From NCBI RefSeq assembly GCF_022879595.1, contig NZ_CP084265.1, positions 1,922,001-1,986,000 on the forward strand: a stretch of 64,000 nucleotides of DNA, in the 5' to 3' direction. Positions 1 through 64,000 of the stretch are shown here, in pieces. Below the pieces are notes generated by a model. It did not search any database. It was not told where the DNA came from and worked only from the letters and a program-made list of their open reading frames with translations. The stretch comes from Caballeronia sp. Lep1P3 (lineage in GTDB: Bacteria > Pseudomonadota > Gammaproteobacteria > Burkholderiales > Burkholderiaceae). The position numbers were made by a program, and so were the translations under genes. How positions within the stretch are numbered: position 1 is the stretch's first letter; every line of letters begins with the position of its first letter.

Positions 1-642
1 ACGGGCGTGGACCTCACGGAAACGCAGTGGGCTCAGGTCGTCGAAGTCGTGAAGGCGCGCGAACTCGTGCCGTTCCTCGACATCGCGTATCAGGGTTTCG
101 GCGACGGCATCGACGCCGACGCCGCCGCCGTGCGCCTCTTCGCCGCCGCCGAACTGAACGTGTTCGTGTCGTCGTCGTTCTCGAAGTCGTTCTCGCTCTA
201 CGGCGAGCGCGTCGGCGCGCTGTCGATCATCACGACGGCCAAGGAAGAATCGGCGCGCGTGCTGTCCCAACTGAAGCGCGTGATCCGCACCAACTATTCG
301 AACCCGCCGACGCACGGCGGCTCGGTCGTCGCGGCGGTGCTCGCGTCGCCCGAACTGCGCGCGACGTGGGAGCAGGAACTCGGCGAAATGCGCGACCGTA
401 TCCGCGCGATGCGCAACGGCCTCGTGCAACGTCTGAAGGCGGCGGGCGTCGAGCGCGACTTCTCGTTCGTGGACCGGCAGCGCGGCATGTTCTCGTACTC
501 GGGCCTGACCGCCGCGCAAGTGGACCGCCTGCGCGAGGAGTTCGGCATCTATGCGGTGAGCACCGGCCGTATCTGCGTGGCCGCGCTCAATACGCGCAAT
601 CTGGATGTCGTCGCGAACGCGATCGCGAGCGTGTTGAAGTAA
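1..642 (+). CDS. tyrB: aromatic amino acid aminotransferase, C-terminal part (5' end outside window)
   Basis: PLP-dependent class I aminotransferase that interconverts aromatic amino acids (and often aspartate) with their 2-oxo acids. The frame is open from base 1, so the N-terminal half lies upstream of the window. The visible 213 codons include the PLP-lysine region (SSSFSKSFSLYGERVGA) and the C-terminal substrate domain with the conserved arginine stretch YAVSTGRICVAALN. That glycine/arginine segment is typical of the AspC/TyrB subgroup. The gene ends in a TAA and is followed 30 bp later by a strong intrinsic terminator, so it is the last gene of its transcript. AspC is the alternative name; the two cannot be separated without the N-terminus. 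Confidence 0.9.
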   Translation, partial: TGVDLTETQWAQVVEVVKARELVPFLDIAYQGFGDGIDADAAAVRLFAAAELNVFVSSSFSKSFSLYGERVGALSIITTAKEESARVLSQLKRVIRTNYSNPPTHGGSVVAAVLASPELRATWEQELGEMRDRIRAMRNGLVQRLKAAGVERDFSFVDRQRGMFSYSGLTAAQVDRLREEFGIYAVSTGRICVAALNTRNLDVVANAIASVLK

Positions 643-672
643 GCAGGCGCGGCGCTCTGTTGGCATCGAATG

Positions 673-708
673 AAAATGGCGTCCTTCGGATGAAGGGCGC
701 CATTTTTT
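673..708 (+). terminator. intrinsic terminator of the aminotransferase gene
   Basis: Hairpin with arms AAAATGGCGTCCTTC and GAAGGGCGCCATTTT around a GGAT loop (one G-T pair), ending in six T residues. It lies 30 bp after the stop codon. Confidence 0.9.
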
Positions 709-733
709 ATGCGTGCTGTACGTGCGACTGTCG

Positions 734-949
734 TCAGAGCGCGCGCGGCGCGGGATGCGCGACGGAGTTTGCATCGTCCGATTCGACGAGGCCGAACGAA
801 ATGGCGCGCGCCAGTTCGGCGCTCACGCTCGCAACACCCGTCTGGTGATGACGCGCCGCCGCCCCGCGTTCCTCGGCACGCATGCAGAAAGTCAGCGAGG
901 CGAGCAGCAGGATGGCGAGAGGCCAGTAAGTCGATATTGTCTTTCTCAT
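734..949 (-). CDS. small hypothetical exported or membrane protein (71 aa)
   Basis: I do not recognise the family. The predicted product starts MRKTISTYWPLAILLLASL, a positively charged n-region followed by a hydrophobic stretch of about 14 residues and a cysteine (LTFC) near residue 20. It could therefore be a signal peptide, a lipoprotein signal without a good lipobox, or a single membrane anchor. The remainder is polar. The start is chosen because GAAGG sits 7 bp upstream of this ATG; an upstream in-frame ATG at 1078 has no such site and adds an unlikely sequence. It is divergent from the lipoprotein gene at 1209. The coding case rests only on the start site and hydrophobic profile. Confidence 0.45.
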   Translation of the reverse strand: MRKTISTYWPLAILLLASLTFCMRAEERGAAARHHQTGVASVSAELARAISFGLVESDDANSVAHPAPRAL

Positions 950-1208
950 GAGACTACCTTCGATTCGATGCCGTGGCGGGCGGTCGCCCACCTTCGACGT
1001 TTCGGATGGTACGCAATCGACCGATTCCGAAAAAGCCGTGTCGCGAAGAAGGACCGTTGCGCTGACGGTAACGAGCAAGATCCCGGCCAGCCCGTCCAGC
1101 GGGAACGCCCCCGCTCCGTCGCCGTCATAAAGCCTTACAAAGTTGTCGGGGACATTAACGCGCGCAAGGTGTCTTAATGGCTACACACGCAACGAATTCC
1201 GAAATGCC

Positions 1209-1706
1209 ATGAAAGTCGCTGGTTTGGTGATGTTCTCGTCGGCGCTGCTGTTGGGCGGCTGCGCTGCATATCCGGATGGGCCGGCTTACGGTGGCGGCTA
1301 TCCCACTGTCTACGACGACCCCGGCTACGCCGCATACGGCTACGGCGGGCCGGTAGTGCAACCGGGCGTCGCGATCGGCGGCGGTTATTACTACGGCCCC
1401 GGCCCCGGCCGATACTGGGACGACGGCCCCGGATGGCGTCGCCCCCCGCCTGGCGGCTGGAATAACCGGCCCCACGACGGTCCGCCCCACGGCCACGGCG
1501 GCCAGCCCGGCGGCGGCCCGCCGCACGCAGGCGGTGGAGGCCCGCAAGGCGCGCAGCCGCAGGCGGGCGGCGCGCCGCTGCCCAAGGCGGTCGGCGGCGT
1601 GCGGCCGCGTCCGCCTCAACCCGCTCCGGCGGGCGGTGGCGGCGGCGGTGGCGGCAACCACGGCGGCGGAAATCAGCGCGGTTATCTCGGGCCGATCGGC
1701 GGCTGA
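1209..1706 (+). CDS. glycine/proline-rich outer-membrane lipoprotein, hypothetical
   Basis: Product of 165 aa beginning MKVAGLVMFSSALLLGGCAA, a textbook type II signal with lipobox LLGGC at residues 14-18, so it should be lipidated on the cysteine and anchored in the envelope. The mature part is low complexity: Tyr/Gly/Pro-rich at residues 22-75, then Pro/His/Gly-rich with an eight-glycine run near the C-terminus (GYLGPIGG end). No enzyme motif is visible. Upstream in-frame codons from 1143 lack a signal peptide, so the start is set at 1209. Burkholderiaceae carry many such YXGG-rich lipoproteins of unknown role. The sequence gives no functional assignment. Confidence 0.8.
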   Translation: MKVAGLVMFSSALLLGGCAAYPDGPAYGGGYPTVYDDPGYAAYGYGGPVVQPGVAIGGGYYYGPGPGRYWDDGPGWRRPPPGGWNNRPHDGPPHGHGGQPGGGPPHAGGGGPQGAQPQAGGAPLPKAVGGVRPRPPQPAPAGGGGGGGGNHGGGNQRGYLGPIGG

Positions 1707-1721
1707 GCGCATACGTCGATG

Positions 1722-1759
1722 AAAAAAGGCCGCGCCGGATCGAGCGATCCGGCGCGGCC
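1722..1759 (-). terminator. intrinsic terminator behind lutB
   Basis: Perfect 14-bp stem (arm GGCCGCGCCGGATC at 1728-1741) with a GAGC loop. Read leftward it is followed by six T residues at 1722-1727, so it stops transcription just after lutB. It may also act weakly for the rightward lipoprotein gene. Confidence 0.9.
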
Positions 1760-1780
1760 TCGTCATTTCCGAAAGACGCT

Positions 1781-3193
1781 TTAGCCGAGATGCGACCGCT
1801 GCGCCTTGTAGAGCTCGCGAAACGTGCGTCCGACCGGCGCGGGCATGTCGCGCGTGCCTGTCCATCCGGCACCGAAGGGCAACCGGGCGATCGTTCGCTT
1901 GGCTCCGCCCATGCGTTCGAGCACGCGCACGGCCAGTTTGGTCAGCAATGCATACGCGGCCGGACGCATCGCCAGATAGCCCCACGCCGCGAGCGCGGCG
2001 CGTTCGCTCCACGGACGCAGACGCCGTTCCATCTGCTTTTCGCGCAGTTTCCTGAGCAAGTCGGAAATGGGGATGCCGACCGGACACACGCTGTTGCATT
2101 CACCGCAGAGCGTGGCGGCCTGCGGCAGGTCGAGCGCCTTGTCGATGCCGACGTAAGCCGGGGTGAGCACCGAACCCATCGGCCCCGGATACACCCAGCC
2201 ATACGCATGTCCGCCGATCTTCTGATACACCGGACAGTGATTCATGCACGCGCCGCAGCGGATGCAACGCAGCATCTCCTGAAAGTCGCCGCCGATCAAG
2301 CCGGTGCGCCCGCCGTCCACGAGAACGAAATACATGTGTTCGGGGCCGTCCGTGTCGCCGGGCGCGCGCGGACCGGTTAACAGCGAGAAGTAGTTCGAAA
2401 TGGTCTGCCCTGTCGCCGAGCGCGGCAACAGGCGCATCGCCGTCGCGAGATCTTCGAGCGTCGGAAGCACTTTCTCGATGCCCGTCACCGCGACGTGCAC
2501 GCGCGGCATCACCGTGCACATGCCTTCGTTGCCCTCGTTCGTCACGACGGCCACCGACCCCGTTTCCGCAATCAGAAAGTTGCCGCCCGTCACGCCCATG
2601 TCCGCCGACATGAAGTGCGGACGCAGCACCTCGCGCGCCTCGCGCGTCATGGCGGGAATGTCGGTCAGGCGCGGCTTGCCGTGCGTCTTCGCGAAGAGGT
2701 CGGCGATCTGCTCTTTGTCCTTGTGCACCACCGGCGCGATGATGTGGCTCGGCGGCTCGTTGTCGTTGATCTGCAGGATGTATTCGCCGAGATCCGTCTC
2801 GATCGACTGCACGCCCATTTCGCCGAGCACGCGGTTGAGCTGCATTTCCTCGGACACCATCGACTTGGTCTTGATGACCTTCTTCACGTCATGCTCGCGC
2901 GCGATCTCGGCGACGAGGCGCGCGGCGTCCTGTGTCGATTCCGCGTAGAGCACGGTCGCGCCGCGACGCGTCGCCTCGCGCTCGAAGGTTTCAAGCCACA
3001 CGTCGAGATTGTCGAGCGCGCGATTGCGCCGTTCCTTCAGCGCGGCGCGCGTCGCTTCGAAGTCGATGTCGCGCACGGCGCTCGCACGCGCGCTCACGAA
3101 CTTCGTCGACAGCTTCGTGAGGTTCTGCTGCAGCCTTTCGTCGGCGAGCTTGCTGCCGGCGCGGGCCTTGAAGTGCATCGTCTGTACTTCCAT
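1781..3193 (-). CDS. lutB: L-lactate oxidation iron-sulfur protein LutB (LldF/YkgF)
   Basis: Iron-sulfur subunit of the LutABC (YkgEFG) L-lactate dehydrogenase complex, which oxidises lactate to pyruvate. The 470-aa product has the LUD domain (about residues 60-300) and two ferredoxin-type cysteine clusters: C310-x2-C313-x2-C316-x3-C320 followed by P, and C363-x2-C366-x3-C370-P. These fit 4Fe-4S ligation. Length matches the family (about 475). ATG is preceded by AAGGAGA at 7 bp, and that site overlaps the lutA stop 13 bp upstream, so the two are one transcription unit. Unusually, no lutC follows: a terminator lies 22 bp after the stop. An IclR gene is divergent beyond lutA. Confidence 0.93.
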   Translation of the reverse strand: MEVQTMHFKARAGSKLADERLQQNLTKLSTKFVSARASAVRDIDFEATRAALKERRNRALDNLDVWLETFEREATRRGATVLYAESTQDAARLVAEIAREHDVKKVIKTKSMVSEEMQLNRVLGEMGVQSIETDLGEYILQINDNEPPSHIIAPVVHKDKEQIADLFAKTHGKPRLTDIPAMTREAREVLRPHFMSADMGVTGGNFLIAETGSVAVVTNEGNEGMCTVMPRVHVAVTGIEKVLPTLEDLATAMRLLPRSATGQTISNYFSLLTGPRAPGDTDGPEHMYFVLVDGGRTGLIGGDFQEMLRCIRCGACMNHCPVYQKIGGHAYGWVYPGPMGSVLTPAYVGIDKALDLPQAATLCGECNSVCPVGIPISDLLRKLREKQMERRLRPWSERAALAAWGYLAMRPAAYALLTKLAVRVLERMGGAKRTIARLPFGAGWTGTRDMPAPVGRTFRELYKAQRSHLG

Positions 3194-3206
3194 GAGCGTG
3201 TCTCCT

Positions 3207-3941
3207 TCAGGCGCGACCGTTAGCGTCGCCCGCGAGCACCTGCGCGATATGCAGCACGCGCGTGGCCGTGTCGCCCGTGCGGCGCAGGCGCCCTTCGATG
3301 TTCAGCATGCAGCCGAGATCGCCGAGCACCACCGCATCCGCGCCGCTCGCCCGGATATTCGCGCATTTCTCGTCGACGATCGCCGTCGAGATGTCGCCGT
3401 ACTTCACCGCGAACGTGCCGCCGAAGCCGCAGCAGTGTTCGCAGTTGGGCATTTCCGTCACCGGCACGCCGGCCTGCGCGAGCAGTTCGCGCGGCTGCGC
3501 CTTCACGCCGAGTTCACGCAGGCCGGAGCAGGAATCGTGATACGTGACGACGCCCTCGAAAACGCCCGGCTCGATGCGCGCCTTCGCCACCGTGACGAGG
3601 AAATCGGTCAGTTCGAACACGCGCGGCTGCATCCGCGAGAAGCGGTTCATGAGTTCGGGATCGTCGCGGAAGAGATCGCCGTAATGCGCGCGGATCATGC
3701 CGCCGCATGAACCCGACGGCACCACGACGTAGTCGAAGCGCTCAAACTCGCGCAGCGTCTTTTCGGCGAGATCGCGCGCGATCCGGCGGTCGCCCGAGTT
3801 GTAGGCAGGCTGGCCGCAGCATGTTTGCGCGGGCGGAACACTGACTTCGAAGCCGGCGCGCTCGATCAGCTTGATGACGGAGAAGCCGATTTCCGGGCGC
3901 ATCATGTCGATGAGACACGTGACGAACAAGCCGACTCGCAT
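3207..3941 (-). CDS. lutA: L-lactate oxidation protein LutA (LldE/YkgE)
   Basis: CCG-domain (heterodisulfide-reductase-type) subunit of the Lut lactate dehydrogenase complex. The 244-aa product has two cysteine-rich CCG motifs: residues including QTCCGQPAYNSG in the first half and NCEHCCGFGGTF in the second, which probably hold an iron-sulfur cofactor. The start MRVGLFVTCLID is chosen because AAGGAAGG lies just upstream and the protein then begins exactly as family members do; a longer frame to 4025 adds non-homologous residues. It is the first gene of the lutA-lutB unit, with a 148-bp divergent gap to the IclR regulator. Confidence 0.93.
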   Translation of the reverse strand: MRVGLFVTCLIDMMRPEIGFSVIKLIERAGFEVSVPPAQTCCGQPAYNSGDRRIARDLAEKTLREFERFDYVVVPSGSCGGMIRAHYGDLFRDDPELMNRFSRMQPRVFELTDFLVTVAKARIEPGVFEGVVTYHDSCSGLRELGVKAQPRELLAQAGVPVTEMPNCEHCCGFGGTFAVKYGDISTAIVDEKCANIRASGADAVVLGDLGCMLNIEGRLRRTGDTATRVLHIAQVLAGDANGRA

Positions 3942-4089
3942 GGCGTTTCCTTCCTTATGGACGTGGTACGGAACACGCCCGATTATCCGCGAAAAGCGCG
4001 CGCGAGCGCCTGTCGCGCCGCGCATTGCTTTTCACATTATGAGATACAATGACGCCTCCGCTGTTTGACGCATCAACCGATCTTCCACG

Positions 4090-4887
4090 ATGAGCGATAC
4101 GAACCCGGAATCCAAGACATCCATTCAGGTGATCGAGCGCATGATGAGCCTGCTCGACGCGCTCGCCGAGCATACCGATCCGGTCAGCCTGAAAGAACTG
4201 TCGCACGACACTCGCCTGCATCCTTCCACCGCGCACCGCATCCTGAACGACATGGTGCTCTGCCGGCTCGTCGACCGTTCCGATCCCGGCACGTACCGGC
4301 TCGGCATGCGTCTGCTGGAACTCGGCAATCTGGTAAAGGCGCGGCTTTCCGTGCGCGAAGCCGCAATGCCGCCGATGCGCGAGTTGCATCGTCAGACGGG
4401 GCAGACGGTCAACCTCTCCGTGCGTCAGGGCGACGAGATCGTGTATATCGAGCGCGCGTATTCGGAGCGCTCGGGCATGCAGGTCGTGCGGGCCATCGGC
4501 GGGCGCGCGCCGCTGCATCTCACGTCGGTCGGCAAGCTGTTTCTCGCCGCCGACGAAGCCTCGCGCGTGCGCGCCTACGCAACGCGCACCGGGCTATCGG
4601 GACACACGCAGAACAGCATTACGGATCTCGCGAAGCTGGAACGCGAGTTGTCGTTCGTGCGCCAGCAGTCGTGCGCGCGCGACAACGAGGAATTGGAACT
4701 CGGCGTGCGCTGCATCGCCGCCGGAATTTACGATGACACCGGGCGGCTCGTCGCCGGGCTGTCGCTCTCCGCGCCGGCCGATCGCCTTCAGGACGCCTGG
4801 CTCACGCAACTGAGCCACACCGCGCTGGAAATCTCGCGGTCGCTCGGCTATCAGCCCGAACAGACGGACGCCCAGGCGCAACGCTGA
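4090..4887 (+). CDS. IclR-family transcriptional regulator
   Basis: 265-aa regulator with an N-terminal winged helix-turn-helix (about residues 11-72, recognition part LHPSTAHRILNDMV) and the C-terminal IclR effector-binding domain (about 85-255, with VNLSVRQGDEIVYIE and RPLHLT-like GGRAPLHLTSVGKLFLA). It is divergent from lutA across 148 bp, so by position it is the likely regulator of lactate oxidation. The effector cannot be read from the sequence. A candidate -10 (TACAAT, 4045-4050) lies 39 bp ahead of its ATG without a convincing -35. It ends at a bidirectional terminator shared with the convergent endopeptidase gene. Confidence 0.9.
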   Translation: MSDTNPESKTSIQVIERMMSLLDALAEHTDPVSLKELSHDTRLHPSTAHRILNDMVLCRLVDRSDPGTYRLGMRLLELGNLVKARLSVREAAMPPMRELHRQTGQTVNLSVRQGDEIVYIERAYSERSGMQVVRAIGGRAPLHLTSVGKLFLAADEASRVRAYATRTGLSGHTQNSITDLAKLERELSFVRQQSCARDNEELELGVRCIAAGIYDDTGRLVAGLSLSAPADRLQDAWLTQLSHTALEISRSLGYQPEQTDAQAQR

Positions 4888-4904
4888 ACGGACCGCGAAA
4901 AGCA

Positions 4905-4945
4905 AAAAGCCGGTTTCGTCTCACGACGAACCCGGCTTTTCTTTT
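4905..4945. terminator. bidirectional intrinsic terminator
   Basis: Long hairpin (AAAAGCCGG, one mismatch, TTCGTC, loop TCAC, then the complement) flanked by T runs on both strands. It lies between the convergent IclR gene and the endopeptidase gene. Confidence 0.9.
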
Positions 4946-4960
4946 GCCTCGCGGCAAGCG

Positions 4961-6145
4961 TCAGGGATTCGCCCCGGCGCCCATGTCCGCGCTCATGATG
5001 TGCGGCTCGCCGAGCGTATCGAGATACGAACGCAGGCGGCTCGCATCGGCGAAGCGCGAATATTTGCCGTAGGAATCGAGCAGCACGATGATGACCGGCC
5101 GGCCATGCACGTTCGCCTGCATGACGAGGCACTCCCCCGCCTCGTTGATGAACCCGGTCTTCTGCAAACCGATGTCCCACGACGCATTGCGGATCAGCGC
5201 ATTCGTGCTGTTGTACGCGAGCGTGCGCTTGCCCGTGAAGACGTCGTAGCTGCGGTCGGTCGAGAACTTGCGGATGAGCGGGTACTGATACGCGGCGTTC
5301 ACCATCTTCACGAGGTCGCGCGCGCTCGACACGTTCAGGCTCGTGAGACCGGTGGAATTCTCGAAGTGCGTATCGGTCATGCCGAGCGCCTTCGCCTTCG
5401 CGTTCATCGCGGCGATGAACGCCGGGCGGCCGCCAGGGTAATAGCGCGACAGCGCCGCCGCCGCGCGGTTTTCCGATGCCATCAGCGCGATATGCAGCAT
5501 GTCTTCGCGATTGAGCACCGAGCCGACCGACAGGCGCGAGCCGGTGTACTTCTCGTAGTCGCGGTCTTCGTCCGTCACCGTGATTTCGTCGGTGAGCGGC
5601 AAGTGCGAATCGAGCACGACCATCGACGTCATCAGCTTGGTGATCGACGCGATCGGCACGACGGCGCGCGAGTTCTTGTCGAAGAGCGTTTCGGACGTGT
5701 CCTGATCCACCACATAGGCGACGCTCGAGCGCAGCGCGAGGCTGTCGGGCGTGTCGTGCAGTCCGAACGCCTGCCCGACCGACGTGGCGCGCGGCTGAAA
5801 TGCCACCGCGTGCACGGCAGCGCGGCGCGCGTGCGGGTCCATGTGGTAGTTCACGCGACGCTTGCGCGATGCCTTGGGCGCGTCGTCGTCTTCGGCGGCG
5901 GCGACTTTCGCGGCACGCGCGCCTTTCGACGCTTTCGCGACGCGCGCGGGCTTCTCGCTCTTCGCGGCGGCCTCGGATTTGACGGGTTTTTTGGCGGTCC
6001 TGGTGACGGTTGCGGATTTGGCAAGGGCTTCAGCCGGAGCCGCTGCGAAGGATGCCGCTACGGCGAGCGACACGGCGAGAGACAAAGCAGAGCGCAATGC
6101 CACGCCATGCACCACCTTTAGCGACGAAAACATTTCGGTTTTCAT
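4961..6145 (-). CDS. pbpG: D-alanyl-D-alanine endopeptidase (PBP7-type, S11 family)
   Basis: Periplasmic penicillin-binding serine peptidase of family S11 that cuts D-Ala-meso-DAP cross-links in peptidoglycan. All three active-site motifs are present: S167-I-T-K170 (SxxK), S224-E-N226 (SxN) and K328-T-G330. The 394-aa form starting MKTEMFSSLK has a clear signal peptide ending in APAEALA near residue 42. A Lys/Ala-rich linker (residues 42-100), longer than in E. coli PbpG, separates signal and catalytic domain. An in-frame start at 6208 adds residues before the signal, and 6133 is a shorter alternative; none has a strong ribosome site. A carboxypeptidase role (DacD-like) is possible, but the lack of a C-terminal amphipathic domain favours PbpG. 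Confidence 0.88.
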   Translation of the reverse strand: MKTEMFSSLKVVHGVALRSALSLAVSLAVAASFAAAPAEALAKSATVTRTAKKPVKSEAAAKSEKPARVAKASKGARAAKVAAAEDDDAPKASRKRRVNYHMDPHARRAAVHAVAFQPRATSVGQAFGLHDTPDSLALRSSVAYVVDQDTSETLFDKNSRAVVPIASITKLMTSMVVLDSHLPLTDEITVTDEDRDYEKYTGSRLSVGSVLNREDMLHIALMASENRAAAALSRYYPGGRPAFIAAMNAKAKALGMTDTHFENSTGLTSLNVSSARDLVKMVNAAYQYPLIRKFSTDRSYDVFTGKRTLAYNSTNALIRNASWDIGLQKTGFINEAGECLVMQANVHGRPVIIVLLDSYGKYSRFADASRLRSYLDTLGEPHIMSADMGAGANP

Positions 6146-6867
6146 TAGTGTTCTGTTGGGCGGCTGGAGAGTACCGCCAAGTGTAGTGAAGCTGCGAAAT
6201 TTAAGCAATATTAAGCACTTATCGGCGCTCTTTAAACCGAGTTGTAAGCGTTCATTGCTGGTTTGGGCACAATATGGGCATTGATCGGAAAAAACGATCG
6301 ACGACCGGAAGGAGCCTGCGGCTGAAAACGCGCTTTCGCGGGAGACGACTCACACGTTGTCGGCAAAAACTTCTGAAACTTGAGTCCTGGCTGATGAAAC
6401 GCGACCGCGAAGCGCGAAGCGGCAAGCGCCCCTCGTGTCGCGCTGCAGCGCATGATTGATGAGCGTGGGATCGACAGTCGGAATGTTAACGGTTCTTCAA
6501 CAAATTGGTGTACGGCAACATCCTAAAAATAGGACGGATGCGAGACTTATCTTATAAACAATCTCGATGTGCGCTTCACCGTCGGGCGCGCTTGGCTTCG
6601 TCCATCACCACCGGGCGCTGTCCGATAAGGTGCAGCGGTTCACGCCCCAAATCCAGCACGCTGACCAATCCGCTTACTTAAGCTCTTGTTTAACCAGCGT
6701 TTTCCCTCATTGTGCGGCGCACAAAAACTGCTTGACAACCATAGGAATATCTCTAAAATGGGCTCCATGTTGCGACGCACCAATGCAACGCGTACCGACT
6801 AGCAGCGCCTCCGCTGCGTCTACCAAACCACGACCCGCAATGATGGGTCGGCTATCAGGAGCCTGAG
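6146..6867. other. 722-bp intergenic region between pbpG and the phasin gene
   Basis: No convincing gene: the short open frames here have no ribosome site and improbable composition. The region is AT-richer than its surroundings. It holds direct repeats TTAAGCA (6200-6206 and 6210-6216) close to the likely pbpG promoter, the inverted repeat TCCTA-N4-TAGGA (6521-6534), and the phasin promoter at 6732-6759. Confidence 0.7.
6732..6759 (+). promoter_or_regulatory. sigma-70 promoter of the phasin gene
   Basis: Perfect -35 TTGACA (6732-6737), 16-bp spacer, near-consensus -10 TAAAAT (6754-6759), about 100 bp ahead of the ATG. Just downstream (6770-6778) TGC-GAC-GCA resembles the TGC-N3-GCA core reported for PhaR repressor sites at phasin genes; that link is an inference. 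Confidence 0.75.
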
Positions 6868-7446
6868 ATGACCCTGTTGACCCCCGAGCAAATCGCCGCT
6901 GCACAGAAAGCCAACTTCGACGCCCTGTTCGGTCTGACGAACAAAGCCTTCGAAGGCATCGAGAAGCTCGTCGAACTGAATCTGCAAGTCGTGAAGTCGA
7001 CGCTCGCCGAAGGCCAGGAAAACGCCCAGCGCGCGCTGTCCGTGAAGGACGCACAGGAACTGCTGGCGCTGCAAGCGAGCCTTTCGCAGCCGGTCGCGGA
7101 AAAGGTGCTGTCGTATGGCCGTCACCTGTATGAAATCGCGTCGGCCACGCAAGCCGAGTTCGCCCGCGTCGCGGAAGCGCAGTACGAAGAGCAGAACCGC
7201 AAGGTGCAAGCGCTCGTCGACAACGTCGCCAAGAACGCGCCTGCTGGTTCGGAAACGGCTGTCGCCGTGATGAAGTCGGCCATCACCGCCGCGAACACGA
7301 CGTACGAAACGGTTCACAAGGCAACGAAGCAAGCTGTCGAAATCGCCGAAAGCAACTTCAACGCCGCCGCTACGGCCGCGACGAAGGCTGCCACGCAAGC
7401 GACCGAGCAAGCTGCTCGCGCCACGAAGCGCCCGACGATTGCCTAA
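6868..7446 (+). CDS. phaP: phasin family protein (PHA granule-associated)
   Basis: 192-aa phasin (Phasin_2 type), an amphipathic helical protein that coats polyhydroxyalkanoate granules and controls their size and number. The sequence starts [20 protein letters not shown] and carries the family signature [20 protein letters not shown] at about residues 21-40. It is almost wholly helical, and the C-terminal third is Ala/Thr/Lys-rich ([20 protein letters not shown]), typical of phasins. Start: AGGAG lies 5-10 bp upstream. The strong TTGACA/TAAAAT promoter fits abundant expression. It is monocistronic, with a terminator at 7478. Codon use is that of a highly expressed gene. Confidence 0.95.
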
Positions 7447-7477
7447 GTCTTCATCGACTGGCTGACTCGTTCGAAGA

Positions 7478-7500
7478 ACCCGGCTGCGGCCGGGTTTTTT
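7478..7500 (+). terminator. intrinsic terminator of the phasin gene
   Basis: ACCCGGC/GCCGGGT stem with a short loop followed by six T residues. Confidence 0.9.
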
Positions 7501-7517
7501 CATGCGCGAGCGAAATG

Positions 7518-7553
7518 AAAAAGGCGCGTTGTCCGAAGACCACGCGCCTTTTT
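7518..7553 (-). terminator. intrinsic terminator of the PDH operon (after lpdA)
   Basis: Arms AAAAAGGCGCG and CGCGCCTTTTT flank a 14-nt loop; read leftward it ends in a T run. It lies 22 bp after the lpdA stop. Confidence 0.85.
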
Positions 7554-7575
7554 CGCATCTGCGCCAACCGCCCGC

Positions 7576-9651
7576 TTACTTCTTGCGCTGCGGCGGAAGG
7601 TCGGTACAGACACCCTCGTACAACTCGGCCGCCATGCCGATGGATTCGCCGAGCGTCGGATGCGGATGGATCGTGCGGCCGATGTCGGTCGCGTCCGCGC
7701 CCATCTCGACGGCGAGACACACTTCGCTGATGAGATCGCCCGCGTTCAGCCCGACAATGCCGCCGCCGATCACACGATGCGTCTCCTCGTCGAAGATCAG
7801 CTTGGTGAAACCCTCGTCGCGGCCATTGGCGATCGCGCGGCCCGACGCGGCCCACGGGAACACCGCCTTGCCGTACTTGATGCCCTCGGCCTTGCACTGG
7901 TCTTCCGTCTTGCCGGCCCACGCGACTTCCGGATCGGTGTAAGCCACCGAAGGAATCTGCATCGCGTCGAAATACGCCTTCTCGCCGTGCGCCGCTTCCG
8001 CCGCGACGTGGCCCTCGTGCACGGCCTTGTGCGCGAGCATCGGCTGGCCGACCAGATCGCCGATGGCGAAGATATGCGGCACGTTCGTGCGCATCTGCTT
8101 GTCGACATCGATGAAGCCGCGCTGCGTCACCGCGACGCCCGCCTTGTCTGCGCCGATCTTGCCGCCGTTCGGCGAGCGGCCGACCGACAGCAGCACGAGG
8201 TCGTAACGCTGCGGCTCCGCCGGCGCCTTTTCACCCTCGAACGTGACGTAGATGCCGTCTTCCTTCGCCTCGGCCTTCGTCGTCTTCGTCTTGAGCATGA
8301 CGTTCGCGAAGCGCTTGGCGTTGAACTTCTCCCAGACCTTCACGAGATCGCGGTCCGCGCCCAACATCAGGCCGTCGAGCATTTCGACGACATCGATCTC
8401 GGCGCCGAGCGTCGAATAAACGGTCGCCATTTCCAGCCCGATGATGCCGCCGCCCACCACCAGCATGCGCTTGGGCAATTGACGCAGTTCCAGCGCGCCG
8501 GTGGAATCGACGACGCGCGGGTCATCCGGGAAGAACGGCAGCTTCACCGCCTGGGAACCGGCCGCGATGATCGCCTTCTGAAACTTGACGACCTTCTTGC
8601 CGCCCTCGCCCAGCACTTCCATGTGATGCGGATCGACGAACGTGCCGACACCCGTCACCACCTGCACCTTGCGCGCCTTCGCCATGCCGGCGAGCCCACC
8701 CGTCAGCTTCTTGACGACGCCTTCCTTGAAGCCGCGCAGCTTGTCGAGATCGATCGTCGGCTTGCCGAAGCTGATGCCGTGTTCGGCCAGCTCGTGCGTT
8801 TCGTCCATCACGAGCGCCGTGTGCAGAAGCGCCTTCGACGGAATGCAGCCGACGTTCAGGCACACGCCGCCGAGCGTCGAATAACGCTCGACGAGCACGG
8901 TCTTCATGCCGAGGTCCGCCGAGCGGAACGCCGCCGAATAACCGCCCGGACCCGCGCCCAGCACCAGCATGTCGCATTCGATGTCCGCCGAGCCGGAATA
9001 GCTGCCGGCTTGCGGCGCGGGCGCGGCGCTCGCCTTTTCCGCAGGTTGCGGCGCGGCGGCGGCCGGAGCCGTCGGAACCTGGGTCGTGCCGCCGCCCTGG
9101 CCTTCGAGCGTCAGGATGAGCGTGCCTTCCGAGACGTTGTCGCCGACCTTGACCTTCAGCTCCTTCACCGTGCCCGCGGCGGGCGAAGGCACGTCCATCG
9201 TCGCCTTGTCCGACTCGAGCGTGATGAGCGATTGTTCCTTCTCGACGGTGTCGCCCGGCTTCACGTGCACTTCGATGATCGGAATGTCCGTGAAGTCGCC
9301 GATGTCCGGCACCTTCACGTCCTGCACGCTGCCGCCCGCCGAAGCTTCCGGGGGCGCGGCGGGCTTCGCCGCCGACGCTTCCTTCGGCGCCGCGCCCGCT
9401 GCCGCGCTCGCGCCTTCGGTCTCGATCATCGCGATCACGGTGCCCTGCGAGACCTTGTCGCCCTGCTTGACCTTCACTTCCTTGATGGTGCCTGCCACGT
9501 CGGCGGGCACTTCCATCGTCGCCTTGTCGGTTTCGAGCGTGATGACGCCCTGTTCCTTTTCGATGACGTCGCCGGATTTGATATTGACTTCGATGACATC
9601 GACATCGGAGAAGTCGCCGATGTCGGGTACTTTTAGTTCGACGAGACTCAT
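7576..9651 (-). CDS. lpdA: dihydrolipoyl dehydrogenase (E3) with two N-terminal lipoyl domains
   Basis: E3 of the pyruvate dehydrogenase complex: reoxidises dihydrolipoamide with NAD+ through FAD and a redox disulfide. At 691 aa it is about 220 aa longer than plain E3. Two biotinyl-lipoyl domains precede it: residues 3-77 with lipoyl Lys43 (ETDKATME) and 110-185 with Lys149 (ESDKATMD). They are joined by Ala/Pro linkers. The flavoprotein follows from about 222: FAD motif GAGPGG (232-237), redox pair C264/C269 in GGVCLNVGCIPSK, and the C-terminal catalytic His-Glu in HPHPTLGES. It is the third gene of aceE-aceF-lpdA, 111 bp after aceF with a hairpin in the gap. One fused lipoyl domain is common in Burkholderiaceae; two is notable. 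Confidence 0.95.
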   Translation of the reverse strand: MSLVELKVPDIGDFSDVDVIEVNIKSGDVIEKEQGVITLETDKATMEVPADVAGTIKEVKVKQGDKVSQGTVIAMIETEGASAAAGAAPKEASAAKPAAPPEASAGGSVQDVKVPDIGDFTDIPIIEVHVKPGDTVEKEQSLITLESDKATMDVPSPAAGTVKELKVKVGDNVSEGTLILTLEGQGGGTTQVPTAPAAAAPQPAEKASAAPAPQAGSYSGSADIECDMLVLGAGPGGYSAAFRSADLGMKTVLVERYSTLGGVCLNVGCIPSKALLHTALVMDETHELAEHGISFGKPTIDLDKLRGFKEGVVKKLTGGLAGMAKARKVQVVTGVGTFVDPHHMEVLGEGGKKVVKFQKAIIAAGSQAVKLPFFPDDPRVVDSTGALELRQLPKRMLVVGGGIIGLEMATVYSTLGAEIDVVEMLDGLMLGADRDLVKVWEKFNAKRFANVMLKTKTTKAEAKEDGIYVTFEGEKAPAEPQRYDLVLLSVGRSPNGGKIGADKAGVAVTQRGFIDVDKQMRTNVPHIFAIGDLVGQPMLAHKAVHEGHVAAEAAHGEKAYFDAMQIPSVAYTDPEVAWAGKTEDQCKAEGIKYGKAVFPWAASGRAIANGRDEGFTKLIFDEETHRVIGGGIVGLNAGDLISEVCLAVEMGADATDIGRTIHPHPTLGESIGMAAELYEGVCTDLPPQRKK

Positions 9652-9716
9652 GGTGTCCCCTAGAAAAAAGCGGATGGAACCTCGGGCAGCGCCCAGGATT
9701 CCGCCGTCGGCCGGAA

Positions 9717-9750
9717 CGCGCGCCCGGACCGTTACGTCCGGACGCGCGCC
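9717..9750 (-). other. intercistronic hairpin between aceF and lpdA
   Basis: GC-rich inverted repeat (arms about GCGCGCCCGGACC and its near-complement, GTTAC loop, one mismatch) in the 111-bp gap. It has no T run in the leftward direction, so it looks more like an mRNA-stability or attenuation element than a terminator. Confidence 0.6.
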
Positions 9751-9762
9751 GCGATCAAGAGA

Positions 9763-11418
9763 TCAAAGAATGACGCGACGGAAATCCGCCAGAATCGCCG
9801 ACAGATAAGCGTTGAAGCGCGCGGCCTCGGCGCCGTCGATGACGCGATGGTCATACGACAGCGACAGGGGCAGCGTGAGGCGCGGCACGAACTGCTTGCC
9901 GTCCCACACGGGCTTCTGCTGGCCGCGCGACAGACCGAGGATCGCGACTTCAGGCGCGTTGATGATCGGCGTGAAGTGCGTCCCGCCGATGCCGCCCAGC
10001 GACGAAATCGAGAAGCAGCCGCCCTGCATCTGGTCCGGCTTCAGCTTGCCTTCGCGCGCGAGCTTCGACAGGTCCGTCATTTCCTTCGCGATGTCGACGA
10101 GGCCCTTCTTGTCCGCGTCGCGAATCACCGGAACGACGAGACCGTTCGGCGTATCGGCCGCGAAACCGACGTGGTAGTACTGCTTGAAGACGAGATTGTC
10201 GCCGTCGAGGCTCGCGTTGAAGGTCGGGAACTTCTTCAGCGCCGCGACCACGGCCTTGATGACGAACGCGAGCATCGTGAACTTCACGCCCGCTTTCTCG
10301 TGCTCCTTGTTGAGCTTCACGCGCAGCGCCTCGAGGTCCGTGATGTCCGCTTCGTCGTTGTTCGTGACGTGCGGGATCATCACCCAGTTGCGATGCAGGT
10401 TCGCGCCCGAAATCTTCTTGATGCGCGACAGCGGCTTCGGATTGACAGGGCCGAACTTCGAGAAGTCGACCTTCGGCCACGGCAGCAGACCCAGCTCGCC
10501 GCCGCCACCGCCGGCCGGAGCCGCCGCTGCGGGCGCTGCGCCCTGACCGCTCATCACGCCCTTCACGAACGCGGTGACGTCGCCCTGCGTGATGCGGCCC
10601 TTGGGACCCGTGCCCTTGACGCGCGTGACATCGACGCCCAGTTCGCGCGCGAACTTGCGCACCGACGGCGACGCATGGCTCGACGTGCGCGTGCCGTCGC
10701 CGGCCGGCATGACGGGCGCCTGCGCGAGCGCGGACGGCGCTTCCTTCGAAGCGGGCGGCGCGGCCTTCGCGGGCGCATCGGGCGGCGCCTGGACAGCCTT
10801 CTGCGCTTCCTGCTTCGCGGGCGCCGGGGCGGCAGCCGCGCCGCCGTCGCCGCCTTCGAGCACGAGAATCAGCGATCCTTCGGAGACCGTATCGCCGATC
10901 TTGACCTTCAGTTCCTTGACCGTGCCCGCGGCGGGGCTCGGCACATCCATCGTCGCCTTGTCGGATTCCAGCGTGACGAGCGACTGCTCCTTTTCCACCT
11001 TGTCGCCGACCTTCACCGCGATCTCGATGATCGGAATGTCCGTGAAGTCGCCGATATCCGGCACCTTTACGTCGACCGATCCGCCGCCGCCCGAGGCTTG
11101 CGCGGGCTGCGATTGCGTCTGCGTCTGCGCGGGCGCTTCCTGCTTCGCGGGCGCGGCGGACGACGCCGCGGCGTTCGCGCCGCCTTCCAGCACGACGATC
11201 AGCGTGCCTTCCGACACGTTGTCGCCCACCTTGACTTTCACTTCCCTGACCGTGCCCGCTGCCGAACTGGGCACGTCCATCGTCGCCTTGTCGGATTCGA
11301 GGGTGACGAGGGATTGTTCCTGCTCAACGACATCGCCGGCCTTGACCAGAACCTCGATCACCGGAATGTCCTTGAAATCGCCGATGTCCGGCACTTTGAC
11401 TTCGATCGCTTGACTCAT
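9763..11418 (-). CDS. aceF: dihydrolipoyllysine-residue acetyltransferase (E2) of pyruvate dehydrogenase
   Basis: E2 core of the pyruvate dehydrogenase complex: transfers acetyl groups from lipoyl-lysine to CoA. The 551-aa product has two lipoyl domains (Lys44 and Lys154, both in ESDKATMD) separated by Ala/Gln/Pro linkers, a peripheral subunit-binding domain (about 249-285, SPSVRKFARELGVDVTRVKG) and the acetyltransferase domain (about 320-551). The latter contains the catalytic motif DHRVIDG (H524, D528). ATG preceded by AGGAGA. It sits 79 bp after aceE, with a perfect hairpin between, and 111 bp before lpdA. E. coli AceF has three lipoyl domains; here the set is split between E2 (two) and E3 (two). 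Confidence 0.97.
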   Translation of the reverse strand: MSQAIEVKVPDIGDFKDIPVIEVLVKAGDVVEQEQSLVTLESDKATMDVPSSAAGTVREVKVKVGDNVSEGTLIVVLEGGANAAASSAAPAKQEAPAQTQTQSQPAQASGGGGSVDVKVPDIGDFTDIPIIEIAVKVGDKVEKEQSLVTLESDKATMDVPSPAAGTVKELKVKIGDTVSEGSLILVLEGGDGGAAAAPAPAKQEAQKAVQAPPDAPAKAAPPASKEAPSALAQAPVMPAGDGTRTSSHASPSVRKFARELGVDVTRVKGTGPKGRITQGDVTAFVKGVMSGQGAAPAAAAPAGGGGGELGLLPWPKVDFSKFGPVNPKPLSRIKKISGANLHRNWVMIPHVTNNDEADITDLEALRVKLNKEHEKAGVKFTMLAFVIKAVVAALKKFPTFNASLDGDNLVFKQYYHVGFAADTPNGLVVPVIRDADKKGLVDIAKEMTDLSKLAREGKLKPDQMQGGCFSISSLGGIGGTHFTPIINAPEVAILGLSRGQQKPVWDGKQFVPRLTLPLSLSYDHRVIDGAEAARFNAYLSAILADFRRVIL

Positions 11419-11443
11419 TATTAGTGTCTCCTGGGTTGCACAC

Positions 11444-11470
11444 GGCCTCTTTCCGCTTCGGAAAGAGGCC
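11444..11470 (-). other. perfect intercistronic hairpin between aceE and aceF
   Basis: Twelve-bp perfect inverted repeat (arm GGCCTCTTTCCG, 3-nt loop CTT) in the 79-bp gap. There is no T run after it leftward. It is a candidate RNA processing/stabilising or partial termination element that would set the E1:E2 ratio. Confidence 0.75.
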
Positions 11471-11497
11471 GCGTCACAACGCTCGGGGGCGATGCCT

Positions 11498-14191
11498 TTA
11501 GACGGTCATCGGGTTGGGTTTGGCCGGGTCGAGGTTGTACTTCGCGATCGCGTCCGCGACGACCTTGCGCTCGATCGCGCCTTCGTCGGCGAGCGCGTTG
11601 AGCGCCGCGAGCGTCACCCAGTAGCGGTCGACTTCGAAGAAGTGGCGCAGCGCCTCGCGCGTATCCGAGCGGCCGTAGCCGTCGGTGCCGAGCACGACGA
11701 ACTTGCCCGGCACGTAGCCGCGAATCTGGTCGACGAGCGCGCGGATATAGTCCGTCGATGCGATCACCGGGCCTTGAGCGCCCTTCAGCAGCTTCGTGAC
11801 GTGCGGCACGCGCCGCTCTTCGGTCGGATGCAGCAGGTTCCAGCGTTCGCAGTCCTGGCCTTCGCGCGCGAGTTCGGTGAAGCTCGGCACGCTCCAGAGG
11901 TCCGCGGAAACGCCCCAGTCGTTCTTCAGCAGATCGGCGGCGGCGATGACCTCGTTGAAGATCGTGCCCGCGCCCATCAACTGAACGTGCGCCTTGGCGG
12001 GCGCGTCGGCCTTCTTGAACGCGTACATGCCCTTGATGATGTCCGCCGCGACCGATTCGCCTTGCGGGATCGCCGGATGCTCGTAGTTCTCGTTCATCAC
12101 GGTGACGTAGTAGTACACGTCCTCCTGCTCCGCGACCATGCGGCGCAGGCCGTCCTGCATGATGACGGCGAGTTCGTAGCCGAAGGTCGGGTCGTAGCTC
12201 ACGCAGTTCGGAATCGACGCGGCCCACATGAGCGAGTGGCCGTCTTCGTGCTGCAGGCCTTCGCCGTTGAGCGTCGTGCGGCCAGCGGTGCCGCCGAGCA
12301 GGAAGCCGCGCGAGCGCATGTCGCCCGCGGCCCACGCCAGATCGCCGATGCGCTGGAAGCCGAACATCGAGTAGAAGATGTAGAACGGGATCATGATCTC
12401 GCCGTGCGTCGAGTACGACGTCGCCGCCGCGATCCAGTCGCACATGCCGCCCGCTTCGTTGATGCCTTCCTGCAGAATCTGGCCGCTCTCCGTTTCCTTG
12501 TAGAACATGAGCTGGTCGGAATCTTCCGGAATGTACTTCTGACCGTCCTGATTCCAGATGCCGATCTGACGGAAGAGCCCTTCCATGCCGAAGGTGCGCG
12601 ACTCATCCGGGACGATCGGCACGACGCGCTTGCCGAGCGTCTTGTCCTTGAGCAGGATGTTGAGAATCCGCACGAAGGCCATCGTCGTGGAGATTTCGCG
12701 GCCTTCGCCCGTGCCCTTCAGCAGCGGCTCGAATGCCGACAGTTCCGGCACCGGCAGCGATTCCGCCTTCTCGCGGCGCGCCGGCAGATAGCCGCCCAGG
12801 TCCATGCGCTTCTGGCGCATGTATTCGAGTTCCTTCGAACCTTCCTCGAACGTGAGATACGGCACGTCGGCGATCTGCTCGTCGGTGAGCGGCAGACGGA
12901 ACTGGTCGCGGAATTTCTTCAGCGTGTCGATCGGCAGCTTCTTCTGCTGGTGCGTGATGTTCATCGCCTGGCCGTGCTCGCCCATGCCATAGCCCTTGAT
13001 GGTCTTGGCGAGGATGACGGTCGGCGCGCCCTTGGTCCGGGTCGCTGCGTCGAAAGCTGCGTAGATCTTGTGCGGATCGTGGCCGCCGCGGTTCAGGTTC
13101 CAGATGTCGTCATCGGACCAGTCGGCGACGAGCGCCTTCAGTTCCGGCGTGTTGAAGAAATGCTCGCGCACGAACGCGCCCGATTCCGACTTGTACGTCT
13201 GGTATTCGCCGTCGACGACTTCCATCATGCGGCGCATGAGCGCGCCCGTCTTGTCGCGCGCGAAGAGCGCATCCCAGCGGCTGCCCCACACGACCTTGAT
13301 GACGTTCCAGCCCGCGCCGCGGAACTCGCTTTCCAGTTCCTGAATGATCTTGCCGTTGCCGCGCACCGGGCCGTCCAGACGCTGCAAATTGCAGTTAATG
13401 ACGAACACGAGGTTGTCCAGACGCTCGCGGCCGGCCATGCCGATCGCGCCGAGCGATTCCGGCTCGTCCGTTTCGCCGTCGCCGAGGAACGCCCAGACCT
13501 TGCGGCCTTCGGTCTTCGCGATGCCGCGCGCCTGCATGTACTTCATGAAGCGCGCCTGGTAGATCGCCATGATCGGGCCGAGGCCCATCGAGACGGTCGG
13601 GAATTGCCAGAAGTCGGGCATCAGCCACGGATGCGGATACGACGAAATGCCTTCGCCGCCCACCTCCTGACGGAAATTGTCGAGCTGCTTCTCGGTCAGG
13701 CGGCCGAGCAGGAACGCGCGCGAGTACACGCCCGGCGACGAGTGACCCTGCACGAACACGAGATCGCCGCCGTGCTCTTTGGACGGCGCATGCCAGAAGT
13801 GGTTGAAGCCGACGTCATACAGTGTCGCGGCCGACGCGAACGACGCGATGTGCCCGCCGACGTTGGTGTCCTTGCCCGCGCGCAGCACCATCGCGATGGC
13901 GTTCCAGCGCGTGTACGAGCGGATGCGGTGTTCGACGTCCTGGTCGCCCGGAATCTTCGCCTGCGATGCGACCGGAATCGTGTTGATGTACGGCGTGTTC
14001 GCCGAGAACGGCAGGTGCTCGCCGTGCACGCGAGCGAATTCGATCTGTTTCTCGATCAGGTAATGCGCGCGGTTCGGACCGACCGCGGAAATCACGCCAT
14101 CGAGCGCTTCCAGCCATTCGGCGGTTTCCTGGGGATCGTCGTCCTTGGCATTGGCGACATATTTCAGAACTTCGTCGGGTACAGCGGACAT
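11498..14191 (-). CDS. aceE: pyruvate dehydrogenase E1 component (homodimeric type)
   Basis: Thiamine-diphosphate-dependent decarboxylase that commits pyruvate to acetyl-CoA. The 897-aa product matches the single-chain E1 family (E. coli AceE 887 aa). Visible features are GHSSPGVYSRAFL near residue 140, the ThDP motif beginning LGDGETDEPES near residue 230 with the partner N in VFVINCNLQRLDGPVRGN, and the C-terminal transketolase-like domain. The start MSAVPDEVLKYVANAK is chosen over an upstream ATG at 14236 because AGGAGA lies 6 bp ahead. It is the first gene of aceE-aceF-lpdA and divergent from a PAS sensor kinase, with a perfect palindrome in the 280-bp control region. Confidence 0.97.
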   Translation of the reverse strand: MSAVPDEVLKYVANAKDDDPQETAEWLEALDGVISAVGPNRAHYLIEKQIEFARVHGEHLPFSANTPYINTIPVASQAKIPGDQDVEHRIRSYTRWNAIAMVLRAGKDTNVGGHIASFASAATLYDVGFNHFWHAPSKEHGGDLVFVQGHSSPGVYSRAFLLGRLTEKQLDNFRQEVGGEGISSYPHPWLMPDFWQFPTVSMGLGPIMAIYQARFMKYMQARGIAKTEGRKVWAFLGDGETDEPESLGAIGMAGRERLDNLVFVINCNLQRLDGPVRGNGKIIQELESEFRGAGWNVIKVVWGSRWDALFARDKTGALMRRMMEVVDGEYQTYKSESGAFVREHFFNTPELKALVADWSDDDIWNLNRGGHDPHKIYAAFDAATRTKGAPTVILAKTIKGYGMGEHGQAMNITHQQKKLPIDTLKKFRDQFRLPLTDEQIADVPYLTFEEGSKELEYMRQKRMDLGGYLPARREKAESLPVPELSAFEPLLKGTGEGREISTTMAFVRILNILLKDKTLGKRVVPIVPDESRTFGMEGLFRQIGIWNQDGQKYIPEDSDQLMFYKETESGQILQEGINEAGGMCDWIAAATSYSTHGEIMIPFYIFYSMFGFQRIGDLAWAAGDMRSRGFLLGGTAGRTTLNGEGLQHEDGHSLMWAASIPNCVSYDPTFGYELAVIMQDGLRRMVAEQEDVYYYVTVMNENYEHPAIPQGESVAADIIKGMYAFKKADAPAKAHVQLMGAGTIFNEVIAAADLLKNDWGVSADLWSVPSFTELAREGQDCERWNLLHPTEERRVPHVTKLLKGAQGPVIASTDYIRALVDQIRGYVPGKFVVLGTDGYGRSDTREALRHFFEVDRYWVTLAALNALADEGAIERKVVADAIAKYNLDPAKPNPMTV

Positions 14192-14314
14192 GCTCGTCTC
14201 CTGATATGAGGAACGCTCTATGAACAGCCAACACACGCCCGCAGGTGATCGGGCACTGGCCGCGTGCCGGCAATTCTAAAGAGGGTCCAGACCTTGTAGC
14301 AAGGAATTTTTCGA

Positions 14315-14337
14315 ATCATGAGACTCGATCTCATGAT
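14315..14337. promoter_or_regulatory. perfect palindrome between aceE and the sensor kinase gene
   Basis: ATCATGAGA-N5-TCTCATGAT: two perfect 9-bp arms around 5 bp, 123 bp upstream of the aceE start and 135 bp upstream of the kinase start. Shape and placement fit a dimeric regulator's operator controlling one or both genes. The binding protein is unknown. Confidence 0.65.
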
Positions 14338-14458
14338 GTGAAAAAATGCTGCAATGCACCGTCCGATATAGGTTTTGGTTCTGACGTTTCTCCTCCTTTT
14401 CCCGCGTTCGAGGCTTCTTCACCGTCTTTTTACGCCAATTAACAATCGGGTGCTGCGT

Positions 14459-14464
14459 TACAAT
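14459..14464 (+). promoter_or_regulatory. candidate -10 element of the sensor kinase gene (leaderless-like)
   Basis: TACAAT ends 7 nt before the ATG at 14472, and no Shine-Dalgarno is present in between, so transcription would start at or next to the start codon. No convincing -35 is seen. Confidence 0.45.
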
Positions 14465-14471
14465 CGCTCCC

Positions 14472-17015
14472 ATGTTGACTGACCGGCTGATCAAACGCTC
14501 GGCGCGAGTCCCCAAGAAGCCGACCGACTCGTCGCCCTCCCGCTGGCACCACGGACCGTGGTGGTCGAACTCCTATTTACTCACGCCGCTCATTTCGATC
14601 CTCGTTTTTCTGGTCGTCATGAGCCTGATTTTATGGAGCCTCAACCGGCGCGAACAGCAGCAGCAGGAAGACACGCTCTACCGCAACGTCGCCTGGGCCC
14701 AGCAGCAAATCCGTCTTTCGATGACGGGTGCGCAAGAACAAATCCAGGCCCTTTCGCGCGACATCGCCGGCGGCCACGGCGACCCGCAGAACTTCCAGAC
14801 CGCATCGACCGACATCATGCAGGGGCATCCCGAGATCCTCTACATGAACTGGTATACGAGCGAGCACAAGCCGCGCTGGCCCAATACGCCGCTGCCGGTG
14901 CTGGGCTCGCGCCTCGCGAAGCCCAACGACACGCAAATGGACGAAGCCGTGCAGGCGGCCTTCGACGAAGCCCGCACCACGCGCCGTCAGGTGTATTCCC
15001 CTCTTCTTTACGACGACCTCGGCAACGGTTACATCACGCTGCAGACGCCGGTGTTTCGCGACCGCGAATTCCTCGGATCGATCGCGGCGGTGTTTTCGAT
15101 CGAAGGCATTCTGAAGCACGACATTCCGAGCGAACTGTCGGCGAAGTACAAGATCTCCATCACCGATCTGAACAATCGCGAACTCGCGACCACGTCGAGC
15201 CGCCCGCGCCTGCCGCGCGACATGTTCTACGACCTGCCGCTCGATCCGCCCGGACAAGGCTTGTCGGTGCGCGTGTACTCGTACCCGCAGCTCACGAATT
15301 TCACGAACAACACGCTCGTCTGGCTCGTCGCGGGTTTGTCGTGCTTCGTGCTCTGGAGCCTCTGGAGTCTCTGGAAGCACACGCGCCAGCGCTTCGAGGC
15401 GCAGCAGGCGCTCTATGCCGAAGCGTTCTTCCGCCGCGCGATGGAAAACTCGGTGCTGATCGGCATGCGCGTGCTCGACATGCACGGCCGCATCACGCAC
15501 GTCAATCCGGCGTTCTGCCGCATGACGGGCTGGGACGAAAGCGATCTCGTCGGCAAGAACGCGCCGTTTCCGTATTGGCCGCGCGACGCGTACCCGGAAA
15601 TGCAGCGCCAGCTCGACATGACGCTGCGCGGCAAGGCGCCCTCGTCCGGATTCGAGCTGCGCGTGCGTCGCAAGGACGGCTCGTTCTTCCACGCGCGCCT
15701 GTACGTGTCGCCGCTCATCGACAGTTCGGGGCGTCAGACCGGCTGGATGTCGTCGATGACGGACATCACCGAACCCAAGCGCGCCCGCGAAGAACTCGCC
15801 GCCGCGCATGAACGCTTCACCACCGTCCTCGAAAGCCTCGACGCCGCCGTGTCCGTGCTCGCCGCCGACGAAGCCGAGCTGCTCTTCGCGAACCGCTATT
15901 ACCGGCACCTGTTCGGCATTCGCCCGGACGGCCATTTGCAACTGGCGGGCGCCGCTTTCGAAGGCAGCGCGCAAAGCTCGTCGGACAGCATCGACATGAT
16001 CGACACCTACGCCGGCCTGCCCACGGCGGCGCTGACCGAAAGCTCGGCGGACGCGCAGGAGGTCTACGTCGAAGGCATCCAGAAGTGGTTCGAAGTGCGC
16101 CGCCAGTACATTCAGTGGGTGGACGGCCATCTCGCGCAGATGCAGATCGCAACGGACATCACGCAGCGCAAACAGGCGCAGGAACTCGCGCATCAGCAGG
16201 AAGAGAAGCTCCAGTTCACGAGCCGCCTCATGACGATGGGCGAAATGGCTTCGTCGCTCGCTCACGAACTGAATCAGCCGCTCGCCGCGATCAACAACTA
16301 CTGCTCCGGGTGCGTCGCGCTCGTGAAGTCCGGCCGCATGACGCAGGAAACGCTTCTTCCGGTGCTGGAAAAGACCGCGCAGCAGGCCGTGCGCGCGGGC
16401 ATGATCATCAAGCGCATCCGCGAGTTCGTGAAGCGCAGCGAGCCCAAGCGCCAGGCGACGCGCGTGGCGGACATCGTCGCGGACGCGGTCGGCCTCGCGG
16501 AGATCGAGGCGAGAAAACGAAAGATTCGCATCGTCACCGAAATCCGCTCGCGCATGCCCGTGATCTACGTCGATCCCGTTTTGATCGAACAAGTGTTGGT
16601 CAACCTGTTGAAAAACGCGGCAGAAGCGATGCATGATGCGAAACCGAATGCCGTCGATCCCGTGATCCGCGTGGTCGTGCAGCGCACGGACGGCACCTTC
16701 GTTTGCATCAGCGTGGTCGATCAAGGCCCGGGCGTGGACGAAGCCACCGCCGAGCGCCTCTTCGAGCCGTTCTACAGCACGAAGTCCGACGGCATGGGCA
16801 TGGGCCTCAACATCTGCCGCTCGATCATCGAGTCGCATCGCGGGCGCCTGTGGGTGGTGAACAACGTGGAATCCGATGGCCAGGTCACGGGCGCGACCTT
16901 CCATTGCAGCCTGCCTATCGGCGAGATGGACGGCTCGTCGGGATCGGGCCCGGCCGCGGAAGCAGACGACGAACACACGAATACGAGACAACAAACAGTT
17001 ACGGGAGAACTATGA
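14472..17015 (+). CDS. membrane PAS-domain sensor histidine kinase (FixL/DctB-like)
   Basis: 847-aa inner-membrane kinase. Order: transmembrane helix at 35-57, extracytoplasmic sensing domain at about 58-280, second helix at 281-301, PAS with PAC at about 320-435 (ITHVNPAFCRMTGW), a second PAS at about 445-565, then HisKA with phospho-acceptor H598 in SSLAHELNQPLAAINNY. The ATPase domain follows (N-box LLKNAAEAM, G2 GMGMGLNICRSIIESH). The HELNQPL box places it with the FixL/NtrB-like HPK4 group. It overlaps the FixJ-type regulator by ATGA, so the two are translationally coupled. Divergent position next to aceE suggests it senses a carbon or redox signal tied to pyruvate metabolism; this is inference. 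No haem-ligand signature of true FixL is evident. Confidence 0.9.
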   Translation: MLTDRLIKRSARVPKKPTDSSPSRWHHGPWWSNSYLLTPLISILVFLVVMSLILWSLNRREQQQQEDTLYRNVAWAQQQIRLSMTGAQEQIQALSRDIAGGHGDPQNFQTASTDIMQGHPEILYMNWYTSEHKPRWPNTPLPVLGSRLAKPNDTQMDEAVQAAFDEARTTRRQVYSPLLYDDLGNGYITLQTPVFRDREFLGSIAAVFSIEGILKHDIPSELSAKYKISITDLNNRELATTSSRPRLPRDMFYDLPLDPPGQGLSVRVYSYPQLTNFTNNTLVWLVAGLSCFVLWSLWSLWKHTRQRFEAQQALYAEAFFRRAMENSVLIGMRVLDMHGRITHVNPAFCRMTGWDESDLVGKNAPFPYWPRDAYPEMQRQLDMTLRGKAPSSGFELRVRRKDGSFFHARLYVSPLIDSSGRQTGWMSSMTDITEPKRAREELAAAHERFTTVLESLDAAVSVLAADEAELLFANRYYRHLFGIRPDGHLQLAGAAFEGSAQSSSDSIDMIDTYAGLPTAALTESSADAQEVYVEGIQKWFEVRRQYIQWVDGHLAQMQIATDITQRKQAQELAHQQEEKLQFTSRLMTMGEMASSLAHELNQPLAAINNYCSGCVALVKSGRMTQETLLPVLEKTAQQAVRAGMIIKRIREFVKRSEPKRQATRVADIVADAVGLAEIEARKRKIRIVTEIRSRMPVIYVDPVLIEQVLVNLLKNAAEAMHDAKPNAVDPVIRVVVQRTDGTFVCISVVDQGPGVDEATAERLFEPFYSTKSDGMGMGLNICRSIIESHRGRLWVVNNVESDGQVTGATFHCSLPIGEMDGSSGSGPAAEADDEHTNTRQQTVTGEL

Positions 17016-17650
17016 GCAGTCCAGTCACCACCCAGGAAACGGTCTTTGTCGTCGACGATGACGAAGCCGTGCGTGATTCTCTGCGCTGGCTGCTCGAGGC
17101 CAACGGCTATCGCGTGCAGTGCTTCTCGAGCGCGGAGTCGTTTCTCGACGTCTACCTGCCGGTCGCGCATTCCGGCGCGATCTCGTGCCTGATTCTCGAC
17201 GTGCGGATGGCCGGCATGACCGGCCTCGAATTGCAGGAAAAGCTGATCGCGGAAAACTCGGTGTTGCCGATCATTTTCGTGACGGGTCATGGCGACGTGC
17301 CGATGGCCGTCTCGACGATGAAGAAAGGCGCGATGGATTTCATCGAAAAGCCGTTCGACGAAGCGGAACTGCGCAAGCTGGTCGAGCGCATGCTTGAGAA
17401 GGCACGCAGCGAAAGCACCAGCGTTCAGCAGCAGCGCGCGGCCGCCGAACGCCTCGGCAAGCTGACGGCGCGCGAGCATCAGGTGCTCGAGCGCATCATC
17501 GCGGGCCGGCTCAACAAGCAGATTGCGGACGACCTCGGCATCAGCATCAAGACGGTCGAAGCGCACCGCGCGAACATCATGGAGAAGCTCTCGGTGAACA
17601 CGGTCGCGGACCTTTTGCGTCTCGCGCTCTCGAACAAGCCGCAGCAGTAA
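17012..17650 (+). CDS. FixJ-family response regulator
   Basis: 212-aa regulator: receiver domain at residues 10-125 with acidic pocket D15-D17, phospho-acceptor D63 (LILDVRMAGMTG), Thr91 and K113 (FIEKPF), then a LuxR/FixJ-type helix-turn-helix (about 148-208: LTAREHQVLERIIAGRLNKQ, DLGISIKTVEAHRANIMEKL). The start overlaps the kinase stop by 4 bp (ATGA) with GGGAGAA just upstream. It is surely the partner of the preceding kinase. A terminator follows at 17670. Candidate targets include the palindrome in the aceE/kinase control region. Confidence 0.93.
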   Translation: MSSPVTTQETVFVVDDDEAVRDSLRWLLEANGYRVQCFSSAESFLDVYLPVAHSGAISCLILDVRMAGMTGLELQEKLIAENSVLPIIFVTGHGDVPMAVSTMKKGAMDFIEKPFDEAELRKLVERMLEKARSESTSVQQQRAAAERLGKLTAREHQVLERIIAGRLNKQIADDLGISIKTVEAHRANIMEKLSVNTVADLLRLALSNKPQQ

Positions 17651-18044
17651 AGCATCACGCCGTTTCTCGACGTGGCCGCGCGCAATGCCGGCCACGTTTT
17701 TTATTGCTCCGGCCTTTTACGCCGACGTCCCTTCCCTGCCTGCAACTGCGAAACGTGACATTTCGTGTTTCGCGTTGACACCTTTCGCGGCGGCCCCGAA
17801 AGTTGATCGTGCCCCAACACTGGAGTCGATCATGCGTGACAAGGCAACCGCTGCCCGCACGGGCAAACGTTCCACTTTCGTGCCCAACGCCGCGCGCACG
17901 TCTTCATCGCTTGGCCGTGCAGCCGAACCCCCGGCTTCCTTTCGCAGTTCCGCTCATTCCCGCTCATCCGCCGACGAACCGCCGCAGTCTTTGCACGCTG
18001 GCGGCGAAGTCGCGCGCCGAACGCCCGAAACAGGAGACTCAGCC
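17651..18044. other. 394-bp region between the FixJ-type regulator and the DUF3300 gene
   Basis: It contains the regulator's terminator (17670-17703), an inverted repeat GCGAAAC-N12-GTTTCGC (17748-17773) and, 1 bp after it, a TTGACA hexamer (17775-17780) with only a poor -10 downstream. The frame upstream of 18045 is open, but its residues look unlike protein and precede a proper signal peptide, so I treat it as leader. Confidence 0.6.
17670..17703 (+). terminator. intrinsic terminator of the kinase-regulator operon
   Basis: Arms ACGTGGCC and GGCCACGT with a 12-nt loop, followed by TTTTTATT. Confidence 0.85.
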
Positions 18045-19352
18045 TTGAAAATAACGCCATGCACGCCCCGCGCGGAGCGCTTGCGTGCGGCACGCGTGCT
18101 CGCGCTCGCCGCCGCGCTCGCCGCCGCACCGCTTGCCGTGCTTCACGCACCGCCCGCGAAAGCTCAGGCGCAGACCAGCGCAGCCGCCGCGCAGAAACTC
18201 TCGGACCAGCAATTGGACGCGCTTCTCGCGCCCATCGCGCTCTATCCGGACGCGCTCCTCGCGCAGGTGCTGATGGCGTCGACCTATCCTCAGGATGTCG
18301 AAGCGGCCGCGCAATGGTCGAAGGCGAACGCCAGCGTCAAGGGCGACGACGCCGTAAAAGCGGTCCAGTCGCAGCCGTGGGATCCGAGCGTGCAATCGCT
18401 GGTTGCGTTTCCGCAGGCACTTGCAACGATGGCGTCGAAGCCGGACTGGATGACGCAGCTCGGCAACGCGTTCATCGCGCAGTCCGGCGACGTGATGGAT
18501 TCCGTGCAGCGCCTGCGCCGCTCGGCCCAGAGCGCCGGCAACTTGAAGACGACGGAGCAGCAGAAGGTGGTCGTCGAACAGAGCACGATTCAGATCGTGC
18601 CCGCGAATCCGCAAGTGGTCTACGTGCCGACCTACAACCCGACCGTCGTCTACGGCGCGTGGCCGTATCCGGCGTATCCGCCGGTCTACGTTCCCCCGCC
18701 GCCCGGCTATGCGATCGCGACCGGCTTTGCCACCGGTCTCGCATTCGGCGCGGGCATTGCGGTGGCGAATTCGCTGTGGGGCAATTGCGACTGGAATCAT
18801 CACGACGTGAACATTAACGTCAACCGCTACAACAACATCAACGTGAACAACCGCATCAGCGGGAACGGCAACAACGTGCGGTGGAATCGCAACGATCCGC
18901 AGTTCAACCGGAACAACTACGCGAACCGGCAGAACGTCGGGAATCAGAACCTCGGCGGGGTGAACCGCGATCAGTTTCGCGGACGCGATCAGGCGCGCGC
19001 TCAGGCGGCACAGACGCTGCAGCAGCGCACCGGGCAGAACCTGAACCAATCGGCGAGCCAGCGCGTGCAGAACATCCGGCAGGGCGGCGGAGCGCGCGGC
19101 GCGGGCAACGGCGAGCTTCAGCAGCGCGCGCAGAGCGTCAACCGCAACAACGCGCTGCGCGGCGCGGGCGATGGCAATGCGGCGCGTCAGGACATCCAGC
19201 GCGGACAAGCGAGCCGGCAAGCATTCGCGAGCGCGCATCCGAACGCCGGCGGCTTCGAGCACGCGGGCGGCGCGCCCGGCATGGGCGGCGGCATGCAGCA
19301 TCCCGGCCCAGGAGGCGCGGGTCTGCATGGCGGCGGCTTCCATCGCCGATGA
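18045..19352 (+). CDS. exported DUF3300 protein, Asn-rich
   Basis: 435-aa secreted or periplasmic protein of unknown function. The DUF3300 domain begins LSDQQLDALLAPIALYPDALLAQVLMASTYP (about residues 52-82) and continues to the Pro/Tyr-rich VYVPTYNPTVVYGAWPYPAYPPVYVP segment near 215. After a glycine-rich hydrophobic patch comes an Asn-rich stretch (HHDVNINVNRYNNINVNNR) and a Gln/Arg/Gly-rich tail. I choose the TTG start because AGGAGA lies 8 bp upstream and it yields a clean signal peptide ending AKAQA. It is 46 bp upstream of a DUF2950 gene; the two families are often neighbours in proteobacteria, which suggests a joint envelope role. Confidence 0.85.
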   Translation: MKITPCTPRAERLRAARVLALAAALAAAPLAVLHAPPAKAQAQTSAAAAQKLSDQQLDALLAPIALYPDALLAQVLMASTYPQDVEAAAQWSKANASVKGDDAVKAVQSQPWDPSVQSLVAFPQALATMASKPDWMTQLGNAFIAQSGDVMDSVQRLRRSAQSAGNLKTTEQQKVVVEQSTIQIVPANPQVVYVPTYNPTVVYGAWPYPAYPPVYVPPPPGYAIATGFATGLAFGAGIAVANSLWGNCDWNHHDVNINVNRYNNINVNNRISGNGNNVRWNRNDPQFNRNNYANRQNVGNQNLGGVNRDQFRGRDQARAQAAQTLQQRTGQNLNQSASQRVQNIRQGGGARGAGNGELQQRAQSVNRNNALRGAGDGNAARQDIQRGQASRQAFASAHPNAGGFEHAGGAPGMGGGMQHPGPGGAGLHGGGFHRR

Positions 19353-19398
19353 TCCGCCACCCCCGTTCAGCCCCGCACGCCCGATTCAGGAGCCCGAG

Positions 19399-20295
19399 AT
19401 GATTCCATTCAGAACAGTCACCGCAAACCGAACGTTTCTTCTGCGCGCGTCCATTGCCGCCGCGTGCGTAACGCTTTCGCTCGCCGCGCCGCTCACCCGC
19501 GCGCAAGCCGTCTACCCGACGCCCGACGCCGCCGCGCAAGCCCTCACCGACGCGATTGCGTCGCAGGACGAGGCCGCGCTCTCGAAGGTGCTCGGCAAGG
19601 ATCACGCGCATTACGTGCCGACCGGCGACATCGGCGAAGATGACGTCTATCAATACCTCGGCTCGTGGGCCAAGGGACACCGCATCGTCGAAGAGGCTGC
19701 TTCGCACGCGGGCGCCAGGCGCGCGCACGTCGAAGTGGGCGACAGCGGCTGGACGCTGCCGATTCCGCTCGTCGATACGGGCAAAGGCTGGCGCTTCGAC
19801 ATGCCCGCCGCGCGCGACGAAGTGCTGACGCGACACATCGGCCGCAACGAGCGTTCGGTGATGCACGTCGCGCTCGCCTACGTGGATGCGCAGAACGACT
19901 ACCGCAAGCTCATGAACCGCTACGCCGACCGCTTCGTCAGCACGCCCGGCAAGCATGACGGACTGTATTGGGAAACCGCGCCGGGCGAACCCGAAAGCCC
20001 GCTCGGTCCGCTCGCGGCCGCGATGCCGAACAAGGCGACGGCCTCGGGCGGGTACTACGGCTACCACTACCGCATGCTCGGCGCGCAAACATCGGGTTCG
20101 AAAGACGGCGCTGCCGGTGAAGGGTTCGGGCTGATCGCGTGGCCCGCGAAGTACGGCGAAACAGGCGTGATGTCCTTCATGATCGACCAGCGCGGCCAGC
20201 TTTATCAGAAGAACCTCGGGCCGGCGTCGGCGCGCGTGGCGTCGTCGGTCAAGGCGTTCCATCCGGATTCGTCGTGGCAGCCGGTGACGCCATAG
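19399..20295 (+). CDS. exported DUF2950 protein
   Basis: 298-aa protein with a signal peptide (about residues 1-36, ending TRAQA) and the DUF2950 domain over the rest (VYPTPDAAAQALTDAIASQDEAALSKVLGKD, then GGYYGYHYRMLGAQ and EGFGLIAWPAKYGETGVMSF). AGGAG lies 7 bp upstream of the chosen ATG; a frame opening at 19171 lies inside the previous gene and is rejected. It forms a two-gene unit with the DUF3300 gene. No catalytic residues are known for the family, so I assign no function beyond an envelope location. Confidence 0.88.
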   Translation: MIPFRTVTANRTFLLRASIAAACVTLSLAAPLTRAQAVYPTPDAAAQALTDAIASQDEAALSKVLGKDHAHYVPTGDIGEDDVYQYLGSWAKGHRIVEEAASHAGARRAHVEVGDSGWTLPIPLVDTGKGWRFDMPAARDEVLTRHIGRNERSVMHVALAYVDAQNDYRKLMNRYADRFVSTPGKHDGLYWETAPGEPESPLGPLAAAMPNKATASGGYYGYHYRMLGAQTSGSKDGAAGEGFGLIAWPAKYGETGVMSFMIDQRGQLYQKNLGPASARVASSVKAFHPDSSWQPVTP

Positions 20296-20492
20296 ACGTC
20301 CAGTGAGGAGCGCGTCGGCGAATGCGCCGCCGGACGCCCGAAAGCGCCCGGCGGTATAATCTCGCGCTTCCGACAAGGGCATCAAACGCCCCGGCGACGC
20401 CCCCTTTCCGCAGGGTCGGCACCTTCTGCACGCTTCGCTGCCGGCTCGCCGCTCCTCGTCACACGCCCATCCCCGATCCGATCCGATTCGCC

Positions 20493-21347
20493 ATGACTGC
20501 CCAACTCATCGACGGCAACGCCCTCTCCAAGACTCTTCGCGCCGATGTCGCCGCGCGCGCGGCCGCCCTCACCGCTCGCGGACACACACCGGGACTCGCC
20601 GTCGTGCTGGTCGGCGACAATCCGGCGAGCGAAGTCTATGTGCGCAACAAGGTGAAGGCGTGCCAGGACAACGGCCTGCATTCGGTGTTCGACCGCTTCC
20701 CCGCGTCGCTCTCGGAAGACGAACTGCTCGCGCACATCGACACGCTGAACGCCGATCCGTCCATCCACGGCATCCTCGTGCAATTGCCGCTGCCCGCGCA
20801 CATCGACAGTCACAAGGTCATCGAGGCGATTGCGCCGGAGAAGGACGTCGACGGCTTTCACGTCGCCAATGCGGGCGCGCTCATGACCGGCAAGCCGCTC
20901 TTTCGCCCGTGCACGCCGTATGGCGTGATGAAGATGTTCGAAGCGCACGACATCGATCTCAAGGGCGCGAACGCGGTGGTCATCGGCCGCTCGAACATCG
21001 TCGGCAAGCCGATGGCGCTCCTGCTGCTCGAAGCCGGCGCGACCGTCACCATCTGTCACAGCAAGACGCGCGATCTCGCGAAGCACACGCGCGACGCGGA
21101 TGTCGTCGTTGCCGCCGTGGGCCGCCGCAACATCCTGACCGCCGACATGGTCAAGCCGGGCGCAACGGTGATCGATGTCGGCATGAATCGCGACGATGCC
21201 GGCAAGCTCTGCGGCGACGTCGATTTCGCGGGCGTGAAGGAAGTCGCGGGCTACATGACGCCGGTGCCGGGCGGCGTCGGCCCGATGACCATCACGATGC
21301 TGCTGGTCAATACGATCGAAGCCGCCGAGCGCGCGGCGAACGCGTAA
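20493..21347 (+). CDS. folD: bifunctional methylenetetrahydrofolate dehydrogenase/cyclohydrolase
   Basis: FolD converts 5,10-methylene-THF to 10-formyl-THF with NADP+ in the cytosolic one-carbon pathway. The 284-aa length is standard. Seen are the catalytic-site region [14 protein letters not shown] (Lys53 area), the [12 protein letters not shown] motif, DVDGFH, the Rossmann NADP site [18 protein letters not shown] and the C-terminal [10 protein letters not shown] signature. ATG at 20493 gives the family N-terminus [16 protein letters not shown]; the upstream extension is leader. A hairpin GGGGACG/CGTCCCC (21357-21375) follows and may end the transcript, although its T run is poor. Confidence 0.97.
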
Positions 21348-21356
21348 GCGCTTCGC

Positions 21357-21375
21357 GGGGACGCCAATCGTCCCC
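21357..21375 (+). terminator. hairpin after folD, possible weak terminator
   Basis: GGGGACG-CCAAT-CGTCCCC, followed by TTAAAA rather than a run of T. Confidence 0.4.
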
Positions 21376-21506
21376 TTAAAAACATTCGATTGGATTTTGC
21401 CCCTGCCGCCCCAATAATCTCCGAATAGCATCCGGACAACGGCCGGCGCGGGCCTCGACATTGCTGGCCCGTTCCGCGCTTCACTGAACACAGAACTGGG
21501 AGAGCC

Positions 21507-23630
21507 ATGAGCGATAACAACGCAGCAACGTCGGCCAACACAGCATCGAATCCGCTGCTCGATTTCTCGGACCTGCCGCGATTCGGCGAGATCAGGCCCG
21601 AGCACGTCACGCCGGCGCTCGACGTGCTGCTCGCGTCCGCCAAGAGCGCGGTCGACCGCGCGAGCGCGCCCGAGACGCACGCAACGTGGAAGGACGTCGT
21701 CGAGACGGTCGAGCAGGAATCGGAGAAGCTGTCGCGCGCGTGGGGCATCGTCGGGCATCTGAACGCGGTCGCCGACACGCCCGAACTGCGCGCCGCCCAT
21801 GCCGAAAACCTGCCGCGCGTCACGGAATTTTCCGCGAGCGTCGGCCAGAATCTCGCGCTGTACGAAAAGTACAAGGCCATCGCCGCGGGCGATGAATTCG
21901 CCGGCCTTTCGCCCGAGCGCAAGAAGATTCTAGAGAACGCGCTGCGCGACTTCCGCCTGTCCGGTGCGGAACTGCCCGAAGACCGCAAGCCGCGCTTCGC
22001 TCAGTTGCAGGAAGAACAGGCCGCGCTTTCCAAGGCGTTTTCGGATCATGTTCTCGATTCGACCAACGCGTATTCCTACGTCGTCACGCAAGAAAGCGAT
22101 CTCGCGGGCCTGCCCGATGACACGATCGAAGCCGCACGCGAAGCCGCGCAGAAGGAAGGCAAGGACGGCTGGAAGTTCACGCTGCATTTCCCCTCGTATT
22201 TTCCCGTGCTGCAGTACGCGCAGCATCGCCCGATGCGCGAAGCCATGTATCGCGCGTATGTCACGCGCGCGTCCGAACTCGGCGCAACCTACGGCAACGG
22301 CAAGGCCGAATGGGACAACACGCAGAACATCGTCGAGCATCTGAAGCTGCGTCAGGAAGAAGCGCGCACGCTCGGCTATCAGAACTTCGCGGAAGTGTCG
22401 CTCGCGCCGAAGATGGCGGAGTCGCCCGCGCAGGTCATCGCGTTTCTCGAAGACCTCGCTAAACGCGCGCGTCCGTATGCCGAAAACGACTGGATGGAGC
22501 TGCGCGCGTTCGCGGCCACCGAACTCGGCATGCCGGAGCTTCAGCCGTGGGACATCGCGTATGCCGCCGAGAAGCTGCGCCAGAAGCGTTATTCGTTCTC
22601 CGAGAACGAAGTGAAGCAATACTTCCCGCAGGAAGCGGTGTTGAAGGGCCTGTTCAAGGTCACCGAAACCTTGTTCAACGTCACGATCCGCCGCGACGAA
22701 GCCGCCGTCTGGAACCCCGACGTGCGCTTTTTCCGCGTCGAGAACAAGGACGGCACGCTCGTCGCGCAGTTCTATCTCGATCTCTACGCGCGCGAAGGCA
22801 AGCGCGGCGGCGCGTGGATGGACGACGCCCGCGCCCGTCACAAGCGCAGCGAAGGCGGCGTGCAGACGCCGGTCGCGTATCTCACCTGCAATTTCTCCGC
22901 GCCTGTGGGCGGCAAGCCCGCGCTCTTCACGCACGACGAAGTCATCACGCTGTTCCACGAATTCGGGCACGGCCTGCATCACATGCTCACGCGCGTGGAG
23001 GAACTCGGCGTGTCGGGCATCAACGGCGTCGAATGGGATGCGGTCGAGCTGCCGTCGCAGTTCATGGAGAACTTCTGCTGGGAGTGGGACGTGCTCACCG
23101 ACATGTCCGCGCACGTCGAAACCGGCGCGCCGCTGCCGCGCGCGCTCTTCGACAAGATGCTCGCCGCGAAGAACTTCCAGAGCGGTCTCGGCACGCTGCG
23201 CCAGATCGTCTTCTCGATGTTCGACATGGTGCTGCACACGTCCTACGATCCGAACGGCGCGCAGAACGTGAACGACCTCGCGCGCGAGATCAACGAGAAG
23301 TTCCATGTGATTCCGCAGGCGCCGTTCTCGCGCTGGCCGAACACCTTCAGCCATATCTTCGCGGGCGGCTACGCGGCGGGCTACTACAGCTACAAGTGGG
23401 CCGAAGTGCTTTCCGCCGATGCCTACGCCGCGTTCGAGGAAGCGGCGAAGTCGGCGAACGGCTCCGTGCTGGATGCGCAGACGGGCATCCGCTATCGCCG
23501 GGAGATTCTCGAAGTCGGCGGCAGCCGTCCCGCGATGGATTCGTTCAAGGCGTTCCGCGGACGCGAGCCGAACATCGACGCCCTTTTGCGTCATAACGGC
23601 ATGAGCGGCCAGACCGACACGCTGCACTGA
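21507..23630 (+). CDS. prlC: oligopeptidase A (M3 family zinc metallopeptidase)
   Basis: Cytosolic thimet-type oligopeptidase that degrades short peptides, including cleaved signal peptides. The 707-aa product has the M3 signature H484-E-F-G-H488 (TLFHEFGHGLHHML), with the third zinc ligand expected in the following GVEWDAVELPSQFMENF segment (E about 513). Late motifs FAGGYAAGYYSYKWAEVLSAD and the N-terminal PLLDFSDLPRFGEIRPEHV match PrlC/OpdA. ATG is preceded by GGGAGAG at 6 bp. It stands alone between folD and a bidirectional terminator. Dcp is the other M3 subgroup, but length and N-terminus favour OpdA. Confidence 0.95.
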   Translation: MSDNNAATSANTASNPLLDFSDLPRFGEIRPEHVTPALDVLLASAKSAVDRASAPETHATWKDVVETVEQESEKLSRAWGIVGHLNAVADTPELRAAHAENLPRVTEFSASVGQNLALYEKYKAIAAGDEFAGLSPERKKILENALRDFRLSGAELPEDRKPRFAQLQEEQAALSKAFSDHVLDSTNAYSYVVTQESDLAGLPDDTIEAAREAAQKEGKDGWKFTLHFPSYFPVLQYAQHRPMREAMYRAYVTRASELGATYGNGKAEWDNTQNIVEHLKLRQEEARTLGYQNFAEVSLAPKMAESPAQVIAFLEDLAKRARPYAENDWMELRAFAATELGMPELQPWDIAYAAEKLRQKRYSFSENEVKQYFPQEAVLKGLFKVTETLFNVTIRRDEAAVWNPDVRFFRVENKDGTLVAQFYLDLYAREGKRGGAWMDDARARHKRSEGGVQTPVAYLTCNFSAPVGGKPALFTHDEVITLFHEFGHGLHHMLTRVEELGVSGINGVEWDAVELPSQFMENFCWEWDVLTDMSAHVETGAPLPRALFDKMLAAKNFQSGLGTLRQIVFSMFDMVLHTSYDPNGAQNVNDLAREINEKFHVIPQAPFSRWPNTFSHIFAGGYAAGYYSYKWAEVLSADAYAAFEEAAKSANGSVLDAQTGIRYRREILEVGGSRPAMDSFKAFRGREPNIDALLRHNGMSGQTDTLH

Positions 23631-23655
23631 CGCACAAAGTCGTTCAAGCGCTCGA

Positions 23656-23684
23656 AGCCCCGGCCCGACAGCCGGGGCTTTTTA
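23656..23684. terminator. terminator between convergent prlC and the deaminase gene
   Basis: AGCCCCGG/CCGGGGCT stem with an 8-nt loop, followed by TTTTT rightward. It lies between two convergent stops 57 bp apart and may serve both, though the leftward T run is absent. Confidence 0.8.
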
Positions 23685-23686
23685 CT

Positions 23687-24961
23687 TCAACGTCTGATTC
23701 TGAAATCCACTTCGGCGGGCCGGCCTTCGAGCGCGAGCGTCGCGCGCACGGCCGGACTGCGGCTGATCACCTTCCCTGCCCGGATGACCGCCGTGCGCGA
23801 CGCGCGCAGGCGGATCGCTTCGACGGGATCGCGCGCGTCGAGCACGACGCAATCCGCGCGGCAGCCCGCTTCCACGCCATAGCCTTCCAGCCCGACAATG
23901 CGCGCGGGCGTGCTCGTCACGGCGTCGAAGCACGCGCGCATCGCATCGATCCCTGTCATCTGCGCGACGTGCAGGCCCATGTGCGCGACTTCCAGCATGT
24001 CGCCGGAGCCGAGGCTGTACCACGGATCCATCGCGCAGTCGTGGCCGAACGCCACGTCGATGCCCGCCGCCATCAGTTCGGGCACGCGCGTCATGCCGCG
24101 CCGCTTCGGGTAAGTGTCCGAGCGTCCCTGCAACGTGATGTTGATGAGCGGATTCGCAATCGCGGCGACGCCCGCCTCGCGCATCAGCGGAATCAGCTTG
24201 CTCACGTAGTAGTTGTCCATCGAATGCATCGACGTGAGATGGGAGCCTGTCACGCGGCCGTGCAATCCCAGCCGATGCGTCTCGGCCGCGAGCGTTTCGA
24301 TGTGACGCGACATCGGATCGTCGGATTCGTCGCAGTGCATGTCCACGCGCAAACCGTGCTCCGCCGCGTATTCGCACAGCAGCGTCACGGACGCGGCGCC
24401 ATCGGCCATCGTGCGCTCGAAGTGCGGAATGCCGCCGACGACATCGACGCCGAGCGCAATCGCGCGCTTCAGATTCTCGAAGGCGCCTGCGCTTCGCAAT
24501 ACGCCGTCCTGTGGAAACGCGACGAGTTGCAGATCCAGATACGGCTTCACGCGGCGCTTCACTTCGACGAGCGCTTCGGCAGCCAAAAGACGCGAATCGC
24601 AGACATCGACGTGCGAGCGGATCGCAAGCAGGCCGCGCGCGACGGCCCAGTCGCAATATTGCAGCGCGCGCTCGACGATGGCTTCCTGTGTAAGCACAGG
24701 CTTCAGTTCGCCCCACAGCGCAATGCCTTCGAGCAGCGTGCCGGACGCGTTCACGCGCGGCAGGCCGTAGGACAGCGTCGCGTCCATGTGGAAATGCGCG
24801 TCGACGAACGGCGCGCTCACGAGCGAGCCGTTCGCGTCGATCTCTTCGCGCGCAGTGGCGAAAAGATGCGGCTCGATGGCGGCAAAACGCCCCGCCTCGA
24901 TGCCGATATCGACGAGCGCCGGCGAACGAACGAGCGCCGCGCGGCGAATGATGAGATCCAT
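23687..24961 (-). CDS. codA: CodA-family cytosine deaminase, probably a 5-methylcytosine deaminase
   Basis: Amidohydrolase that deaminates a cytosine-type base. The 424-aa protein aligns with E. coli CodA at a constant offset of -5: metal ligands H56, H58 (FVDAHFHMD), H209 (HCDES), catalytic E212, H241 and D308, substrate-binding Q151 (FPQDG) and W314. The residue after the metal-binding Asp, Asp314 in CodA, is Cys309 here (codon 24035-24037), and Phe316 is Met311. Loss of Asp314 is the published mark of bacterial 5-methylcytosine deaminases. The start MDLIIRRAALVRS has GAGGG upstream; the frame to 25111 is leader. It is monocistronic, convergent with prlC, and no cytosine permease is adjacent. 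Confidence 0.9.
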   Translation of the reverse strand: MDLIIRRAALVRSPALVDIGIEAGRFAAIEPHLFATAREEIDANGSLVSAPFVDAHFHMDATLSYGLPRVNASGTLLEGIALWGELKPVLTQEAIVERALQYCDWAVARGLLAIRSHVDVCDSRLLAAEALVEVKRRVKPYLDLQLVAFPQDGVLRSAGAFENLKRAIALGVDVVGGIPHFERTMADGAASVTLLCEYAAEHGLRVDMHCDESDDPMSRHIETLAAETHRLGLHGRVTGSHLTSMHSMDNYYVSKLIPLMREAGVAAIANPLINITLQGRSDTYPKRRGMTRVPELMAAGIDVAFGHDCAMDPWYSLGSGDMLEVAHMGLHVAQMTGIDAMRACFDAVTSTPARIVGLEGYGVEAGCRADCVVLDARDPVEAIRLRASRTAVIRAGKVISRSPAVRATLALEGRPAEVDFRIRR

Positions 24962-25436
24962 ATGCGAGCCCTCGGCGTGGATGTTGGCCGATTGTAGCGG
25001 GACATAAAACCGCCGACGCGCCGCCTTCCGGCAACGCGCATGTGGGACGAAACGTTTGCATTCCCGACTTGGCCGAAACGCATGAGCGTTTGGCGGCTTG
25101 CCGACGATCACGTCTTTACAATCGCTGGCAACCTGCTGATGTCCCGCTGCCGTATCGCCTCACCATTTCGCACTGCTGTTTTCCACACGAGCCTCAAGGA
25201 TGAACGTGACCGGCGTCGCATGCACGCGCCTCGCTCACGCGCTCGCGGATTCACCGAGCCGGCATCCCGAAGACTTCCCCGCCTCAATCGTTTGCGTCCC
25301 CTGTCCGATGGGCCGTGCGCGCAGGCGACCGTCCGATCCATAGCGACGCATCCGTTCCGGACGCGCGCCGCGCCCCGGCGCTGCCGCCGTCCGCTGCATT
25401 CTCAAGCGTCGCCAAAAAAAACAATGACCGACAAAC
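24962..25436. other. 475-bp intergenic region, no gene seen
   Basis: It lies between the divergent deaminase and polytopic membrane protein genes. Open frames here are arginine-rich and lack ribosome sites. TACAAT at 25117-25122 could be a -10, but no -35 stands at the right distance. Confidence 0.5.
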
Positions 25437-26837
25437 ATGCAGAGAACAACGATGCATTTCATCCGAACCTTCTTTTCAGTCCGCAGCCTCTTAAGCCTCG
25501 GACTCGTGCTGAATCTCTTCATCATGCGGCCTTCGGCGCTCGGGGAGCGCTATACGGCCATCGGCGTGCTGATCGCGCCGATCCTGACGGGCATGTACCT
25601 CTTTCACACGCATCGGCAGAAGCGCTACACGACGCCGCGTCTTCGCGCGGAGACGGCGTGCCTGCTCGCGCTGATGGCGGCGTACTGGATCTACGTCGCG
25701 CCCATTTCGATCGTGAACGAACGCTCGCAGCTCGAATGGACGCTCGGCGAACTGGTGACGACCGGCGTGATCGCGCTGTCCTACAGCGCCTTTTTGCTCG
25801 ACGTGAACGCGAACCGTCTTTTCTTCCGGCAGCTTTGCACGGTGGTCGCGCTTCTCGGCCTGTCGAGCGTAGTCACTGAACTGCTCACGTTCTGGCTCGG
25901 CAGCAAGGACAGTCTCTATCTCTTCAGCCTTCCCGTGAAAGGCTACGCGGACTACACCGCCGACCCGCGCGCCGCGACCGGCGCAATCTACTTTCCGTTC
26001 TCGATGCTCTACAGCGACTTCGCATCCGGCACGGTGAAGTTCGACCGCTATTGCGCGTTCTTCCGCGAGGCGGGCATCTATCAGGCGATCGCGTGCTTCT
26101 GCCTCATCTACGAAGCGCTCACGCGCCGCTCAAGGCTCTTGATGGCGTGCATGATGGGCGGCGTCGTCTGCGCGTTCTCGACGCTCGGCATCGCGCTGCT
26201 CGCGATGTCGCTCGGGCTGCTCTTCATGCTCTCGGGACGCTCGCGCAAGACGCTGCTGCCGCGGCTCATCCTCACCGCGACGCTGGTGGCGATGGCGTGG
26301 CCCGTCGCGCTCTATACGCCTTACATCGGCATCAAGGACAAGGCGCGCACGCACGGCGAATCGATCAGCGACCGCGAGCGCTCGGTCGACCGCGCGCTCG
26401 CGAACTTCGCGGCGCGCCCGCTCGGCGTCGGGCTTTTCAGCGGCAAGGAAGCGAACGACGGCATTTCGCTGCTCGCGCAGATCGGCATGATCGGCCTCTT
26501 CGGATTCGCGTGTCAGGTGGTGATGCTCTCGGCGTGGCGGCCCGGAACGCGGCCGAATTGGCCGAAGATCGGTGCGTGCGCGCCGCTTTTGATCACCGCG
26601 CTATTCGCGCAGCCGATTGCCGGCGCGCCCACGGTCTACGTGATCCTGCTCGCGTATCTGCCGAGCCTGCGTCAGCAATCGGAGCGGCGCGGCAAACGGC
26701 GGCGCAAGACCGCGCGGAGGATGGCGCCGGCGCACGCGCAATACGGCCCCGCGCCGATGCCCACGCCCATGCCCGCGCTGATGACGCTTTCAGGCGATCA
26801 GATTGCCGGCTTGAACGCTGTCGCGCGTAACGCGTAG
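25437..26837 (+). CDS. polytopic membrane protein, O-antigen polymerase/ligase-like
   Basis: 466-aa inner-membrane protein with about ten or eleven hydrophobic helices spread over residues 10-425 and a positively charged C-terminal tail (RRGKRRRKTARR). A periplasmic loop (about 155-205) precedes FFREAGIYQAIACF, and another large loop holds ARPLGVGLFSGKEANDG near 330. This layout resembles Wzy/WaaL-type polysaccharide polymerases and ligases (Wzy_C-like), whose sequences are poorly conserved, so the assignment rests on topology and the F-x-E-x-G-like motif. ATG at 25452 (MHFIRTFF) is an alternative start; neither has a good ribosome site. Its last 48 bp overlap the convergent beta-helix gene. 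Confidence 0.65.
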   Translation: MQRTTMHFIRTFFSVRSLLSLGLVLNLFIMRPSALGERYTAIGVLIAPILTGMYLFHTHRQKRYTTPRLRAETACLLALMAAYWIYVAPISIVNERSQLEWTLGELVTTGVIALSYSAFLLDVNANRLFFRQLCTVVALLGLSSVVTELLTFWLGSKDSLYLFSLPVKGYADYTADPRAATGAIYFPFSMLYSDFASGTVKFDRYCAFFREAGIYQAIACFCLIYEALTRRSRLLMACMMGGVVCAFSTLGIALLAMSLGLLFMLSGRSRKTLLPRLILTATLVAMAWPVALYTPYIGIKDKARTHGESISDRERSVDRALANFAARPLGVGLFSGKEANDGISLLAQIGMIGLFGFACQVVMLSAWRPGTRPNWPKIGACAPLLITALFAQPIAGAPTVYVILLAYLPSLRQQSERRGKRRRKTARRMAPAHAQYGPAPMPTPMPALMTLSGDQIAGLNAVARNA

Positions 26838-28022
26838 CGGCGTGCGGCATGCCGTGATGACGTTTCCCTGAACGAGACAGCGCGAGACGACCGTGATGCC
26901 TTCGGCGAAGCGGTCGATCGCGTTGTTCGCGATGACCGTGTCGATGGTCTCGGCATCCGGGATCAGAATGCCGGCGCTATCGGCTGCGGCGCCGCTTCCC
27001 TCGATGTGATTCGCGCTGATGACGACCTTGCGCTTCTCTCGCGCGTCGCCGCTCACGCTCGGGCGCGTGCCGACCTGAATGCCGTTATTGCGCGCGAGCA
27101 CGCTCACGACGTTGCCGCTGATCGTAATCGCGCCGGTCGCGTCTTCGACGTGCAGCGTGCCGTTCGCGCTCGACGCGTTCGACGCCACCGTGTTGCCGAC
27201 GACCGCGATGTCGGTGACGTGCGCGATATTGAGCGGCAAATCCATGACGAGCCTCTGCGCGGTGATCGTGTTGCCCTGAACGATGACGTTCGAGCAGCCG
27301 ATATGCGGCGTGTTCACGCCGATCGACGCATCGATGCACACGTTCCCCGCGATATGAATGTGCGACGACGCGCGTCCGAGCGGCGCGCGTCGCACGTCGC
27401 CGGTCATGCCGGCCTGGTTGTTGATCTGCACGCCATACGTGCACGCTTCGAACTGGTTGTTGGTGACGAAAAGCCCGGTCAGGCCCGTGCCCATGAACCA
27501 CGCGCCGAAGATGTTCGACTGTCGCGGCGTCGCGCCGATGGTGCGCGCCACGATGCAGTTGTTCTCGAACCGCTGGTTGCGCGCGTTGTCGACGACGTTG
27601 AGCACGCCCTGCATGTCGGCCTTGCTGGTGTTCGACAAATCGAAGGTGAGGTCGCGCACGAAACTGCCGTTGCCGCCCCACTCGAACGCCGCGCCGCCGC
27701 GCGCGGCATCGACGGTGGCTACGATCGTCGCGCCCTCGCCTTGCGTCGAAACCCCGCGCGCGTAGATGCCCGCCGTCACGCGATACGTCGCGCCGCAGAG
27801 CGACACGGCCGGCGCGCGACGCTGCCGCGCATGTTCATACGCGGCGTTGAGCGCGGCGGTATCGTCGGCGCGGCCATCGCCTTTCGCGCCGAACGCGAAC
27901 GGCGTGATGGCGTCGAAGCTGGCGCGCGGCGCGGCGGACCACGCGGAGGCGATCGCGTCGAATGCGCCGAGGCCGACGCCTGCTTGCAACAGGAAACGTC
28001 GGCGGCTCTTGAGAGATGGCAT
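26790..28022 (-). CDS. Tat-exported parallel beta-helix protein (pectate-lyase-3-like)
   Basis: 410-aa protein with a twin-arginine signal (SRRRFLLQAG, residues 6-15, then a hydrophobic run to about 33). The N-terminal ITPFAFGAKGDGRADDTAALNAAYEHA is the Pfam Pectate_lyase_3 type entry into a right-handed beta-helix. The remainder shows repeated turns with N-rich ladders such as VTNNQFEAC, IAGNVCIDA, VQGNTITAQ, VVGNTVASN and ISGNVVSV. It is probably a periplasmic polysaccharide-binding or -cleaving protein; no catalytic residues can be named. It occupies the place behind kdpD where kdpE is expected, with a 93-bp gap holding a hairpin (28046-28060). No strong ribosome site is seen. Confidence 0.78.
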   Translation of the reverse strand: MPSLKSRRRFLLQAGVGLGAFDAIASAWSAAPRASFDAITPFAFGAKGDGRADDTAALNAAYEHARQRRAPAVSLCGATYRVTAGIYARGVSTQGEGATIVATVDAARGGAAFEWGGNGSFVRDLTFDLSNTSKADMQGVLNVVDNARNQRFENNCIVARTIGATPRQSNIFGAWFMGTGLTGLFVTNNQFEACTYGVQINNQAGMTGDVRRAPLGRASSHIHIAGNVCIDASIGVNTPHIGCSNVIVQGNTITAQRLVMDLPLNIAHVTDIAVVGNTVASNASSANGTLHVEDATGAITISGNVVSVLARNNGIQVGTRPSVSGDAREKRKVVISANHIEGSGAAADSAGILIPDAETIDTVIANNAIDRFAEGITVVSRCLVQGNVITACRTPLRVTRDSVQAGNLIA

Positions 28023-28045
28023 GGGCAGGCACGCGTGAGCGTATG

Positions 28046-28060
28046 AAGGCCGGGGGCCTT
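28046..28060 (-). other. small hairpin between kdpD and the beta-helix gene
   Basis: AAGGCC-GGG-GGCCTT. It has no T run on the left side, so it is at best a weak terminator of the kdp operon. Confidence 0.4.
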
Positions 28061-28115
28061 GAATCTAACGTCACGCCCGCCTTCGCGACAGTGCGTGAGC
28101 GCGCATGCCCCGCGC

Positions 28116-30869
28116 TCAGTCGATGTCCGGCGGCGGATCGGCGGGTGGATCGGCGGGTGGATTCTCGCTGACCGGCAGCGTGAACCAGAAGCGCGCGCCG
28201 CACGCGCGCCCGTTCGCATCGACGCGATTCTCCGCGCCGATCCGCCCGCCGTGCGCCTCGACGATCGCGCGGCAGATCGCCAGCCCGAGCCCGATGCCCG
28301 GTTGCGCCGATTCCTTCTCGCCGCGCGTGAACTTGTCGAAGAGCCGGCTTTCCATGCCGGGCGGCACGCCGGGACCGTCATCGTCGATAAAGACGCGCAC
28401 GAAGCGCGCATCGGCCTCATGCGTCTCTTCAGCGCCGATGCGGATCGGCGTGTTCGCGGGCGTGTACTTCGCGGCGTTTTCCAGCAGGTTCGCGAAGAGG
28501 CGCTCCATCAGCACGGCATCGAGCTGAAGAAGCGGCAGTTGCGGCGGCACGCGCACGGTCACGGACCGGCCGGCGAGCGTGCGCCTGAGGGTGCCGAGCG
28601 CCGCGCCGATGGTCTCCTCGAGCATCGACCACTGGCGGTTCAGCCGGATCGCGCCGGCTTGCAGACGCGCCATGTCGAGCAGATTCGTGACCAGGCCGCT
28701 CATGCGCAGCGCTTCCTCGTGAATCGCATGGACGAGTTCCTGCGACTGCGTGGCGAGGCTCGCGCCGCGCACGTCTTCCTCCAGCACCGACGCAAAGCCG
28801 ACGATCGACGTCAACGGCGTGCGCAGGTCGTGCGAGATCGCGGACAAAAGCGAGTTGCGCAGCCGCTCGGACTCCATGTTGACGAGCGCGTCCTGCGCGA
28901 TCTCGACGTAATGCACGCGTTCGAGCGCAATCGCGATCTGCGCCGCGAACGTTTCGATCATGCGGCGCTGCTCGGGCACCGCGAGTTCGCCCTCGCGCGC
29001 GACGACGAGCGCGAGCACGCCGCGCGTTCGCATCGGCGCGCGCAGCGGCAGATAGAGCGCATCGGCCGAGGGCAAGGTGTCGGTGCCGCGGCCAGCGGGC
29101 TTCTGCTGGTCGTAGACCCACTGCGCGACATCGAGATCGATACGCGCGGCGTCGAGCATCGCGCCGGCGTTCGGGTCGTCGACTTTCTGGCGCACGCGCT
29201 CGGAACCATCGGGCAACAGCATCGCGACTTGCGCCTGAAAGACCTCGGCCACATGCCGCGTGCCGATCTCGACGATCTGGCCCGTCATCAGCGCGGCGGC
29301 GAGTTCCTTCGTCATCGCGTACATCGCGCTCGTGCGCCGCTCGCGCTGCCTTGCGATGCGCGCCTCGCGCCGCAAGCTCGACGTGAGATGGCTGATCGTG
29401 AGCGACGTCGCGAGCATCACGCCGAAGGTGAGCAGATATTGCGTGTCGGTGACGGAGAACGACAGCGCGGGCGGCACGAAGAAGAAGTCGAACGCGGCGA
29501 CGGACACGAACGAGAGCATCGCGCCGGGGCCGCGTCCGAGCCGCGCAGCGGCGAAGATCACGCCGAGCAGATACAGCATCACGAGATTGGCGAGCGCGAT
29601 ATGGCGCGCGGCCAGCATGCTCGCGATGAGCGTGATCGCCGCGCCGATCGCGAGCGCATACGCATACGCGCGCGGCGGCGAATGCGCGGGCGCGAGCCAC
29701 GCGCCGAGCGCTTGCGCTTGCGCGTGCGCGTCGTCGCGCGAGCCGGTCGCGACGAGCGTCACGCCGATATCGGATGCACGCCGGATCATGCGCTCCGTCA
29801 GCGGCCTTCGAAACGCGCGCAGCCGCCCTCGCGCAGCCGGCGCACCCGCGACGAGCTTCGACACGTTGCGCATGCGCGCGTAATCGACGAGCGTGGCGGC
29901 GGCATCGGCGCCGTCGAGCGTGACGGTTTCCGCGCCGAGTCCGGCCGCGAGTTCGAGCGCGTCGAGCGTGCGCTTGCGCATAGCGGCGGAAAGGCGCTGG
30001 AGCTTCGGCGTTTCGACGTAGACCGCGAGCCAGTCCGCCCTGAGCGCCGCCGCGAGCCGCGCCGCCGCGCGCACGAGCGCCGCGCTTTCCGGCCCCGGCC
30101 CGACGCACGCGATCAGCCGCTCGCGCGCGCGCCAGATGCGCCCGATGGACTGATCCGCCCGATACTCGCGCATCTGCGCATCCACGCGATCGGCGGTGCG
30201 CCGCAGCGCCAGTTCGCGCAGCGCGATCAGATTGCCCTTGCGAAAGAAGTTGCGCACCGCGTGCTCGGCCTGCTGCGGCAGATAGACCTTGCCCTCGCGC
30301 AGGCGGTCGAGCAGTTCCTCGGGCGGCAGATCGACGAGCGTCACTTCGTCGGCGAGATCGAACACGCGGTCGGGCACCGTCTCGCGCACGCGAATGCCGG
30401 TGATGCGCCCGACGATATCGTTGAGGCTTTCGAGGTGCTGCACGTTGACGGTCGTGTACACGTCGATGCCCGCGTCGAGCAGTTCGTGCACGTCCTGCCA
30501 GCGCTTCGCATGCCGCGAGCCGGGCACGTTGGAATGCGCGAGTTCATCGACGAGAACGAGTTGCGGCTTGCGCGCGAGCGCCGCGTCGAGAGCGAATTCG
30601 TCGAGCGTGCGGCCGCGATAGCCGACATGCGCGGCGGGCAGCGTCTCGAGCGCGTCGCAGAGCGCCTCGGTTTCCCTGCGCCCATGCGTCTGCACGACGC
30701 CGATCGCGACATCAATGCCTTCGTCCCGCCGGCGGCGCGCGGCCTGCAGCATCGCGAACGTCTTGCCCACGCCCGCCGACGCGCCGAAGAACACCTTCAG
30801 CCGGCCGCGCCGGCGTTTCTCTTCGTCTCGTTGCAGCTTGTCGAGCAGTTCGTCGGGAGTTGGGCGCAT
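28116..30869 (-). CDS. kdpD: osmosensitive K+ channel sensor histidine kinase KdpD
   Basis: Sensor kinase that turns on kdp genes when K+ is limiting. The 917-aa protein has the KdpD domain at 20-230 (Walker A-like GASAGVGKTFAML; Walker B-like LVLVDELAHSN), a USP-like domain at about 250-375, a DUF4118 four-helix membrane region at about 400-500, a GAF-like segment, HisKA with the acceptor in SAISHDLRTPLTSIVGF and an ATPase domain with GIGLGLAICRAIVEAHGG. It ends in an odd proline/aspartate-rich tail (PPADPPADPPPDID). It lies 39 bp downstream of kdpC. The usual kdpE partner does not follow and is nowhere in this window. Confidence 0.96.
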   Translation of the reverse strand: MRPTPDELLDKLQRDEEKRRRGRLKVFFGASAGVGKTFAMLQAARRRRDEGIDVAIGVVQTHGRRETEALCDALETLPAAHVGYRGRTLDEFALDAALARKPQLVLVDELAHSNVPGSRHAKRWQDVHELLDAGIDVYTTVNVQHLESLNDIVGRITGIRVRETVPDRVFDLADEVTLVDLPPEELLDRLREGKVYLPQQAEHAVRNFFRKGNLIALRELALRRTADRVDAQMREYRADQSIGRIWRARERLIACVGPGPESAALVRAAARLAAALRADWLAVYVETPKLQRLSAAMRKRTLDALELAAGLGAETVTLDGADAAATLVDYARMRNVSKLVAGAPAARGRLRAFRRPLTERMIRRASDIGVTLVATGSRDDAHAQAQALGAWLAPAHSPPRAYAYALAIGAAITLIASMLAARHIALANLVMLYLLGVIFAAARLGRGPGAMLSFVSVAAFDFFFVPPALSFSVTDTQYLLTFGVMLATSLTISHLTSSLRREARIARQRERRTSAMYAMTKELAAALMTGQIVEIGTRHVAEVFQAQVAMLLPDGSERVRQKVDDPNAGAMLDAARIDLDVAQWVYDQQKPAGRGTDTLPSADALYLPLRAPMRTRGVLALVVAREGELAVPEQRRMIETFAAQIAIALERVHYVEIAQDALVNMESERLRNSLLSAISHDLRTPLTSIVGFASVLEEDVRGASLATQSQELVHAIHEEALRMSGLVTNLLDMARLQAGAIRLNRQWSMLEETIGAALGTLRRTLAGRSVTVRVPPQLPLLQLDAVLMERLFANLLENAAKYTPANTPIRIGAEETHEADARFVRVFIDDDGPGVPPGMESRLFDKFTRGEKESAQPGIGLGLAICRAIVEAHGGRIGAENRVDANGRACGARFWFTLPVSENPPADPPADPPPDID

Positions 30870-30908
30870 GGCTCCTGTGCCGGTGTTTCCGCTACGCGAT
30901 GGACGCGT

Positions 30909-31487
30909 TCAGCGAACGTTCGCCCGATCCAGCGCGAGGTTCAATTTAAGCACATTCACCGTGGGTTCCCCGAGCACGCCGAGTTGTCGCGCCGATGCCG
31001 CCTGCGCGACGAGCGCCTCGACCTGCGCAATCGGCATGTGCCGCGCCCGCGCGACGCGCGATGCCTGATATGCCGCCGCCGCGAGGCTGATGCCGGGATC
31101 GAGCCCGCTGCCGGATGCCGTGACGAGATCGACGGGCACGGGCGCATCGTTGGCGGGATCGGCTGCGCGCAGCGCGGCGATGCGCGACTTCACGGCATCG
31201 GCGAGCGCGGGGTTCGTCGGACCGAGGTTCGATCCGCCGGAGTTGCCCGCGTCATACGGATGCGGCGTCGTCGCGGACGGACGGCCCCAGAAATAGCGCG
31301 GCGCATCGAACGGCTGGCCGATGAGTTCGGAGCCGACCGCCTTGCCGTCGCGCTCGACGAGACTGCCGTTCGCCTGATGCCTGAACGCGGCCTGCGCGAT
31401 CGCCGTCACCACGGCGGGATAGACGATACCCGTCACAACCGTCAGCGCGACGAACAGCACGGCGGCCGGGCGCAACATGTTCTTCAT
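30909..31487 (-). CDS. kdpC: K+-transporting ATPase subunit KdpC
   Basis: Single-span subunit that stabilises the KdpFABC complex and assists ATP binding to KdpB. 192 aa: N-terminal membrane helix (about residues 5-27, [23 protein letters not shown]), followed by the periplasmic domain with the family motifs [45 protein letters not shown] and A-rich helices. It ends [14 protein letters not shown] ([14 protein letters not shown]). It starts 28 bp after kdpB and is part of kdpFABCD. Confidence 0.96.
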
Positions 31488-31515
31488 GATGTCTTTGCCT
31501 CGATTGAAGACGCGC

Positions 31516-33645
31516 TCAGTTCCAGCCGAGCGCGGTGATCGTCATGTCGATCAGCTTGATGGCCGGAAACGGCAACACGATGCCGCCAAGCCCGTACACG
31601 AGCAGATTGCGCCTGAGCAACGCAGCCGCGCCGAGAGCGCGATACGTCACGCCCTTCAACGCGAGCGGAATCAGGAACACGATGATGAGCGCGTTGAAGA
31701 CGACCGCCGACAGGATCGCCGACGATGGCGACGCGAGATGCATCACGTCCAGCACGCGCAGTTGCGGATACGTCGTCGCGAACGCGGCGGGGATGATCGC
31801 GAAGTACTTGGCGACGTCGTTGGCGATGGAAAACGTCGTGAGCGAGCCGCGCGTCATCAGCATCTGCTTGCCGATCTCGACGATCTCGATGAGCTTCGTC
31901 GGATTCGAATCCAGATCGACCATGTTGCCCGCTTCCTTCGCGGCCTGCGTGCCGGTATTCATCGCGACCGCGACATCCGCCTGCGCGAGCGCGGGGGCGT
32001 CGTTGGTGCCGTCGCCCGTCATCGCGACGAGGCGCCCTTCTGCCTGATGCGCGCGGATGGTCGTGAGTTTCGTCTCCGGCGTCGCTTCGGCGAGAAAGTC
32101 GTCCACGCCCGCTTCCGCCGCGATCGCGGCAGCGGTGAGCCGGTTGTCGCCCGTGACCATCACCGTCTTGATGCCCATTCTGCGCAGTTCCGCGAAGCGT
32201 TCCCGGATGCCGCCCTTCACGATGTCCTTCAGTTCGATCACGCCGAGCGCGCGCGCCTCTTGCGCACCGCTTTCGGCGACGACGAGCGGCGTGCCGCCGC
32301 GCCGCGCGATATCGTCCACCGCGTGCTGCACGTCCTGCGGGAAGCGCCCGCCGCGTTCCTCGACATACTTGCGCAGCGCATCGGCGGCGCCCTTGCGGAT
32401 CTCGCGCTTGCCCACGTCCACGCCGCTCATGCGCGTGTGCGCGCTGAACGCGAGAAAGGTCGCGCCGAGCGTGGCCATGTCGCGCTCGCGCATGCCGAAG
32501 CGCTGCTTCGCCAGCACGACGATGCTGCGCCCTTCCGGCGTCTCGTCGGCGAGCGAGGCAAGCTGCGCGGCATCGGCGAGATCGCGTTCTTCGACGCCCG
32601 GCGCCGGCACGAACGACGACGCCTGCCGGTTGCCGAGCGTGATCGTGCCGGTCTTGTCGAGCAGCAGCACGTCGACATCGCCGGCGGCTTCGACCGCGCG
32701 GCCCGAAGTCGCGATCACGTTCGCCTGCATCATGCGGCTCATGCCCGCGACGCCGATGGCGGACAGCAGACCGCCGATGGTCGTCGGGATGAGGCAGACG
32801 AGAAGCGCGACGAGCGCGGTCATCGTGACGACGTGTCCGGCTTTCGCGGCCTCGACCGCGAACATCGAGAACGGCAGCAGCGTCGCGGTCGCGAGCAGCA
32901 GGACGAGCGTGAGCGCGACGAGCAGGATCGTCAGCGCAACTTCGTTCGGCGTCTTCTGGCGCCTGGCGCCTTCGACCATCGCGATCATGCGGTCGAGAAA
33001 CGCCTCGCCGGGGTCCGCGCTCACGCGCACGACGATCCAGTCGGACAGCACGCGCGTGCCGCCCGTCACCGACGAGAAATCGCCGCCCGACTCGCGAATG
33101 ACCGGCGCGGATTCTCCGGTGATCGCGGATTCGTCGACGGATGCGACGCCTTCGATGACTTCGCCATCGGCGGGAACGGCGTCGCCGGCTTCGATCAGCA
33201 CGACGTCGCCCCGGCGCAGGTCGCTCGACGCGACGATGCGAATGGGCAACTTCGGATGCGGCGCGTTGAGCTTTTTCGCCATGACGTTGTGCTTCGCGCT
33301 GCGCAGCGACGCCGCCTGCGCCTTCGAGCGGCCTTCCGCGAGCGCTTCCGCGAAATTCGCGAAGAGCACGGTGAACCACAGCCACAGCGCAATGGCAGCG
33401 ATGAAGCCCGCAGGCGCTTCCGCCTGTCCCGCGAGCGCGGCGATCCACAACACCGTCGTCAGGATGCTGCCGACGTACACGCAGAACATCACCGGATTGC
33501 GAAGCTGCGTGCGCGGCGCGAGCTTGGCGAAGGCATCGGCGATGGCGGGTTTGACGAGCGCGGGATCGAACATCGAGCGCGCCGCCGTGCGCGCCTGCCC
33601 GAGATTGTCCGGACGATGCAGCGGCGCGTGATTCGATTCGTTCAT
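31516..33645 (-). CDS. kdpB: K+-transporting P-type ATPase subunit KdpB
   Basis: Catalytic P-type ATPase subunit that energises K+ uptake. 709 aa with TGES actuator motif ([14 protein letters not shown]), the phosphorylation motif DKTGTIT ([17 protein letters not shown]) and the hinge [21 protein letters not shown]. Helices flank them, including the [11 protein letters not shown] segment. The N-terminal residues [14 protein letters not shown] are hydrophilic as is usual. It begins 15 bp after the kdpA stop, with GGAGAAC upstream (reading leftward). Confidence 0.97.
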
Positions 33646-33660
33646 TCTGTTCTCCGAAAG

Positions 33661-35391
33661 TCAGTGCGGCGCGATCATGCCGAGATGCTCGACGACAGGC
33701 CCGAGCGCGAGCGCGGGCACATAGGTCAGCGCGCCGACGAGCAACAGCGTGCCGAGCAGCAGCACCACGAAGAGCGGCCCGTGCGTCGGCAAGGTGCCCG
33801 CCGTGACCGCGAGGCGCTTTTTCGCGGCAAGCGAGCCGGCTATCGCGAGCACCGGCACGATCGATCCGAAGCGCCCGAACCACATCGCGACGCCGAGCAG
33901 GACGTTGTAAAACGGCGTGTTCACCGAAAGCCCCGCGAACGCGCTGCCGTTGTTGTTCGCGGCGGAGCTGAACGCATAAAGCACCTCCGAGAAGCCATGC
34001 GCGCCCGGATTGGCGATGCCCGCCTTGCCCGACGCCGCGAGCACCGCGACCGACGTGCCGGCGAGCACGATCAGCGGCGTGAGCAGGATCGCGATGGACA
34101 CCATCTTCATTTCGAACGATTCGATCTTCTTGCCCGCGTATTCGGGCGTGCGGCCGATCATCAGCCCCGCGACGAACACGGCGAGCAGCGCGAACACGAG
34201 CATGCCGTACAGCCCCGAGCCGACGCCGCCGAAGACCACTTCGCCGAGCTGGATCAGAAGCATCGGGATGAGGCCGCCCAAAGGCGTAAGCGAGTCGTGC
34301 ATGGCGTCGACAGCGCCGCACGACGCGGCTGTCGTCGCGACCGTGAAGATGCCGGACTGCGCGATGCCAAAGCGCGTCTCCTTGCCTTCCATGTTGCCGC
34401 CCGCCTGCAACGCGGACGCGTGGCTGTCGACATGGAGCGCTGCAAGGAGCGGATTGCCCGCCTGCTCCGCCGATATCTCGCCGACGCATGCAGCGGCGAA
34501 CGCGATCGTCATCGCCGCGAGTACGGCATGACCTTGCCGCCTGTCGCCGATCATGCGGCCGAACATGACGCAGAGCGCGGCCGGAATGACGAGCATCGCG
34601 ATCATCTGCATGAGGTTGGAAAGCGGCGTCGGGTTCTCGTACGGATGCGCCGAGTTCGCGTTGAAGAAGCCGCCGCCGTTGGTGCCGAGCATCTTGATCG
34701 CTTCCTGCGAGGCGACGGGGCCCATCGGCAAGGTTTGCGCCGCTGTCGTCGCCGTGGCCTGGAGCGTCGAAACGTCCTGATACGGCCTGAAGTTCTGAAT
34801 CACGCCCTGGCTCACGAAAAGGAGCGCGAGCACGACCGCGAGCGGCGCGAGCACGTACAGCGTCGTGCGCGTGAGATCGACCCAGAAGTTGCCGATGGTC
34901 CGCGCGCTGTGCCGCGTGAAGCCGCGAATCAGCGCGACGACGACCGCGATGCCCGTCGCCGCCGACAGGAAGTTCTGCACCGTGAGGCCGAGCATCTGCG
35001 CGAGATAGCCGAGCGTGCTTTCGCCGGCATAGTCCTGCCAGTTCGTATTGGTGACGAAGCTGAGCGCCGTGTTGAACGCGGCGTCGGGCGGCATCGCGGC
35101 CATGTGTTGCGGGTTCACCGGCAGCACGGGTTGCAATCGCAGAAGCGCATAGAGGACGAGCGCGCCCAGCGCATTGAAAAGCAGCACGGCGAGCGCGTAA
35201 TGCTTCCACGACATCTCGGCGTTCGCATCGACGCCCGCTGCGCGATAGAGCGCCGTCTCGATGCGCCTCATCTTGCGCACGGCGATCGAGGAGCCGTCGA
35301 ACACCGCGCTCATGTATCGGCCGAGCGGAAAGGCAAGCGCGAGCAGCACGGCGATGAAAAGCGCCGTCTGCGTGAAGGTGTTCGCGTTCAT
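33661..35391 (-). CDS. kdpA: K+-transporting ATPase K+-binding subunit KdpA
   Basis: Channel-like K+-binding subunit of KdpFABC, related to SKT-family transporters. 576 aa with about ten membrane helices and the four pore-loop regions: [37 protein letters not shown] (selectivity filter region, GTNGGG), AGTSVAVL with [14 protein letters not shown], and the last loop. The start overlaps the kdpF stop by ATGA (35388-35391), so translation is coupled. Length is slightly above E. coli KdpA (557). Confidence 0.97.
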
Positions 35392-35483
35392 TCGAGATCC
35401 TCCGCGCGCAGAAGCGCGTAGACGAGATACGCGAAGAGCAGCAGCGCCGATGCGCCCGCGAGCGCGATCATCCAGGCGGTCAT
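35388..35483 (-). CDS. kdpF: KdpF, small stabilising subunit (31 aa)
   Basis: Thirty-one codons: [17 protein letters not shown] followed by [14 protein letters not shown]. This is one hydrophobic helix ending in the family hallmark [10 protein letters not shown]. KdpF is a small hydrophobic subunit that stabilises the KdpABC complex. It overlaps kdpA by 4 bp at its end, and its ATG overlaps the stop of a further microORF by 4 bp at its start. Confidence 0.93.
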
Positions 35484-35587
35484 GAGCGCGCTCCCGACGA
35501 GCGGCGGCGCAGGCGCTCGCAGCCTTGCGTCAGCGCGACGCAAACGCCCGTAAAGGCCGCGATGCCGGCGAGGTAAAGCAGGTCCAT
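35480..35587 (-). CDS. unannotated 35-aa single-span membrane microprotein ahead of kdpF
   Basis: ATG at 35587 preceded by AGAGGAAG at a good distance. The product begins [20 protein letters not shown] and continues [15 protein letters not shown]: one hydrophobic helix (residues 3-20), then C-E-R-L and a basic tail, a layout opposite to KdpF. Its TGA overlaps the kdpF ATG (ATGA), giving a chain microORF-kdpF-kdpA of coupled starts. From memory, similar short M-D-x-x-Y-L peptides ending in C-(D/E)-R-L precede kdpF in other bacteria, usually unannotated. Role unknown: a Kdp accessory peptide or a leader that sets kdpF translation. Confidence 0.7.
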
Positions 35588-35779
35588 TTCCGTTCTTCCT
35601 CTTGGGGGCTTCGTATGAGAGGAAGGTTAGGGAAACGGGTGTTAAGGGCGTGGAAAGAGTGATATGCGGCGCGTAAAAATGCCGTATACGCGCGCTTCGG
35701 CGATGAAGGGCGCTTGCGCAAGCAGCCGGGCGGTATCATTCGAGGTTCCGTCGACCGTCAGACAAGCACTCGCCGTCCA
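35588..35779. promoter_or_regulatory. divergent control region kdp / xthA
   Basis: 192 bp. It holds an inverted repeat GCGCGTA-N11-TACGCGC (35669-35693) about 80 bp upstream of the first kdp codon. No clear KdpE box (T-rich tandem) or -35/-10 pair is evident for kdp. Confidence 0.4.
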
Positions 35780-36559
35780 ATGAAAATCGCCACCTGGAAC
35801 GTCAACTCCCTGAAAGTCCGTCTTCAACACGTCATCCAGTGGTTGCAGCTCTCGCAGGTCGATGTCCTGTGCCTTCAGGAACTCAAGCTGCCCGACGAGA
35901 AATTTCCCCGCGCCGAACTCGAAGCGGCCGGCTACAAAAGCTGGTTCGCCGGACAGAAGACGTATAACGGCGTCGGCATTCTCGTGCGCGACGGCATCGA
36001 AGTGCACGACGCCACCGTCGTGCGGAACATTCCCGGTTTCGAGGACTTGCAGCAGCGCGTGATCGCGGCGACCGTGAACGGCACCCGCGTGGTGTCCGCG
36101 TACTTTCCGAACGGACAGGCGCCCGGCAGCGACAAGTTCGCGTACAAGATGCGCTGGCTGGATGCGCTGCGCGAATGGCTGCGCGAAGAGATGACGCAGC
36201 ATCCGAAGCTCGCGCTGCTCGGCGACTACAACATCGCGCCCGAAGACCGCGACGTGCACGACCCGAAAGCGTGGGAAGGACAGAACCTCGTCTCGCCCGA
36301 CGAGCGCGCGCACTTCATGCAGCTCGTCGGACTCGGCCTCACGGATGCATTCCGCAAGTTCGAGCAGCCGGAGAAGCTCTTCACATGGTGGGATTACCGG
36401 ATGATGGCGTTCCGCCGCAATGCGGGTCTGCGCATCGATCACATTCTGCTGTCGTCGGAACTCGCGGCGCTTTGCACGTCATGCGAAGTCGACAAGGTGC
36501 CGCGCAAGTGGGATCAGCCGTCAGATCACGCGCCCGTCGTCGCGACCATTGGCTGCTGA
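35780..36559 (+). CDS. xthA: exodeoxyribonuclease III
   Basis: AP endonuclease/3'-5' exonuclease for base-excision repair. 259 aa of the EEP (exonuclease-endonuclease-phosphatase) fold. Catalytic positions are visible: N7 (ATWNVNS), E34 (CLQELKLPDEKFP), the GDYNIAPEDRDVHDP segment, WWDYR, the LRIDHILLS segment and the terminal SDHAPV histidine. ATG at 35780 starts MKIATWNVNSLK exactly as in the family; an open extension upstream lacks homology. It is convergent with ntrC, 21 bp apart. Confidence 0.95.
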   Translation: MKIATWNVNSLKVRLQHVIQWLQLSQVDVLCLQELKLPDEKFPRAELEAAGYKSWFAGQKTYNGVGILVRDGIEVHDATVVRNIPGFEDLQQRVIAATVNGTRVVSAYFPNGQAPGSDKFAYKMRWLDALREWLREEMTQHPKLALLGDYNIAPEDRDVHDPKAWEGQNLVSPDERAHFMQLVGLGLTDAFRKFEQPEKLFTWWDYRMMAFRRNAGLRIDHILLSSELAALCTSCEVDKVPRKWDQPSDHAPVVATIGC

Positions 36560-36580
36560 TCCCTCACCTTGCTCGTGCGC

Positions 36581-38071
36581 TCACGCGTCGAGATGCAGCT
36601 CCTGAATCTTGCGCGTGATCGTATTGCGGCCGATGCCCAGCCGCTCGGCCGCTTCGACCTTGCGTCCGCGCGTGAAGTCGAGCGCCTCGCGGATCACGGC
36701 CGCTTCGAAACGGCGGGCGAGTTCGTCCATCACGTCGGCGGAATTCTCGCGTAGCAGACGGGCCACTTCCGTTCGCAAGCCGCTCTCCCAGACGCTCACC
36801 GGCACGCCCGCCGGCGCCATGACGCCCGCCGTTGCGCCCCCCGCAGGCAGCGACGCGCCGTTCGGCGCGACCGCGCCATCCGTCGATACGGCGATGCTTT
36901 CCGGCGACGCGTCCTGACGCGGCGTGAGGTCCGGCGGCAAATCCTTTCGCTCGATGACCTGCGCGGGCGCCATCACCGTGAGCCAGTTGCATAGATTCTC
37001 CAGTTGCCGCACGTTGCCCGGAAACGGCAGCGACGCGAGATACGCGAGCGCATCGTCGGATACGCGCTTCGGCTCCACGCCGAGATCGCGCGCGCTCTTT
37101 TGCAGGAAGTGCCGCGTGAGCAACGGAATGTCCTCGCTGCGCTCGCGCAATGCGGGCAGGCGCAGGCGAATCACGTTCAGACGATGGTACAAGTCCTCGC
37201 GGAACATGCCTTGCCGCACGCGCGAATCCAGATTCTGATGCGTCGCCGCGATCACGCGCACGTTGGCGCGCAGCGGATTGTGCCCGCCCACGCGATAGAA
37301 CTGCCCGTCCGACAGCACGCGCAACAGGCGCGTTTGCAGATCGAACGGCATGTCGCCGATCTCATCGAGGAAAAGCGTGCCGTTCTCCGCCTGCTCGAAG
37401 CGGCCCTGGCGCATGGCCTGCGCGCCCGTGAACGCGCCGCGCTCGTGACCGAATAGTTCGGACTCCAGCAGGTCTTTCGGAATCGCCGCCGTGTTGAGCG
37501 CGATGAACGGCCCGTTCGCGCGCGGGCTATGCCGGTGCAACGCGCGCGCGACAAGCTCCTTTCCGGTGCCCGATTCGCCCGTGATGAGCACGGTCGCCGC
37601 CGAATGCGACAAGCGGCCGATCGCGCGGAACATGTCCTGCATCGCGGGCGCCTGGCCGAGCATCTCGGGCGTCTCGGTCACGCGCTCGTCGTAGGCGGCT
37701 TGGCCGCGCATGCTTTCGTCGACGGCGCGGCGAATCAGCTCGACGGCCTTGTCGATGTCGAATGGCTTCGCCAGATATTCGAATGCGCCGCCCTGGAACG
37801 CGGCCACGGCGCTATCGAGATCGGAGAACGCCGTCATGATGATGACCGGCAAGCCCGGCAGCCGGTCGCGCACGGTTTGCAGCAGTTCGAGCCCCGAGCC
37901 GCCCGGCATGCGGATATCGGAAACCAGCACTTGCGGGCTTTCGGTTTCGAGCGCGGCGAGCGCGTCGCGCACGCCGGAGAAACTGCGCGTCGTGAAGTTC
38001 TCTCGTGCGAGCGCTTTTTCGAGCACCCAGCGGATGGATTGGTCGTCGTCTACTATCCAGATCGGCTTCAT
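36581..38071 (-). CDS. ntrC: nitrogen regulation response regulator NtrC
   Basis: Sigma-54 activator of nitrogen-limitation genes. 496 aa: receiver (residues 3-120, phospho-acceptor D52 in [11 protein letters not shown]102), AAA+ domain (about 138-370) with Walker A GESGTGKE (165-172), the GAFTGA sigma-54 contact loop (212-217) and [11 protein letters not shown] low-complexity linker with Ala/Gly (about 395-430) follows, then a Fis-type helix-turn-helix at the C-terminus ([22 protein letters not shown]). It follows ntrB by 126 bp. Likely targets include the glnA promoter 3 kb upstream in this window. Confidence 0.97.
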
Positions 38072-38197
38072 ATCGTTCGGCGAGAAGTCTTCGTGTGGTC
38101 GGTATGTGCCCGTCGAAACGCTCAGGCTTCACCGCTCGCGCGGCGGTGCCTGTGGGGAGTCGGTCGTGCGTGTCGGTCGATGGCAGGCTCCTGCCCT

Positions 38198-39340
38198 TCA
38201 GTTTCCGAAAGGCAGCAGGATGGCGAATTCGGTGCAGCCCGGCCTGCTTTCCACTTCGATGAGTCCGTCATGCTGCTGCACGAAGGACTGCGCGAGCGTG
38301 AGACCGAGACCGCTGCCATCTTCCCGGCCCGACACGAGCGGAAAAAAGATGCGGTCGCGTATCTCGCTGGCGATGCCGGGACCGTTATCGGTGATATGCA
38401 AGTCCAGTGCCAGTTTGTGCAGGCGCTTGCCGATCGTCACCTTGCGCGCGATGCGCGTGCGCAGTTCGATCTTCGCGTCGCCCTGCGAGATGCGCTCCTT
38501 GAGCGCTTCGGCCGCATTGCGCACGATGTTGAGCAGCGCCTGAATCAGTTGTTCCTTGTCGCCGCGCAGATCGGGCACGCTCACGTCGTAGTCGCGCTCG
38601 ATCGTGAGGCCGCGCGGAAACTCCGCGAGAATGACCGCGCGCACGCGCTCGCAGACTTCGTGGATGTTCACGTCGCCGACGATATGCGGATGCCGGTGCG
38701 GCTCCAGCAGGCGATCGACGAGCGTCTGCAGACGATCGGACTCCTTGATGATGACCTGCGTGTATTCGCGCAACTCGTCGCGTTCGCGCGCGCCGAGTTC
38801 GAGCTCCAGCAGTTGCGCGGCGCCACGAATGCCGCCGAGCGGGTTCTTGATTTCATGCGCGAGGTTGCGGATCAACTGCTTGTTGACCGCCGTGAGATCG
38901 TGAATGCGCTCCTCGCGGTCCGTGCGCAAGTGGCGCTCGTTCTCGATGAGTTCGAGCAGCACGTAATCGGTGGCCGCTTCGAGATACGCGACGATCGCAT
39001 GCACATGAACCGCCTCGCGCCCGGCGCGCTCGAGCACGGCATCGAGCCGCGTCGCGTTGAAGCGGTTCTCCGCGATCGACGCGATGGTCGTCGCGAGTTC
39101 GTCGGCGTTGGCGAAAAGCTCGGGCCAGTGCGTCTGCGTGAGCTGCTTGCGCGACATCTCCAGCATCGACTCCGCCGACGGATTCGCATACGCGATTTCG
39201 AGCGTGCGCTTGTCCAGCACGAGCACGACGGTCGGCAGCGCTTCGAGTCCGGGCAACAGGCCGGTCGCGGCGAGCTGCGTGTCGTCGGAAAGCGCGTCGG
39301 CGTGGCCCTTTCTCGCCTTGATCAGATTCTTGAGCACCAT
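38198..39340 (-). CDS. ntrB: nitrogen regulation sensor histidine kinase NtrB
   Basis: Cytosolic kinase/phosphatase for NtrC, governed by PII. About 380 aa: N-terminal PAS domain (about 45-150, LPTVVLVLDKRTLEIAYANPSAE), HisKA with the acceptor in RNLAHEIKNPLGGIRGAAQLL and ATPase motifs LLNIVRNAAEAL, DNGPGI and GSGLGLTLAQ. The start is uncertain. ATG 39340 (MVLKNLIKARKG) resembles other beta-proteobacterial NtrB starts; GTG 39367 or TTG 39391 would add 9-17 residues, and none has a strong ribosome site. It lies between glnA (separated by a terminator) and ntrC, the classical order. Confidence 0.93.
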   Translation of the reverse strand: MVLKNLIKARKGHADALSDDTQLAATGLLPGLEALPTVVLVLDKRTLEIAYANPSAESMLEMSRKQLTQTHWPELFANADELATTIASIAENRFNATRLDAVLERAGREAVHVHAIVAYLEAATDYVLLELIENERHLRTDREERIHDLTAVNKQLIRNLAHEIKNPLGGIRGAAQLLELELGARERDELREYTQVIIKESDRLQTLVDRLLEPHRHPHIVGDVNIHEVCERVRAVILAEFPRGLTIERDYDVSVPDLRGDKEQLIQALLNIVRNAAEALKERISQGDAKIELRTRIARKVTIGKRLHKLALDLHITDNGPGIASEIRDRIFFPLVSGREDGSGLGLTLAQSFVQQHDGLIEVESRPGCTEFAILLPFGN

Positions 39341-39405
39341 CGTGCAGTCAGTGAGGTCGTTCGTGACACCGATCTTCTTCTCGTTGCCCAAGCGCGCGAG
39401 CGATT

Positions 39406-39445
39406 AAAAAAGGGACGGCGCACCGTCCCTCGCGCCGTCCCTTTT
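39406..39445 (-). terminator. intrinsic terminator between glnA and ntrB
   Basis: Stem AAAAGGGACGGCG/CGCCGTCCCTTTT, with a T run leftward. It should limit read-through from the strong glnA promoter into ntrBC. Confidence 0.9.
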
Positions 39446-39515
39446 CCATCGCAGCGAACATGTGCGGCGCGCTTCATCGAACGGGATTCAACGAAGCGCG
39501 CACGCGTCATGTGTC

Positions 39516-40931
39516 TTACAGCGAGTAGTACATCTCGAACTCGATCGGATGCACCGACTGACGATAACGCTGCAACTCTTGCGTCTTCAGTTCGATGTAG
39601 GCGTCGAGCATCGAGTCCGTGAACACGCCGCCGCGCGTCAGAAACTCGCGATCCGCGTCGAGTGCGTCGAGTGCCTGGTCCAGGCCGGCGCACACGGTCG
39701 GGATCTTCTTGTCTTCTTCCGGCGGCAGGTCGTACAGATTCTTGTCCGCGGCTTCGCCCGGATGAATCTTGTTCTGCACGCCGTCGAGACCCGCCATCAT
39801 CAGCGCGGAGAAGCACAGGTACGGATTCGCGAGCGGATCCGGGAAGCGCGTTTCGATACGGCGGCCCTTCGGGTTCGACACGTGCGGAATGCGGATCGAC
39901 GCCGAACGGTTGCGCGCCGAGTAAGCCAGCTTCACGGGCGCTTCGAAGTGCGGCACGAGACGCTTGTACGAGTTCGTGCCGGGGTTCGTGATCGCGTTGA
40001 GCGCGCGCGCATGCTTGATGATGCCGCCGATATAGAACAGCGCGAATTCCGACAGGCCCGCGTAGCCGTTGCCCGCGAACAGGTTCTGGCCGTCCTTCCA
40101 GATCGACTGGTGAACGTGCATGCCCGAACCGTTATCGCCGACGATCGGCTTCGGCATGAACGTCGCCGTCTTGCCGTAGGTATGCGCGACGTTGTGGATG
40201 ATGTACTTCATCTGCTGCAGCCAGTCCGCGCGCTGCACGAGCGTCGAGAACTTGGTGCCGATTTCGTTCTGGCCCTGGCCCGCGACTTCGTGGTGATGCA
40301 CTTCGACCGGAATGCCGATCTGCTCGAGCAGCAAGCACATTTCCGAGCGGATGTCCTGGAACGTGTCCACGGGCGCTACCGGGAAGTAGCCGCCCTTCGT
40401 GCCCGGACGGTGGCCGGTGTTGCCGCCTTCGAATTCCTTCGCCGACGACCACGGCGCTTCTTCCGAACCGATCTTCAGGAACGTGCCCGACTGATCCGTG
40501 TTCCATTGCACCGAGTCGAAAATGAAGAATTCCGGCTCCGGACCGAAGAAGGCGGTGTCGCCGAGGCCCGAGCTTTTCAGATACGCTTCCGCGCGCTTCG
40601 CGAGCGAACGCGGGTCGCGCTCGTAGCCCTTGCCGTCGGCCGGCTCGACGACGTCGCAGGTCAGCACGAGCGTGGATTCTTCGTAGAACGGGTCGATGAA
40701 GGCGGTATCCGCGTCCGGGACGAGCAGCATGTCCGACGCTTCGATGCCCTTCCAGCCGGCGATGGACGAACCGTCGAAAGCGTGGCCGCTTTCAAATTTG
40801 TCTTCGTCGAATGCCGAGACCGGCACGGAAACGTGTTGTTCTTTGCCGCGCGTGTCGGTGAAGCGGAAATCGACAAACTTGACGTCCTCGTCCTTGACGA
40901 GTTGCATGACGTCGGCCACGGATTTACTCAT
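39516..40931 (-). CDS. glnA: glutamine synthetase type I (beta)
   Basis: Dodecameric GSI that makes glutamine from glutamate, ammonia and ATP. 471 aa with the N-terminal FDGSSIAGW motif, the metal/glutamate site [27 protein letters not shown], the ATP motif [16 protein letters not shown] and the adenylylation loop [10 protein letters not shown] with Tyr400, so activity should be controlled by GlnE. ATG is preceded by AGGAGAT. The upstream region has a sigma-54 promoter and NtrC-type palindromes. A terminator separates it from ntrB-ntrC. Confidence 0.98.
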
Positions 40932-41017
40932 TACCTATCTCCTGATTAACAAAAGTCGGCGAATCGCTCCGCCGCCTCGACCAATTCTGCACTTCCGTTT
41001 CAATCGAGGATCAAAAA

Positions 41018-41032
41018 GCAGCTTCCGTGCCA
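41018..41032 (-). promoter_or_regulatory. sigma-54 promoter of glnA
   Basis: Read leftward: TGGCAC-GGAAG-CTGC, against the consensus TGGCAC-N5-TTGC. The invariant GG and GC are at the correct spacing with one mismatch in the -12 box. Transcription would start about 75 bp before the glnA ATG. Confidence 0.82.
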
Positions 41033-41171
41033 AGCGTTTATGTTTCCCGCCAAGTCACTGAAGCAGCGAGGGTTTTTGCTGACGCGGCTCACGCTGGGTA
41101 AGCCGGATGCCGATCCGCTTCGCGCTGCGCGCCCAAAATCGGTGCATGTACCTTGTGCGCCATGATTGGCC

Positions 41172-41186
41172 GCACTAAATCAGTGC
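41172..41186. promoter_or_regulatory. NtrC-type binding site 1 upstream of glnA
   Basis: GCAC-N7-GTGC perfect palindrome (GCACTAAATCAGTGC), centred about 155 bp upstream of the sigma-54 element, as expected of an NtrC enhancer. Confidence 0.7.
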
Positions 41187-41199
41187 ATGGCGCGTTACC

Positions 41200-41216
41200 T
41201 GCACCGAACCGATGCA
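41200..41216. promoter_or_regulatory. NtrC-type binding site 2 upstream of glnA
   Basis: TGCACC-N5-GATGCA, one mismatch from TGCACC-N5-GGTGCA. It sits about three helical turns (29 bp) from site 1, suiting cooperative binding of two dimers. Confidence 0.65.
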
Positions 41217-41276
41217 TCGCCCGCCTTCGCGTGCCGACGCTAGAATCGAAGTTTCGACTCGACGGAGACACGCGCC

Positions 41277-41741
41277 ATGAGCACGCTCGAACAACTTTAC
41301 GGCAAGGCCGCGGGCCGCGCCGCCGAAAACAGTCTGACTTACGCGGGCGCCCTGCTTCCCGCCGAGGCGTTCGAACTGCTGCAGCTCGAACCGCGCACCC
41401 GCCTCGTCGATGTCCGCACGCGCGCCGAACTGGACTGGGTTGGCCGTCCGGCGATCAACGGGGAACAGTACGCGCATATCGAGTGGATCCGCTATCCCGG
41501 CTCGGTGCCGAACGCCGAGTTTATCCAACAATTACGACAAATCGCCACCGACGATACACCGCTCGTCTTCCTGTGCCGAAGCGCCGCGCGCTCGAAGCTC
41601 GCTGCCGTCGCCGCGCAAAAGGAAGGTTTCGCACACGCCTACGATCTGCTGGAAGGCTTCGAGGGCGACAAGGACGGCCAGGGACATCGCAAGACGGTGT
41701 CGGGATGGTGCTTTCGCGGGCTGCCTTGGATGGGAGCCTAA
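41277..41741 (+). CDS. rhodanese-like sulfurtransferase domain protein
   Basis: 154-aa single rhodanese domain. LVDVRTRAELDWVG at about residues 43-56 is the entry motif, and the active-site loop C100-RSAARS carries the sulfur-accepting cysteine, followed by AAVAAQKEGFAHAYDLLEGFEGD. Such proteins move persulfide sulfur; the acceptor here is unknown. A 12-residue insert (KDGQGHRKTVSGW) before the C-terminal GLPW is typical of the beta-proteobacterial subgroup placed beside glnA. It may respond to the same region as glnA because its ATG lies 61 bp from NtrC site 2. Confidence 0.9.
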   Translation: MSTLEQLYGKAAGRAAENSLTYAGALLPAEAFELLQLEPRTRLVDVRTRAELDWVGRPAINGEQYAHIEWIRYPGSVPNAEFIQQLRQIATDDTPLVFLCRSAARSKLAAVAAQKEGFAHAYDLLEGFEGDKDGQGHRKTVSGWCFRGLPWMGA

Positions 41742-41760
41742 GCCGCCCACCACGCGCCGA

Positions 41761-42459
41761 TCACTCTTGCACTGTATCCAGCAGCGCCCGCACGCGCCTC
41801 ACCCGCGCTTCGTCGACCGGTGCGAGCGCCTTGCCGTCGACGCGCACGCCCGAGCCGAAGTGCACCGCGCTGACGCCGGTGCGCGCGACGAACGGCGCCA
41901 CCGCGTTCACCGTCAGGCCCGCGCCGGCGAGCACGGTGCAGCGCGTGCCTGACGAAAGCGCGACCAGCCCGGCGATGGCCGATTCCGCCTCCAGCACCGA
42001 CGCCGCGCCGCCGGAAGTCAGCACGTTCGTCACCGCATCGAAGCGCAGCAGCGTATCGAACGCCTGACACAGATCGCGCGCCTCGTCGATTGCGCGATGA
42101 AACGTAAGCGGCAGACCATCGGCGGCTTCGATGATGCGCGAAAGACCGTCCGTGTCGATATCGCCGTCCGACCGCAGCATGCCGACGACGATCGCACTGG
42201 CGCGCGTTTTCGCGATCGCGCGGACGTCGCGCAGCATGACGGCGTAGTCGTCGGCGTCGTAGACGAAGGAACGGCTGTGCGGCCGCACGATCACGTTCAC
42301 CGGAATCGCGACCGCCTGCGCCACCGATTCGATCAGCCCGATGCTCGGCGTGAGGCCGCCCTCGCCCATCGCCGTGACCAGTTCGATGCGGTTCGCCCCG
42401 CCGCGCTCGGCGGCGCGCGCGTCGGCGACAGTCGTCGCGATGACTTCGAGCAAAATCAC
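41761..42459 (-). CDS. cutC: CutC family protein (copper homeostasis / TIM barrel)
   Basis: 232-aa TIM-barrel protein of the CutC family. The name comes from copper tolerance in E. coli, but the molecular role remains unclear. Motifs: LEVIATTVADARAAERGGANRIELVTAMGEGGLTPS at the start, VIVRPHSRSFVYDADDYAVM, LTFHRAIDEARD and NVLTSGGAASV. I place the start at the GTG at 42459, which overlaps the stop of the preceding gene (GTGA) and gives the family N-terminus; longer frames run antisense through the upstream gene. It is translationally coupled to the CinA-like gene. Confidence 0.88.
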   Translation of the reverse strand: MILLEVIATTVADARAAERGGANRIELVTAMGEGGLTPSIGLIESVAQAVAIPVNVIVRPHSRSFVYDADDYAVMLRDVRAIAKTRASAIVVGMLRSDGDIDTDGLSRIIEAADGLPLTFHRAIDEARDLCQAFDTLLRFDAVTNVLTSGGAASVLEAESAIAGLVALSSGTRCTVLAGAGLTVNAVAPFVARTGVSAVHFGSGVRVDGKALAPVDEARVRRVRALLDTVQE

Positions 42460-43277
42460 GCCGCCTGCTCCGGCGGCACTTCGACCACTTCGCCGCCCAG
42501 CGCGATCACGCCCTCGCGCAATGCCTCGAATGCCGCGTTCGCGCGCTCGGGGTCGCCCTTCACGCCGAGATCGATATGCGAACGCGCGTAGAGCGCGCCG
42601 CGCGCCGCATCGCCGACGCTCGGCAGGCTGAACGCGCGCACGCCTTCGAAATCGCGCTCGATCGCGATCATCAGCGGCGTGATGCGCGATTCCGGCAATC
42701 CGAAGACGAGCAGCGAACGCTCGACGTAAGGCGTCGCGTGATGCAGATGCGCGTACTTCGTGTCGAGCACCCATTCGATCATCGGCCAGGCCATCACCGG
42801 AAAGCCCGGCACGAAATGATGATCGCGCACTGTGAAGCCAGGAATCTTGTTGAAGCTGTTCGGAATGATCTCAGCGCCCTTCGGAAACATGCCCATATTC
42901 AGGCGATGCAGGTTTTCCGGGGAATCGAGATCGACGGGCTTGTCCTGCGCCTGGGCCGCCATGTCGCGGATGCGCGCGCGGATCAGCTCGGCCGCTTCCG
43001 GATGCAGTTCCAGCGGCACGCCGAGCGCCCTGGCCGCGCACTGGCGCGTGTGATCGTCGGGCGTCGCGCCGATGCCGCCGGTCGAGAACACGATATCGCC
43101 CGATGCGAACGTGCGCGCGAGCGTCGCCGTGATGCGCGCGGGGTCGTCGCCGACGTATTCAGCCCAGTCGAGCGCCAGCCCGCGCGCGCCGAGCAATTCG
43201 ATGACCTTCGGCAGATGCTTGTCGGTGCGCCGCCCGGACAGGATTTCGTCGCCGATGATGATGACGCCAATGCCCAT
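42456..43277 (-). CDS. MoCF-domain protein, CinA-like N-terminal domain only
   Basis: 273-aa protein of the molybdopterin-binding/CinA N-terminal fold: GVIIIGDEILSGRRTDKHLPKVIELL, DIVFSTGGIGATPDDHTRQ (the GGIG-x-TxDD motif) and PGFPVMAWPMIEWVL. Full CinA (about 400 aa) also has a C-terminal NMN deamidase domain, absent here. In the related subgroup the domain is thought to act as an ADP-ribose pyrophosphatase-type enzyme, which I give only as a possibility. It overlaps cutC by 4 bp downstream. Confidence 0.85.
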   Translation of the reverse strand: MGIGVIIIGDEILSGRRTDKHLPKVIELLGARGLALDWAEYVGDDPARITATLARTFASGDIVFSTGGIGATPDDHTRQCAARALGVPLELHPEAAELIRARIRDMAAQAQDKPVDLDSPENLHRLNMGMFPKGAEIIPNSFNKIPGFTVRDHHFVPGFPVMAWPMIEWVLDTKYAHLHHATPYVERSLLVFGLPESRITPLMIAIERDFEGVRAFSLPSVGDAARGALYARSHIDLGVKGDPERANAAFEALREGVIALGGEVVEVPPEQAA

Positions 43278-43307
43278 GAATCCCTCTTCGTTATCTGATT
43301 GACCGCG

Positions 43308-44144
43308 TCAGGATTGCGCGGTGATGGCCGGATAGCGCGGTTCGCTCGCGCGCAGGCGCTCGAGCGCGTGCAGGCAGAAATGCGCGAACCAGAGCGCCGA
43401 AAACACGAGGATGAACGCATACGCCCAGATCGTCGCGGCGGCGACGACCGGGAAAAGCGGCAGCAGCCAGACGGACCACGCCCACAGCATCGTCGGAACG
43501 GAACTCAGCAGTCCGCTCACGATGCCGATGGCGAGCAGCGGCCAGCGCGAAGCGCGCACGATGGCGCGCCGCTCGTCGGGACTCGCGTGGAGTGCGAGCG
43601 CGTCGTAAGTCATCACGCGATACGTGAGCCAGCCCCAAAGAAGCGGCGGAATTAGCGCGAAAAACGGGGGAATCAGCCACAGCGGCAAGGTGACGACGAG
43701 CGCGATCAGGCACACGATCGTCGTCACGACCGAATGTCCGAGACTGCCGTACCACGAGCCGCCGCGCCGCGCTTCGAGCGATGCGTAGTGGCCTTTCGGA
43801 CGGCGCGTGAGCAGTTGGATCACGCCCGGCATCGACAACGTCGCGATCAGGAGCAGCACCGTCACGACGATCAGCGGAATCGTCACGATCACGACGAGAA
43901 ACGGCGCAATGACCGCATGCAGCGACGAAAAGCCGACCGCGTCGAAGAGACGGTACATCGCGGAGGTGAGCGCCCAGCCCGCGAGCCAGCCGTTCGCGGC
44001 GCCGGTGAGCGTCTGCCAGAAGAACCAGAGGATTGCGCCCCACACGGCGGTGGCGAGGCCGAACGGCATGAGCGTGAGCCACAGCATGCGCGGGTGAAAG
44101 ACGTTCGCAAGCGCGCGCACGAACGAACGCAGCAGATCATTCAT
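43308..44144 (-). CDS. EI24/CysZ-like membrane protein
   Basis: 278-aa protein with about six hydrophobic segments (for example residues 24-46, 75-105, 140-175, 200-220 and 228-255) and the EI24 family layout: N-terminal LLRSFVRALANVFHPRMLWLTLMPFG, central HYASLEARRGGSWYGSLGHSV and GWLTYRVMTYDALALHASPDERR. E. coli CysZ, a distant relative, imports sulfate; no substrate can be read here. It starts 66 bp after the sterol desaturase-like gene and ends 30 bp before the CinA-like gene, so it may share their transcript. Confidence 0.85.
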   Translation of the reverse strand: MNDLLRSFVRALANVFHPRMLWLTLMPFGLATAVWGAILWFFWQTLTGAANGWLAGWALTSAMYRLFDAVGFSSLHAVIAPFLVVIVTIPLIVVTVLLLIATLSMPGVIQLLTRRPKGHYASLEARRGGSWYGSLGHSVVTTIVCLIALVVTLPLWLIPPFFALIPPLLWGWLTYRVMTYDALALHASPDERRAIVRASRWPLLAIGIVSGLLSSVPTMLWAWSVWLLPLFPVVAAATIWAYAFILVFSALWFAHFCLHALERLRASEPRYPAITAQS

Positions 44145-44210
44145 GCGTGATTCGTCGAAAGAGAAGGAAACGACAGGATAAACCAGCGCGCGAAGGGCGC
44201 GCCGGAAGGG

Positions 44211-45227
44211 TCAAAGCGCGGCCTGGCGCTTGTCGGAAGCGGCCGCGCGGCGCGCCGCGAGACGCGCGCCGATGCGCCTGAACGCGAGCCAGTGCTGCTC
44301 GACGAAACCGTCGCCGTAGTTCACGGGCGCGACGCCGGGCGTGCCGAACTGGTCGCGGATGCCGGTCGGCTCGACGGTGCGGTCGAACGACGCGGAGCGA
44401 AAGAGAATGTCCCAGAACGAGAACAGCACGCCGAAATTGCAGCCGTAAGCGGTGCCTTCGTGTCCGTAGCCGATTGCATGATGACGCCGGTGAAACGCCG
44501 GGCTCACGAGAAGCCGCTCGCCGAGCCAGCCGTAGTGCAGGCGGATGTTCGCGTGCTGCAGGCTCTGCATCAGATTCGTGATCGCGACGAGCACGACGAA
44601 CTGCGACGGCTCCACGCCGATCACGAGCGCCATCGCCGCGAAGAAACTGGATTGCAGGACGTCGTCGAGCAGGTGATTGCGGTCGTCGGACCACAGCGAC
44701 ATCTTCTGCTGGCTGTGATGCACCGCGTGCAGTTCCCACCAGATGCCGAAACGATGCTCCAGCCGGTGATACCAGTATCCCGCGAAATCCAGCAGAACGA
44801 GATAGATGCCGAAGGTAACGAGCGGCTGCGTGGTCACGCCGGGCCACAGATTGTCGATCTCGAGCGTCGGCACGCTGTGCATTCGCAGCCAGCTTTGCAG
44901 CGAATCGAAGATGGGCTGGAACGTGAAGAAGAAAAAGAGATTGAGGATGCCGAGCTTCACGATCCACGTGTAGAGCACGTCCACGCGCACGCCCTTGCGG
45001 TCCTGCCAGGGTTCCGCCGGCCGCAATGCTTCGAGCGGGCGCAGGACCGCGTACATGGCGAACACTTCGAGCACGCCCACGATGACCCAGTAGAGCGCGT
45101 CGTAGGTGTCCTCGTCGTAGTCCATCATGCCGATCTTGAAGAGCAGCGGCTGAACCGCATCCACGTACAACGTGGTTTGCAGCGAAGACACGATGCTGTC
45201 GAGAGACGCGAGAATGGAATGAAACAT
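44211..45227 (-). CDS. sterol desaturase/fatty acid hydroxylase family membrane protein
   Basis: 338-aa membrane di-iron oxygenase candidate. The histidine clusters of the family are present: H-R-L-E-H (YWYHRLEHRF), H-A-V-H-H (WELHAVHHSQQKM) and H-R-R-H-H (PAFHRRHHAIGYG), later completed by GCNFGVLFSFWDILF. Four to five membrane helices surround them. Bacterial members hydroxylate lipids, hopanoids or carotenoids; the substrate here is unknown. The upstream ATG at 45227 has GGAGCACC ahead of it. The next gene downstream is the EI24 protein. Confidence 0.9.
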   Translation of the reverse strand: MFHSILASLDSIVSSLQTTLYVDAVQPLLFKIGMMDYDEDTYDALYWVIVGVLEVFAMYAVLRPLEALRPAEPWQDRKGVRVDVLYTWIVKLGILNLFFFFTFQPIFDSLQSWLRMHSVPTLEIDNLWPGVTTQPLVTFGIYLVLLDFAGYWYHRLEHRFGIWWELHAVHHSQQKMSLWSDDRNHLLDDVLQSSFFAAMALVIGVEPSQFVVLVAITNLMQSLQHANIRLHYGWLGERLLVSPAFHRRHHAIGYGHEGTAYGCNFGVLFSFWDILFRSASFDRTVEPTGIRDQFGTPGVAPVNYGDGFVEQHWLAFRRIGARLAARRAAASDKRQAAL

Positions 45228-45331
45228 GGTGCTCCGTGGAACTCGAAACCGGTCCGGTGAGACGGCCCTGACTCAATCTCAATCGTAGTACAGCGCGGCG
45301 CCGCGCGCCCTGTCGCTACGCGTCGCCGGGC

Positions 45332-46354
45332 TCACGCGCCGTTCGGGGCGGTGACCGGCGCGCGATTCTGGAAATAGATGCCGTGCGGCGAACGTCCCAC
45401 CGCGATCGTCTGGATGAGCTTGCGGCTTGCAAGGTCGATCACGCCGACATGCTTCGCGAAGCGGAACGTCACCCAGAGATACTTCTTGTCGGCGGAAAGT
45501 TCCATGTCGTCCGGTCCCGGCAGCAGACCGGTGATGTCGCCGACATTCGTGAGCGTCTCTTCGTCGATGATGCTGATGGTGTTCGCGACCCGATTCGACA
45601 CGAGCACGTGCCGGCCGTCCACGAGGGAGCGGAAGTTGTGCGCGCCCTTGCCCGTGGTGATGGTTTTGACGACCTTCTGGTTGCGCCAGTCCACCACGGC
45701 GACGTAATCCGCGCCCGTCATGCCGACGAGCAGGAACTTGTCGCCCGGCGTGAGCCACACGCCCGCCGGCACCTTGCCGACCTTCATCTTCCATTTGACC
45801 GTCTGCGTCGGCAGGTCGATGGCCGCGATTTCACCCGATACCTGCAACGAAATGAACGCCGTCGTGCTGTCGTTGCTGAACGCGATGTGACTCGGCATCG
45901 TCGCGAGCGGCAGGCGCTTCGCGATGCTCAGGTTCCTGCCGTCATAGTGATAGATGTCGAGCCGGTCGAGCCGCAGGCCGGTCGAGACGAACCACTTGCG
46001 GTCGGGCGAGAAGCCGATCTGGTACGGATCCTCGATGTCCTGCACCCAGCGCTGCATCGCGCCGGTTTTAGGATCGACGAACATCAGATTGTTCGACACC
46101 GAATTCGCGACGATCAGCGACGAGTTGTCGGGCGTCGGCATCAGATGGTGCGGCTCCTTGCCGGTCGGCACCGTGCCGACGACCTGGTGCGTGTTCTCGT
46201 CGATGAGGCTCAGCGTGGCTTCCGCCGAGTTGAGCACGATGACGTTGTTGGCGAATGCCGCGGTGGCGGTAAGCGCGGCGGCAGCGGGAACCGCGAGGCG
46301 CGCGGCGCGCGCGGCGGCAGCGCGCAGGCGGCCGGAAAAAGAAGGAAAGCGCAT
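45332..46354 (-). CDS. exported YncE/lactonase-type seven-bladed beta-propeller protein
   Basis: About 340 aa with a signal peptide (MRFPSFSGRLRAAAARAAR then a hydrophobic run ending ATAAFA) and a YVTN-type beta-propeller built of repeats such as NNVIVLNSAEATLSLIDENT, LIVANSVSNNLMFVDPKTG and VLVSNRVANTISIIDEETL. These proteins are periplasmic and often linked to quinoprotein alcohol or metal metabolism, but no such genes adjoin. The start is uncertain: an in-frame ATG at 46384 adds ten residues, and neither has a good ribosome site. Confidence 0.82.
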   Translation of the reverse strand: MRFPSFSGRLRAAAARAARLAVPAAAALTATAAFANNVIVLNSAEATLSLIDENTHQVVGTVPTGKEPHHLMPTPDNSSLIVANSVSNNLMFVDPKTGAMQRWVQDIEDPYQIGFSPDRKWFVSTGLRLDRLDIYHYDGRNLSIAKRLPLATMPSHIAFSNDSTTAFISLQVSGEIAAIDLPTQTVKWKMKVGKVPAGVWLTPGDKFLLVGMTGADYVAVVDWRNQKVVKTITTGKGAHNFRSLVDGRHVLVSNRVANTISIIDEETLTNVGDITGLLPGPDDMELSADKKYLWVTFRFAKHVGVIDLASRKLIQTIAVGRSPHGIYFQNRAPVTAPNGA

Positions 46355-46531
46355 GAAAAGTAGGCGTCGGAAAGCAGGCGTCATTGTAGAACGTTTGCCT
46401 GCCCCGGCGCGTTGACGACGCGGCTCTTTTCGCGCAATACGCTGCGCATGCGCAAGAAATGCCGCCTCTTGCATGGGCGTTAGGCGGCGTTGCGTCGCAA
46501 TCGTGCGAAACAGCGCGCAAAACACCGCGTG

Positions 46532-49500
46532 TTAACGCTGCATCGATTCCCAGACTTTGTGGAGGCGCTTCACCGAAACAGGCATCGGCGTGCGCAGTTC
46601 CTGCGCGAACAGCGAAACGCGCAATTCCTCGAGCAGCCAGCGATATTCCCCGAGCCGCGCATCCGCGACGCCGCCGCGCTGCGCGAGCGCGCGCTGATAC
46701 TGCTGCGCGAGCGGCTGAAAGTCGGCGAAAAGCCGCGCGTCGCGGGCGGGATCGGCTTTCAGCTTGTCGATGCGCAGCGCGATTCCTTTCAGATAGCGCG
46801 GAAAGTGCGCCAGTTGCGCGTAAGGCGTATCGAGCACGAAGCGCTTGCTGATCAGCGCGCTCAGTTGCGCCTGAATGTCGGCGTGAGCGGCGGGAAACGG
46901 CTTCGCCTGCGCGAGTTTTTTCGCGAGCGCGGCGTATTCCGCGAGGATCGTCCCGGCGAGCCGCGCGATTTCGTTCGCGAGCAGCGTGAGACGGCCTTTG
47001 GCGGCGTCGCGGCGGGCGTGGAAGCTCGCGTCGTCGTCGGGCAGCGGGTCTTGCAGGCAGGCGCGATCCAGCGCCGTTTCCACGATCTGATCGCGCAATT
47101 CGTCGGCGGTGCCGAGCGCCATGAACTGCATCGACATTTCGCGCAGCCCCGGCAGGTTCTTCTCCAGATAACGGATCGGCTCGCGCAACTGCAGCGCGAA
47201 CAGCCGCCGCAAACCCGCGCGATGAATGCGCGCCGCCTCTTCCGGGGAATCGAATACTTCGACGTCGCAGTGCGTGAGCCGGTCCACGAGCGCCGGATAG
47301 CCGAAAAGCGTCTGCCCGCGCCGGCCGATTTCGAGCAACTCGGGCAGCTTGCCGAAGTTCCACGTCGTCAGGTTTTCGTAGAGCGCCGTGCTTTCGCCGG
47401 TCGGCGTCTGCGCCTGCGCCGCGACGGGCGGCGCGCCCGACTCGGACAACGCGTCGAGTGCCGCCACCGCCGTCAGCTTCTGGAAATGCTGCTGCGCCTG
47501 CCCGCCCAGTTCGGCGCGCAACTGCGCAAGATTGCGGCCCATCGCGAGTTGACGGCCGTGCTCGTCGATCACCTTGAAGTTCATGAAAAGGTGCGCGGGC
47601 AACGTCTCGAGCTTGAAGTCGGTGCTTTTCACGGCGATCTGCGTCTCGTCACGAATATCGGCGATGAGCGCGTCGATAAGACCGCCCGCGCCGAACTTCG
47701 GCCCCGCGTGACGCCCGGCGAATCCCGCCGCGTACTCCGGCAGCGGCACGACATGGCGGCGCAGTTTCTGCGGCAGCGACTTGAGCAGAAGCTGCGTCTT
47801 TTCCTTGATCATGCCCGGCACGAGCCATTCGACGCGGCGCGCATCGATCTGATTCAGCCCGTAGAGCGGCACCGTCAGCGTGACGCCGTCGCGCGCCGCG
47901 CCCGGCTCGAAGTGATACGCGAGCGTCATTTCGATGCCCGACATCGTCATGCGCTTCGGGAAGAGATCGGTCGTGACGCCGGCGGCCTCATGGCGCATCA
48001 GGTCGTCGCGCGAGAGGAACAGCAGGCGCTCGTTGCCCGCCTTCTTCTGTTCGTCGCGATACCAGCGTTCGAACGCGGCGCCCGTCCAGATGTCATCGGG
48101 AAGGATTGAATCGTAGAAGCCGTAGATGAGTTCGTCGTCGACGAGCACGTCCTGGCGGCGCGACTTGTGTTCGAGTTGCTCGATGTCCGCAACCAGCTTG
48201 CGGTTGTGCGCGAAGAAAGGCAGGCGCGTCTCGAATTCGCCTTCGACGAGCGCGCCGCGAATGAACAGCTCGCGCGCGTATTTCGCGTCCTGCTTGCCGT
48301 AACTCACGCGCCGCCGCGCATAGACCGTGAGGCCGTAGAGCGTCGCGCGCTCGAACGCGACGACCTGCGCCGCCTTCTTCTCCCAATGCGCATCCGAGAG
48401 CGATTTCTTTAGCAGATGCGAACCGACGGTTTCCAGCCACTGCGGTTCGATCTTCGCGATCGTGCGCGCGTAAAGCCGGCTCGTCTCGACGAGTTCGCCC
48501 GCCATCACCCAGCGCCCCGCTTTCTTCAGCAGCGCGGAACCCGGCCACAGATAAAACTTGATGCCGCGCGCGCCGAGATAATGGGGTTCGTCGTCGGCCT
48601 TCATGCCGATGTTGCCGAGCAAGCCCGTCAAGAGCGACAGATGAATCTGCTCGAACGTGGCATCGGATTCGTTCAGACGCCAGCCCTGCTCGCGCACGAC
48701 CGTGAGCAGTTGCGAATGCACGTCGCGCCATTCGCGCAGCCGCAGATGCGACAGGAAGTTCGCGCGGCACGCTTCGGCGAGCTGCTTGTTCGACTTCTTG
48801 TGCGCGACGGCTTCCTCGAACCACTTCCAGATGCGCGTCCATTGCAAGAATTCGGAGCGCTCGTCGACGAATTGCCGATGCTTTTCGTCCGCCTGCTCCT
48901 GCGCCTCGATCGGCCGGTCGCGCGGATCCTGCACGGACAGCGCGGAGGCGATCACGAGCACTTCGGTGAGCGCGTGATGATCGCGCGCGGCGAGAATCAT
49001 GCGGCCGACGCGCGGATCGAGCGGCAGGCGCGCGAGCTCGCGGCCGAGACTCGTCAACGCATTGTCGTCGTCGACGGCGCCAAGTTCGTTCAGCAGTTGA
49101 TAGCCGTCCGCGACGGCGCGTCCCGGCGGCGGCTCGATGAACGGGAAGGTTTCGATGGCCGTCAGATGCAGCGACTTCATCCGCAGAATGACCGCTGCCA
49201 GCGACGAGCGCAGGATTTCCGGATCGGTGAAGCGCACTCGCGCCTGAAAATCGGCTTCGTCGTAGAGACGGATGCACACGCCGTCCGCGACGCGCCCGCA
49301 GCGCCCCGCACGCTGATTCGCCGCCGACTGCGACACCGGCTCGATCTGCAACTGCTCCACTTTGTTGCGATACGAATAGCGCTTCACGCGCGCCGTGCCC
49401 GTATCGACGACATAGCGAATCCCCGGCACCGTCAACGACGTTTCCGCGACGTTGGTCGCGAGCACGATGCGCCGCGCGTTCGACGGCTTGAAGACGCGCT

Positions 49501-51328
49501 CCTGCTCCTGCGCGGACAGCCGGGCGAAAAGCGGCAGGATTTCGGTATGCGGCGGATGGTGTTTTCTGAGCGCTTCGGCGGCGTCGCGAATCTCGCGCTC
49601 GCCCGGCAGGAACACGAGCACGTCGCCGGGACCGACGCGGCACAGTTCGTCGACGGCATCGACGATGCCTTCCATCAGGTCGCGGTCGGCCTTGCGGTCG
49701 TTCCGCTTCGGCGCGGTGCCCTGCGCGTTTTTGATCGCTTCGCTTTCCTCTTCGATCGGCCGATAGCGGATTTCCACCGGATAGAGCCGCCCGCTCACTT
49801 CGATCACCGGCGCGGGCTTTTCTTCGCTGCCGAAATGGCGCGCGAAACGTTCCGCGTCGATGGTGGCGGAGGTGACGATCAGTTTCAGATCCGGCCTTTT
49901 CGGCAGGATTTCCTTTAGATAGCCGAGCAGGAAGTCGATGTTGAGGCTGCGCTCGTGCGCCTCGTCGATGATGATCGTGTCGTAGGCTTTCAGCAGCGGA
50001 TCGGTCTGCGTCTCGGCGAGCAGGATACCGTCCGTCATCAGCTTGACGGACGCGCCCGGCGCGAGGTTGTCGGTGAAACGCACCTTGTAGCCGACGACTT
50101 CGCCGAAGGGCGTGGCGAGTTCCTCCGCGATGCGTCGCCCGGTCGCCGACGCCGCGATGCGCCGCGGCTGCGTGTGGCCGATCAGACCCGCGCCGCCCGG
50201 GCCGAGACCGCGCCCGAGCGCGAGGCAGATTTTCGGAAGCTGCGTCGTCTTGCCCGAGCCGGTTTCGCCGCTCACGATCACGACCTGATTCGCTGCAATC
50301 GCGCGCGCGATTTCCTCGCGGCGACCGGAAACGGGCAGCGCTTCGGGGAAGGTGATCGGCGGAATCGGGTTCGGCGTGACGATGCGCGATTCGCGCGGCT
50401 CGCGGGTTTTGCGCGGGCGTAGGCCGTTTGCTTGCGATGCAGCGGTTGAGTCACTTGCGGCGCGCGCTTTTTCACGCTCGGTCTGGGCATCGTTCCGTGG
50501 CCGGTGGCCGGTGGGACGAATCGCGTCGTTGCGATCGGAATGTGGGCGTTCGGCGCGCGCTTTCGCGGCGCCGCCGTTTTCTTGCGATGCCGCGCGGCCT
50601 TGGTCAGCGATTGGACCGGATGAAGAACGCCGATTCTCCGACGCCTGCGCGCGCTCGCCCTGCGCGACCGTTGTGCGGTCTGGCCCGGCTGTACGCGGCA
50701 TCGTCGGCGCGCGCTCGGGGCGCTCTTTCGCCGAGGCTTCGCCCGAACGAACCGGCGCCGCATCGCCATGCGCTGTGGGGCGATTCACACGCGGCGCCGT
50801 TTTGTCGGGGCGATCTGCGGCGCGCGCCGGCTGGCCCGCGCCGCGTTTGCTGTCTGCCGAATTCGGCGATGCAGGCTCCGCGGGACGCGCCGCCGCATTC
50901 GGCTGTGCGCTTCCGGCTTTCGCCTTCGCGCGCGGCTGCGGTTCCGCGCGGGACGTCCGCTGTCCCGAAGAAGCCGAACCGCCGCTGGATGCTCGCGGCG
51001 TCTGCGCCTTCGCCGGAGCATCGGCGGCAATGCCAGACGTCGCGCCCTGCGTTCCGGCAAAAGAAGCGGAACCGCCGCCGGAAGCGCGCGGCGTCTGAGC
51101 CTTCGCCGAACCATCGGCGGCAACGCCAGACGTCGCGCCCCGAGTTCCGGCAAAGCGCCGCGCCGCCAGTTCCTTCTTGCTCAACCCTTCTGCCTCGTCC
51201 GCCGTTCCCTGCTTCGCTTCGCGCAACAAATTCTCGCGCAGCTTTTTCAGCTGGTCATGCGTGTCGAGGGAGGGATCGTCGGCGTGCGGCTTGCCCGGCT
51301 GGGCGGGGCGTCTGGAAACATTCGGCAT
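46532..51328 (-). CDS. hrpA: ATP-dependent RNA helicase HrpA with long disordered N-terminal extension
   Basis: DEAH-box helicase of the HrpA family, implicated in mRNA processing and ribosome rescue. 1598 aa against about 1300 in E. coli. Residues 1-320 are a disordered Ala/Arg/Pro/Ser-rich region with a tandem 31-aa repeat (59-89 and 90-120). The helicase begins at about 322: Walker A GETGSGKTT (354-362), DEAHERS, SATID, then the HA2/OB region and the HrpA-specific C-terminal DUF3418 part ending LHKVWESMQR. Its ATG at 51328 is 22 bp from the divergent argA, so the two promoters overlap. Confidence 0.95.
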   Translation of the reverse strand: MPNVSRRPAQPGKPHADDPSLDTHDQLKKLRENLLREAKQGTADEAEGLSKKELAARRFAGTRGATSGVAADGSAKAQTPRASGGGSASFAGTQGATSGIAADAPAKAQTPRASSGGSASSGQRTSRAEPQPRAKAKAGSAQPNAAARPAEPASPNSADSKRGAGQPARAADRPDKTAPRVNRPTAHGDAAPVRSGEASAKERPERAPTMPRTAGPDRTTVAQGERAQASENRRSSSGPIADQGRAASQENGGAAKARAERPHSDRNDAIRPTGHRPRNDAQTEREKARAASDSTAASQANGLRPRKTREPRESRIVTPNPIPPITFPEALPVSGRREEIARAIAANQVVIVSGETGSGKTTQLPKICLALGRGLGPGGAGLIGHTQPRRIAASATGRRIAEELATPFGEVVGYKVRFTDNLAPGASVKLMTDGILLAETQTDPLLKAYDTIIIDEAHERSLNIDFLLGYLKEILPKRPDLKLIVTSATIDAERFARHFGSEEKPAPVIEVSGRLYPVEIRYRPIEEESEAIKNAQGTAPKRNDRKADRDLMEGIVDAVDELCRVGPGDVLVFLPGEREIRDAAEALRKHHPPHTEILPLFARLSAQEQERVFKPSNARRIVLATNVAETSLTVPGIRYVVDTGTARVKRYSYRNKVEQLQIEPVSQSAANQRAGRCGRVADGVCIRLYDEADFQARVRFTDPEILRSSLAAVILRMKSLHLTAIETFPFIEPPPGRAVADGYQLLNELGAVDDDNALTSLGRELARLPLDPRVGRMILAARDHHALTEVLVIASALSVQDPRDRPIEAQEQADEKHRQFVDERSEFLQWTRIWKWFEEAVAHKKSNKQLAEACRANFLSHLRLREWRDVHSQLLTVVREQGWRLNESDATFEQIHLSLLTGLLGNIGMKADDEPHYLGARGIKFYLWPGSALLKKAGRWVMAGELVETSRLYARTIAKIEPQWLETVGSHLLKKSLSDAHWEKKAAQVVAFERATLYGLTVYARRRVSYGKQDAKYARELFIRGALVEGEFETRLPFFAHNRKLVADIEQLEHKSRRQDVLVDDELIYGFYDSILPDDIWTGAAFERWYRDEQKKAGNERLLFLSRDDLMRHEAAGVTTDLFPKRMTMSGIEMTLAYHFEPGAARDGVTLTVPLYGLNQIDARRVEWLVPGMIKEKTQLLLKSLPQKLRRHVVPLPEYAAGFAGRHAGPKFGAGGLIDALIADIRDETQIAVKSTDFKLETLPAHLFMNFKVIDEHGRQLAMGRNLAQLRAELGGQAQQHFQKLTAVAALDALSESGAPPVAAQAQTPTGESTALYENLTTWNFGKLPELLEIGRRGQTLFGYPALVDRLTHCDVEVFDSPEEAARIHRAGLRRLFALQLREPIRYLEKNLPGLREMSMQFMALGTADELRDQIVETALDRACLQDPLPDDDASFHARRDAAKGRLTLLANEIARLAGTILAEYAALAKKLAQAKPFPAAHADIQAQLSALISKRFVLDTPYAQLAHFPRYLKGIALRIDKLKADPARDARLFADFQPLAQQYQRALAQRGGVADARLGEYRWLLEELRVSLFAQELRTPMPVSVKRLHKVWESMQR
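50969..51154. repeat. 93-bp tandem duplication within hrpA (two copies)
   Basis: Two adjacent 93-bp units encode FAGT-x-GATSG-x-AAD followed by AKAQTPRAS-x-GGSAS (residues 59-89 and 90-120 of HrpA). The copies differ at five or six residues. This looks like an in-frame duplication in a disordered tail. Confidence 0.85.
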
Positions 51329-51338
51329 AGCGTCGCAT

Positions 51339-51344
51339 TATAAT
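51339..51344 (+). promoter_or_regulatory. perfect -10 of argA, leaderless arrangement
   Basis: Consensus TATAAT ends 6 nt before the argA ATG, so transcription should begin at the start codon. No Shine-Dalgarno is present. The -35 (around 51315-51320, GAAACA) is weak and lies inside the first codons of hrpA. Confidence 0.75.
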
Positions 51345-51350
51345 CCCGGG

Positions 51351-52721
51351 ATGAATTCCCAATCCGACCTCACCCTCGCGTCGCAGCCGGCCGCAAGCGA
51401 AGCCGATGCGCCGAATCCCCTCGCCCAGTTCGTCGACTGGATGCGCTCCGTCGCGCCTTATATCCACGCGTTCCGCAACAAGACGTTCGTCGTCGCGTTC
51501 GGCGGGGAACTGGTGCAGGAAGGACGGCTCAACGCGCTAGTGCAGGACGTCGGTCTGCTGCACGCAATGGGCATTCAGATCGTGCTCGTGCACGGCTCGC
51601 GTCCGCAGCTCGACGAGCAGTTGAGCCTGCACGGCGTCGAATCGTCGTTCTCGCATGGACTGCGCATAACCGATGCCCGCGCGCTCGAATCCGCGAAGGA
51701 AGCCGCCGGCGAAGTGCGTCTCGACATCGAGGCGGCGATCAGCCAAGGCTTGCCGAATACGCCGATGGCGCACGCGCACATCAGCGTCGTCTCCGGCAAC
51801 TTCGTGACCGCGCGGCCGGTCGGCATTCTGGATGGCGTCGACTTCCAGCACACCGGCGTCGTGCGCAAGATCGACGGCGATTCCGTGCGCCAGTCGCTCG
51901 CGAGCAACAAGATCGTGCTCCTGTCCTCGCTCGGATTCTCGCCGACGGGCGAAGCCTTCAACCTGTCGATGGAGGACGTCGCGTCCGCCGCCGCCATCGC
52001 GCTGCGCGCCGACAAGATCATCTTCGTGACGGAGATTCCCGGCCTCGTCGATCAGGAAGGCGAACTCGTGCGCGAAATGTCGCTCGACGACGCCTACCGC
52101 CTGCACGAATCCGGCGAATTGCAGGGCGACACCGCGTTCTATCTGAAGCACGCGATCCGTGCGTGCCGCGGCGGCGTCGCGCGGGCGCACATCATCCCTT
52201 ACGCGCTCGACGGCAGCGTCCTGCTCGAACTCTTCCTGCACGACGGCGTCGGCACGATGATCTCGTATGAGAACCTCGAAAGCCTGCGCGAAGCCACGCC
52301 GGACGACGTCGGCGGCATCCTCACGCTGATCGAGCCGCTCGAAAGCGACGGCACGCTCGTGCGGCGCGGGCGGCATCAGATCGAACGGGACATCGACCAC
52401 TTTTCGGTCATCGAGCACGACGGCGTGCTCTTCGGCTGCGCGGCGCTCTATCCGTACACGCAGGAACGCATCGGCGAGATGGCATGCCTCACCGTCGCGC
52501 CGGAAGCGCAAGGCTCGGGCGACGGCGAACGGCTTCTGAAGCGCATCGAGCAGCGCGCTCGCGCCCGCGGCCTGACGCGCATCTTCGTCCTCACCACGCG
52601 CACGGAGCACTGGTTCCTCAAGCGCGGCTTCGTGAAAGTGACCGTCGACGATCTGCCCGAAGACCGCCGCCGCCTCTACAACTGGCAGCGCAAATCGCTC
52701 GTTCTCATGAAACAGCTCTGA
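51351..52721 (+). CDS. argA: amino-acid N-acetyltransferase (N-acetylglutamate synthase)
   Basis: First enzyme of arginine synthesis, acetyl-CoA + glutamate to N-acetylglutamate. 456 aa of the classical ArgA type: amino-acid-kinase-like domain (about 25-295, [43 protein letters not shown]) that carries arginine feedback inhibition, then a GNAT acetyltransferase domain (about 310-450, [30 protein letters not shown]). The ATG at 51351 lies right after a TATAAT box. An upstream frame within hrpA is not used because it is antisense and has no leader. yggX follows after 52 bp. Confidence 0.96.
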
Positions 52722-52773
52722 GGGGGCGTCGCACACGCGCCCCGCTACCCCCTACAGGAAGGAGAAACACACG

Positions 52774-53046
52774 ATGGCCCGAATGGTTCAATGCGCAAAG
52801 CTCGGCAAGGAAGCCGAGGGACTCGACTTTCCGCCGCTGCCGGGCGAACTCGGCAAGCGTATTTACGAGACGGTCTCGAAGGAAGCATGGCAAGGCTGGC
52901 TCAAGCAGCAGACCATGCTCATCAACGAGAATCGGCTCAACATGGCCGATCCGCGCGCGCGCCAGTATCTGATCAAGCAGACGGAGAAATACTTCTTCGG
53001 CGAAGGCGCCGATACGGCGTCCGGCTACGTGCCGCCGCAAAGCTGA
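52774..53046 (+). CDS. yggX: Fe(2+)-trafficking / oxidative damage protection protein YggX
   Basis: 90-aa YggX family protein that protects iron-sulfur clusters from oxidation, probably by handling Fe(II). It has the conserved start [21 protein letters not shown] with Cys7, [30 protein letters not shown] and [18 protein letters not shown] precedes the ATG. It is likely cotranscribed with argA (52-bp gap) and ends at a terminator. Confidence 0.95.
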
Positions 53047-53693
53047 TTGCGGCTTTCGCATCATCGAGAAACCGACCCGCGTGGTCGGTTTTTTATTGCC
53101 TGAATCGCAGCAAAGCGACTTCGGAAACCTAGGACACAAATCAGCGCAATCCTAAGCCCGACAAGGGCTACAGACGATCCCGACCGCCCGGCTAAACCGA
53201 CCGGTTTGCACATCGTCTGTCATCGTGATAACATCTTGCTCGTTATCAACAGTAATTCACCATCATTCACGCGCAGCAATCTGCCCAGAAAGTCTTTCGG
53301 GCTACGCGCGGTAGTGACAGTTTTTATACAAAGAGGCTTGTCGGTTCAGCAGCACGCCGGCCTTTTTCGTTCCAAGCCTTGGTTTTCGCCGACGTAGCGG
53401 TTCCACCCGCGGCAGCCTCCCGGTTCGCCGTCCGCACGTCAAATTCGTTTGTTTCATCCGAGTGCAATTTCGCGACTTTCGCCGCGAGGCACCGGCACCG
53501 CGTTTTCCATTCGATCTTTCAGCTTCGGGCTTCCGGTCCGGCGCTGCGGGAAGCCGTTCGCCTTGCGTTCGGACGCTTCGAATGCGCTGCGGCGCCGTCA
53601 CGAAACTGCACTATCCGGCAATACGCCGCTCATGCGGCGCGCTCGACGCCTCCTGTGAAGCGTCGGGCACCTGAAAACGGAGTCTATCGACCT
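53047..53693. other. 647-bp region between yggX and the MHS transporter
   Basis: It contains the yggX terminator and a palindrome TGATAAC-N9-GTTATCA (53226-53248). Apart from these I see only short frames with poor composition. The frame of the transporter is open upstream to 53379, but its residues are not family-like, so I read it as a long leader. Confidence 0.55.
53071..53094 (+). terminator. intrinsic terminator after yggX
   Basis: ACCGACC-CGCGT-GGTCGGT followed by a run of T. Confidence 0.9.
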
Positions 53694-55166
53694 ATGACCG
53701 CCCTCAACGACGGCCTTTGGCGCAAGCATCAACCTTCGCAATCGCCTGACCTCTCGCTCGACGACATCACCATCGTCGATCAATCCCTTCTCAAGCGCGC
53801 AGTCGGCGCCATGGCCATCGGCAACGCGATGGAATGGTTCGATTTCGGCGTGTACAGCTACATCGCCGTGACGCTCGGCAAGGTGTTCTTTCCGTCGTCG
53901 AGCCCGGCCGCGCAGTTGCTCGCGACCTTCGGCACGTTCGCGGCGGCCTTTCTCGTGCGTCCGCTCGGCGGCATGGTGTTCGGCCCGCTCGGCGACCGCA
54001 TCGGCAGAAAGCGCGTTCTCGCGATGACGATGATCATGATGGCCATCGGCACGTTCTGCATCGGCCTCATTCCGAGCTACGCGACGATCGGCGTGGCGGC
54101 GCCCGTGCTGCTGCTCGCCGCGCGTCTGGTGCAAGGTTTTTCGACCGGCGGCGAGTACGGCGGCGCGGCGACGTTCATCGCCGAATTCTCGCCGGACAAG
54201 AAGCGCGGCTTCATGTCGAGCTTTCTGGAATGCGGCACGCTCGTCGGCTATGTGCTCGGCGCGGGCGTGGTCGCGGTGCTGACGGGCGCGCTGTCGCAGG
54301 ATGCGCTGCTCAACTGGGGCTGGCGCATTCCGTTTCTCGTTGCGGGTCCGCTCGGCCTCATCGGTCTCTATATCCGCATGAAGCTCGAAGAAACGCCCGC
54401 GTTCCAGCGCGAAGCCGACAAGATGGAAGCGGCCGCGCACGAAACGACCAAGGCGCAGTTCCGCGAAACGCTCGTGCAGCAGTGGAAGCCGCTTTTGCAG
54501 TGCGTGGGCCTCGTGCTGATCTTCAACGTGACGGACTACATGGCGCTGTCGTATCTGCCGAGCTATCTGTCCGCGACGCTCAAGTTCAACGAGACGCACG
54601 GCCTGTTCATCGTGCTGATCGTGATGGTGCTGATGATTCCGCTCACGCTTTTCGCGGGCCGTCTGTCGGACAAGATCGGCCGCAAGCCGGTGATGCTCGC
54701 GGGGTGCGTCGGCTTGCTGGTGCTGTCGATTCCGGCGCTTTCGCTGATCCGCGTCGGCAGCTTCGCGTCGATCTTCGCGGGCATGATGATCCTGGGCGCG
54801 CTCCTCTCGACCTTCACCGGCGTGATGCCTTCGTCGCTGCCGGCGCTCTTCCCGACGAAGATCCGCTACGGCGCGCTCGCGATCGGCTTCAACGTGTCGG
54901 TGTCGCTCTTCGGCGGCACGACGCCGCTAGTGACGGCGTGGCTCGTCGACAAGACCGGCAATCTGATGATGCCCGCGTACTACCTGATGGGCGCGTCGCT
55001 CATCGGCATCGTGTCGGTGCTCGCGCTGCATGAGACGGCGAAAAAGCCGCTCAAGGGCTCGCCGCCCGCGGTGGCGTCGCACTCGGAAGCGCACGCGATT
55101 TTGCGCGGCCATCGCGAAGCCGCCGAAATGGACGACGGATTCCCGGAAGGCACGGTTCGCGCGTAA
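53694..55166 (+). CDS. proP: MHS-family MFS transporter, ProP-like (proline/betaine:H+ symporter type)
   Basis: 490-aa transporter with 12 predicted helices of the metabolite:H+ symporter (MHS) family. Features: GNAMEWFDFGVYSYIAVTLGKVFFP in helix 1, loop motif GDRIGRKRVLAMTM between helices 2 and 3, RLVQGFSTGGEYGGAATFIAEFSP, GRLSDKIGRKPVML, and FPTKIRYGALAIGFNVSVSLFGGTTP. These match ProP. The C-terminal cytosolic tail is short and lacks the long coiled coil that tunes osmosensing in E. coli ProP, so the substrate could be another zwitterion or acid. ATG at 53694 gives the family start. A long upstream region contains a palindrome (53226-53248). Confidence 0.85.
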   Translation: MTALNDGLWRKHQPSQSPDLSLDDITIVDQSLLKRAVGAMAIGNAMEWFDFGVYSYIAVTLGKVFFPSSSPAAQLLATFGTFAAAFLVRPLGGMVFGPLGDRIGRKRVLAMTMIMMAIGTFCIGLIPSYATIGVAAPVLLLAARLVQGFSTGGEYGGAATFIAEFSPDKKRGFMSSFLECGTLVGYVLGAGVVAVLTGALSQDALLNWGWRIPFLVAGPLGLIGLYIRMKLEETPAFQREADKMEAAAHETTKAQFRETLVQQWKPLLQCVGLVLIFNVTDYMALSYLPSYLSATLKFNETHGLFIVLIVMVLMIPLTLFAGRLSDKIGRKPVMLAGCVGLLVLSIPALSLIRVGSFASIFAGMMILGALLSTFTGVMPSSLPALFPTKIRYGALAIGFNVSVSLFGGTTPLVTAWLVDKTGNLMMPAYYLMGASLIGIVSVLALHETAKKPLKGSPPAVASHSEAHAILRGHREAAEMDDGFPEGTVRA

Positions 55167-55192
55167 GCGAAAACGTGTAGCGGTGAAAGACG

Positions 55193-55227
55193 AAGGGCCG
55201 GCGCGGCAAAGCGCCGGCCCTTTTTTT
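55193..55227. terminator. terminator between the transporter and the phosphoesterase
   Basis: GGGCCGGCGC/GCGCCGGCCC perfect 10-bp stem, 6-nt loop, seven T residues rightward. It touches the stop codon of the convergent phosphoesterase gene. Confidence 0.9.
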
Positions 55228-55679
55228 CATGCGATCAGCGTGACGATGCGCGCGTCGATGCCGCCCGCGCCGACCTCGAGCAGGCCGACAGTCACCGGCA
55301 ACTTGAACCGGCGCGGCCCCGCGCTGCCCGGATTGACGAAGAGCACGCCGTCGCGCCGCGCGACGGCCGGCTTGTGCGAGTGCCCGGTCACGACGACATC
55401 GACGCCTTCGAGCGGCGCGGGTACGTCCGCGATATCGTGCACGACGTGAATCGTCGCGCCGCCCAGTTCGATGCGCGCGTGCTCCGGCAACGCCGCCACG
55501 CTCTCGGCCACGTCGTTGTTGCCGCGCACGACGGTGAGCGGCGCGAGTTGCGCGAGCGCATCGAGCACGTCGCGCCGGCAGATGTCGCCCGCATGGATGA
55601 TGTGATCGCAGCCGGCGAGCGCGTCGAGCGCTTCGGCGCGCACGAGATTGTGGGTGTCGGAGATGAGGCCGATCTTCAT
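55227..55679 (-). CDS. YfcE-type metallophosphoesterase
   Basis: 150-aa calcineurin-like phosphoesterase with the four metal motifs: ISDTHN (D8, H10), HAGDIC (D32), RGNNDV (N54) and GHSH (H99, H101). Members of this small YfcE/MJ0936 group hydrolyse phosphodiesters with Mn2+; the natural substrate is unknown. It starts 6 bp after the stop of the TMEM175-like gene and may be cotranscribed with it. Confidence 0.93.
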   Translation of the reverse strand: MKIGLISDTHNLVRAEALDALAGCDHIIHAGDICRRDVLDALAQLAPLTVVRGNNDVAESVAALPEHARIELGGATIHVVHDIADVPAPLEGVDVVVTGHSHKPAVARRDGVLFVNPGSAGPRRFKLPVTVGLLEVGAGGIDARIVTLIA

Positions 55680-55685
55680 CGCGGC

Positions 55686-56270
<585 letters not shown>

Positions 56271-56453
56271 CCTGTGTCCTCGCGCTATGCCGATGCCGGA
56301 GCGCTGCACCGTGCATGCGGCTTGCGAGCGGCGGTCCGTCGCCGATTATGCGTGAGGGGCGCGGGCTTGTCATGCGCGCGGGGGCCCGCTTCCCACTTAG
56401 CCCCGCTCCGTTTCGGCACGCCACGGCGCAATGGTAGAATCGCGTCCGCCCCC

Positions 56454-56538
56454 GCCGGGGTGATGAAATTGGTAAACATAGCGGACTTAAAATCCGCCGC
56501 CTAACGGCTTGCCGGTTCGAGTCCGGTCCCCGGCACCA
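56454..56538 (+). tRNA. tRNA-Leu (anticodon UAA)
   Basis: 85 nt with acceptor GCCGGGG/CCCCGGC, discriminator A and encoded CCA. The D arm contains AAATTGGTAAAC. The anticodon stem GCGGA/TCCGC holds loop CTTAAAA (UAA). The long variable arm (GCCTAACGGCTT) is typical of class II tRNA-Leu, and the T arm is CCGGTTCGAGTCCGG. A -10-like TAGAAT lies at 56435-56440, 13 bp upstream. Confidence 0.97.
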
Positions 56539-56612
56539 GCGCTTTGCCCGTCGCTTGTCGGTTGCCGCATTTCATGGCGGCGGAGCGCGGCCGTCCACAC
56601 CAGGGAACAGTC

Positions 56613-57638
56613 ATGCATAAAAAAATTCGGTCGATCGCAGCGCTCTTTTCATTAGGCATACTAAGTCTCGCACGCGTGGGAGAAGCGTCCGAACTCGTCA
56701 CGGCAGACAATTTCAACCGCGCCGAAAGCGATCTCTATTTCAGCCAGACAGTGCAGCGCGCAGGAGGGCTCGGCAAGTTCTCTCATCGCCGCGAGCTTGC
56801 GTCGGTCGCATCGCAAGCGGTCGTTCGCACCAATCGGGACACGCTCTATTCAGCGGCCGTTTTCGATCTCGACGCCGGTCCGGTCACCGTCACCATGCCC
56901 GATGCGGGCAAGCGGTTCATGTCGCTCATCGCCATCGACGAGGACCAGTACGCGGCGGGCGTCCATTACGGCGCGGGCCGCTACACGTTCGACCGCGCGC
57001 ACGTCGGCACGCGCTATCTGCTGCTCGGCGTGCGCGTTTTCGTCGATCCGAACACCCCGGCGGACCTCGCCCAGGCGCATGCGCTGCAGGACGCGATCCG
57101 TATCGAACAGCCGAACTCCGGCACGTTCGAAGTCCCCGACTGGGACCCTGCAAGCCAGAAAAAGGTGCGTGAGGCCCTGCTCACGCTGGCATCGACGCTG
57201 CCCGACACGCGCGGCATGTTCGGCGCGCGCGGCGAAGTGGACCCGGTGCGCCATCTGATTTCGACGGCGTCCGGCTGGGGCGGCAATCCCGAGAAGGACG
57301 CGACCTATGTGACCGTGACGCCGCCCGGAAACGACGGCAAAACGGTGTTCAGGCTCACCGTGAAAGACGTGCCGGTCGACGCGTTCTGGTCGATCACCAT
57401 GTACAACGCGCAGGGCTATCTCGAGAAGAATGCCTACGACGCCTATTCGGTCAACAACATCACGGCGAAGAAGAATGCGGATGGCTCGGTGACGGTCCAG
57501 TTCGGCGGCTGCGACGGCGTGGTTCCGAACTGCCTGCCCACCCCGCCCAACTGGACTTACTGGGTGCGTCTCTACCGCCCGCGCGCCGAGATTCTGAGTG
57601 GTGCGTGGCGGTTCCCGGAACCGCAGCCCGTTCGTTAG
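56613..57638 (+). CDS. exported DUF1254/DUF1214 protein 1
   Basis: 341-aa protein with a signal peptide (MHKKIRSIAALFSLGILSLA, cleaved near VGEAS) followed by DUF1254 (NFNRAESDLYFSQTVQR, VVRTNRDTLYSAAVFDLDAGPVTVTMPD) and a C-terminal DUF1214 (FRLTVKDVPVDAFWSITMYNAQGYLEKN, WTYWVRLYRPRAEILSGAWRFPEP). Function is unknown; these domains usually occur together in secreted or periplasmic proteins. ATG 56613 is chosen for the signal peptide. It is 75 bp ahead of a paralogue and just after tRNA-Leu. Confidence 0.88.
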   Translation: MHKKIRSIAALFSLGILSLARVGEASELVTADNFNRAESDLYFSQTVQRAGGLGKFSHRRELASVASQAVVRTNRDTLYSAAVFDLDAGPVTVTMPDAGKRFMSLIAIDEDQYAAGVHYGAGRYTFDRAHVGTRYLLLGVRVFVDPNTPADLAQAHALQDAIRIEQPNSGTFEVPDWDPASQKKVREALLTLASTLPDTRGMFGARGEVDPVRHLISTASGWGGNPEKDATYVTVTPPGNDGKTVFRLTVKDVPVDAFWSITMYNAQGYLEKNAYDAYSVNNITAKKNADGSVTVQFGGCDGVVPNCLPTPPNWTYWVRLYRPRAEILSGAWRFPEPQPVR

Positions 57639-57713
57639 ACGGAAAACGGTTGTTTCGAGCCCAACCGCCGCCACATCGAGGCGGGAAGCCTGCCACAACA
57701 AGCTGGAGCGGAC

Positions 57714-59144
57714 GTGCAATTCAAACGTTTCAAAATGAGCGCCGCCGCCGCGATCCTCGGCTGCACGATGACCGCGATAACAGCGACAGCCAGCGCCGCG
57801 GTCATGGACCTGCAGGTGCGCGTCATCGAGCGCCGCGGCTTCGAGGCGGTGGTCTGGGGCATGTCCGCCGTCAACTTCGACCTGATGGTTCAGGCGATGG
57901 CCCGTCTCGCGGGCGGCGACACCAGCAGCAACAAGATCGTGTACTGGTCGCGGCCGTCGAGCTGGAAAAATCAGACGCTCACGCCGAACCCCGACACCAT
58001 CTATCTGATGCCGTTCTTCGATACGAGCAAGGTCGGCCCGGTCGTGCTGGAAATTCCGCCGGAAGGCGCGGGCACGATCGTCGGCTCGATCGACGACGCC
58101 TGGCAGACGGCGCTCGAAGACGTCGGACCCGCTGGCGCGGACAAGGGCAAAGGCGGCCGCTATCTGATTCTTCCGCCGGGCTACGACGGCGAAGTGCCGG
58201 GTGGATACATCGTGCTGCGCGCGAACACGTACAGCGGCTTCGCGCTCCTGCGCTCCAATCTGAAGGGCCGCACCGACGCCGAGATCGCGAACGCCGTCGA
58301 ATACGGCAAGCGCGTCAAGCTGTATCCGCTGAAAGACGCCGCCGCGCCGGGACGAACGATGTTTCTGGACGCGAACGACACGCTCTTCGATTCGACCATT
58401 CCCTACGACGCGCGCATCTTCGAGTCGCTTGACCGCGTCGTGCAGAGGGAACCGTGGCTCACGCGCGACAAGGTCATGATCGACATGCTGAAGACCATCG
58501 GCATCGAGAAGGGACAGCCGTTCCGCCCGGACGACGACACGCAGGCCGCCCTGCGCAGCGCTGCGAAGGAAGCGCACCAATGGCTCGACAAGCAGTACGA
58601 GGCACAGTTCGCGCAGCCGTACTACGGGGGCACGCACTGGGCGCTGCCGGTTTCCGCCGCGCTCGTGCAGGGCCTCGGCGACAACTTCGCCGATCCGAAC
58701 CGGTATCCGGTGGACGCGCGAGGCATGACCTACACGATCGGCTTTTTCAGCGCGAAGAAGCTCGGCACCGGCCAGTTCTATCTCGCGACGACGCGCGACG
58801 GCGCGGGCGGCATGCTCGACGGCGCGCGGACCTACCGGCTGCGCGTGCCGGCGCAAGCGCCCGTGCGCCAGTACTGGTCCGCGACCGTCTATGACCGCGC
58901 GACGCATACGCTCGTGCGCGACACCGCGTGGTCGAGCCGCGCATCCAACGATCCGAACGTCCAGAAGAACGCGGACGGCTCCGTCGACCTGTACTTCAGC
59001 CCGCAGGCCCCGGCAGGCAAGGAATCCAACTGGATACCCACGCGCGCCAACGGCCAATTCGAGATCCTGTTGCGCTTCTACGGCCCGGAAAAGCCGCTAT
59101 TCGACAAGACCTGGCGCCTGCCCGATCTCGAACAGGCGTCCTGA
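57714..59144 (+). CDS. exported DUF1254/DUF1214 protein 2
   Basis: 476-aa paralogue of the preceding gene, with signal peptide (about residues 1-29, ending ATASA), DUF1254 core (WGMSAVNFDLMVQAMARLAGGDTSSNKIVYWSRP then LTPNPDTIYLMPFFDTSKVGPVVLEIPP) and DUF1214 (YRLRVPAQAPVRQYWSATVYDRATHTLVRD, WIPTRANGQFEILLRFYGPEKPLFDKTWRLPDLE). It begins with GTG at 57714 after GGAGCGGAC. It is longer than protein 1 by an internal segment (about residues 230-320). Together they form a two-gene unit of unknown role. Confidence 0.88.
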   Translation: MQFKRFKMSAAAAILGCTMTAITATASAAVMDLQVRVIERRGFEAVVWGMSAVNFDLMVQAMARLAGGDTSSNKIVYWSRPSSWKNQTLTPNPDTIYLMPFFDTSKVGPVVLEIPPEGAGTIVGSIDDAWQTALEDVGPAGADKGKGGRYLILPPGYDGEVPGGYIVLRANTYSGFALLRSNLKGRTDAEIANAVEYGKRVKLYPLKDAAAPGRTMFLDANDTLFDSTIPYDARIFESLDRVVQREPWLTRDKVMIDMLKTIGIEKGQPFRPDDDTQAALRSAAKEAHQWLDKQYEAQFAQPYYGGTHWALPVSAALVQGLGDNFADPNRYPVDARGMTYTIGFFSAKKLGTGQFYLATTRDGAGGMLDGARTYRLRVPAQAPVRQYWSATVYDRATHTLVRDTAWSSRASNDPNVQKNADGSVDLYFSPQAPAGKESNWIPTRANGQFEILLRFYGPEKPLFDKTWRLPDLEQAS

Positions 59145-59236
59145 CCGACGGCATCGCCGCCACGAGCCAGCGCGTCGTAGCCACGGCGCGCTTTATTGAA
59201 ACCCGGCGCCGCGAAGCGCGACGCATATCGCCGCGC

Positions 59237-59449
59237 TCAAACCGCATCGAGCAGGCGCTCCGCATCCCTGACCGCGTCGAACAGCGCTTCGATGGGCGAA
59301 TCGCGGTCCAGCACGCAGACGTGCTCGATATCGAACGGCAGCGCGTCCACGCCGACGAACCGCACCGTACCGCCGAAGCAGTCGCGCGCCCGCCCCTTGC
59401 GGACTGACTCGATGTACCGAGGCGTGACATAGAGCGCAACGGGCAGCAT
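59237..59449 (-). CDS. conserved-looking hypothetical protein (70 aa)
   Basis: Product begins MLPVALYVTPRYIESVRKGR, has a central FGGTVRFVGVDALPFDIEH segment and ends AERLLDAV. It is soluble, without signal or membrane part, and I recognise no family. ATG has a strong GGAGG at 6 bp, the main evidence for translation. The leader GGAGGGTCCC directly before ATGCT is the same as that of the DUF1328 gene at 63480. It is convergent with the DUF1254/1214 pair. Confidence 0.6.
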   Translation of the reverse strand: MLPVALYVTPRYIESVRKGRARDCFGGTVRFVGVDALPFDIEHVCVLDRDSPIEALFDAVRDAERLLDAV

Positions 59450-59604
59450 GGGACCCTCCGTGGCCGGCTTCGACGGGACGTGCGCCGCCCGGCGGCATCG
59501 GACGGTGAGGCAAGTGTAGTCACGCGGGCGTGGCCCCGGCACCCTCGTCCGCAGGGGCCGCACTCCCCTCTTTCGACACCTGCCGCCCGGTGCGCGGTGC
59601 GCCC

Positions 59605-59886
59605 TCAGACGCCATGCCCCAGCACGCGCGCGACGTAGTGCCGGCCCCACGCCTCGCCGTGCGCGAGCGCCTCCGCGACGGTCTGGAACGGACCGTGAGC
59701 GCCGGCCATCTCGTCGGACTCGGCTGCGAGCGTCGCGCCGTGCAGCGGCCGCTTGTCGAGACGCGTCACGCGCACCTTCACCGCATGCCCTTCGGCCTCT
59801 TCCTGCGCTTGCCCCTCGACGCGGCGCGGCTTCGGCACCGTGTCGAGCGCGAGCAAGTAGTCGCCTGCTTCGATGTCCTTTCGCAT
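59605..59886 (-). CDS. hypothetical protein (93 aa)
   Basis: Begins MRKDIEAGDYLLALDTVPKP. The middle is VKVRVTRLDKRPLHGATLAAESDEMAG and the end HGEAWGRHYVARVLGHGV. It is soluble with no motif I can name. ATG 59886 has GGAGG 7 bp upstream, better than the in-frame ATG 59904. The gene lies 172 bp from the divergent MFS transporter. Confidence 0.55.
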   Translation of the reverse strand: MRKDIEAGDYLLALDTVPKPRRVEGQAQEEAEGHAVKVRVTRLDKRPLHGATLAAESDEMAGAHGPFQTVAEALAHGEAWGRHYVARVLGHGV

Positions 59887-60057
59887 GGCAGCCGCCTCCG
59901 TCATCGGATTGTGCTCCGGCGCGAAGGCGTCGAAAAGAATGCATTTCGCTTGGCCGCGTCGAGCGGCGCCGACCAAAGCCCGCGCCAGCAGAGCTTGCGC
60001 GTCTCCAGTATCATCGGCGCTCCCCGCCAGCCCGTCCGCCCGTCCCCGAAAAGAACC

Positions 60058-61296
60058 ATGTCCGCGTCATCGCACGAGTCGCCGCAATCGTCACACGATC
60101 ACACGTCAGGCCGCCATCCCCACTACTCGCGCGGGACGCTGTGGCTGCTCGCGACCATCGCGGGCGTGTCGGTCGCGAACATCTATTTCAATCAGCCGCT
60201 GCTCGGCGACTTTCGCGCGTCGTTTCCCGGCAGCGCGTATCTGATCGGCGCGGTGCCCGCCGCCACGCAACTCGGCTACGCGCTCGGCATGCTCGTGCTC
60301 GCGCCGCTCGGCGACCGCTTCGACCGGCGCATGCTGATCCTGCTGCAGCTCGCGGCGCTGGGCGTGGCGCTCGTCGTCGCGGCCACCGCGCCGACGCTCG
60401 CCGTGCTGATCGCGGCGAGCCTCGCGATCGGCGTCGTCTCGACCATCGCGCAACAGGCCGTGCCGTTCTCCGCCGAACTCGCGCCGGCAGCGGAGCGCGG
60501 CCACGCGGTCGGCACGGTGATGAGCGGTCTGCTGCTCGGCATCCTGCTGGCGCGCACGGTCTCCGGCTTCGTCGCGCAGTACTTCGGCTGGCGCGCGGTG
60601 TTCGGCGCATCGGTGGCGGCGACCATCGCGCTCGCGGTGATCGTCGTCATGCGGCTGCCGAAGAGCCGCCCGACTTCGACGCTTTCCTACGGTAAGCTGC
60701 TCGTCTCGATGTGGCATCTGACTGCCGAAAACCCCGGCCTGCGCGAGGCGGCGCTCACGGGCGGCGCGCTCTTCGCCGGCTTCAGCGCGTTCTGGTCGCT
60801 GCTGACGCTGCTTCTCGCCGGCGAGCCGTTTCATCTTGGCCCGCAAGCGGCGGGACTCTTCGGCATCGTCGGGGCGGCGGGCGCGCTCGCCGCGCCGCTC
60901 GCGGGCAAATCCGCGGACAGGCGCGGGCCGCGCGCGGTCATTTCGCTGTCGATCGCGCTCGTGGCCGCGTCGTTCGTCGTTTTCGCGCTGTCGGCGCGCA
61001 GCATCGCGGGACTCGTGGTCGGCGTGATCGTGCTCGATATCGGCGTGCAGGCCGCGCAGATCTCGAATCAGTCGCGCATCTATGCGCTCAAGCCCGAGGC
61101 GCGCAGCCGCGTGAACACGGTGTACATGGTGGGATATTTCATCGGCGGCGCGGCGGGATCGGCGCTGGCCTCGCTCGCCTGGCACGCGATGGGCTGGAGC
61201 GGCGTGTGCATCGTCGGGCTGGCGACGACCGGACTCGCCGGCTTCAGTCATTGGCGAGGCCGCGAGCGGCGGCTTATCGCGCCCGGCGGACGCTGA
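60058..61296 (+). CDS. MFS transporter, DHA1-like drug/metabolite exporter
   Basis: 412-aa protein with 12 hydrophobic segments. It starts with a polar Ser/His-rich tail (SSHESPQSSHDHTSGRHPHYS), then LLATIAGVSVANIYFNQPLLGDF in helix 1 and the DHA motif GYALGMLVLAPLGDRFDRRML between helices 2 and 3; a later loop has GKSADRRGPRAVI. This NQPLL subgroup is annotated as MFS exporters without a defined substrate. ATG 60058 has a weak AAAGAA site; frames upstream are not family-like. Confidence 0.88.
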   Translation: MSASSHESPQSSHDHTSGRHPHYSRGTLWLLATIAGVSVANIYFNQPLLGDFRASFPGSAYLIGAVPAATQLGYALGMLVLAPLGDRFDRRMLILLQLAALGVALVVAATAPTLAVLIAASLAIGVVSTIAQQAVPFSAELAPAAERGHAVGTVMSGLLLGILLARTVSGFVAQYFGWRAVFGASVAATIALAVIVVMRLPKSRPTSTLSYGKLLVSMWHLTAENPGLREAALTGGALFAGFSAFWSLLTLLLAGEPFHLGPQAAGLFGIVGAAGALAAPLAGKSADRRGPRAVISLSIALVAASFVVFALSARSIAGLVVGVIVLDIGVQAAQISNQSRIYALKPEARSRVNTVYMVGYFIGGAAGSALASLAWHAMGWSGVCIVGLATTGLAGFSHWRGRERRLIAPGGR

Positions 61297-61335
61297 GTCG
61301 GCCATCGGCGCTAAGTCACGGATCAAAGACAGACG

Positions 61336-61788
61336 TCAGACGCGCTCGCGCGCGTAGTCGCAGAGCGCGTCGAGCACGCGATCGAATTCCAGCGACTTGT
61401 CGAAGAAATGGCGCACGCCGTATTGCAGGCATCGCTCGCGATACGCCGGCAGCGCGTGATTCGTGAGCACGACGACGAACGCCGTCTCCGCCACGCCCGA
61501 TGTATCCGCGTGCCTGAGCCACGCCAGCACGTCGATGCCCGAGCCGCGCTTCAGTTGCAGATCGACGATAACCGCATCGAAACGCTGCGTCGATAAAAGC
61601 GCGATGGCGTCGTCGGGCGCATCCGCGAAAGCGCTCACGCGCCACGGGCCGAGCGCGTCGATCGCCTCGGTGAGACTGCGCCGGATCAGCGGCGAATCCT
61701 CGATCAGGAGCACCGCGAGCGGCGCGCCGCGCGGCTTGTCCTGTCGAGTCGTATCGTCGGTGATGATGTCGTCGCCCACGGCGGGCAT
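61336..61788 (-). CDS. stand-alone receiver-domain response regulator
   Basis: 150 aa that is nearly all receiver domain: acidic pair E30-D31 (VLLIEDSPLIRRSL), phospho-acceptor D72 (AVIVDLQLKRGSGIDVL) and K131 (FFDKSLEFD). There is no output domain. The polar N-terminus (MPAVGDDIITDDTTRQDKP) is variable. It starts 13 bp after the stop of the NarL-type regulator upstream, so both are one unit; it may compete with or relay phosphate to a partner. Confidence 0.9.
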   Translation of the reverse strand: MPAVGDDIITDDTTRQDKPRGAPLAVLLIEDSPLIRRSLTEAIDALGPWRVSAFADAPDDAIALLSTQRFDAVIVDLQLKRGSGIDVLAWLRHADTSGVAETAFVVVLTNHALPAYRERCLQYGVRHFFDKSLEFDRVLDALCDYARERV

Positions 61789-61801
61789 CCTCCGTCAAGC
61801 G

Positions 61802-62434
61802 CTACTCGATCAACCCGTTCTTGATCGCGTAGTAAGTGAGGTCGGCGTTGTTGGAAAGCCGCATCTTCTCCAGCACGCGCGCGCGATACGTGCTCACCGT
61901 CTTCACCGACAAATGCAGTTCCTGCGCGATCTCGGTCGGAATGCGCCCGCCCGCGAGCTTGCAGAAAATCTGGAACTCGCGCTCGGACAGCATTTCGTGC
62001 GGCCGCTCGGTCGCGGGCTTATCGAGCTTGTCGGCGAGCGCATCGGCGATGAACTCGGACAGATACCGATGCCCGCGCGCCACCGTGCGAATGGCGCGCA
62101 CGATCTCGTCAGGCGCGGCGTCCTTGTTCAGATAGCCGTTCGCGCCCGCCTTGAGCAGGTTGATCGCGTACTGGCTCTCGGGAAAGCCCGAGAGCATCAG
62201 CACGCCCTGTTGCGGCCGGAGCTGCTTGATGACGCGCAACGTGTCCACGCCATTCTTGTCCGGCATCGCGATGTCGAGCAGCACGACATCGAACGCCTGC
62301 TCGCGCACGAGCGCGATGGTTTCATCGCCCGTCGAGGCTTCCGCCGCCACTTCCATGTCGGGCTCGTCCGCGACGAACTGCCTGAACCCGCTGCGCACGA
62401 TCGCGTGATCGTCGGCTATCAAGACTCGAATCAT
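61802..62434 (-). CDS. NarL/LuxR-family response regulator
   Basis: 210-aa regulator: receiver (residues 2-120, pocket D8-D9, phospho-acceptor D54 in VVLLDIAMPDKNG, K104 in GYLNKDA) and a LuxR-type helix-turn-helix (about 145-205: LSEREFQIFCKLAGGRIPTE, LHLSVKTVSTYRARVLEKM). The cognate kinase is not adjacent. It forms a pair with the receiver-only gene 13 bp downstream and lies 89 bp from the ferritin-like gene. Confidence 0.94.
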   Translation of the reverse strand: MIRVLIADDHAIVRSGFRQFVADEPDMEVAAEASTGDETIALVREQAFDVVLLDIAMPDKNGVDTLRVIKQLRPQQGVLMLSGFPESQYAINLLKAGANGYLNKDAAPDEIVRAIRTVARGHRYLSEFIADALADKLDKPATERPHEMLSEREFQIFCKLAGGRIPTEIAQELHLSVKTVSTYRARVLEKMRLSNNADLTYYAIKNGLIE

Positions 62435-62523
62435 TCAGGCCATCCGCGCTTGGTCGAAGTCACAGTGCTTTCGGGCGATACGCGGCGCGCGTCGCGGCGC
62501 GCATCGCTTCGCGAAGGCATCGC

Positions 62524-63099
62524 TCAACCGTTGCGGCCTTCGAGCAGGTCGGCCATGTCGTCGGCATGCTCTTCCTCGACGGCGAGAATCTCCTCGAAGA
62601 TGCGGCGCGTGGTGACGTCCTTGTCGCCGAGATAGCGAATGATTTCGCGGTACGTATCGATCGCGATGCGCTCGGCGATCAGATTCTCGCGAATCATGTC
62701 GATGAGGTCGGCGCCTTCCTTGTACTCGGAATGCGAACGCGACTTGAGGCTGTCCGGCGCGAAATTCGGCGCGCCGCCCAACTGGACGATGCGTTCCGCG
62801 AGCATGTCGGCGTGTTCCTGCTCCTCGGTCGCGTGTTCGGCGAATTCCCTCGCGACCGCTTCCGAATGGATGCCCTTCGCCATGAAATAGTGGCGCTTGT
62901 AGCGCAGCGTGCAGACCCACTCGGTCGCGAGCGCGTCGTTGAGCAGCTTGAGCACGGTCTCGCGGTCCGCGCCGTAGGTCGACGTGACGGGGCCCTCGTC
63001 CATGTGCTGCCGCGCGTCGTTGCGAATCTTCTCCACATCGAGAACGAAAGCGTCCGAAGACTGGCCCGGCGTGTTCGATACAGCAGACGAATTGGACAT
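62524..63099 (-). CDS. ferritin-like (bacterioferritin-type) four-helix protein
   Basis: 191-aa protein. After a Ser/Asn-rich N-terminus it has four amphipathic helices with di-iron ligand motifs: E60 region (NDALATEWVCTLRYKRHYFMAKG), E-E-Q-E-H (residues about 92-96), the ENLIAERIAIDTYREII glutamates and E-E-E-H-ADD. It is probably an iron-storage or redox-protective cage or dimer (bacterioferritin/DUF892-type are alternatives). ATG has AGGAG upstream. It is followed by the two response-regulator genes on the same strand. Confidence 0.85.
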   Translation of the reverse strand: MSNSSAVSNTPGQSSDAFVLDVEKIRNDARQHMDEGPVTSTYGADRETVLKLLNDALATEWVCTLRYKRHYFMAKGIHSEAVAREFAEHATEEQEHADMLAERIVQLGGAPNFAPDSLKSRSHSEYKEGADLIDMIRENLIAERIAIDTYREIIRYLGDKDVTTRRIFEEILAVEEEHADDMADLLEGRNG

Positions 63100-63318
63100 T
63101 TGATTTGCTCCTGTGGATTGGGTGAGTGACGGCTGCGATTAACGGATGCGTGAGCAGGCCCGCGCGTGCGGTTTCATAGAGGCCCGCTATCCGATCAACG
63201 CGTCCGATGCACGCGGCATGCCCGCTCGCCGAAAACATCGAACGAGAAGCACGCGAGCGCACCGGCGGGCCTCGTTACGACGACGGCGGCCGGTGCGGGA
63301 ACAGCCAAGCGGCGCGCG

Positions 63319-63480
63319 TCAGGTCCTGAACACGCCGAGCAACAGCGTAACCACGAACACGACGAGAAAAATATAAAACAGGATCTTCGCGATTTCAGCG
63401 GCGCCGGCCGCGATGCCCGTGAATCCGAACACGGCCGCGATAATTGCGATGACGAAAAATACGGCTGCGTAATGAAGCAT
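63319..63480 (-). CDS. DUF1328 small membrane protein 1 (YtjA-like, 53 aa)
   Basis: Starts [20 protein letters not shown] and continues [20 protein letters not shown], ending [10 protein letters not shown]: two hydrophobic helices separated by the family turn [20 protein letters not shown]1328 proteins are small inner-membrane proteins of unknown function. GAGGAGG lies just upstream of ATG. A paralogue is encoded 117 bp upstream. Confidence 0.92.
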
Positions 63481-63597
63481 GGGACCCTCCTCGTTGATTG
63501 TTCTCAGGTCGGGCCGGGCCGCTTCCGCTCTCGCTCTCGCTGCGAGGCCCGGCGATGCTTGGCGCCCAGCGTCTTGCGTTTTGCGTCCGAAAGGCCG

Positions 63598-63774
63598 CTA
63601 ATCGACCGCTTTTTTCGTAATCACGAAACCCAGCACCAGAAACACAACGCACAGAATCAGGAACAGCACGAACAGAAATTTCGCGATCGTGGCCGCGCCC
63701 GCGGCGATGCCCGTGAAGCCGAGAAGCCCGGCAATCACCGCGACGATCGCAAAGAACAATGCCCATCTCAGCAT
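63598..63774 (-). CDS. DUF1328 small membrane protein 2 (58 aa)
   Basis: Starts [20 protein letters not shown], then [20 protein letters not shown] and a C-terminal [10 protein letters not shown]. It has the same two-helix pattern and TGIAAGAA turn as its neighbour, about half identical to it. GGGGAA lies upstream. The two genes are a tandem duplication, probably cotranscribed. Confidence 0.92.
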
Positions 63775-63942
63775 GATCGTTCCCCGTAGAAGTGGATGAC
63801 GAGCACCATGCTAGTCGCGGGTTTCGTCACGCGCACTCGGGCTGGCTCCTTTTTTGCTGTGAGAATCCACCGACATATGCTTTCAATCGGCTGCGCGGGC
63901 GAGTCATCCGCTCGCCAAAGCGCCGAGCCGACGAACGACGCC

Positions 63943-64000
63943 ATGAGCCACACGCCACCCGCCACGCTGTCCACGCTTCCCGAGCTTTGCGCCGTTGCGC
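63943..64000 (+). CDS. possible 5' end of a rightward gene, cut by the window
   Basis: An open frame from ATG 63943 (MSHTPPATLSTLPELCAVA, with an earlier in-frame ATG at 63877) runs off the end. No ribosome site is evident and no family can be recognised from 19 residues. Confidence 0.2.
   Translation, partial: MSHTPPATLSTLPELCAVA

Follow-up and report, generated by a model that had tools for sequence, protein, structure and literature searches.

A Cys314-type CodA-like deaminase gene of Caballeronia sp. Lep1P3 and its probable action on cytosine and 5-methylcytosine

Described relatives and the gene in the window

Escherichia coli CodA, annotated as a cytosine/isoguanine deaminase and encoded in the codBA operon, carries Asp at position 314 and Phe at position 316. 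Its residues Leu81, Phe154, Gln156 and Trp319 are taken here to serve in base recognition. Three further proteins, Kpn00632, Rsp0341 and NCgl0075, reportedly deaminate 5-methylcytosine (work by Hitchcock et al. from 2014). Kpn00632 of Klebsiella pneumoniae is represented by PDB entries 4R7W, 4R85 and 4R88, and the ligand of 4R85 is 5-methylcytosine. Alignment of the 4R7W chain with a close plasmid relative (L131) gives Ser at 314 and Gln at 316; the gene of this relative, through which the phylogenetic position of Kpn00632 was judged, adjoins codB and a gene for a PucR regulator. In one published account, Kpn00632 is described as a 5-methylcytosine deaminase with Ser at the Asp314 site (numbered 315 there), and CodA in which the equivalent of Asp314 is changed to Ala gains 5-methylcytosine activity (PMC6186785).

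The gene compared here with these systems lies in a 64,000-nucleotide stretch of Caballeronia sp. Lep1P3 DNA that was analysed as a whole (the window). It occupies positions 23687..24961 on the minus strand and encodes 424 amino acids from an ATG start. In a PDB search, E. coli CodA and its mutants ranked first (365-372 bits), ahead of Kpn00632 4R7W (330 bits) and AtzC (162 bits). The alignment to CodA covers residues 9-421 at 371 bits, and the two proteins are about 43% identical. The protein scores 797 bits against NCBIfam PRK07572 'cytosine deaminase' (NF005748; curated cut-off 438), a family that is not specific for the Cys type, as E. coli CodA passes it too (491 bits) and the Kpn00632 relative falls narrowly below (436 bits). 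Against PRK09230 (NF006685), the model for CodA proper, it remains under the curated cut-off (434 versus 483 bits).

All six metal ligands and catalytic residues of CodA (H61, H63, H214, E217, H246 and D313) recur in the window protein at a constant offset of -5, as H56, H58, H209, E212, H241 and D308, in agreement with the preliminary description. On the minus strand they are encoded by the His56-x-His58 metal-binding motif at 24788..24796, by His209 and Glu212 at 24326..24337, by His241 at 24239..24241 and by Asp308, the metal ligand/catalytic residue, at 24038..24040. L81, F154, Q156 and W319 are likewise present, Gln156 being kept as Gln151 (24509..24511, minus strand), and these four are identical in all 132 members of the clade described below. 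All catalytic and base-binding residues examined are therefore shared with CodA, and the catalytic residues and fold family are shared with Kpn00632. The proteins part at two positions. Cys309 (codon TGC, 24035..24037, minus strand) occupies the place of Asp314, and Met311 (24029..24031, minus strand) that of Phe316. The alignment bears out both substitutions, and the interval first singled out, 24035-24040, corresponds to codons 309 and 308. With a residue other than Asp at 314, the protein resembles the 5-methylcytosine deaminases that lack Asp314, although Kpn00632 itself carries other residues at 314 (Ser) and 316 (Gln).

Neither chance nor a sequencing error accounts for codon 309, since Cys agrees in 132 of 132 relatives, and a pseudogene is rejected as well, as the frame is full length, has no stop and keeps its residues. 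A promoter scan found none, and the single terminator-like site was no better than chance.

A shift of the enzyme to some other substrate, such as creatinine, isoguanine or a triazine-like base, has a precedent in the wider family in the N-isopropylammelide amidohydrolase AtzC, which belongs to the same superfamily, and CodA itself is annotated for isoguanine as well as cytosine. Such a shift is nonetheless highly improbable here, given that the pyrimidine-binding residues examined are all identical to those of CodA, that Rsp0341 belongs to the same clade and that uracil genes occur in operons of part of this clade. AtzC is only about 30% identical to the window protein, and the annotated atzC locus (L238) has Asn at 314.

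Position 314 and the clade of Rsp0341

Position 314 was surveyed in 171 distinct aligned stretches, after 32 identical rows were dropped and L001 and L231 excluded. Cys occupies it in every one of the 132 distinct relatives collected at 55% identity or more, all of which also keep CodA residues H61, H63, L81, F154, Q156, H214, E217, H246, D313 and W319. Their residue at 316 is Met in 115, Leu in 16 and Gln in one. Between 37 and 55% identity (n = 28), position 314 is Asp in 11 and Ser in 17, and below 37% (n = 11) it is Asn in 10 and Gly in one; the collected set contains no sequence between 46.7% and 58.0% identity. L81, F154, Q156 and W319 are conserved in all 160 sequences above 37%. The best 80 of at least 584 confirmed matches in a scan of named genomes have Cys without exception, as does the copy in the strain's own genome, while a distant paralogue in that genome has Gly. 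Matches at E<=1e-50 were obtained in 12 of 274 genomes in a survey of the class and in 97 of 398 in a survey of the phylum, two overlapping samples that both include the own genome; at E<=1e-40, matches extend to 379 plasmid records. Two Asp314 proteins (L191 and L235) stand outside the main CodA group and have Met or Lys, not Phe, at 316; they may represent independent gains of Asp.

Two trees were built from an alignment stripped of the four columns around position 314. A quick tree of 96 rows, 60 of them with Cys, unites the latter in one group; a careful tree, made from 58 of the 96 and including 27 with Cys, recovers them as one clade with support of 96/98. The nearest neighbour of the window protein is that of Caballeronia ptereochthonis (92% identical), and Kpn00632 lies on another branch. 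The quick tree carries a long-branch warning and places one Asn row (L236) inside the ingroup. The Asp rows require two changes and sit among the Ser rows, and the outgroup rows have Asn or Gly. Glu217 and Asp313 are also missing from seven of the ten Asn rows, which are therefore poor guides to the polarity of the change at 314. It had been proposed that this homologue has lost the residue that excludes 5-methylcytosine. We reject the view that the window gene itself underwent such a loss: Cys is fixed across the clade (132/132), and the trees give the change no polarity. The residue at 314 is the constant mark of an entire group of known enzymes, and the window gene is an ordinary member of it. 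Because the absence of Asp314 marks the clade as a whole and is not a local event, substrate ranges can be suggested for numerous proteobacterial genes whose annotation says no more than 'cytosine deaminase' or 'amidohydrolase'.

One sequence in this otherwise proteobacterial clade comes from a contig binned as Verrucomicrobiota, from an uncultured Opitutae genome (L053), which implies transfer or mis-binning. It encodes a Cys-type deaminase, 76% identical to the window protein, in an operon with a BMP-ABC importer.

The clade can be tied to an assayed enzyme through one genome (G705; 4.6 Mb, 7 contigs). Its puhA protein (reaction-centre H) is identical at 260 of 260 positions to PDB chain 1e14_H, whose organism we take to be Rhodobacter sphaeroides, so that the genome is very probably that of R. 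sphaeroides. At E<=0.001 the window protein has one counterpart in this genome; the two are 64% identical over residues 1-421, and the counterpart reads GQDCVLDPWYS, with Cys at 314. This protein scores 752 bits against NF005748, the subfamily of the window protein, and its gene shares a contig with puhA at a distance of about 50 kb, a spacing that fits the locus tags RSP_0291 (puhA) and RSP_0341. On the grounds of genome position, uniqueness and these tags, it is almost certainly Rsp0341. Position 314 is thus Asp in CodA, Ser in Kpn00632 and Cys in both Rsp0341 and the window protein; Rsp0341 differs from the latter in having Leu, not Met, at 316.

Rather than falling in a clade with a different proven substrate, the window protein clusters with Rsp0341. 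Because of this shared clade, the window enzyme very probably acts on 5-methylcytosine. That part of the preliminary description stands as likely; the salvage from DNA turnover that was joined to it does not. The activity itself is not new, having reportedly been established for Rsp0341 about 2014.

Gene neighbourhoods of the Cys-type deaminases

The neighbourhoods of 126 Cys-type loci were scanned with references taken from annotated neighbours on plasmid records and from ORFs of the window. The set includes chosen plasmid-match records (L126-L130 and L245), a species may appear in it twice, and 15 of the loci have less than 4 kb on one side. A BMP-type ABC importer (same strand, at least two parts) stands beside the deaminase in 41 of the 126 and a prlC homologue in 35. 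An upp gene lies near it in 14, an amidase gene in 9 and URC1 or URC4 in at least 6, the URC counts being lower bounds because the loci from the scan of named genomes have flanks of at most 6 kb. No NCS1/CodB permease was found near the deaminase in any of the 126 loci, and in 44 of them, many from Oxalobacteraceae, importer, URC, upp, NCS1 and prlC genes were all absent. An NCS1 permease lies near 8 of 15 Ser-type and 6 of 11 Asp-type deaminases, comparison loci with shorter flanks (less than 4 kb on one side in 12 and 9 of them, respectively).

Most of the 41 importer loci end with the deaminase gene, and L126, L160, L161 and L162 begin with it. In Azospirillum argentinense (L128) the order is URC1, URC4, upp, BMP, ATPase, two permeases and deaminase, and the same order is found on one strand in Cupriavidus sp. 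EM10 (L251, outside the 126). In L172, from a relative belonging to that family, the genes run URC4, upp, BMP, ATPase, permeases and deaminase, and R. sphaeroides has BMP, ATPase, two permeases and deaminase. Family searches back these labels, DUF1688 corresponding to URC4, GTP_CH_N with GTP_cyclohydro2 to URC1 and Bmp to the binding protein. In the yeast Lachancea kluyveri, uracil is degraded by URC genes (PMC7530994). The operon of URC1, URC4, upp, BMP/ABC importer and deaminase in part of the clade suggests that conversion of cytosine to uracil is the main job of the enzyme, and it offers a testable alternative to the label 'methylcytosine salvage'. Among titles and the opening lines of abstracts, no paper linking the URC pathway, a BMP importer and a cytosine deaminase was found, which is no proof of absence.

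Several of these loci have peculiarities of their own. The ATPase gene of L128 is unannotated and reads as two ORFs, and each permease of L251 matches in two pieces, which may reflect decay or sequencing errors. In the named Cupriavidus loci, the deaminase follows upp and a BMP importer in five of five. In rhizobial loci (L127:4050-5462, L129, L130 and L245), the importer-deaminase operon contains an additional amidase gene (PF01425 in L127), situated between the genes for its BMP protein and its ATPase.

The window gene stands beside prlC instead of in a BMP-ABC importer operon like that of Rsp0341. A prlC-like oligopeptidase A gene (21507..23630, plus strand) converges on it, and a folD-like ORF, whose true start is probably internal, lies at 20322..21347 on the plus strand; both names come from reading the sequence only. 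Convergence on prlC is found in 34 of 36 loci from relatives named Caballeronia, Paraburkholderia, Trinickia or Burkholderia, the exceptions being L010 (a short locus) and L025, and the pairing also occurs in one of two Ralstonia loci. To the window gene, whose own neighbours are prlC and folD, the operon argument extends through kinship only. The whole folD-prlC-deaminase arrangement (20322-24961 in the window) recurs in the majority of Caballeronia, Paraburkholderia and Trinickia loci and in one of the two Ralstonia loci.

Genome content and proposed role

We consider it probable (roughly 0.75) that the gene encodes a dual deaminase, acting on both cytosine and 5-methylcytosine, that serves mainly to convert cytosine to uracil. 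The protein would be an amidohydrolase that depends on metal and removes the amino group of free pyrimidine bases by hydrolysis, turning cytosine into uracil and also 5-methylcytosine into thymine and 5-fluorocytosine into 5-fluorouracil. 5-Methylcytosine would be accepted because C5, hemmed in by Asp in CodA, here faces a small Cys. The main role would be to supply uracil for a putative Upp-type salvage and to release ammonia, with 5-methylcytosine as a tolerated second substrate. What the analysis shows directly is the residues, the clade, the operons of relatives and the gene content of the own genome; the activities are inferred from Rsp0341, Kpn00632 and the CodA mutant, and the main role is our interpretation. 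The gene may also enable its host strains to activate 5-fluorocytosine and would thereby defeat counter-selection with codA.

The own genome (6.18 Mb in 6 contigs, 99.95% complete) contains one orthologue and one 33% identical paralogue of the deaminase. It yielded no match to the C5-DNA methylase family PF00145, which is present in 10 of 14 control genomes, and hence nothing that points to DNA as the origin of 5-methylcytosine; RNA m5C and plant DNA are possible sources. PYNP_C, the nucleoside phosphorylase family, has no match in it either (9 of 14 controls positive). URC4 was found neither there nor in any control genome, with a family model that scores the Azospirillum URC4 at 466 bits, and RutA and PreA gave sub-cut-off matches only, each exceeding the cut-off in 2 of 14 controls. 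With none of PYNP_C, URC4, RutA and PreA over cut-off, these routes would offer thymine no outlet, and with none of the last three, uracil too would be left without a ring-degradation route among those tested.

These absences bear on the idea first put forward for this gene, a dedicated salvage enzyme that takes 5-methylcytosine from internal DNA turnover and yields thymine for reuse. The clade shared with an assayed 5-methylcytosine deaminase and the residue other than Asp at 314 speak for it. A genome lacking both PF00145 and the PYNP_C phosphorylase that would take thymine to thymidine, together with operons in part of the clade that point to uracil metabolism instead, makes it distinctly unlikely. 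m5C occurs in rRNA, and RNA turnover is the internal source of 5-methylcytosine left to such an enzyme.

The enzyme could instead scavenge bases from outside the cell, among them 5-methylcytosine originating in plant DNA of the rhizosphere, with ammonia released, uracil reused and thymine left or excreted. Many of the carriers belong to genera known from soil or plants, and BMP-type importers lie beside the gene in the 41 loci mentioned above. The own genome, however, lacks the importer of the clade: its single Bmp-family match belongs to a different subfamily and is 33-41% identical to the references. It has four CodB-type permeases (PF02133), none of them in the window, in keeping with the initial remark that no codB-like permease is adjacent. 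Of the three scanned, two score highest with the general NCS1 model and second with allantoin permease, without reaching a cut-off, and the third is CytX, over its cut-off. Scavenging is for these reasons a possible but rather unlikely account; it overlaps with the dual deaminase proposed here and differs from it in the origin of the substrate.

A wider reading of the dual deaminase, which we advance tentatively and at somewhat less than even odds, is that the Cys-type '5-methylcytosine deaminases' are, in their physiology, the cytosine-deaminating genes of an operon for import and uracil catabolism (URC1-URC4-upp-BMP/ABC), the ABC importer replacing CodB. The deaminase of Caballeronia and Paraburkholderia would then have outlived the other genes of this operon and now stand beside prlC, with thymine formed from 5-methylcytosine a metabolic dead end.

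The paralogue is a second CodA-like amidohydrolase of the PRK05985 family (528 bits), encoded at L200:9386-10576 (contig C1, around 1088397-1089530).
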